From IMG/VR virus record IMGVR_UViG_3300044641_005825, positions 1 through 23,698 of that record: 23,698 nt of DNA, one strand, 5' to 3'. Below the pieces are notes generated by a model, which did no database searches, had not been told where the DNA came from, and saw nothing but the letters and a program-made list of their open reading frames with translations. Source of the stretch: a virus. Position 1 is the first letter of the stretch; every line of letters begins with the position of its first letter. A program made the translations under genes and the position numbers. Positions 1 through 23,698 of this stretch are shown one piece after another.

Positions 1-543
1 AGCCGTCGCCATAGTGGCGTTGTAGTTCGACCGAGCCGCACCATACAGCACGCGGTCGGAGTTGTTGGCGTTCCAGGTGTTCCGTTCCGCCGCCGTGGCA
101 GTGGCATACGGGATGTCACCGTTCGCACCAACAGCGCCAAGCGCCGTGATGATCTGGTCGCGAAGGTCGCGGTCGGTCCAGTCCCGAAGGACTTCGCGAG
201 ACGCTTCCCGAAGGTCGATGGAAGAGAGCTGGTCCGACCAGTTCGAGTTTACCACCGCCTTCGCGCGAGCGTTGACGACGATATCGTCGAAGTAGGTCCC
301 CATTTCCTCTTCGTTGCCTTCGAGGACAGCATCACCCAGCACCGTGTCGCTGGTCAGTTGACCGACGAACGGAATGCGGATGGTCTGGCCCTTCAGGGTC
401 TGAAGCTGCTCCTTGATCTGGATGACCCGGTTTGCACCGGTCCCCATGTAGGGAGCAAAGCGGTTCCGTTGAAAATACTCAACGGTGAACAGGCTGTCCC
501 ACTGGGTAGAATTCAGTTCGACGGTTGCACGAGTTTCGGCCAT
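1..543 (-). CDS. Major capsid protein, N4-gp56/DUF4043-like (3' end cut by window edge)
   Basis: This gene starts at ATG 543 and runs off the left edge, so only the first 181 codons are present. The start has a ribosome site (AAGGAG, revcomp of 552-557) about 8 bases upstream. The N-terminus has the layout typical of N4-gp56/DUF4043 major capsid proteins: an early WDSLFTVEYFQRN stretch, PYMGTGANRVIQIKEQL, then G-x-T-IRIPFVGQL and LGDAVLEGNEEEM, and further on DLREASREVL and WTDRDLRDQI. The family builds the icosahedral shell. It is last in the order terminase, portal, scaffold, capsid, which supports the call. The full length cannot be judged here. Confidence 0.82.
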   Translation of the reverse strand, partial: MAETRATVELNSTQWDSLFTVEYFQRNRFAPYMGTGANRVIQIKEQLQTLKGQTIRIPFVGQLTSDTVLGDAVLEGNEEEMGTYFDDIVVNARAKAVVNSNWSDQLSSIDLREASREVLRDWTDRDLRDQIITALGAVGANGDIPYATATAAERNTWNANNSDRVLYGAARSNYNATMATA

Positions 544-596
544 AGCCGAGGCTCCTTCTCAGGGCTGCGACGCCATCACGGCGCTGCGGTTGACGG

Positions 597-1295
597 TTAC
601 CTCCGGAAGATTTCCTCCAGAGGTGGGTTGATTGGAGTGCCAGACTGACGCGCGCCGGCTGACCGTTGCGCACTGGCGTTCCGAGGCAGTTGCGGAGGAT
701 TGCCGCCCATCGCGCCGGAAGCAGGCTGTTGCTGCCTAAGTTCCGCGAGGAGTTCGGCTTTCAGCCGCTCCCGATACGCCGACGGATCGTCACCAATCTC
801 CGCGAGTGTGCGCTCCTTCTGATACACCTGATGAGCATACCGCCACGGATTGGGCTTGCCATGAGCCGTCTGAACAACGTCAGGACGGGTCCGAAGCCAT
901 GCGTCCAGGTCCTCGAATTGGTCATCTCCGATCTTTTCGCGAAGCATGTCCTCGCCGATTGCGATCCGAGCCGCCAATTCAGCTTGCGACGCCCACACCC
1001 GAGGATCGTCCGCAACATACGCATCGGCTGCCGACGGCGCATAGGCCGGGGCTGCTTCCGCGCGCTGCTGATATTCCTCAAGCTGGCGCTTAAGCTCCCG
1101 CGCTTCCTTCTCCCGGCGCTTGATCTCCTGACGATACCAGAAGGGCTCTTTAATCCCTTCGGGCGCAGGGGCGGCGGGTTCAGCCGGCGGGGCTGCTGCT
1201 TGGTCCTGAACTTCCGTAGTCGCTTCCGGCGAGGCTTGCGCCTCCACGGTCTCTTCAACCGGGCCGAGTTCTTGCTCTTCCATAGGGTCCATCAT
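597..1295 (-). CDS. Probable head scaffolding protein
   Basis: A 232-residue protein between portal and capsid, the usual place of a scaffold gene. Its composition fits that role: an acidic, Ala/Pro-rich, probably disordered N-terminus (about 1-45), a strongly charged heptad-like stretch from about 52 to 78 (YRQEIKRREKEARELKRQLE) that should form a coiled coil, and a short basic C-terminus ending PLEEIFRR. Scaffolds chaperone coat assembly with the portal and then leave the shell. No sequence family is recognised, so the call rests on position and composition. ATG 1295 and ATG 1281 are both possible starts; neither has a strong ribosome site. Confidence 0.65.
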   Translation of the reverse strand: MMDPMEEQELGPVEETVEAQASPEATTEVQDQAAAPPAEPAAPAPEGIKEPFWYRQEIKRREKEARELKRQLEEYQQRAEAAPAYAPSAADAYVADDPRVWASQAELAARIAIGEDMLREKIGDDQFEDLDAWLRTRPDVVQTAHGKPNPWRYAHQVYQKERTLAEIGDDPSAYRERLKAELLAELRQQQPASGAMGGNPPQLPRNASAQRSAGARQSGTPINPPLEEIFRR

Positions 1296-1342
1296 GGGCT
1301 AGGCCGTCTCTCGACGGGCTCCCCGGTGCGTCCGGGTCCGTC

Positions 1343-3103
1343 TCACGCCGGCATGGCTGTCATCGCGGGCTGTTGAGCCCGGACCATGGCGGCTTGAGCC
1401 TGTGAGAAGCTGCGCAGTGCGTCAGCCTCTGTCTTCGCGATGTCCGCCTCAGCCTTCCGGCCTTGAAGCGCCATCATCTGTTGCTGCGCCGGGTCGGGGC
1501 CTTGCTGGCCGCCGCCCTGCATCTGTTCGACCATATCCAGCAGGCGCTTCTTCTTCGCGACAGGCAACGCCGGGTTAGCCTCAATGGCAATCGCCAGCAC
1601 CTGCGGCGGAACGCGGCCCGCCATCATCAACACCTGCTGCATCGCCTCGTAGGCCGGACCTTCAAGGCTAATCGTGTCCGGTGCGTCCTCAATCACGATA
1701 TCAAGGTCAAGCTCCGGAACGTAGTTTTGCATCCCGACAACCTGGCCGAAGTCGTCCACCTCAGCCACGTTGAGCCCCACATATCGCGGCGTCATCGGAT
1801 CGTCCGTCACCCGCACCCAGCGTTCCGACGTCCAGAACTGCTGCATCATGGCCGCAACCAGCTTGAACGAGCGCCGGTCAATCTGCCGAAGCGCGTCCAT
1901 CAGGTCGCCAAGCTCAATGAGCCCGCCCGCCTGCTGCGCCTCAATGGCCCGGCCCGATTGCTCTTCCGTTCCTTTGCCCAAGAGCGCCGCGTTCGGCCCC
2001 TGCTGCATGATGAACGATTGCGTTGAGGCCAACAGTTGCGCGTTGATGGCCGCAATGTCAGCAGTGGGCACGATGTCAACGCCCCACGGAATGAAGCCCG
2101 TCGGGTCCGCAACCTCCCGCTTCACGTTGTCGCGGTCAACCTCAGCGTGCTCTTCCGTCTGCCGAACCTGACGCGTGTTGGCCAGATGCAACAGCTTCGA
2201 GCGGCGCTTGTTGTATTCGTCCTGAGGGTCGATCAGGTCGCGCACAACGCCATAGCGGTTGTTTTCACGGTCGATGTAGGCCGTGTTGATAATCAGCGGG
2301 CAAAGGCTCTCGCCATGCCGCGTCCGATACGGTGACGGCCCGCCGCCAAACTTCACCGATCCGGAAAACTCGCACCAGTGCCATTCACCGCGCTTGCGAT
2401 ACCAGATGGTGACCACACGCACCCGGTTGCGCTTCGTGTCGTACCAGCCCCAGTCCGAAGGCCTGTCGTCATAGCGGCCCGACTGCGAAACCGTGTTCGA
2501 GCGCTCAGTCTCGTAGGCTTCCTTCCCCGCGTCGCCATAGTCGCCGACGATATCGTCGAGGTCCATCCACCGGCTCAGGCCAATGTACTTGGCGTCCGAC
2601 GCGTCCAGCTTCTTGCTGTGCGGGTCGATGAACAGGCGTTCCCATGGGATCGGCTCAGCCACGAAGGCGATCTCGCCATCAGCGCCCTGTTCCGCCGACC
2701 ACTCAACACCGCCAACGCCCTCTATGAGGATGTTCTCAAACGCCTTACCCCGCGCCTCGTCGTAGCGGCTGGCCTCCACCGCATAGCGCATGCCATCGGT
2801 GAACGCGTCCGCTGCTTCCTGATCCTGCGGGTTGCGAGGCCACGCCTTCGGGTCGCGGCGCTGCTTCTTGGCGAGGCCCTTGAGGTAGTCGATGCGAGCC
2901 CGGACGAAGTTGAACGTGACAGCCGGCTGCTTGCGATCCTGGAGGACCTTCAGCTCAGCGTCGGTCAGTTGCTTGTTGTCGTAATAGTCCCGGTCGCGCT
3001 GCGCCTTTTGGTCGGACGAATAGCTGGCGTCCTCTGCCTCTTCGAACCAGCGCTTGAGGTCCCTGATCTCAGTATCGTAGGAGGCGTTCACACCGTTTTC
3101 CAA
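1343..3103 (-). CDS. Portal protein (P22-like)
   Basis: A protein of roughly 580-595 residues lying directly after the large terminase gene. It has features of podovirus/P22-type portals: an N-terminal helix with DLKRWFEEAEDASYSSDQ and DRDYYDNKQLT, then RKQPAVTFNFVRARIDYLKG, AFENILIEGVGGVEW, and a mixed middle with DPHSKKLDASDAKYIG. The C-terminal tail is Gln-rich and helical (QQGPDPAQQQMMALQGRK). The portal forms the ring at one head vertex and docks the terminase. Three in-frame starts compete. TTG 3103 has the best ribosome site (GGGAGG, 6-base gap) and is used here. GTG 3130 would lengthen the protein. GTG 3091 gives a 4-base GTGA overlap with the terminase stop. Confidence 0.85.
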   Translation of the reverse strand: MENGVNASYDTEIRDLKRWFEEAEDASYSSDQKAQRDRDYYDNKQLTDAELKVLQDRKQPAVTFNFVRARIDYLKGLAKKQRRDPKAWPRNPQDQEAADAFTDGMRYAVEASRYDEARGKAFENILIEGVGGVEWSAEQGADGEIAFVAEPIPWERLFIDPHSKKLDASDAKYIGLSRWMDLDDIVGDYGDAGKEAYETERSNTVSQSGRYDDRPSDWGWYDTKRNRVRVVTIWYRKRGEWHWCEFSGSVKFGGGPSPYRTRHGESLCPLIINTAYIDRENNRYGVVRDLIDPQDEYNKRRSKLLHLANTRQVRQTEEHAEVDRDNVKREVADPTGFIPWGVDIVPTADIAAINAQLLASTQSFIMQQGPNAALLGKGTEEQSGRAIEAQQAGGLIELGDLMDALRQIDRRSFKLVAAMMQQFWTSERWVRVTDDPMTPRYVGLNVAEVDDFGQVVGMQNYVPELDLDIVIEDAPDTISLEGPAYEAMQQVLMMAGRVPPQVLAIAIEANPALPVAKKKRLLDMVEQMQGGGQQGPDPAQQQMMALQGRKAEADIAKTEADALRSFSQAQAAMVRAQQPAMTAMPA

Positions 3104-4356
3104 TCGACGCCTCCCGTGTTCTGCGTCCACTTCCGATACCCGTCGCGCGGCTTGGGCTGGGCAATGACCTTGGCCTCAGGCTTCGGAGCCCGACGAACGC
3201 CCTCGCACGCATACCGTAGCGCGTCGATGGCGTTGTTGTATTTGTCCTCGAGCACCGGCAGCACCTCAAGCGTGTGAGGGTCCGTCTTGTAGCTGTAGCG
3301 CTCAAGCTCCCGCATCAAGAGCCCGTCGCAGCGCGGATGCACCACGATGTCGAAGCTCTTCAGGAACCGAACGCCCTCTTCAATTGACCCCGCGCCCTTG
3401 ATGGCCTCGCGCACCCGGAAGCCGGCCCGTTTCATGTAACTGATCGTTTCAGGTCTCGCGCTGTCAGCCACGATGGGCCAAAGCCGGGCTTGAGGCACTG
3501 TGTCGAACAGAGCCGGCGTGTGGTCGATCTCAACCCCAACGCCTTGAACGCAATGCGTCACCCGAAGCTCGCGCCCGTGAATGTAGCAGCGCACAAGCAC
3601 CGTCGGATCGTTCGCAAAGCCCCAATCCGCGCCCTGCCGATAGATGACGCCAGGCGGATCGCTAAACTCCGCAACCCGATAGTGCTTGAAGACCCGAGCC
3701 TCGCCCGCCGTCTGGTAAGCACCGTCCCAAACGTGCGCCGCCTGCGCTGCGTCACGCTCCCTGTCGCGCTCCATGTCAGCCTTGAGCGCCTCAGGAAACC
3801 AAGGGTTGTCCCTGTGGTTTGCTTCCACCACGATGCAATCAGCCGGCGGATGCTCCCCACGCAGCAAGGCGTCAACCGGATCGTCAGGCCGCGACGGGTT
3901 CCATGCAAACCAAATCTCCGAGCCCGGCTTGCGTATCGTCGGTGTCAGCAGCGCCAGCGAACGAGCCGACAGCGACTGCGCCTCTTCGACGAACGCCACG
4001 TCGAAGCCCTCAAAGGACTTGATGCTGTCCGCCGTGTGGTTCTGCATCCCGACGAACACGCACAGCGAGCCGTTGCGACCGCGAACCTCCGTCTGGGTTA
4101 TCTCAAAGTGCGCGCTCAGACCCAGCGCGACAATCTTGTCTTCGATAAGCCGCTTGACCGATTGCGCGAGGGACTTTTGAACCTCACGGATGCACACGGC
4201 ACGGGTCGGCGCGAGATACATGCGCTCGACCAGATATTCGGCGAAAAAGTGACTTTTCCCACTTCCCCGTCCGCCGAAGGCCCCTTTGTAGCGAGCCGGC
4301 ATCAGTAGAGGCTTGGCCCAGCGCGGGGTCTCAATCCGCAGGGTCAACGATGACAC
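3088..4356 (-). CDS. terL: Terminase large subunit (PBSX/Terminase_3 type)
   Basis: The 422-residue DNA-packaging motor. The N-terminal ATPase has Walker A GGRGSGKS (28-35), Walker B DVAFVEEA (119-126) with the catalytic Glu, and a coupling-type AWNPS motif at 151-155. The C-terminal nuclease has the three acidic sites expected of the RNase H fold: GADWGF (D244), ADSARPE (D298) and NNAIDALRYA (D378). It cuts concatemers and pumps DNA through the portal encoded just downstream. The start is GTG 4356, with AGGA six bases upstream, and it overlaps the small-subunit gene by 26 bases, which suggests coupled translation. All key residues look intact. Confidence 0.93.
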   Translation of the reverse strand: MSSLTLRIETPRWAKPLLMPARYKGAFGGRGSGKSHFFAEYLVERMYLAPTRAVCIREVQKSLAQSVKRLIEDKIVALGLSAHFEITQTEVRGRNGSLCVFVGMQNHTADSIKSFEGFDVAFVEEAQSLSARSLALLTPTIRKPGSEIWFAWNPSRPDDPVDALLRGEHPPADCIVVEANHRDNPWFPEALKADMERDRERDAAQAAHVWDGAYQTAGEARVFKHYRVAEFSDPPGVIYRQGADWGFANDPTVLVRCYIHGRELRVTHCVQGVGVEIDHTPALFDTVPQARLWPIVADSARPETISYMKRAGFRVREAIKGAGSIEEGVRFLKSFDIVVHPRCDGLLMRELERYSYKTDPHTLEVLPVLEDKYNNAIDALRYACEGVRRAPKPEAKVIAQPKPRDGYRKWTQNTGGVDWKTV

Positions 4357-4735
4357 GTTCGATCCTGGTGACCGTCTGGACCGGCGATCCGTCAGGCCCG
4401 CTCACCTCGTTGCGAACCTTGTCGCCGAAGCGCTTGGGCATTAGCTTTGTCAGCTCCCATCGGCGCTGGTCCATTTGCAGCTTGGCGCGGCCAATGTCCT
4501 CCGCCTCATCGACGATGGCTTCGATCTCGTTCAGGCGAGCGGCCAAAAGGCGCTCCCTCGCGCGTGCGTATTGGGCACCGAGATCCTCGTCGCCGTCCTT
4601 CCACTTCGCGAGCGTCGAGCGCGGAACACCGTTTTTGGCGCAAGCTTGGCGAAAGGACATGCCGCTTTCCATGTCCGTGCTCACACGGTTCATGATGACG
4701 GCTTTCTCTTCCTCCGTGTAGCTTTCGCGTGACAC
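4331..4735 (-). CDS. terS: Terminase small subunit
   Basis: A 134-residue protein immediately upstream of the large terminase. The N-terminal half reads as a helix-turn-helix (MSFRQACAKNGVPRSTLAKW, about 26-45), followed by a long charged helix (ARERLLAARLNEIEAIVDE) and a QMDQRRWELTKLMPKRFGDK stretch. This arrangement is typical of Sf6/P22-like small subunits: DNA recognition, then oligomerisation, then a tail that contacts TerL. The GTG 4735 start has AGGAG seven bases upstream. The protein would select the packaging site, which cannot be located from sequence alone. Confidence 0.85.
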   Translation of the reverse strand: MSRESYTEEEKAVIMNRVSTDMESGMSFRQACAKNGVPRSTLAKWKDGDEDLGAQYARARERLLAARLNEIEAIVDEAEDIGRAKLQMDQRRWELTKLMPKRFGDKVRNEVSGPDGSPVQTVTRIERVIVDPAD

Positions 4736-4748
4736 GTGCTCGCTCCTG

Positions 4749-4952
4749 TTAGGCCGGAAGCCCGTTCACCATGTCGGAACGGATGCAAACCGCCGTCAGG
4801 TTGCCCCGGCTTTTCGCGCCGATGTAGACGGGCTCGAGGCGCAGCTCAACGGTTTTGCCGCGAGCAGCCCAGTAGCTCCGGATCGTTTCGGCAAGGCGCT
4901 CAGCACCCCGTTGCGTGTCCGCCGTGTTGTCGTGCTTGAAACCGTCGCTCAC
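4749..4952 (-). CDS. Small unknown protein upstream of terminase
   Basis: A 67-residue protein of unknown function and the first gene of the minus-strand packaging operon. It starts at GTG 4952 with a good ribosome site (AGGAG, 6-base gap) and ends 13 bases before the terminase small-subunit start. The C-terminal half reads like a compact beta fold (KTVELRLEPVYIGAKSRG then TAVCIRSDMVNGLPA). I do not recognise the family. The strong start signal and tight spacing support a real gene. Confidence 0.7.
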   Translation of the reverse strand: MSDGFKHDNTADTQRGAERLAETIRSYWAARGKTVELRLEPVYIGAKSRGNLTAVCIRSDMVNGLPA

Positions 4953-5087
4953 TTGCTTCTCCTGTTATGTTGTTCGGGCCGGCGCACGGGTTGGGAGGTC
5001 TCACCCCGCCGATTTAGGACGCTAAGCGCGCGAGCCCGAACGTGTCCGATGGTAAGTGATTTGCTGACGGGGCGCAATGGGGACGGC

Positions 5088-5130
5088 AAATAGGCCGCCG
5101 CCTATTTCAAATATGCCGCCGCCTATTTCA
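5088..5130. repeat. 16-bp direct repeats with palindrome, operator-like
   Basis: GCCGCCGCCTATTTCA occurs exactly at 5094-5109 and again at 5115-5130, a start-to-start spacing of 21 bp, which is two DNA turns. The first copy also forms a palindrome with its left flank: AAATAGG (5088-5094) and CCTATTT (5101-5107) around a CCGCCG centre. Repeats on one face of the helix between divergent genes suggest a binding site for a dimeric regulator. The protein is not identified; the HTH gene at 5484 is one candidate. Confidence 0.5.
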
Positions 5131-5203
5131 TCCTACCGATTTCCAAACGGGTAGGACGTTCGCCGCCTGTAACAATTCGTGATCGCCACCCCGCATTTTC
5201 CGC

Positions 5204-5231
5204 TTGCGCACACGCAAATGTTGCGTATTAT
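5204..5231 (+). promoter_or_regulatory. Sigma70-like promoter for the 5257-5669 gene pair
   Basis: TTGCGC (5204-5209) and TATTAT (5226-5231) are 16 bases apart. Transcription would begin near 5238, about 19 bases before the ATG at 5257. The spacer holds two overlapping inverted repeats of the same half-site: TTGCG/CGCAA at 5204-5217 and CGCAA/TTGCG at 5213-5225. A repressor bound there would cover the promoter, so an operator is likely. Confidence 0.5.
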
Positions 5232-5256
5232 GGGGACATCAAGAGGAGAGACAGAC

Positions 5257-5487
5257 ATGACCGCCACCAACCTGATCACCGTTCGCATCGCCGGCAGCCT
5301 GACGGACGGCGTTGGCACCTACGCCGAAGCCGTCGGCCAGCATCGCGTCCCTGCCATCGGGAGCCGCATGAACCAAGCGCGCATCGCCCGTGACACGCTC
5401 ATCGCTGCGCTGCGCACCGCCGGCTATCGTGGTTTTCAGGTCACCGCCTACACGTCGAACGGTTACAAGAAAGAGGCCCGTTCGTGA
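5257..5487 (+). CDS. Small unknown protein
   Basis: A 76-residue protein with no family I recognise. ATG 5257 is chosen over in-frame starts further upstream because it follows AGAGGAGAG at good spacing and lies just downstream of a promoter. The middle (SRMNQARIARDTLIAALRTAGYRG) looks helical and is followed by a short beta-like end, FQVTAYTSNGYKKEARS. It overlaps the next gene by GTGA, so the two are co-translated. Placed upstream of a Cro-like gene, it may belong to a small regulatory unit, but that is inference from position. Confidence 0.6.
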   Translation: MTATNLITVRIAGSLTDGVGTYAEAVGQHRVPAIGSRMNQARIARDTLIAALRTAGYRGFQVTAYTSNGYKKEARS

Positions 5488-5669
5488 GCCCGACCGAATA
5501 CCGCGACGCCATCGCCCGCCTTGGCCTCACTCAGGTCGAGGCGGGCAGGGTGCTGGGCGTTTCCGCTCGCACGGCCCAAAACTACGCGACACGCGGGCCG
5601 ACAGGTCCGGCGGCGCTGGCAATCAGGTTGCTGATGGCAATCACGCTCCCATCCGAACTCCCCGACTGA
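5484..5669 (+). CDS. Cro/CI-like helix-turn-helix protein
   Basis: A 61-residue protein that is almost entirely one HTH domain. LTQVEAGRVLGVSARTAQNY (14-33) has the pattern of an XRE/Cro-type fold: first helix, A-x3-LGVS turn, then recognition helix. It starts at GTG 5484, overlapping the previous stop. Its last 29 bases overlap the end of the convergent gene at 5641. Proteins of this size usually bind DNA as dimers and act as Cro-like repressors. The repeats at 5088-5130 and the inverted repeats in the promoter at 5204 are candidate sites for it. Confidence 0.65.
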   Translation: MSPTEYRDAIARLGLTQVEAGRVLGVSARTAQNYATRGPTGPAALAIRLLMAITLPSELPD

Positions 5670-6138
5670 GCACCGCAGACAGCGCCTGAACCGCAGGCCG
5701 GTAGGCTTTCCCGAATGCCTTTGACGGCATGAGGCGAAGGCCTGCCAGCTTGTGGAGCGCGTCCGCTTCAAGGTCGCTTTCGCATATCTCAGCCCAGCGT
5801 GAGAGCCGCTTGCCCGCGTCGATTTGGGCATCAAGCGCCGAGGCCACGTCGCCGCCGGGGCGGAAGTCCAGTTGGCCCCTCTGCATCCAGCGCGAGATGA
5901 AGGCTTCGTGGTAGCGATCCGCCGCCGCCTCCTGCTGCGTGTCCAGTTGGCCCCGACGCACCAGAAACACGATAGCGTCTCTGTTGCCATTAGAAGGCCG
6001 CTCGCTGGCGTTTTCGATTTTGGCCTGTTCGGTAGCCCGCCAGCGAAAAAGCCGCTCCTGAGCCTCCGCTGCGGCATCGCGGGCCATTCTAGCGGGCATG
6101 ATGAATGCCGGCCAGTCGTGGCGGGTGTTTTCGGTCAT
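5641..6138 (-). CDS. Unknown protein, last gene of the replication operon
   Basis: A 165-residue protein of unknown function. It starts at ATG 6138 with a strong GGAGG site and overlaps the preceding gene by ATGA. The sequence is Ala/Arg-rich and mainly helical, with a run VFLVRRGQLDTQQEAAADRYHEA. That run faintly recalls the DUF6456 pattern of alphaproteobacterial regulators (hydrophobic-L-x-Q-x2-A-x3-R), but the match is weak. The distal position in an early operon, next to the late-gene control region, is where some phages keep a late activator. I do not claim that role. Confidence 0.6.
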   Translation of the reverse strand: MTENTRHDWPAFIMPARMARDAAAEAQERLFRWRATEQAKIENASERPSNGNRDAIVFLVRRGQLDTQQEAAADRYHEAFISRWMQRGQLDFRPGGDVASALDAQIDAGKRLSRWAEICESDLEADALHKLAGLRLMPSKAFGKAYRPAVQALSAVLSRGVRMGA

Positions 6139-6473
6139 TGGGAGCCCTCCCGCGCCAACCTGGCCTGTTCGTATCGAAGGGCGGCGAGGATGTCGGATCG
6201 CTCCGACCGCATCCGATCCGCCGCCGCCTGCAATTCCGACAGCGCGGGCCAGAACGTTCCCGAATAGGAGCGGATCGCAGCGAGCGCCACGTCCGCCGGA
6301 TAGGCTCGCATCCCGGCGACGTAGACCGCGTGTTGAAGGTCCGCGCCGTCATCGCTGATTGGCCGCGACGCCACGCGGTAACCCAACTCCACCAGAGCGG
6401 CTGACAGCATTTCGTCAGGCGCTGGCGTCACCACCTCGCACCACCACTCAGCGGCGGATCGCAGCGAGGTCAA
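6135..6473 (-). CDS. Possible replication accessory protein (helicase-loader-like shape)
   Basis: About 112 residues, following a DUF1376 replication protein. The recognisable part is YPADVALAAIRSYSGTFWPA followed by SELQAAADRMRSERSD and a charged helix. Small phage proteins with a Y-P-x-D ... FWP-x-SEL pattern often follow DUF1376-type genes and some load helicase, but I cannot show loader activity. The start is uncertain: TTG 6473 gives a 26-base overlap with the upstream gene and is used here. ATG 6551 and ATG 6581 would overlap by more than 100 bases, and GTG 6434 is also open. The stop overlaps the next gene by ATGA. Confidence 0.55.
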   Translation of the reverse strand: MTSLRSAAEWWCEVVTPAPDEMLSAALVELGYRVASRPISDDGADLQHAVYVAGMRAYPADVALAAIRSYSGTFWPALSELQAAADRMRSERSDILAALRYEQARLAREGSQ

Positions 6474-7287
6474 CGACGGTTCCGTTCCATCTGTCGTCAG
6501 GATCGTCAAAAGAGGCTGGCCGGGTCGGCGGATCGCCCTCGGGACGGCCATAACGCCGAAGCGCCGCTGCAAGGTGAGCATCGCCTGGTTGTCGACTTCC
6601 GCCGGACGGCGCTCGCTGAGCCACTGGACGGCGGCGCTTGAGCGTGTTGCGGCACCAGCTTCGCCACGTCGCGAGCCAATCGAGCTTACGACCGTCCGCG
6701 CCGGGCTTGGCTCGCCAGTAGTCGAGGAACTGAGCCGCTTCAAAGCGGGCCTCCTGTTCGCTGAGACCGAGCGCGACCGCCACGCTCAGGTCAGGTTGGA
6801 AATCATCCGGGATGCGAGAGCCGCGAGGCTCCCGTTTTTTCGGTTCCCCACTGGGGGGGACCAGACCACCCGAAGGGGGGGCTGGGGGGGTATCTAATTC
6901 TGACTCTAGTATTAGCATTGCGTCCGTATTGCGTTCGCATCGAACGCCGTCTGATTTTGCGTCGTTTTTCGACCACCTGTGAGACGCGCTGCTGCTTGCA
7001 GACTCGCGTTTCGCCTTCGCGGTTTCGATTGCCAGAGCGCAAAATTCGCAAGACAGAAAGCCGCGCGAGAGCGTCAGCTTGCCCAGCTCAACGAGGGTGA
7101 AAACGAGCTTCTCGCAAGCCGTGGTCGGGCAGTTGAGGCGCTTCGCCAGCCGGCCAGGATCGAACGCGACAGGCCCGCCATTTGTCAGGATCAGGGCGCG
7201 CACCTTCATGAGTGCGCCAGTCTCAGCCGGGGACAATTCGCCCGTGTCGTTCAGCCAATCGGCAAACTGCCATTTCACCCAATGCAT
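6448..7287 (-). CDS. DUF1376-family replication protein
   Basis: A 279-residue protein. The N-terminal 100 residues match the DUF1376 (YdaU-like) pattern: MHWVKWQFADWLNDTGELSP, then GALMKVRALILTNGG, DPGRLAKRLNC and a winged-helix-like stretch to LSCEFC. A low-complexity linker with two PPSG repeats follows. The C-terminal part (FDPDLSVAVALGLSE-like, then AQFLDYWRAKPGADGRKLDW and WRSWCRNTLKR) resembles the tail found in phage primosomal and replication-initiation proteins. It is probably the phage initiator or helicase-recruiting protein. ATG 7287 has AAGGGGG at good spacing, but that site is in a hairpin (see 7296-7313). The linker DNA holds three runs of seven C in the coding strand. Confidence 0.75.
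   Translation of the reverse strand: MHWVKWQFADWLNDTGELSPAETGALMKVRALILTNGGPVAFDPGRLAKRLNCPTTACEKLVFTLVELGKLTLSRGFLSCEFCALAIETAKAKRESASSSASHRWSKNDAKSDGVRCERNTDAMLILESELDTPPAPPSGGLVPPSGEPKKREPRGSRIPDDFQPDLSVAVALGLSEQEARFEAAQFLDYWRAKPGADGRKLDWLATWRSWCRNTLKRRRPVAQRAPSGGSRQPGDAHLAAALRRYGRPEGDPPTRPASFDDPDDRWNGTVVDLAAIRR
6853..6890 (+). repeat. Three seven-base G runs (possible G-quadruplex)
   Basis: Runs of seven G lie at 6853-6859, 6875-6881 and 6884-6890 on the plus strand, inside the linker of the DUF1376 gene, which is coded on the other strand. Together they hold enough G3 tracts for an intramolecular quadruplex on the template strand. They are also likely sites for polymerase slippage. Confidence 0.5.
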
Positions 7288-7340
7288 GGGCGCGCCCCCT
7301 TGAACGTAAGGGGACTAAGGGATACAAGAAGAAACGCCAT
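7275..7340 (-). CDS. 21-codon leader ORF overlapping the replication gene start
   Basis: A short ORF from ATG 7340 to TGA 7275, encoding 21 residues (MAFLLVSLSPLTFKGARP then CIG). Its ribosome site, GGAGG at 7347-7351 with a 6-base gap, is one of the best in the operon. The ORF is in a different frame from the DUF1376 gene and ends about 10 bases inside it. Ribosomes on this ORF would therefore pass through the hairpin that covers the next start. Function as a leader peptide is inferred; the peptide itself has no recognised motif. Confidence 0.4.
   Translation of the reverse strand: MAFLLVSLSPLTFKGARPCIG
7296..7313 (-). promoter_or_regulatory. Hairpin covering the replication gene's ribosome site
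   Basis: On the minus strand CCCCTT (7313-7308), loop ACGTTC, AAGGGG (7301-7296) form a perfect 6-bp stem. The right arm is the Shine-Dalgarno sequence of the gene starting at 7287. Folding would block initiation unless ribosomes translating the leader ORF open it. Confidence 0.45.
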
Positions 7341-7370
7341 TTGTGACCTCCGTGATAGGTCCGTGGTTAA

Positions 7371-7403
7371 GGGGCCGGAGAAGCTCGCAACCTCTCCGGC
7401 CCC
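7371..7403 (-). terminator. Strong hairpin after the AlpA-like gene, terminator or attenuator
   Basis: GGGGCCGGAGA (7371-7381) and TCTCCGGCCCC (7393-7403) form a perfect 11-bp stem with an 11-base loop. On the minus strand it lies 37 bases after the stop at 7440 and is followed by TTAACC rather than a clear T run. It may end transcription in part, leaving the replication gene attenuated. Without a T tail it could instead be an RNA-stability element. A smaller CCCG/CGGG hairpin (7424-7439) lies between it and the stop. Confidence 0.4.
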
Positions 7404-7439
7404 GCCATATTCACACAAGCGCTCCCGTTTGCAATCGGG

Positions 7440-7643
7440 TCACAAGATGTGGGTGCGCTCGCGTCGGCAGTCCTCCAACCAGCTGTCAATGTCAGCTCGG
7501 CGGTAACGAACGCACCGACCGATCTTCAGGAACTGCGGCCCGCCTCCGAAAATGCGCAGCTTGCGGGCGTACGACAGCTTGATGTTGACCAGATCGCAAA
7601 ATCCCTTCTCATCAAGCAGCTGCTCGGTTTTATCGTTGCTCAC
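7440..7643 (-). CDS. AlpA/excisionase-like helix-turn-helix protein
   Basis: A 67-residue protein with the layout of the HTH_17/AlpA group: LLDEKGFCDLVNIKLSYARKL forms the helix-turn-helix, then GPQFLKIGRCVRYRRADID and SWLEDC give the wing. Such proteins are prophage excision factors or transcription regulators. No integrase is seen in the window, so a regulatory role or an integrase beyond it are both open. It starts at GTG 7643 after AGGAG at good spacing. An 89-base gap separates it from the nuclease gene upstream and contains a small GCCGA/TCGGC palindrome (7661-7675), a possible autoregulatory site. Confidence 0.68.
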   Translation of the reverse strand: MSNDKTEQLLDEKGFCDLVNIKLSYARKLRIFGGGPQFLKIGRCVRYRRADIDSWLEDCRRERTHIL

Positions 7644-7732
7644 TTTTCTCTCCTACTTTCGCCGAAACAATCGGCAATTCATCTGTGGCACAATACCGCG
7701 CATGCTGCAACACTTAAATCAATGGGCGCACA

Positions 7733-8095
7733 CTAAAATGGCCTTGCGCGCAATGGCACACCCCAATCGTTGAGGCATTCCCAGACCTGCTGGACAGACG
7801 TACAGACACGGCCCGAGAACCCGCACCGGGTAAGGTCAGCAATCACCGCCTGCTGATGGTCGGACAGCCTGCCGCCGGGCCGCTTCAGCTCTATCCAGAC
7901 CATGAGCCCAGCGTCCTCGCCCGGCCAGCATACAAGGAAGTCCGGGATGCCAGCCCGGACCCCCATGCGCTTTAGCTTCGCAGCCGTGGCCTTGTCGCGA
8001 ACCTCACCGTTCGGCGTGTGCCACCACAAGGCCGGAGGCTGGATAGCGAGGGCCAGGTATTCAGCAACCGAACGGTGAAGCTGGGCTTCCGTCAC
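7733..8095 (-). CDS. VRR-NUC domain nuclease
   Basis: A 120-residue protein consisting of one VRR-NUC (PD-(D/E)xK superfamily) domain. Visible motifs: HTPNGE (26-31), then RMGVRAGIPDFLV with catalytic D52, and WIELKRPGG with E69 and K71, followed by a conserved SDHQQ at 78-82. Phage VRR-NUC proteins are small structure-specific or resolvase-like nucleases. It starts at GTG 8095 in a GTGA overlap with the methyltransferase gene and lies downstream of helicase and methyltransferase, so the three are probably co-produced. The catalytic set looks complete. Confidence 0.85.
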   Translation of the reverse strand: MTEAQLHRSVAEYLALAIQPPALWWHTPNGEVRDKATAAKLKRMGVRAGIPDFLVCWPGEDAGLMVWIELKRPGGRLSDHQQAVIADLTRCGFSGRVCTSVQQVWECLNDWGVPLRARPF

Positions 8096-9072
8096 AACGT
8101 CTGCCCGACCGGAAACAATTCAGCGTTCTGGCTGTCCCAAGCCACTCCGCGCGCAGCTTCCTCAAGGTTGCGCCGGGCCTGCTCAAAATAGCTAGGCTTA
8201 AGTTCCGCGCCAATCCCGCGACGGCCCAGCAGCACAGGGATGTAGACCTCAGAACCCACACCCATAAACGGCGTAAGCACAGTCTCGCCGACATTCGACC
8301 GCATCACAACGATGCGTTCGATAACGTCAAGTTGAAGCGGGTGAACGTGCTTCTCGTCGTTCGGATCACGACTGAAGCGATACGGCAGTATGCGGCTAAA
8401 CCGAATGTCATCCCACATGCAGTCTGCGTAGCGTCGCCAAATCCAGTGCGAAAAGCGGTTCTCAGTCTGTTTCCCAGTCCAGCCGCGATACGGCAATATG
8501 TCAGCCGGCATCCGCTCTTCGCCCGCGTAATCCGTCAGGCCGACAGGATGCGCTACCGGGATAGGGTTTTTCCCGGCGCGACGGAAAATCAGCAGGTAAT
8601 CGGCGCCCGCGACGCCCGCATCAAGGCTGTCCTCGACAAATGCCTGATGCGCCAAATTCTTCTGCATCGTCCGCAACCGCACTTCGAGCGGCTCCTTCCA
8701 AATCATATGCCGGCCAGCAAATTGAAAGCCGTGACGCTGGTGCAGGCGGATAATGTCCCCCGGAAAGTCAATGTAGCTATCCGTACCGCTGTTGCTCCTC
8801 GGAACGTCCATGCAATGCACCGCCGTCATGCGTCCCGGCATGGTGACGCGCGAAATTTCCCGCACAACGATTTCGTAGTGCCGCAGGAACGACGGATAGT
8901 CGTCGTTGTTCGACAGGTCGCGGTCGTCGCTGCTGTATTGATACAGTCCGCCAAACGGCGGCGAGTAGATCGACAAGTGAATTGATCCGGCCGCAAGCTG
9001 CGACATAACTTCGATGCAATCGCCGTTGTAGATCGCATACTTGTCGGTCACGATTTGGTTCAGGACAGCCAT
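8092..9072 (-). CDS. DNA methyltransferase (N4/N6, beta-type motif order)
   Basis: A 326-residue protein of the N6_N4_Mtase (D12/beta) type. The catalytic motif IV is SPPF at 37-40, near the N-terminus. The SAM-binding motif I, ETVLTPFMGVGSE, comes near the C-terminus, followed by GIGAELKPSYFEQARRN. This order marks the beta class, which methylates adenine N6 or cytosine N4; the target cannot be read from sequence. The middle part (from MIWKEPLEVRLRTM to the RYADCMWDDIRF region) probably holds the target-recognition segment. It overlaps the upstream helicase by 13 bases. No cognate restriction endonuclease is seen, so it is likely an orphan enzyme that modifies phage DNA. Confidence 0.88.
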   Translation of the reverse strand: MAVLNQIVTDKYAIYNGDCIEVMSQLAAGSIHLSIYSPPFGGLYQYSSDDRDLSNNDDYPSFLRHYEIVVREISRVTMPGRMTAVHCMDVPRSNSGTDSYIDFPGDIIRLHQRHGFQFAGRHMIWKEPLEVRLRTMQKNLAHQAFVEDSLDAGVAGADYLLIFRRAGKNPIPVAHPVGLTDYAGEERMPADILPYRGWTGKQTENRFSHWIWRRYADCMWDDIRFSRILPYRFSRDPNDEKHVHPLQLDVIERIVVMRSNVGETVLTPFMGVGSEVYIPVLLGRRGIGAELKPSYFEQARRNLEEAARGVAWDSQNAELFPVGQTL

Positions 9073-10460
9073 TGAGGAAGCTCCATTGCGACGCCGTGGT
9101 CGCGCATGCGGTTGATGCGGATTGCGTTGTTCATATGCTCAACCATGGCCGCAAACATTTTGTCGGCCTGGGCCTGCTTGCGTTGCATGTTGGCAAGGAT
9201 GTCCGCCTCGCCTTCGGTCGTCACGATATCCACGTGCACGGGGCGCGCCTGCCCAAAACGATAACAACGGCGCACCGCTTGGTAGTATTGCTCGAACGAG
9301 TGAGACGGAAAAAACGTCATGTGGGCGCAATGCTGAAAATTGAGGCCCCACGCGCCAATTTTTGGTTTTGTCACCAAGACGCGAACCTTTCGGTCGGCAA
9401 AAGCCATTAGTTTTTCCTCCTTGGCGTCGTCCGCATCACGACCAGACACTTGAACGCAATCCGGTATCAATCGCTGCAAAAGGTCGCCCTCGTCGTTCCC
9501 GTGGCACCAAACAATTGCAGGTTGATCGTGCGCGACCAGTTCCGCCACTTTTTCGCACCGCTCGTTAATCGTGATGCGACGCTCTTCGCGCTGTTCATCC
9601 AGCCCGCACGCTGGAAGGCTAAAAAGCATTCCGTCGCGCGTCTGGCGAGCGTGAACCGTGTGTTGCGTCTCCGTAAGCGGCGGCAGGACAAACCGCCCGT
9701 CGTCAAATCCCAGATCCGACGGCTTGCGCACAGCCCGGCCCCAGCCGCACACCCATTGCCAAAACGGCACCTCGGCGTGACCTTTAAAACGCCACTTGAT
9801 GACCTGGGCACGCATCCGACCTTGCGCCGAGTTGTTAAGGTCGTTTTTGAAAAACCTATTGAGCATGTCCATATGGCCAAGGTATCCTAAAGCCTCAGAC
9901 GACGTGCCCAGCTCGACATAATCGTTTGGCGCGGCTGTTGCGCTGCACAAAAGCCGGTAGCGCATCTTCCGCATAAAGGCCGTCACTTCGCCGCGCCGAA
10001 CGCCGTTGAAATTCTTTAGGATCGAGCTTTCATCGCACACCATGCCGACAAAATCCGCCGGATCAAACGTGTGGAGGCGTTCATAGTTAGTGACCGTGAT
10101 GTCGCCGCTTGGCCGACCATCCGCACCGCGCCGAACGTCGATGCCAAACTTGTCGCCCTCGCGTTCGATTTGGCCAGACACCGCAAGCGCGGTCACGACC
10201 AGCACCTTTCCCTTAGCGTGGCGCGCAACACGATCCGCCCACGTTAACTGCATGGGCGTCTTTCCCAGCCCGCAATCCGCCATGATGGCAGCGCGGCCCT
10301 TGCGAACTGCCCAGTCCACCAGATGAGCCTGAAAGTCGAACAAAAACCCCGGCAACTCACCAGGGCCGAAGCCGTGATCTCCCTCCATCTGCGCTTTCAA
10401 GTCAAGAAAAGCGCCGTAACTTTCCGGAGACGATGGCAGTCCGTCCATTAAATGTCCCAC
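9060..10460 (-). CDS. SF2 (SNF2/DEAD-like) helicase
   Basis: A 466-residue superfamily 2 helicase. In order: FDFQAHLVDWA (41-51), Walker A ADCGLGKT (61-68), a DESS box at 143-146 in place of DEAD/DEAH, motif III SAT at 173-175, and in the second RecA domain TKPKIGAWGLNFQ (364-376) and motif VI QAVRRCYRFGQ (394-404). QAVRRCYRFGQ is the SNF2-like form seen in phage helicases. It should use ATP to translocate on or remodel DNA during replication or repair. GTG 10460 is chosen because AAGGAGG lies six bases upstream. It heads the helicase-methyltransferase-nuclease run. Confidence 0.88.
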   Translation of the reverse strand: MGHLMDGLPSSPESYGAFLDLKAQMEGDHGFGPGELPGFLFDFQAHLVDWAVRKGRAAIMADCGLGKTPMQLTWADRVARHAKGKVLVVTALAVSGQIEREGDKFGIDVRRGADGRPSGDITVTNYERLHTFDPADFVGMVCDESSILKNFNGVRRGEVTAFMRKMRYRLLCSATAAPNDYVELGTSSEALGYLGHMDMLNRFFKNDLNNSAQGRMRAQVIKWRFKGHAEVPFWQWVCGWGRAVRKPSDLGFDDGRFVLPPLTETQHTVHARQTRDGMLFSLPACGLDEQREERRITINERCEKVAELVAHDQPAIVWCHGNDEGDLLQRLIPDCVQVSGRDADDAKEEKLMAFADRKVRVLVTKPKIGAWGLNFQHCAHMTFFPSHSFEQYYQAVRRCYRFGQARPVHVDIVTTEGEADILANMQRKQAQADKMFAAMVEHMNNAIRINRMRDHGVAMELPQWLS

Positions 10461-10482
10461 GTTGACCCTCCTTGCTTGTCAG

Positions 10483-10785
10483 TCACTTCCACACGCCCGC
10501 CGCCAGCGCCTTTTCACGCTGCTGGACGCCGTAGATCACCGTTGAGTGGTCCACACCGAACAGCCGGGCGATGGACGGATACGAAGGCGGCAAACCCGTC
10601 GCGGTCAACGTGCGCTCCCGCATCCGGCCCCATATCTCGAACCGGGCGCGGGTAAGCTCCTGATACCGGGCGCGAGACAGGACGCGAGCCCAGTCCACCC
10701 CCCGCTCTTGGCATACGTCCAGCACGATAGCACGCATAGCAGCGGGCATGGCTTTGAGGCGTTCGGCTTCAGTCATTGGCCGCAT
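10483..10785 (-). CDS. Stand-alone DnaA domain IV-like DNA-binding protein
   Basis: About 100 residues resembling only the C-terminal DNA-binding domain of DnaA. The signature is SYPSIARLFGVDHSTVIYGVQ near the C-terminus, equivalent to the DnaA IG-x-x-F-x-x-DHTTV helix-turn-helix. RARYQELTRARFEIWGRMRE precedes it, where DnaA has its basic-loop helix. There is no AAA+ ATPase domain. The protein could bind DnaA boxes, either to recruit replication proteins to the phage origin or to block host DnaA. Start choice: ATG 10785 overlaps the previous stop (TGATG) and is preferred; ATG 10803 and ATG 10776 are possible. Confidence 0.72.
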   Translation of the reverse strand: MRPMTEAERLKAMPAAMRAIVLDVCQERGVDWARVLSRARYQELTRARFEIWGRMRERTLTATGLPPSYPSIARLFGVDHSTVIYGVQQREKALAAGVWK

Positions 10786-10955
10786 CACTTGCGCGGCTCC
10801 CATTCACCGCACCACGAGTATTGAAACAATTCAGGAAACCCGGCCCTTTGCCCGTTCTCCAAACCGTCGCGCGATCCCGGAGCATATCGCCGACACTTCA
10901 CCAGCTCGCCGATTGTTAGCCACGAAAATCGGCAGTTCGAACATTCCTCAGTCAT
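10785..10955 (-). CDS. Four-cysteine microprotein (zinc-ribbon-like)
   Basis: A 56-residue protein with the pattern CSNCRF, then VKCRRYAP, then WCGEW near the end: four cysteines placed to bind one zinc ion. A second protein with the same pattern is at 18153. I know of no assigned function for this type of phage microprotein. ATG 10955 is chosen because GAGGAA precedes it at good spacing; ATG 10973 would overlap the upstream stop. The two candidate starts are followed by the same ATGACTGAGGAA sequence. Confidence 0.65.
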   Translation of the reverse strand: MTEECSNCRFSWLTIGELVKCRRYAPGSRDGLENGQRAGFPELFQYSWCGEWEPRK

Positions 10956-10965
10956 CTCGCTTTCC

Positions 10966-11346
10966 TCAGTCATTGGCCACCCGATAGACAAAACGGTTCC
11001 CGTGCTTCGTGCGCCGGAGCGTCCCCGCATACCAAAGCTGCCGGACGGTCTCGTCAGCGTTGCGGTAGCTGAGAGCGATCCTGATTTCCGTCACGGGCAT
11101 GTCAGGGCGCTCGCGCAACAGCTCGATAATGCGTTCCCGATGCGTCGTGTTGCCCCGTGGCCGGCGGGCGTAGGGCGCTGGCTGGGTGCGTTCGGGCGTC
11201 ACTTCCTCCGCAGCCATTGCCGCCGCTTCCTCGGGCGTCACGAGCCGCAGGAAGGGCAGGTCAACGCGAGGGCGTTGGTGGAAGATGTGTGCGCCGCCTG
11301 TAGAGCCCGGCGGACGGCCTGCCCAGATCACGACGCCCGAGCCCAC
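10966..11346 (-). CDS. Unknown protein with winged-helix-like C-terminus
   Basis: A 126-residue protein. The C-terminal half reads as a winged helix: HRERIIELLRERPDMPVTEI, then SYRNADETVRQLWYAGTLRR, then a wing KHGNRFVYRV. The N-terminal half has a conserved-looking IFHQRPRVDLPFLRLV segment and an Ala/Glu-rich linker. A DNA-binding regulator or replication accessory factor is likely from the fold only. The GTG 11346 start overlaps the upstream gene by 19 bases and has no clear ribosome site, so translation probably depends on coupling. Confidence 0.6.
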   Translation of the reverse strand: MGSGVVIWAGRPPGSTGGAHIFHQRPRVDLPFLRLVTPEEAAAMAAEEVTPERTQPAPYARRPRGNTTHRERIIELLRERPDMPVTEIRIALSYRNADETVRQLWYAGTLRRTKHGNRFVYRVAND

Positions 11347-11600
11347 ACACCAATTACCGAAGCGGAAACACCAAAATGCTCCGCCGCTTCTCTATATGTC
11401 GTCCGCCACGCCATTTCCACGGCTGCGCGACGAACGGCAGGATCGATAGGATCAACGTACCTTGAAACCACGTTGTCCGACCGATACAGCACATTTGCCA
11501 CCACGTTACGCGTCACGCCCAGCGTGTCGGCAATTTCTGCATACTTGGCACCCTGCTTGCGCATGGCGATGATTTTCTGATTGCGTTCACGAATGTCCAT
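11328..11600 (-). CDS. Two-HTH regulator, GcrA/sigma-4-like, first gene of the replication operon
   Basis: A 90-residue protein with two helix-turn-helix units: NQKIIAMRKQGAKYAEIADT through LGVTRNVVANVLYR (about 7-41), and AAVEMAWRTTYREAAEHFGV through SASVIGVWAR (about 58-88). The first resembles the GcrA N-terminal HTH of alphaproteobacteria. It starts at ATG 11600 with a perfect AGGAGGT site and is transcribed away from the plus-strand recombination operon, the usual place for a regulator of both. It resembles the protein at 15096. Which promoter it controls cannot be read directly. Confidence 0.68.
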   Translation of the reverse strand: MDIRERNQKIIAMRKQGAKYAEIADTLGVTRNVVANVLYRSDNVVSRYVDPIDPAVRRAAVEMAWRTTYREAAEHFGVSASVIGVWARAS

Positions 11601-11619
11601 GGTTCACCTCCTGCGAAAA

Positions 11620-11661
11620 TGATTAGCCGCGCTTGACAGCAGATGCAAGCCGTTTTATCAA
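11620..11661. promoter_or_regulatory. Overlapping divergent promoters, control node 1
   Basis: Plus strand: TTGACA (11633-11638), 17 bases, TATCAA (11656-11661), for the operon starting at 11683. Minus strand: TTGCAT (11648-11643), 17 bases, TAATCA (11625-11620), for the operon starting at 11600. The plus -35 box lies inside the minus promoter, so the two polymerases compete. A 21-bp element at 11620-11640 recurs almost unchanged at 15939-15959. Confidence 0.65.
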
Positions 11662-11682
11662 CAGACCAGCAAGGAGGCACAC

Positions 11683-12108
11683 ATGAGCATCGCCGACGAA
11701 GAGAACAGCTTGGAGGTCATCAACGCCGCCGCGCACCATGTGGGGTTTGCGGTTCGCGTGTTCAGCCACGTCATGAAGGATTGGCTCGAAGCGCCTTCGT
11801 TCACGTGTGACGAAGACGACGGGATCAACGCATGGATCGAATGCGACCGCGACTGGACCGAACAGCTGGCGGAAATCCTGCCCGCTGGCATCGTCACCAT
11901 CAAGGGCGACAACCTGACCAACGAAGACGGCGACACCATCGACGGGCTGGAATACGACAGCGCCGATTACGAGCGCCGGTGGAGCAAGTGGCCTGCTGAC
12001 GGTTTGGCCTTTGAGCGTATCGCCGAGCTTGAGGCCCGCGACATCGAGGCCATCGCCCAGCGCTTCCAGCTTCTCGCCGACCAAATTCGCAAGGAGGGCA
12101 AGCCGTGA
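11683..12108 (+). CDS. Acidic unknown protein, first gene of the recombination operon
   Basis: A 141-residue, strongly acidic protein with many Asp/Glu (FTCDEDDGINAWIECDRDW, then LTNEDGDTIDGLEYDSADY) and a charged helical C-terminus. It has no recognised family. The ATG 11683 start has AAGGAGG and follows a near-consensus promoter, so it should be highly expressed early. Small acidic early phage proteins often act by binding host proteins or mimicking DNA; this is only a suggestion here. Its stop overlaps the next gene by GTGA. Confidence 0.7.
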   Translation: MSIADEENSLEVINAAAHHVGFAVRVFSHVMKDWLEAPSFTCDEDDGINAWIECDRDWTEQLAEILPAGIVTIKGDNLTNEDGDTIDGLEYDSADYERRWSKWPADGLAFERIAELEARDIEAIAQRFQLLADQIRKEGKP

Positions 12109-12269
12109 CCGACCCTATCCGCACCAACGCCCGCGCCCTCATGACGCAAGTGGCGTTCCTATCCCGCGCACCCCGGACGGTGGAGAGCACCCGCCTGCTT
12201 GCCCACGCCAAGCGGGACCTTGCGTTCACCACGGCGGCAATTGAGAAGATGGAGAACGGCGATGTTTAA
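12105..12269 (+). CDS. Small unknown protein (54 residues)
   Basis: Starts at GTG 12105 in a GTGA overlap with the previous gene, with AAGGAGGGC upstream, and ends TAA 12269 eight bases inside the next gene. The protein (MTDPIRTNARALMTQVAFLS, ending EKMENGDV) looks mainly helical and resembles no family I know. The strong start context and the tight overlaps at both ends support a real gene. Confidence 0.6.
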   Translation: MTDPIRTNARALMTQVAFLSRAPRTVESTRLLAHAKRDLAFTTAAIEKMENGDV

Positions 12270-12606
12270 TCTTCAGCACGTTGCAGCCATGCTTGTTGAG
12301 CAGCGCGTTAGGGACATAGCCCAATGCGTGCCGCCGACAGAAGGTCACACGTTGCACCGCAATGGCCACGTTTCCACAAATAGCCTTGAAGTTTGTGAAG
12401 ACGACGGGAGTGCAATTGGTGGCGTCGGCAGCGGATGGGATTGCATTGCCCACCTAGACCTTGCGGCGGACTACAAACGCGCTGTGCACTGGCAGCGTGC
12501 TTTGAGCCAAATTGCTAGCCCGTATCAGGATTTAGGCCGCACGTCTGATGGGTTGGTGCGTGAGTTTCAGCGCATCGCCGATGAGGCCTTGAGGCTTCCC
12601 AGATGA
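12262..12606 (+). CDS. Unknown protein
   Basis: A 114-residue protein of unknown function. ATG 12262 is preferred over earlier in-frame starts because GGAG lies seven bases upstream and it keeps the overlap with the previous gene to eight bases. Features: an N-terminal helix (LQHVAAMLVEQRVRDIAQCV), a short central part with HTLHRNGHVSTNSLEV and CEDDGS, and a helical C-terminus (FQRIADEALRLPR). Its codon use has fewer GC-ending codons than its neighbours, possibly a sign of separate origin. The stop overlaps the next ATG by ATGA. Confidence 0.6.
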   Translation: MFNLQHVAAMLVEQRVRDIAQCVPPTEGHTLHRNGHVSTNSLEVCEDDGSAIGGVGSGWDCIAHLDLAADYKRAVHWQRALSQIASPYQDLGRTSDGLVREFQRIADEALRLPR

Positions 12607-12845
12607 CCTGGGATGACGCCCAACGCTGGGCCACCATGGCCCCACACGGTCAGAAGCGCGCCAGAACCGCCAAGCTCCGCGCCGTGACGCACGCCACCCT
12701 GTCCGCAGAGGTGGCCCTCACCGACCTGCAAAAGGCCTGCGACGCCCTCGCCGCTCACGGCAACCGCGACCACTACAACGCCGCGCTTCGCATCCTGTCG
12801 GAGTTCGCGGCCAAGATCGAAAGGAAGGCTCTCGATGGACGCTGA
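12603..12845 (+). CDS. Small unknown helical protein
   Basis: An 80-residue protein, basic and helical (GQKRARTAKLRAVTHATLSA, then VALTDLQKACDALAAHGNRD). It starts at ATG 12603 in an ATGA overlap and ends 11 bases inside the Gp157 gene. No family is recognised. Its place directly before Gp157, Bet and SSB suggests a role in recombination or replication, by context only. Confidence 0.58.
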   Translation: MTWDDAQRWATMAPHGQKRARTAKLRAVTHATLSAEVALTDLQKACDALAAHGNRDHYNAALRILSEFAAKIERKALDGR

Positions 12846-13347
12846 GAAAGGCAGTCGCCTGTTTCGCGAAACGCAAGCCGTTGCAGCGTTGCGTGCGTCG
12901 CTGGGTGAGATGGCCAACGATGATCCGGAGCTTCTGGCCGACATGATCGAAGGCGAAACCAGCCTGTTTGAGTGCTTCGACCGGATGCTTGCCGCCAACG
13001 CACTGGACCAAGCGATGGCCGATGCTTGCGCCAAGGCAGCCGACGAAATCCATGCGCGCGGCAGCCGTTTCTACAAGCGCGCCATCGCCCGACGCACGCT
13101 CATTGAGCAGGCAATGATGATTGCCGAAGTCAACAAGGTTGAGCGACCACTGGCCACGCTGTCCATCACCAAGGGACGCGCCGCCGTCATCGTCACCGAA
13201 GAAAGCGACATCCCTGCCCGCTTTTGGAAGGCAGGCGCGCCGACACTCGACAAGAAGGCAATCGCAGACGCGCTCAAGGAAGGCGAGGCCGTTCCAGGGG
13301 CCACGCTGAACAACCCCATCCCCAGCCTTACAATCAGGACGAAGTGA
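12835..13347 (+). CDS. Gp157-family protein
   Basis: A 170-residue protein with the Siphovirus Gp157 (DUF) pattern: LLADMIEGETSLFECFDRML near the N-terminus, a central basic coiled-coil (RFYKRAIARRTLIEQAMM), and the signature C-terminus VERPLATLSITKG, SDIPARFW, then LKEGEAVPGATLNN and PSLTIRTK. The family is common next to Bet/RecT and SSB genes. Its biochemical role is not settled; resistance to phage has been reported for some members, but no reaction is known to me. ATG 12835 has AAAGGAAGG upstream and overlaps the previous gene by 11 bases. Confidence 0.85.
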   Translation: MDAEKGSRLFRETQAVAALRASLGEMANDDPELLADMIEGETSLFECFDRMLAANALDQAMADACAKAADEIHARGSRFYKRAIARRTLIEQAMMIAEVNKVERPLATLSITKGRAAVIVTEESDIPARFWKAGAPTLDKKAIADALKEGEAVPGATLNNPIPSLTIRTK

Positions 13348-13348
13348 C

Positions 13349-14251
13349 ATGACGAACGTTGCCACATTGCCGAGCGCGGCAGGCTTTACGCCCGCGCAAT
13401 TGTCGCTCATTCGCCGCACCGTCGCGGCTGACACGAACGCGGACGAATTCGACCTGTTCGTTGCAGCCGCTCGCCACGCCGGGCTGGACCCGTTCCGCCG
13501 CCAGATCAGCGCTATCGTGTTCAGCAAGGACAATCCGTCTAAGCGGAAAATGTCCATTATTGTCAACATTGACGGCTTCCGCGTCATTGCCGCGCGATCC
13601 GGCAACTATCGGCCCGATGACCGCGAGCCGGTCTATGTGTTCGACGCGGAACTGAAGTCGCCTGAAAACCCGAAAGGGCTAGTTTCGGCTAGCGTCCGCG
13701 TTTTCAAACGCGACCAGAGCGGCGAATGGTTCCCGTGCGTCGGCATCGCGCATTGGGATGAATTCGCGCCCATCAAAGACGAATGGGCCGACCGCCAGCG
13801 CACCGGGCGCAAGATCGTTGATGGCAATTGGGCGCGCATGCCGCTTGTCATGCTGGCCAAGTGCGCCGAAGCTCAGGCCCTGCGCCGCGCTTTCCCCGAT
13901 GCGTTCTCCGGCCTTTATGCCGAAGACGAAATGGACAAGCACATGGCGGAAACAACCGCCAGTGAAATGGTCGAAGCGCACGCCCGTGACATGCGGGTTG
14001 CGCGCATCGGCGGCAAGGCCATACTGCTGTCCATGTCGCCCGGCGCTCCGCTGGAAAGCGTCCCGCTTGGCCAAGTTGCAGACCGCATTGTCGAGGCCAT
14101 GTCCAACATGCGCGACCCGCGCCAAGTGGCGACGTTCCAAGCCAACAACGCAGAGCCGCTCAAGCAATTCTGGAGCGAGAGCCCCGGCGATGCGCTGGAA
14201 GTGAAACGACTGATTGAAGCCCGGAAGGCTGAACTGGAGGCCGCTCAATGA
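13349..14251 (+). CDS. bet: Bet/RecT-family single-strand annealing protein
   Basis: A 300-residue recombinase of the phage lambda Bet type. Diagnostic segments: an N-terminal LSLIRRTVAADTNADEFDLF, then ARHAGLDPFRRQISAIVFS, SIIVNIDGFRVIAARSGNY, then the highly conserved WARMPLVMLAKCAEAQALRR and AFPDAFSGLYAEDEM. The family anneals complementary single strands and normally works with a 5'-3' exonuclease. None is recognised in this operon, but SSB follows directly with an ATGA overlap. The C-terminal 80 residues are less conserved and probably bind partners. Start ATG 13349 lies just after the Gp157 stop. Confidence 0.92.
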   Translation: MTNVATLPSAAGFTPAQLSLIRRTVAADTNADEFDLFVAAARHAGLDPFRRQISAIVFSKDNPSKRKMSIIVNIDGFRVIAARSGNYRPDDREPVYVFDAELKSPENPKGLVSASVRVFKRDQSGEWFPCVGIAHWDEFAPIKDEWADRQRTGRKIVDGNWARMPLVMLAKCAEAQALRRAFPDAFSGLYAEDEMDKHMAETTASEMVEAHARDMRVARIGGKAILLSMSPGAPLESVPLGQVADRIVEAMSNMRDPRQVATFQANNAEPLKQFWSESPGDALEVKRLIEARKAELEAAQ

Positions 14252-14676
14252 ACAAGGTCATTCTCATCGGCAACGTGGGCAAGGACCCCGAAATCAAGTC
14301 CCTGCCGTCAGGAAACAAGATGGCCACGCTGTCACTCGCCACGTCCGAGCGCTGGACCGACAAGCACAGCGGCGAGAAGAAGGAACAGACTGAGTGGCAC
14401 AACGTCGTCGTGATGAACGAGGGCATCGCCGGCGTCGTCGAACGCTACGTTGCCAAGGGTTCCAAGATCGCCGTTGAGGGCAAGATCAAGACCCGCAAGT
14501 GGCAGGACAAAAACGGACAGGACCGCTACAGCACCGAGGTTGTGCTGGACATGCGGGGCCATCTGGAATTGCTCGGAGACGGCGGCGACCGCAAGCCCGC
14601 AGCCCAGCCCAGCCAGCGCGAGCAACGGCATGCGGCGCTGAGCGCCGATCCGTCGGACGACATCCCTTTTGATTGA
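14248..14676 (+). CDS. ssb: Single-stranded DNA-binding protein
   Basis: A 142-residue SSB. It begins with the hallmark NKVILIGNVGKDPEIKSLPSGN, then ATLSLATSERW and EQTEWHNVVV of the OB fold, and continues to KGSKIAVEGKIKTRKW. The linker is Gln/Pro-rich and the tail ends DDIPFD, the acidic tip that recruits partner proteins. It binds single-stranded DNA as a tetramer during phage replication and recombination. The ATGA overlap with bet fits co-expression of annealase and SSB. Nothing looks missing. Confidence 0.95.
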   Translation: MNKVILIGNVGKDPEIKSLPSGNKMATLSLATSERWTDKHSGEKKEQTEWHNVVVMNEGIAGVVERYVAKGSKIAVEGKIKTRKWQDKNGQDRYSTEVVLDMRGHLELLGDGGDRKPAAQPSQREQRHAALSADPSDDIPFD

Positions 14677-14715
14677 CCCTGACGCGCCAGGACAGCCATT
14701 AGGCGCGCGTCAGGG
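14677..14715 (+). promoter_or_regulatory. 11-bp hairpin between ssb and ninB
   Basis: CCCTGACGCGC (14677-14687) pairs perfectly with GCGCGTCAGGG (14705-14715) around a 17-base loop, starting right after the ssb stop. There is no T run, so it is more likely an mRNA stability or processing element than a full terminator. It fills nearly all of the only non-coding gap in this operon. Confidence 0.45.
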
Positions 14716-14727
14716 ACGGGAGCATCA

Positions 14728-15099
14728 ATGCCCCACCTTTACACCCTCCGAGACGAAGCTATCCGGGCGAGAGCGCTTGCAGCCGTGCGAGACGCTCCGC
14801 TCGGGTATGTGGTGAAGATCGAGCCGCCGAAACGGTCGGCTGAGCAAAACGCCAAGCTTTGGGCCATGCTTACGGAAATCAGTGAGGCTGAGCCGGGCGG
14901 CAGGCAGATTGACCCTGAAATATGGAAAGGCGCTTTCATGCTGGGTTTAGGCCACGAAGTTCGATTTGAACAAGGCCTAAACGGCGAGCCCTTCCCGGTT
15001 GGGTTTCGGTCCTCTCACCTGAGCAAGGCGCAGATGTCGGACCTGATCGAGTTTATCCAAGCGTGGTGCGCTGAAAACGGAGTGGAGCTGTCGCAATGA
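14728..15099 (+). CDS. ninB: NinB-family recombination protein
   Basis: A 123-residue protein matching the NinB (lambda Orf) family: LRDEAIRARALAAVRDAPLG, then VKIEPPKRSAEQNAKLWAML, KGAFMLGLGH, and the ending SSHLSKAQMSDLIEFIQAWC. Lambda Orf is a recombination mediator that works with SSB and can replace RecFOR functions. That fits the location after bet and ssb. ATG 14728 has GGGAG five bases upstream. The C-terminus overlaps the next start (ATGATG). Confidence 0.88.
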   Translation: MPHLYTLRDEAIRARALAAVRDAPLGYVVKIEPPKRSAEQNAKLWAMLTEISEAEPGGRQIDPEIWKGAFMLGLGHEVRFEQGLNGEPFPVGFRSSHLSKAQMSDLIEFIQAWCAENGVELSQ

Positions 15100-15431
15100 T
15101 GGGACGGAATCAAAAGATCGTGGCGATGTATCGTGAGGGCTACTCGGGTCACGAGGTTGCCCGGGCGTTCGGCTTGACGGGCCAACGCGTCTATCGAATT
15201 TTGGCAGATTGCGGAGAGCCTCGCCAGTGGCAACGGAAAGCCCCGCGCCGAAAGCAAGCGCCCCGTCCGCCTCGCAACGAAACCGAACGGGAAACTTGCG
15301 CCATGGTCGCGTTCGACAGCGGGATGACCTATTCGCAGATCGCCAAAGCGATGGGCATTACCCGCAATGCCGTTGCCGGCTTGATTGGCCGCGCTCGACG
15401 CGTTCGATGGGCCAAGGAAGATCACGCATGA
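15096..15431 (+). CDS. GcrA-like two-HTH regulator
   Basis: A 111-residue protein with two HTH units joined by a basic, Pro-rich linker. The N-terminal unit (RNQKIVAMYREGYSGHEVAR, AFGLTGQRVYRIL, 4-36) resembles that of the protein at 11328. The C-terminal unit (DSGMTYSQIAKAMGITRNAV, then AGLIGRARR) has the GcrA-type pattern. GcrA of alphaproteobacteria works with sigma70 on methylated promoters; phage homologues may redirect host transcription. ATG 15096 overlaps the NinB stop (a second ATG follows at 15099) and its own stop overlaps the HNH gene by ATGA. Confidence 0.68.
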   Translation: MMGRNQKIVAMYREGYSGHEVARAFGLTGQRVYRILADCGEPRQWQRKAPRRKQAPRPPRNETERETCAMVAFDSGMTYSQIAKAMGITRNAVAGLIGRARRVRWAKEDHA

Positions 15432-15757
15432 GACGCCGTTACAGCGCCAAGCAGCGAGCTGCAATCTTTGCCGAGCACGGCGGCGAGTGCCATATCTGTG
15501 GCGGCAAGATCGGCGTGGGCGAGGCTTGGGACCTGGACCACGTTATCCCCCTCGCGCTAGGCGGGGATGACGAACCGGCGAACCTACGCCCGGCGCATGT
15601 GAAGTGCCATCGAGGCGCAGGCGGCAAGACCGCCGAGGACGTGGCCACTATCGCCAAAGCCAAGCGGCGAGAGGCAAAGCACGCCGGAGCCGTGGTCAAG
15701 CGCCCTTGGCACCCGAGGCTCCGGAAGAAGCTCGACGGGACCGTGGTCCCTCGCTGA
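15428..15757 (+). CDS. HNH endonuclease
   Basis: A 109-residue HNH nuclease. It has CHIC (21-24) for zinc, then LDHVIPLALGGDD with D37-H38, N52 in the ANLRP segment and C60-H61 in HVKCH, all in the canonical order. The tail is basic. Many phages place an HNH nuclease next to the terminase to help packaging, but this one is in the recombination operon, far from terL, so resolution of recombination intermediates or DNA cutting are alternatives. ATG 15428 overlaps the previous stop. Its last 62 bases overlap the convergent repressor gene. Confidence 0.85.
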   Translation: MRRRYSAKQRAAIFAEHGGECHICGGKIGVGEAWDLDHVIPLALGGDDEPANLRPAHVKCHRGAGGKTAEDVATIAKAKRREAKHAGAVVKRPWHPRLRKKLDGTVVPR

Positions 15758-15932
15758 CCGGGTAGATGTCAGGCCGCAGGACGTGGCGGCTGACGCCTGT
15801 GATGCGCTCGACTTCAAGCACCCTGTCAACGGGAACTCGGGTCCACTGGTAGACCGCGCTACGGGTGACGCCCAGCTCGCGCGCAATGCGGATGCGAACG
15901 CCGGGGCCGAAAATATCACTCAACAGCTTCAT
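15696..15932 (-). CDS. Cro/YdaS-like repressor
   Basis: A 78-residue protein. Residues 1-58 match the YdaS/Cro group: an HTH at about 12-32 (RIRIARELGVTRSAVYQW), then VPVDRVLEVERITGVSRH and the hallmark VLRPDIYP. A basic Ser/Ala-rich tail follows. It is divergent from the accessory operon at 16002, as Cro- or CI-like repressors commonly are. ATG 15932 has no ribosome site; the proposed -10 box (15944-15939) would place the start of transcription on the ATG itself, so the mRNA is probably leaderless, as lambda cI is from its maintenance promoter. It overlaps the end of the HNH gene by 62 bases. Confidence 0.8.
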   Translation of the reverse strand: MKLLSDIFGPGVRIRIARELGVTRSAVYQWTRVPVDRVLEVERITGVSRHVLRPDIYPVSEGPRSRRASSGASGAKGA

Positions 15933-15938
15933 GATTTC

Positions 15939-15979
15939 TGATTAGCACGCCTTGACAGCGCCGGGCAATGGGGTAGTGT
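15939..15979. promoter_or_regulatory. Overlapping divergent promoters, control node 2
   Basis: Plus strand: TTGACA (15952-15957), 16 bases, TAGTGT (15974-15979), for the genes from 16002. Minus strand: TTGCCC (15968-15963), 18 bases, TAATCA (15944-15939), for the repressor at 15932. Positions 15939-15959 repeat the element at 11620-11640, with the same opposed promoter layout. Confidence 0.6.
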
Positions 15980-16001
15980 GTGCGCAACAAGGAGAGAAAA
16001 G

Positions 16002-16319
16002 ATGAGCGACAAAAACGCCCTCGAAGGCCTGCTCCGGATGCGAGAGCTTCTCGCGACGCCGGATCGGTGGACGCAGGGGGTTCTTGCGAAAGACGCAAAC
16101 GGAGCGCCTGTGAGCTGCGACAGCGACCGCGCAAGTTGCTGGTGCTTTGTTGGTGCGTCGTTTGGGGCAAAAATTGCACCCTTGGAAGTGGCGTATCTTG
16201 CCGAGGCCATGAGCCCTTATGCGCATTGGGCTACCTGGAACGACGCCCCCGAGCGCACGCACGCTGATGTCCTCGACCTGATCGACCGCGCAATCGAGAT
16301 CGCGAGGGCTGAGACATGA
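16002..16319 (+). CDS. DUF6197-like protein
   Basis: A 105-residue protein with the DUF6197 pattern: WTQGVLAKDANGAPVSCDSD, then ASCWCFVGASFG, and near the end WNDAPERTHADVLDLIDRAI. The family is common in phages and alphaproteobacterial genomes and has no assigned function. ATG 16002 has AAGGAGAG upstream and lies about 16 bases after the predicted transcription start. It is the first gene of the accessory operon. The stop overlaps the next small ORF by ATGA. Confidence 0.72.
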   Translation: MSDKNALEGLLRMRELLATPDRWTQGVLAKDANGAPVSCDSDRASCWCFVGASFGAKIAPLEVAYLAEAMSPYAHWATWNDAPERTHADVLDLIDRAIEIARAET

Positions 16320-16396
16320 CCCTCCCCACCCTGACCCGCAACCTTATCGCCATCGCCGCCATCGTTGCCGGCGTGTGGCTGGTGTTCTGGAGGTGA
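16316..16396 (+). CDS. 26-residue single-span membrane peptide
   Basis: A very short gene, ATG 16316 to TGA 16396. After MTLPTLTRN the peptide is LIAIAAIVAGVWLVFWR, one clear membrane span with an Arg end. The start overlaps the DUF6197 stop by ATGA, and the next gene begins three bases after its stop, with its GGAGG ribosome site inside this ORF. Such tiny phage membrane peptides can affect host membrane proteins or exclude other phages, but no role is shown here. Confidence 0.5.
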   Translation: MTLPTLTRNLIAIAAIVAGVWLVFWR

Positions 16397-16398
16397 CA

Positions 16399-16965
16399 AT
16401 GACCGACCCCACCGAGCCGCTGCTGGCGGCACACTTCGCATGGATGCGCGGCGGACCGGACGGCTCAAGGCTGATTTGGGCTTACCTGACGCCAGAGGAA
16501 CGTGGGGCGTTCCGCAGGGCCAACCTGACGGGGGCCAACCTGTCGGGGGTCGACCTGTCGTGGGCCAACCTGACGGGGACCAACCTGACGGGGGTCGACC
16601 TGACGGGGGCCGACCTGACGGGGGCCGACCTGTCGGGGGCCAACCTGACGGGGACCAACCTGACGGGGGTCGACCTGACGGGGGCCGACCTGACGGGGGC
16701 CGACCTGTCGGGGGCCAACCTGACGGGGACCAAGATTGGCGACCACACTGTCAACCGGCGCGTCGCGCAGCTCCAGTGCTCGCGCGGATACGGATGGATC
16801 GGGTTCGACACCGACAACGGCCTGTTGATCTGCGCCGGTTGTCGCACGCTGCTGATCGCGGACGCCAAGAAGTATTGGGGTCGCAGCTACACCGGGCGCG
16901 GCAACCGGGCCGAAATCGCCAATATCCTCCGCTACATCACCGCTCAACACAAGGTGCTGAAATGA
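16399..16965 (+). CDS. Pentapeptide-repeat protein
   Basis: A 188-residue protein. About 14 pentapeptides of the form A-(D/N)-L-(T/S)-G span residues 41-112 and should fold as a right-handed quadrilateral beta-helix. The C-terminal domain (HTVNRRVAQLQCSRGYGWIG, then LLICAGCRTLL, AKKYWGRSY) is not repetitive. Some pentapeptide proteins mimic DNA and inhibit gyrase; this protein is short for that and its role is open. ATG 16399 has GGAGG upstream. The DNA holds a 75-bp tandem duplication, listed separately. It overlaps the next gene by ATGA. Confidence 0.85.
   Translation: MTDPTEPLLAAHFAWMRGGPDGSRLIWAYLTPEERGAFRRANLTGANLSGVDLSWANLTGTNLTGVDLTGADLTGADLSGANLTGTNLTGVDLTGADLTGADLSGANLTGTKIGDHTVNRRVAQLQCSRGYGWIGFDTDNGLLICAGCRTLLIADAKKYWGRSYTGRGNRAEIANILRYITAQHKVLK
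16562..16734 (+). repeat. 75-bp tandem duplication within the pentapeptide gene
   Basis: Positions 16562-16636 are repeated exactly at 16637-16711, and a third partial copy runs to about 16734. Each unit codes for five pentapeptides. Identity at the DNA level shows a recent duplication rather than only protein-level conservation. Confidence 0.8.
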
Positions 16966-17426
16966 CAGCCGACCCCACCGCGCCGATCCTCACCGAGGAA
17001 GACGTCGCCAAAGCCAAGGATTTCGCATCGCTTGGTGCACCATACTTTGCCGCCCAGCGCATCGTCGGTGCGGCCTTGGATGGTCTGCCAGACAACGTGC
17101 TTCAGCCCATCGTGAAGAAGTTCACGGACGCCGCTTACGAGGCAATCCAAGAAGCCGTTGAGGCGTCCATCTGGAGCGACGCCGAGCACAACTTGCAAGG
17201 CAAGTTCTGGTCCGGGATCGACGAAGTGATTGATGCTCTCATCACCGGCCAGCCGTGGGCGCTAGAGCGCTACGGCTTGTGCGCTGAGCGTTACACGTCG
17301 CGCGCCGAAGACATCCGCAAGGCCATCGCCGCGCACATCCCCCGCGAAATCATGGACGCCCGGATTGCTGATCTGGAGGCCGAAGTCGCCAAGCTGAAGG
17401 AGACCATCCAATGGCTGCGCCGATAG
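16962..17426 (+). CDS. Unknown protein with C-terminal coiled coil
   Basis: A 154-residue protein. It starts at ATG 16962, overlapping the pentapeptide gene stop, and opens MTADPTAPILTEEDVAKAKD. The middle is helical with several aromatic residues (EASIWSDAEHNLQGKFWSGI), and the C-terminus (ARIADLEAEVAKLKETIQWL) is a coiled coil. The opening resembles the next protein's (MAAPIDPTAPI), a hint of shared ancestry or of a shared ribosome-site context. No family is recognised. Confidence 0.62.
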   Translation: MTADPTAPILTEEDVAKAKDFASLGAPYFAAQRIVGAALDGLPDNVLQPIVKKFTDAAYEAIQEAVEASIWSDAEHNLQGKFWSGIDEVIDALITGQPWALERYGLCAERYTSRAEDIRKAIAAHIPREIMDARIADLEAEVAKLKETIQWLRR

Positions 17427-17929
17427 ACCCCACCGCGCCAATCAGCAGCCTGCTGGATGCGCCGGAAATCGACCTGCCGCCGGGCTACATGAACATGGTT
17501 CGGATTTACCGCCTGCTTCCGGGACAGCATTGGGGCGAGATTGTCCCTGTCGCCGTCCTTCCACCCCCGCCGACCGACGCCGAGCTTCTCGCCGAGGCGC
17601 GCGCGGAGATTGAGCGGCTGAAGGCTGAGCGGAGCGAGTTGATGGCCGCAAGGGACGCGGCGTTTGCGGCGCTTCGCGTGCGGAACATCCATGGCGCTGG
17701 CGCTGTGGAGCTGTCCGCTGCCCCCACCCACCGCCCCGCCCAAGGCTGGGTTCCTCGGGACGGGCACCAGTGGTTCGAGCACACGCCGGGCGACCCTTGC
17801 CCGGTGGCGGGGGATGTCGAGGTGGAGGTCGTCGCTTACCACCAGCGCCAAACTTTATCATGGAAACCGCGCGCATTTTTGGCCCGCCGCTGGGATTGGT
17901 CCTCCATCGTCGCCTGGAGGCCCGCATGA
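17411..17929 (+). CDS. Unknown protein
   Basis: A 172-residue protein. An N-terminal beta-rich part (NMVRIYRLLPGQHWGEIVPV) is followed by a Pro-rich linker, a coiled-coil segment (LLAEARAEIERLKAERSELM) and a C-terminal part rich in Trp and Pro (GWVPRDGHQWFEHTPGDPCP, then WDWSSIVAWRP). No family is recognised. ATG 17411 has AAGGAGA upstream and overlaps the preceding gene by 16 bases; the stop overlaps the next ATG by ATGA. Confidence 0.62.
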   Translation: MAAPIDPTAPISSLLDAPEIDLPPGYMNMVRIYRLLPGQHWGEIVPVAVLPPPPTDAELLAEARAEIERLKAERSELMAARDAAFAALRVRNIHGAGAVELSAAPTHRPAQGWVPRDGHQWFEHTPGDPCPVAGDVEVEVVAYHQRQTLSWKPRAFLARRWDWSSIVAWRPA

Positions 17930-18156
17930 CCCCCGCTCAGGAGGCCCTTGTGCTCGCCGCATGGCGGGCGGGGGATGAGGGGGTGGAGGTGCGGGGCGCG
18001 GTGCTTCGGACCGCAAACGCCCTTGCGTGTGGCATCTGCGGCTGGGTCAAGGGATATGGCCTTTATGGCGCAAATCAATCCTACCGCTTTGTCCTGACAA
18101 AAGACGAGCGCGCCCTCATGGACCTCGCCGCCAAGGCCGGGGAGGGGAGGCCGTGA
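17926..18156 (+). CDS. Small unknown protein
   Basis: A 76-residue protein starting at ATG 17926 in an ATGA overlap. It has ACGICGWVKGYG in the middle, with a CxxC pair, and a charged C-terminus (LTKDERALMDLAAKAGEGRP). A single CxxC could be half of a zinc site in a dimer. It ends in a GTGA overlap with the next gene. No family is recognised. Confidence 0.55.
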   Translation: MTPAQEALVLAAWRAGDEGVEVRGAVLRTANALACGICGWVKGYGLYGANQSYRFVLTKDERALMDLAAKAGEGRP

Positions 18157-18350
18157 CCGAAACATGCGCAATCTGCCGGTTTGGCAAGGCCGCGTCGGGC
18201 TCTGTCCAGTGCCGCCGCTATCCGCCTCCGCAAATCCCCTACGGGTCTAGCGGCGTGCAATTCTACCAAGAGCGCCCCTTCCTCGCGAAGGACGACTGGT
18301 GCGGCGAATACCAGCCGAAAGCCGCCAAGGCCGGGGAGGGCGGGGGATGA
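18153..18350 (+). CDS. Second four-cysteine microprotein
   Basis: A 65-residue protein starting at GTG 18153. It has CAICRF, VQCRRYPP and DDWCGEYQP, the same C-x2-C-R-F ... C-R-R-Y-x-P ... W-C-G-E arrangement as the protein at 10785. The two lie in different operons on opposite strands. Four cysteines suit one zinc ion. Function is unknown. It overlaps both neighbours by four bases. Confidence 0.65.
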   Translation: MTETCAICRFGKAASGSVQCRRYPPPQIPYGSSGVQFYQERPFLAKDDWCGEYQPKAAKAGEGGG

Positions 18351-18499
18351 ACAACGCCCGCACCCTGTCCGGCCCGTGGCGACACTACCTCGCCGCCCTG
18401 CGCCAGGAAGACCCCGACGCCATCCGGGCAGCCTTGGACGCGTTCCGGGCCGTTCGGGATTTCATGAAGGAGCCGGCGAGACCGGCCCGTAACAGGTGA
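18347..18499 (+). CDS. Small unknown helical protein (50 residues)
   Basis: Starts at ATG 18347 in an ATGA overlap and codes for MNNARTLSGPWRHYLAALRQ followed by a helical segment rich in Ala and Asp and a basic end. The 3' end contains the first copy of the 18-bp hairpin module at 18469-18486. No family is recognised; the overlap supports translation. Confidence 0.5.
   Translation: MNNARTLSGPWRHYLAALRQEDPDAIRAALDAFRAVRDFMKEPARPARNR
18469..18486 (+). repeat. 18-bp hairpin module, copy 1
   Basis: GGAGCCGGCGAGACCGGC contains a GCCGG/CCGGC stem with a CGAGA loop. It sits about 25 bases before the ATG at 18511. The same 18 bases recur at 18793, also just before a gene that starts with codons for Met-Glu-Leu. 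Confidence 0.6.
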
Positions 18500-18510
18500 A
18501 GGAGAGCGTG

Positions 18511-18786
18511 ATGGAACTGAAAGAATATAAAAAGCTGGAGTTCATTCCGGCTAATCGTTTGCAAAACCCGCCCCGCGGCATGGTCGAGCATATAAAAGAC
18601 AGTTGGTGGGTTAACTGCCCGGAGCGCGGCTTGGCGTTTTATCGCAGGGGCAAGCGCGATCCGCTTTGCCCGCAATGCAACAAAGACGAGCGGATCGCGA
18701 AGGCTGTTGCTGCGAAGGTGTGGTCCGGCCTTGAAGTGAGCTTTGTGCCATCCGTCTTTTTGCCGATCGACGTGCGGCATTACTGA
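18511..18786 (+). CDS. Unknown protein with CxxC motif
   Basis: A 91-residue protein opening MELKEYKKLEFIPANRLQNP. ATG 18511 is chosen over GTG 18496 because GAAGGAG lies six bases upstream. A CPQC pair and NCPERGL before it give three cysteines that could bind zinc. Codon use is less GC-rich than that of the neighbours, and the gene has no overlap with the next, which hints at a later insertion. No family is recognised. Confidence 0.6.
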   Translation: MELKEYKKLEFIPANRLQNPPRGMVEHIKDSWWVNCPERGLAFYRRGKRDPLCPQCNKDERIAKAVAAKVWSGLEVSFVPSVFLPIDVRHY

Positions 18787-18792
18787 AACTGT

Positions 18793-18810
18793 GGAGCCGG
18801 CGAGACCGGC
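18793..18810 (+). repeat. 18-bp hairpin module, copy 2
   Basis: Identical to 18469-18486, and again followed by an AAGGAG-type ribosome site and a gene opening with ATGGAACTGAA. The pair looks like a duplicated leader and start that flanks the gene at 18511. Confidence 0.6.
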
Positions 18811-18822
18811 AAGGAGGCGGTG

Positions 18823-19116
18823 ATGGAACTGAACGACGGGGACCGCAGCCATATCAGGGCGGTGCTCAGGGGCGATGTTAAGCGCCTGTATATGGCGTTC
18901 GATTGGGACGAGAGCCCGCAAGGCAACCGTTATTGGCATGACCGCGCCAACAAGCGCGAGCCCCTGTCCGACGCCGACCGCGCCTATCTGCGCGGGCTGC
19001 TGGGCGAACCTGAGCCCGAGCCCGAACCCGACTGGCGCACGGAAGCTGCCGCCCTCCGCGCCCAGATCGCGGACCTGACCCGGCGGGTCGAACAGAAGGA
19101 GAAGGGCAATGGATGA
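18823..19116 (+). CDS. Unknown protein with acidic Glu-Pro run and coiled coil
   Basis: A 97-residue protein. ATG 18823 is preferred over GTG 18820 because AAGGAGG is then at better spacing. The N-terminus (MELNDGDRSHIRAVLRGDVK) is followed by FDWDESPQGNRYWHDRAN, then an EPEPEPEPDW run and a C-terminal coiled coil. It overlaps the next gene by eight bases. No family is recognised. Confidence 0.58.
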   Translation: MELNDGDRSHIRAVLRGDVKRLYMAFDWDESPQGNRYWHDRANKREPLSDADRAYLRGLLGEPEPEPEPDWRTEAAALRAQIADLTRRVEQKEKGNG

Positions 19117-19486
19117 CCTGACGCGCGCGCAACTTGAGGCGCTGGTGAGCGAGGCGACGCCGGGGCCGTGGGTGGCGGACGGCGATGAAGTTCACCCGGA
19201 GTGCGGCGGCGTTGTGGCGATCTGCTACAACGATGGCGCAGTCACAGACGGGGTGGATCGCACCGAACCCGACGCCCGCCTGATCGCCGCCGCGCCGGCC
19301 CTCGCCCGCCAGCTTCTCGCGACGATGGACCGGGCCGAGCGTGCCGAGCGCGCGCTGGAGGAAATCGTGCGGCTGTCCGCCGATCCCGTGCCGCCGTTCG
19401 AGACCACCGCGGTGACACTCCGGCGCAAGGGCATCAACCAAGTCGCCCGCGCCGCCCTGAACAAGCAGGAGCCCACCCATGACTGA
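19109..19486 (+). CDS. Ead/Ea22-like phage protein
   Basis: A 125-residue protein with the two marks of the Ea22-like group: ATPGPW at 16-21 and DARLIAAAPAL at 55-65, separated by a beta-rich segment (GGVVAICYNDGAV). A helical C-terminus follows. These proteins are common in the accessory regions of temperate phages and have no assigned activity. ATG 19109 follows AGAAGGAGAAGG and the stop overlaps the next gene by eight bases. Confidence 0.65.
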   Translation: MDDLTRAQLEALVSEATPGPWVADGDEVHPECGGVVAICYNDGAVTDGVDRTEPDARLIAAAPALARQLLATMDRAERAERALEEIVRLSADPVPPFETTAVTLRRKGINQVARAALNKQEPTHD

Positions 19487-19874
19487 CCTCGCCCGCCTCG
19501 CCCTCCTGCTGACCGACCAGAAGGCGCGCGATGAAGCGCCGTGTGTGCCGGTGGTGGAGGGCACACTCACGGTGGTGCGCAGCGGAAACTGTTGGCTGGC
19601 CAATGTCGCGCTGCATAAGGCAGACGGATCGCATTTTGCAAATTATGAGCAATGGGATGCCGTCGCCACCCTCGACCTCCCCGCCCTCGTCGCCAGCGCG
19701 GCGAGGATGCGGGAGGCGCTCGCGCCATTTGCCAAGGCGGGTGAGTTGTTTGCGCGCTACCCATCCCCGTCGGGCATTTGGCAGCTTCTGTATGAGCCGG
19801 CGGCAGGACCCGACTATCGCCTGACGAGCGACCATTGCCTCGCCGCCCGCGCCGCCCTGGAGGAGAAGCCATGA
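19479..19874 (+). CDS. Unknown protein
   Basis: A 131-residue protein starting at ATG 19479. Its middle (TLTVVRSGNCWLANVALHKA, then NYEQWDAVATLDL) looks beta-rich; the rest is helical (AARMREALAPFAKAGELFAR). No family is recognised. The gene overlaps a 15-codon ORF by ATGA at its end. Confidence 0.55.
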   Translation: MTDLARLALLLTDQKARDEAPCVPVVEGTLTVVRSGNCWLANVALHKADGSHFANYEQWDAVATLDLPALVASAARMREALAPFAKAGELFARYPSPSGIWQLLYEPAAGPDYRLTSDHCLAARAALEEKP

Positions 19875-19918
19875 CCCGCGCCCCCTCCATCCCGGCCCTG
19901 ATACGGGAGGCCCCATGA
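19871..19918 (+). CDS. 15-codon bridging ORF
   Basis: ATG 19871 to TGA 19918 codes for MTRAPSIPALIREAP. It overlaps the previous stop and the next start by ATGA at both ends and fills the gap between them exactly. It may serve only to carry ribosomes to the gene at 19915. The peptide itself is unlikely to be a stable protein. Confidence 0.3.
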   Translation: MTRAPSIPALIREAP

Positions 19919-20121
19919 ACGGCCCGCCCATCACCCCCGGCTCGCTTCGCTGGCGTATGCTTGAGGCCTTGCGTCGGCAACCTTCAGGCATGACCACGGA
20001 AGCCCTGTCAGAGGCCATCGGCCTTAGCTACGAAGCCACGGAAGGTAAGGCGTCTTACCTTGCCAAGCGGGGGAGGCTGGAGCACGATGGCGGGCTGTGG
20101 TTTGTGGGAGAGAGCGGATAA
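19915..20121 (+). CDS. Small winged-helix protein, last gene of the accessory operon
   Basis: A 68-residue protein with a winged-helix pattern: SLRWRMLEALRRQPSGMTTE, then LSEAIGLSYEATEGKASYLA and a wing KRGRLEHDGGLWFVG. It probably binds DNA. ATG 19915 overlaps the 15-codon ORF before it by ATGA and has GGGAGG upstream. A hairpin follows the stop closely (20133-20162). Confidence 0.62.
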   Translation: MNGPPITPGSLRWRMLEALRRQPSGMTTEALSEAIGLSYEATEGKASYLAKRGRLEHDGGLWFVGESG

Positions 20122-20132
20122 GCGACAAAAGC

Positions 20133-20162
20133 AAAGGCCGCCCAGCGAACCGAGCGGCCTTT
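20133..20162 (+). terminator. Terminator hairpin after the accessory operon
   Basis: AAAGGCCGC (20133-20141) and GCGGCCTTT (20154-20162) form a 9-bp stem 11 bases after the stop at 20121. The A and T ends of the arms could serve both strands. Only three T follow, so termination may be partial. Confidence 0.6.
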
Positions 20163-20367
20163 GAGACCCATGGCAAGCCGTGGGCGGGTTGAAGGGTTTC
20201 TGAGCTTGCGCCCGTGAATCCCTTTCCGGCGGACGAACCAACCGGGTGGATACATCCCTGTAGCACAAGCGCGGCGAAGGTGATACATGCTTGTGTCGGG
20301 CGTAGCCCTTGAGGTTTGCCGTCAGGTGGCCGGGAACATGGGGACCTCCGGGTCCCCGTTTCTTTTC
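20163..20367 (+). ncRNA. Possible structured non-coding RNA
   Basis: This stretch lies between a terminator-like hairpin and a strong terminator at 20340. It contains a CACAAGC/GCTTGTG pairing (20264-20270 with 20289-20295), a GGGC/GCCC hairpin close by, and no ORF with a ribosome site. A small RNA ending at 20367 would explain a second terminator here. There is no clear promoter, and it may simply be the 3' end of the operon transcript. No tRNA fold is seen. Confidence 0.25.
20340..20367 (+). terminator. Strong intrinsic terminator
   Basis: GGGGACC (20340-20346), loop TCCG, GGTCCCC (20351-20357), then GTTTCTTTTC. This is the best rho-independent terminator in the window and reads in the plus direction. 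Confidence 0.75.
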
Positions 20368-20477
20368 AGGACCCCAACATCCCCGCACGCCAGCCGCCCC
20401 GGCGTCAACGTCGGCTGGTAGGGTGTTTGTCATCAGGCAAAAATCGTTGGCGCATGTCGCCAGATGCTTCGCCCGTC

Positions 20478-20515
20478 GGCCCGGCTTCGCGCGCAGAGGC
20501 CGGGCCTAACTTTTT
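20478..20515 (+). terminator. Second intrinsic terminator
   Basis: GGCCCGGC (20478-20485) and GCCGGGCC (20499-20506) form an 8-bp stem followed by TAACTTTTT. It reads plus and lies 110 bases after the previous terminator, with no gene between, so it acts as a back-up or ends a separate short transcript. Confidence 0.6.
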
Positions 20516-20589
20516 GCTTGCAAGGCGTTTCGATTGGCCTTAGGTTTGGGGTGCGTGCTGTCTTGCGCCCCGTCTTCAAGATGGGCGGC

Positions 20590-20615
20590 GCGGGGATGGT
20601 TGCCGCCATCCCCGC
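20590..20615 (-). terminator. Hairpin just after the spanin stop
   Basis: GCGGGGATGG (20590-20599) and CCATCCCCGC (20606-20615) form a 10-bp stem, with outer AAGATGG/CCATCTT pairing around it. It starts nine bases after the Rz1 stop on the minus strand. There is no T run, so it may be a stability element or a rho-assisted terminator. Confidence 0.45.
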
Positions 20616-20623
20616 AGCCATCT

Positions 20624-20863
20624 TCAACACCCCCGCCTCGCCGCCTCAAGCCGAGACCGAAGCTCAGCCACATAGCCGGCAACGTCCACCGCCAGCCATT
20701 CGGCAACGCTTACCGGAACGTTCGCATCAGGCCGCTGGCGAAGGCTGGGCAAAGGCGCACACACCTCAGCGGCTGGCCTCGCCGGTTGCCTCTCCGGCAA
20801 GGGCCGGGAGGTCGCGCAGGCTGACAACAGGTTCGCCGCTACCAGCATCAGGACAACTCGCAT
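20624..20863 (-). CDS. Rz1: Outer-membrane spanin lipoprotein (Rz1-like)
   Basis: A 79-residue lipoprotein: MRVVLMLVAANLLSACATSR gives a signal peptide with lipobox LSAC, and the mature part is Pro-rich (RPLPERQPARPAAEVCAPLP), as in Rz1. It would be anchored in the outer membrane and bind the Rz C-terminus to fuse the two membranes at lysis. The start at ATG 20863 (GGAG upstream) lies inside the Rz gene in another frame, the classic overlapping Rz/Rz1 layout. In-frame starts further upstream would put a long extension before the signal peptide and are unlikely. Confidence 0.8.
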   Translation of the reverse strand: MRVVLMLVAANLLSACATSRPLPERQPARPAAEVCAPLPSLRQRPDANVPVSVAEWLAVDVAGYVAELRSRLEAARRGC

Positions 20864-21155
20864 TGCACGTCTCCGCTCGCCCGGCAGCCTGCCCAGCGCG
20901 ATACGCTCCCCGGCAGTCCGCAACCCTTGTTTCATACCGTGTCACCGTTCGGGCCTTGGCGTCATCATACTCCGCATTGCACGCGGCGATTGCCTCACGC
21001 GCTTTGGCCAGCGCCTTAGATGCGTCTAGGAGCGCCACAGAAGCCCGCTGACGGGCGTCTTTGTGTTTGGCTATCTCCCATGCCTGAAACACCGCAAAAC
21101 CAGCCAGCGCCAGCGCTAGAGCCCCACGAAGGCCAATGATGCGCCACAGGTTCAT
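20766..21155 (-). CDS. Rz: Inner-membrane spanin (Rz-like)
   Basis: A 129-residue protein with one N-terminal membrane span (LRGALALALAGFAVFQAWEI, about 9-28), a charged periplasmic coiled coil (ALLDASKALAKAREAIAACN, then RTVTRYETRVADCRG) and a C-terminal part rich in Gly and Pro. This is the i-spanin layout. Its 3' third overlaps the Rz1 gene in a different frame. ATG 21155 overlaps the stop of the 40-residue membrane ORF by ATGA. It acts last in lysis, after holin and endolysin. Confidence 0.78.
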   Translation of the reverse strand: MNLWRIIGLRGALALALAGFAVFQAWEIAKHKDARQRASVALLDASKALAKAREAIAACNAEYDDAKARTVTRYETRVADCRGAYRAGQAAGRAETCNASCPDAGSGEPVVSLRDLPALAGEATGEASR

Positions 21156-21274
21156 GACCAGCCCTCGACATCGCTCGCAAGGTTATCCAGCACCGACGCC
21201 AAGGCCAGCAGGCCCAGCCCCGGCAAAGCGCACAGGCCAGCCGCCACCCTCAGCACCCACACCGCGACAATCAC
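21152..21274 (-). CDS. 40-residue membrane peptide between endolysin and spanin
   Basis: GTG 21274 to TGA 21152 codes for MIVAVWVLRVAAGLCALPGL followed by GLLALASVLDNLASDVEGWS: one hydrophobic stretch of about 28 residues and a short acidic tail. It overlaps the endolysin stop by GTGA and the Rz start by ATGA, so translation is well supported. Position in the lysis cassette suggests a small holin or holin regulator, but one span is few for a holin. The two-TM protein at 23350 is the other holin candidate. Confidence 0.55.
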   Translation of the reverse strand: MIVAVWVLRVAAGLCALPGLGLLALASVLDNLASDVEGWS

Positions 21275-21813
21275 GTTACCGGCCCGCCAGCAGGCGCACC
21301 ATTGCGCGAGCGAACCACAGGCATGGCCGTAACCGGGCGCTGTTGGTAAGGAGGACGCCTTACCGCCACGAATGACAGGTCCGACGACGCACCGCGCGGG
21401 AAGCGACGGATGTTCACCGCGTCACCTTGGTTGCCCCCGAGGCAGTGAAAATGCGTTTTGTCGTGGCCAACATACATGCCCACATGGCCGCCACCGCGAC
21501 GGGACCACACGAGCACGTCACCGAGCGCCGGGCTGTCCGTCACCGGCTCGCCCCAATGCCGCCATGACAGCGCCCACAGCGGCTGTTCGGTGATGGGTCG
21601 GCCCGCTTCCTGAGCCCAATGCGCGACTGCCAATCCGCACCACGGGATGTCGTCACTGCGATAACCGCGAATGCCGAGCGCGTGCGCCCATTGCATGATA
21701 GCCGTTGTAGAGCCGGGTCCGGGCGTTTCCCGGACGCCATAATCCGCCACAGCAGCCTTGAGCATGCGCGGTAGGTCAGGCCGGAGCAGATCGCGATATT
21801 GAGCCGGTATCAT
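21271..21813 (-). CDS. Endolysin, TIGR02594-type NlpC/P60-like peptidase
   Basis: A 180-residue protein. The cysteine peptidase motifs are DDIPWCGLAVAHW with Cys59, and GDVLVWSRRGGGHVGMYVG with His110, followed by FHCLGGNQGDAVNI. This is the TIGR02594 pattern (CHAP/NlpC-P60 fold), which cuts the peptide part of peptidoglycan. There is no signal peptide, so it needs a holin to reach the cell wall. ATG 21813 has GGAGG seven bases upstream and overlaps the previous stop by ATGA; the longer open frame upstream is not needed. The spanins follow. Confidence 0.8.
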   Translation of the reverse strand: MIPAQYRDLLRPDLPRMLKAAVADYGVRETPGPGSTTAIMQWAHALGIRGYRSDDIPWCGLAVAHWAQEAGRPITEQPLWALSWRHWGEPVTDSPALGDVLVWSRRGGGHVGMYVGHDKTHFHCLGGNQGDAVNIRRFPRGASSDLSFVAVRRPPYQQRPVTAMPVVRSRNGAPAGGPVT

Positions 21814-22094
21814 TCGTCGCCCTCCAGTTGGTCGCGGTCGGACACGGTTGCGCGAGGCGTCACCGACTTGCGGCGGACATACTTCGTTGCAGCCCCGGCA
21901 AGCGCCTGCGTCAGGACGGCAATCAGCCGGGCTGTCTCGCCCACCGTCAGGATGCACGACGCCAGCCCCGGCCCGTTCGGCGTGTCTAGAACCACCGTCA
22001 GTTTGGCCGGCCCGTCCGGCTTGGGGATGGAAGCCATGACCCGCAGGCGGTCCAGTTCGCGCGGGATGGTGATGTCCGGAAGGTCATGCAGCAT
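21810..22094 (-). CDS. Unknown protein in the late operon
   Basis: A 94-residue protein with a beta-rich middle (KLTVVLDTPNGPGLASCILT) and a helical segment (TARLIAVLTQALAGAATKYV) before a basic tail. It overlaps the metallophosphoesterase stop by 11 bases and the endolysin start by ATGA. No family is recognised. It probably belongs to the lysis or late assembly set. Confidence 0.62.
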   Translation of the reverse strand: MLHDLPDITIPRELDRLRVMASIPKPDGPAKLTVVLDTPNGPGLASCILTVGETARLIAVLTQALAGAATKYVRRKSVTPRATVSDRDQLEGDE

Positions 22095-23340
22095 CGGTGT
22101 CGCCGATCATATTTGAGTGAACAAAACCCGACGCGGTGTTCTGCTTTTTGTGATTGCCGGGCGGAACGGCAGGCACAGGAACCGGGCCGCCGTCGAAACG
22201 CGACCGCTTCCACGTCAGGAAGTCGCAGGCCTCTTCCAAATCCCAGAACGCGGTGATGAACCGGAGCGGATCGCCGGCCATGGCGGGGTCCACCACGACG
22301 GCCATGTTCGGCGTCCAGTTGTTCGGGCGGAAGCCTTTTTCGACCGCGTAGTCGTCGATTTGCTTATAGGCCCCGACCTGCAACCCGAGGCACAGGCGTT
22401 GCTCGCTCTCGTGCCAGATGGTCCGAAGGTCTGCGCTGTGGATGTCGCCCGCCGCGAGGACGTGATCGCGAGCGCCCATCAGCGCCTCTTTCGCCGCGCC
22501 ATGGCCTGCCGAATACATGGAGTTTCCGGGGAAGCGGTGACGCATTCGGATCGTGAACGACGCACCGCCCGGCAGGTGAAGCCGGAGCCGCATGTCATCC
22601 TGACCGGACGGGCCAGGGACCGCCTTCAGGCGCGAGATCAGGCCCAGCACGTCGCCGTGGACGCGGCCCCAGTTGTCATGATTGCCAGCTGTGAGGGCCA
22701 GCCATGGGATTTGCTCGCAGAACCATTCCAGCAAGGCGACGCCTTCGTCCACCTTGGCCCCGCCGCTGGCATAGATGGACGTCAGCCGGCCAATCCAGTT
22801 GTCGCGATAGTCACCGACGCTACAAGCCATCATTCCCGGCGTATCTTGCACGGCTTCGATGTGGCGCTTGAGCAACGGCCAGTTCGTTCCGTCGTTGTCG
22901 AGGTGAGGGTCGCCGAAGAAGCACACCCCGATAGGCCCCGGCATGGTGACATGCACGTCAATGGCTTTGCGGTAATCGTCCTTCGCCTGCTTGCGCTGGA
23001 ACGCCGCCATGCGTGCGGCGATCAGTTCCTCGTGGGATTTCGGCGCGGCGTCCAGCGGCGGCGGCGTCACCGTGAACGGCGCGGCAGGCCTGACCGACGC
23101 CTCGATGCTCCATGACGGTTCGCCGAAACCCCGCTCGCAGGCGTAGCGAAAGCGGCTCTTGAACCCGTTGACCGTGCCGACCACGCCATCAGCAACGGCG
23201 CGTTGTGCGGCAACGTGAACGGCCCCGACGCCAGTTTGACCGCTTAGCGTGCCAGGCGGGCGGTGCCCGTCTCGCACAGCGGCCCGGACATAATCGACAG
23301 TCTGGCGCAGTTGCGCCTCAGTGAGAGAAGGCGTTGGCAT
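22084..23340 (-). CDS. Metallophosphoesterase with N-terminal HTH-like domain
   Basis: A 418-residue protein. The two-metal phosphoesterase motifs are in order: GDPHLD (143-148), GDYRDNW (176-182), GNHDNW (219-224), a His-containing RMRHRFPG (265-272) and GDIHSAD (298-304). It should hydrolyse a phosphoester, possibly a nucleic acid or nucleotide; the substrate is unknown. The first 70 residues (LTEAQLRQTVDYVRAAVRDG, then QTGVGAVHVAAQRAVADG) read like a DNA-binding HTH, an extension often seen in phage late-region members. ATG 23340 has GGGAG at good spacing. Confidence 0.82.
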   Translation of the reverse strand: MPTPSLTEAQLRQTVDYVRAAVRDGHRPPGTLSGQTGVGAVHVAAQRAVADGVVGTVNGFKSRFRYACERGFGEPSWSIEASVRPAAPFTVTPPPLDAAPKSHEELIAARMAAFQRKQAKDDYRKAIDVHVTMPGPIGVCFFGDPHLDNDGTNWPLLKRHIEAVQDTPGMMACSVGDYRDNWIGRLTSIYASGGAKVDEGVALLEWFCEQIPWLALTAGNHDNWGRVHGDVLGLISRLKAVPGPSGQDDMRLRLHLPGGASFTIRMRHRFPGNSMYSAGHGAAKEALMGARDHVLAAGDIHSADLRTIWHESEQRLCLGLQVGAYKQIDDYAVEKGFRPNNWTPNMAVVVDPAMAGDPLRFITAFWDLEEACDFLTWKRSRFDGGPVPVPAVPPGNHKKQNTASGFVHSNMIGDTDAA

Positions 23341-23349
23341 GAGGTCTCC

Positions 23350-23694
23350 CTAGCCCGCATACATTGGCGGCTGTTGGGTGGCCTTTGCGGCTTCTGCGGC
23401 GGCTCCGACGACATTCGCCAGTTGATCCGCCTTGTGAACATGAGCGATGTAGAGCCATGCCGTGGTCGTTGCGGCTGCCAGAAAGGCGATACCGAACGCA
23501 GCCACCGGCCAAGCGTCAGGTGATTTCGTGGCCAGTACCCACACACACGCGCCAGCACCGACCTGCCCGCAAATGGCCAGACCGAACACAAGGATGCGCC
23601 GGTAAAACCACCGAGCGCGGTCTTCCTGAACGGTCATGGTGTCGGCGGGTGATGAAGAAAGCGAGCGACCGCCGCTATCGTGCCGGTCCACCAT
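23350..23694 (-). CDS. Two-span membrane protein, holin candidate (start uncertain)
   Basis: Up to 115 residues with two hydrophobic spans, ILVFGLAICGQVGAGACVWV and PVAAFGIAFLAAATTTAWLY, joined by a short charged loop, and a basic, soluble C-terminus. Two spans and small size fit a class II holin or another late membrane protein. ATG 23694 or ATG 23637 could be the start; neither shows a ribosome site, and the frame is open to the right edge, so the gene may start outside the window. It precedes the metallophosphoesterase gene. Confidence 0.5.
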   Translation of the reverse strand: MVDRHDSGGRSLSSSPADTMTVQEDRARWFYRRILVFGLAICGQVGAGACVWVLATKSPDAWPVAAFGIAFLAAATTTAWLYIAHVHKADQLANVVGAAAEAAKATQQPPMYAG

Positions 23695-23698
23695 GCCG

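What the first reader, a model, noticed from the sequence alone, without database searches (positions are those of the whole stretch)
10483..10785. Stand-alone DnaA domain IV
A protein of about 100 residues carries only the DnaA DNA-binding signature (SYPSIARLFGVDHSTVIYGV) and no ATPase domain, in a replication operon. It could mark the phage origin for the replication proteins or compete with host DnaA. I could not find a canonical DnaA box cluster beside it; the closest partial match noticed was TTATCCAG near 21182.
Basis: partly seen in the sequence, partly recalled or inferred. Interest (0 to 1): 0.5.

Follow-up and report, generated by a model that had tools for sequence, protein, structure and literature searches.

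The report
Phage protein with only DnaA's DNA-reader
A phage carries, among its replication genes, a tiny protein that is just the DNA-reading end of the bacterial replication starter DnaA; such stripped-down copies are known, and this one may well switch phage early genes rather than start replication by itself.

Summary
A 100-aa protein on the minus strand (10785→10483) is a solitary DnaA domain IV: Bac_DnaA_C just above its cut-off and an AlphaFold model (pLDDT 94.9) overlaying the M. tuberculosis and E. coli DnaA DNA-binding domains at Z 12.4 and 12.3, 1.5 Å over 80 residues. It keeps R399, D433 and H434 (T435 is Ser), has no ATPase, and lies in a helicase-methylase-nuclease-primosome operon. 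The proposed roles are not shown: no canonical DnaA box and no cluster in the window. The kind is known: GafY/HdaB (stand-alone) and GafA (fused) activate gene transfer agents; phage copies are annotated. It is not a GafY: no GafZ partner, H434 kept, outside the GafY clade. New here: in ctNMl277-like phages, whose protein may be a sister group, presumed early TTGACA promoters carry DnaA boxes at a fixed place. The window's early promoter has one imperfect box (11655-11663), not significant alone, and shares a different, box-free element with a second divergent promoter. I favour early-transcription control; origin marking, DnaA competition and changed specificity stay open.

The parts
10483..10785 (-). 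Stand-alone DnaA domain IV protein (100 aa). Loop 36-41 holds R40 (= E. coli R399); helices 69-76 and 80-96 form the helix-turn-helix (D79, H80, S81, T82 = D433, H434, T435, T436); loop 59-68 is 6 residues longer than in E. coli
10785..11030 (-). Small Cys-rich ORF upstream in the same operon (81 aa), weak phrog_15838 of unknown function
10966..11346 (-). 126-aa protein with weak winged/homeodomain-like HTH matches
11328..11600 (-). 90-aa HTH protein (HTH_23, Sigma70_r4_2), first gene of the leftward early operon
9060..10460 (-). Helicase (phrog_62 DNA helicase, Helicase_C), next gene downstream
8092..9072 (-). N6/N4 DNA methyltransferase
7733..8095 (-). VRR-NUC nuclease
7440..7643 (-). Small HTH_17-like protein (25.4 bits, below the cut-off of 27)
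6448..7287 (-). Primosomal / replication initiation protein (phrog_3992 E 1.3e-27, phrog_1408; DUF1376 below its cut-off), the more likely true initiator
11601..11682 (.). Divergent gap between the leftward operon and the rightward recombination operon; TTGACA at 11633-11638, 17-nt spacer, TATCAA at 11656-11661
   Evidence: sequence; promoter read by eye, not found by the scan
11655..11663 (+). Imperfect DnaA box TTATCAACA overlapping the proposed -10; candidate operator, not significant on its own
   Evidence: (shuffle P 0.07)
11620..11640 (+). TGATTAGC-N5-TTGACAGC, repeated at 15939-15959 in a second divergent gap; shared promoter/operator element without a DnaA box; reader unknown
12835..15099 (+). 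Rightward operon genes: Gp157 (12835-13347), RecT (13349-14251), SSB (14248-14676), NinB (14728-15099)

Best explanation
Shown: the protein is a single DnaA domain IV with the main DnaA-type box-reading residues and no ATPase. Inferred: it is made early with the replication genes and binds DnaA-box-like sites on the phage genome. Without the other DnaA domains it cannot melt DNA or load a helicase in DnaA's way; bound at early promoter(s) it activates or represses the early/replication operons, as GafY and GafA do for gene transfer agents. The primosomal protein at 6448-7287 would be the real initiator. The candidate site in this window is TTATCAACA over the -10 of the rightward early promoter.
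For: Fold and residues. The characterised domain IV proteins GafY and GafA are transcription activators; GafY is proposed to act through sigma-70 with IHF (passages). In ctNMl277-like phages (domain IV protein of 98-135 aa wherever the gene is on the contig), presumed early promoters read TTGACA-N4-[box][inverted box]: 19 of 19 promoters picked by upstream context, not by box, in 8 contigs; 24 instances and 9 half pairs in 11 contigs (pairs limited to 3 mismatches). Left halves drift around TTWTNCACA, 8 of 9 within one mismatch. A subgroup has TTGACA-N12-exact box in 7 of 8 loci. DNA-only scans of 2.9 million viral contigs: the first form hits 10 contigs, 8 with the gene and 2 fragments ending before or inside its place; the second hits 12, all with it (the twelfth). 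Controls: 1 promoter-plus-box in 76 loci, 669 kb. The tree places the window protein in a phage group beside that family, fork 82/78, not firm. L092, the best sequence match, fuses a GcrA-like domain (18.9 bits, below cut-off) to domain IV. Window: one TTGACA-plus-near-box, in a divergent early gap.
Against: The window site has one mismatch, the opposite orientation to the ctNMl277-type right-hand box, and is not significant (shuffle P 0.07); the promoter is read by eye and missed by the scan. The same gap shares a 16-of-16-base element with the divergent gap at 15933-15977: it holds no DnaA box and the second gap lacks TTATCAACA, so another regulator may run these promoters. The ctNMl277-like contigs are kin, not independent, and host DnaA could be what binds their boxes. 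In one search two of four TTGAC sites of the second subgroup have no box. The other lineages tested (among them C72C1, HTVC100P, EBPR podovirus 2, L002, L012-L014, L016, L092) show no such promoter; HTVC010P (32% GC) has two hits, both inside annotated genes, and Xanthomonas phage PBR31, where I did not look for the domain, has one. Long branches make the tree placement unsure. No close relative of the early region was found for footprinting.
Confidence: 0.4

Rival explanations
1. Origin marker: the protein binds box-like sites at the phage origin and helps the primosomal protein or host DnaA assemble there.
For: Replication-gene neighbours in separate lineages: helicase, methylase, nuclease and primosomal gene here; next to DnaB in L016; between a RusA-like resolvase and a replication-initiation protein in EBPR podovirus 2; near a weak DnaN-like match in L092 (18.3 bits, below cut-off). 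phrog_27829 is named 'DnaA-like replication initiation protein'; two pelagiphage copies are annotated 'DNA replication initiation'.
Against: No box cluster in the window. Of five phages read over 34.6-40.6 kb only ctNMl277 has a nominal excess; HTVC100P has a deficit (1 against 6.22).
Confidence: 0.28
2. Host-directed decoy: it occupies DnaA boxes at the host origin or DnaA-controlled promoters and slows host initiation.
For: Box-reading residues kept although the phage fragment holds no canonical box. A protein without domains I-III would bind but not initiate. Overexpressed GafY (then HdaB) raised the copy number of some loci and inhibited division, as told in PMC9632790.
Against: No direct evidence; zero boxes in a GC-rich 23.7-kb fragment is expected (0.42). 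The GafY authors ascribe those effects to gene transfer agent production.
Confidence: 0.17
3. The fold is kept but the specificity has changed: a phage HTH regulator that no longer reads DnaA boxes and may, for example, read the shared TGATTAGC-N5-TTGACAGC element.
For: S400 is Tyr, R401 Gln, L422 Tyr, R432 Val, R442 and K443 Gln, and there is a 6-residue insertion. GafY has likewise changed H434 to R in 6 of 7. The shared element lies at two divergent gaps, 11620-11640 and 15939-15959.
Against: R399, R405, R407, D433, H434 and T435 (as Ser) equivalents are kept. The shared element may belong to the YdaS/Cro-like repressor beside it.
Confidence: 0.15

Closest known systems
GafY (CCNA_01111, earlier HdaB) of Caulobacter crescentus and homologs
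   Same: Stand-alone DnaA domain IV protein tied to a phage-like element; known from passages of PMC9632790 and PMC11150451
   Different: The seven GafY-like proteins found here sit next to a GafZ-like gene and six carry Arg for H434 (one Pro); the window has no GafZ-like gene and its protein lies outside the GafY clade
GafA of Rhodobacter capsulatus GTA
   Same: DnaA-like DNA-binding domain used for transcription activation (PMC9638019 passages)
   Different: GafA is a 42-kDa fusion with a sigma-like C-terminus; here the domain is alone
Pelagiphage Bac_DnaA_C proteins (HTVC010P, HTVC100P, Greip, HTVC024P) and ctNMl277 'dnaa protein helix-turn-helix'
   Same: Phage domain IV proteins without an ATPase, in the early region
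   Different: 23.5-30.6% (pelagiphages) and 33.3% (ctNMl277) identical in the tblastn matches; those aligned lack the 6-residue insertion
L092 protein (IMGVR_UViG_3300023171_000025)
   Same: Best sequence match (41% over residues 13-93), insertion of the same length, upstream of a helicase and a VRR-NUC gene
   Different: Has a weak GcrA-like N-terminal HTH
DnaA domain IV of E. coli (1J1V)
   Same: Fold, Z 12.3, 1.5 Å over 80 residues; main reading residues
   Different: No domains I-III; Tyr for S400, Val for R432, Gln for R442/K443; longer loop

Membership tests
Bac_DnaA_C / DnaA domain IV (PF08299) | Profile score over curated cut-off | tested here: met
   32.8 vs 31.5 bits
Bac_DnaA_C / DnaA domain IV (PF08299) | Domain IV fold with basic loop and helix-turn-helix | tested here: met
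   six DnaA entries at Z 9.8-12.4, first non-DnaA row 6.0
Bac_DnaA_C / DnaA domain IV (PF08299) | Reading residues R399, D433, H434, T/S435 | tested here: met
   R40, D79, H80, S81; S400, R432, R442, K443 are not kept
Bac_DnaA_C / DnaA domain IV (PF08299) | Binding to DnaA boxes | not testable with these tools
   needs a binding assay
Full DnaA initiator | AAA+ ATPase domain III and domain I | tested here: not met
   100-106 aa frame, only Bac_DnaA_C over cut-off
GafY/HdaB | Adjacent GafZ gene | tested here: not met
   no phmmer hit to the L152 GafZ-like protein in the window at E 1e-3, against 6 of 9 genome loci
GafY/HdaB | Falls in the GafY clade | tested here: not met
   7 GafY rows form one clade, 100/83, without the window protein; short alignment, long branches
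phrog_27829 DnaA-like replication initiation protein | Match to that profile | tested here: inconclusive
   window protein lists only phrog_3502 at E 0.22; two distant relatives match phrog_27829 at E 0.0021 and 0.032
DnaA-box origin (oriC-like) | Cluster of DnaA boxes in the same replicon | tested here: inconclusive
   0 exact boxes, near-boxes not above chance, but the window is a fragment

The most novel reading that the evidence does not exclude
Several phage groups use a bare DnaA domain IV as an early-gene regulator that reads the host's own DnaA-box code at phage promoters, so that phage early transcription either senses or displaces host DnaA. The ctNMl277-like promoters are the clearest case and the window's 11655-11663 site would be a diverged one.
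Probability: 0.28. Interest if true: 0.65.

Novelty: new member of a known kind. Interest (0 to 1): 0.42.

Why it matters
It shows how the DNA-reading end of the bacterial initiator has been detached and reused by phages. The conserved DnaA boxes in presumed early promoters of ctNMl277-like phages turn an unassigned gene type into a testable regulator, and bear on why gene transfer agents use DnaA-like activators.

Tried and rejected
Canonical box cluster in the window: absent. Reading TTATCCAG at 21182 as a box: rejected. Head-to-head box pairs in the window with two mismatches or fewer: none. GafY membership: not met. I first thought that a subgroup of ctNMl277-like phages with Asn at R399 had lost its boxes; one search showed an exact box at a fixed place in 7 of 8 loci of that subgroup (all but L122, which has Arg there), so the idea was dropped. 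H1 (MT837889) is a full-length DnaA in an unverified 6-kb record, dropped as probably bacterial. Host chromosomes: 1 of 385 genomes of the class of G081 matched the window protein at E 1e-5, in a 511-aa frame. The one genome-contig scan gave 14 loci: 13 frames of 421-517 aa and one of 178 aa. Plasmids: no match. S-H1, with the most similar helicase in the phage collection (62.7%), shows no domain IV frame in the 11.4 kb fetched. The conservation of D-H-S-T in the phage rows is partly circular, because many loci were found with that motif; among ten rows found otherwise H434 is kept in 9 (by eye). In one search the class of frames of 400 aa or more (46 rows) includes two viral ORFs, L114 and L115, not shown to be DnaA. 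Five viral contigs hold TGATTAGC-N5-TTGACAGC; not followed, and about chance by my rough estimate.

Full report
What is there. On the minus strand, 10785→10483, lies a 100-aa frame whose start overlaps the stop of the gene before it. Pfam gives Bac_DnaA_C, 32.8 bits against 31.5. The record is a 23.7-kb linear virus fragment. AlphaFold on a 22-row alignment gives a confident model (mean pLDDT 94.9). Foldseek's best hits are DnaA chains, but with weak E-values, 0.03 at best. The VIA second look gives Z 12.4 and 12.3 to the M. tuberculosis and E. coli DnaA DNA-binding domains, 1.5 Å over 80 residues, four more DnaA entries at 9.8-11.5, then a drop to 6.0 for ParB. A profile of the same alignment finds six PDB sequences at E 0.001 or better, all DnaA.

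Reading residues. Against E. coli DnaA, R399, R405, R407, S421, P423, D433, H434 and T436 have identical equivalents, T435 is Ser, K397 is Arg. S400 and L422 are Tyr, R401 is Gln, R432 is Val, R442 and K443 are Gln. Contacts of R399, S400, T435, R442 and K443 are as quoted in PMC9638019 (passages); those of D433 and H434 are recalled. So the main base readers are kept but S400 and the backbone contacts at 442-443 are not. Ser at 435 also occurs in 14 of 46 long frames. A six-residue insertion before the helix-turn-helix is shared with L092; L093 has five residues there; the other 19 rows of A3 have none.

Neighbourhood. The leftward operon runs HTH (11600) - weak winged HTH - small Cys-rich ORF - domain IV - helicase - methyltransferase - VRR-NUC - small HTH - primosomal protein. 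The rightward one carries Gp157, RecT, SSB, NinB and an HTH protein with a GcrA-like match below cut-off. Of 80 viral loci with the closest helicases, 4 records hold a Bac_DnaA_C match: L012-L014, the three most similar, and L016, where the domain IV gene precedes a DnaB gene. Many of those records are short fragments. In the tree the L012 and L013 proteins group with E. coli DnaA and one short genome frame (99/95), so the same slot seems to have been filled by a separate capture.

Boxes. No exact TTWTNCACA is in the window (0.42 expected); near-boxes are at chance. Over five phages read for 34.6-40.6 kb (ctNMl277, C72C1, HTVC010P, HTVC100P, EBPR podovirus 2), counts were 6 (2.16 expected), 3 (2.58), 8 (7.35), 1 (6.22) and 1 (0.35); only the first is nominally significant (P 0.023). 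Relatives of ctNMl277 stand out more: L109 8 against 0.86, L102 5 against 0.79, L097 5 against 1.06, L096 3 against 0.40; L113, L105 and L122, of a subgroup, do not.

Promoters of the ctNMl277-like group. Many of the extra boxes lie in repeated, presumed early promoters: TTGACA, four bases, then two head-to-head boxes of which the second overlaps the -10. Picked by the sequence before TTGACA and not by the box, 19 of 19 such sites in 8 contigs have this form, one of ctNMl277's with a decayed right half. Over 11 contigs there are 24 instances and nine half pairs, taken with at most three mismatches; eight left halves are within one mismatch of TTWTNCACA, and the right half is exact in eight of nine pairs. 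One member, L198, has TTATCAACA as a left half, the same word as the window's near-box. A subgroup has one exact box twelve bases after TTGACA in 7 of 8 loci; its free position reads A, G or T, though the pattern of that scan let only that position vary. DNA-only scans of the viral contigs returned 10 and 12 contigs: 8 and 12 carry a domain IV gene; the other two, L196 and L197, are 4.2 and 4.7 kb and by alignment to ctNMl277 end before or inside its place (for L326 the gene is in L113). These contigs are kin, so this is linkage within one phage group, not independent repetition, and host DnaA could be the binder. Controls: 1 promoter-plus-box in 76 loci, 669 kb. The same scan hit HTVC010P twice, inside genes, and Xanthomonas phage PBR31 once.

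Back to the window. That scan finds one place: TTGACA at 11633, 16 bases, TTATCAACA at 11655-11663, in the divergent gap between the two early operons. By the control rate about 0.04 would be expected; by shuffling the gap, P is 0.07. The orientation differs from the ctNMl277 right-hand box. I count it as a candidate only. On checking I saw that this gap shares TGATTAGC-N5-TTGACAGC, 16 of 16 fixed bases, with the divergent gap beside the YdaS/Cro-like gene (11620-11640 and 15939-15959); no other window site comes within three mismatches. It holds no DnaA box. It may be the repressor's operator, or the site of any of the HTH proteins, domain IV included. No relative close enough for footprinting was found.

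Known relatives. From passages read: GafA has a DnaA-like N-terminal domain held to be needed for activating the RcGTA promoters, and small DnaA-like genes precede gafA in most Hyphomicrobiales cases (PMC9638019; also PMC6363796). GafY is homologous to DnaA domain IV and works as an activator with IHF, by a proposed contact to sigma-70 (PMC9632790 and PMC11150451). HdaB is known here only from a reference title and mentions in PMC9632790. In 58 genomes of the class of the Aquamicrobium genome G081, itself included, I found ten frames of 110-279 aa with the domain in eight genomes; seven of the ten lie next to a GafZ-like gene (L152, the source of the query, and L185-L190). Those seven have H434 replaced (6 Arg, 1 Pro), against 46 of 46 long frames and 34 of 35 phage rows that keep His. 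The window protein keeps His and has no GafZ. In the tree it joins L002 and L092 (99/88) and then, less firmly, the ctNMl277-like family (82/78); long branches are flagged.

Verdict. Domain identity is firm. The mechanism is not. Precedent from GafY/GafA, the boxes in presumed early promoters of a possibly sister phage group and the lack of a box array favour early transcription control; the neighbours favour a replication role; decoy action is untested; the shared box-free element keeps changed specificity open. Ten keyword searches of an open-licence library (listings) showed no paper on a phage stand-alone domain IV protein acting at DnaA-box promoters; only asked for promoters.

Noticed in passing
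window 11620-11640 and 15939-15959: TGATTAGC-N5-TTGACAGC repeated at two divergent gaps: the -35 of a rightward promoter joined to a possible leftward -10; likely a shared operator.
   Followed up: partly
window 5087-5128: Two tandem 21-bp palindromes (CAAATAGGCCGCCGCCTATTT, second copy 95% alike) in a divergent gap before the terminase genes; operator- or terminator-like.
   Followed up: no
window 16375-16965: Pentapeptide-repeat protein (PF00805, E 2.6e-31); such proteins can mimic DNA (recalled).
   Followed up: no
window 15096-15431: HTH protein with a GcrA-like match (25.7 bits, cut-off 26.9) in the rightward operon.
   Followed up: no
window 15696-15932: YdaS/Cro-like protein on the minus strand, suggesting a temperate control region.
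   Followed up: no
window 7371-7403: GC-rich hairpin, read by eye, in the gap before the primosomal gene; one near-box (ATATTCACA, 7407) lies just beside it.
   Followed up: no
L092 7824-8258: Best sequence match fuses a weak GcrA-like domain (18.9 bits, below cut-off) to DnaA domain IV; a weak DNA_pol3_beta_2 match lies upstream.
   Followed up: partly
L002 4109-6591: An AAA ATPase gene lies about 1 kb upstream of the domain IV gene in MW202476, perhaps a split initiator or helicase loader.
   Followed up: partly
L148 (HTVC100P): Pelagiphage with a domain IV gene has fewer DnaA boxes than expected (1 against 6.22).
   Followed up: no
L008 101-1447: Full-length DnaA in a record named 'Bacteriophage sp.' (MT837889), probably a bacterial fragment.
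   Followed up: no
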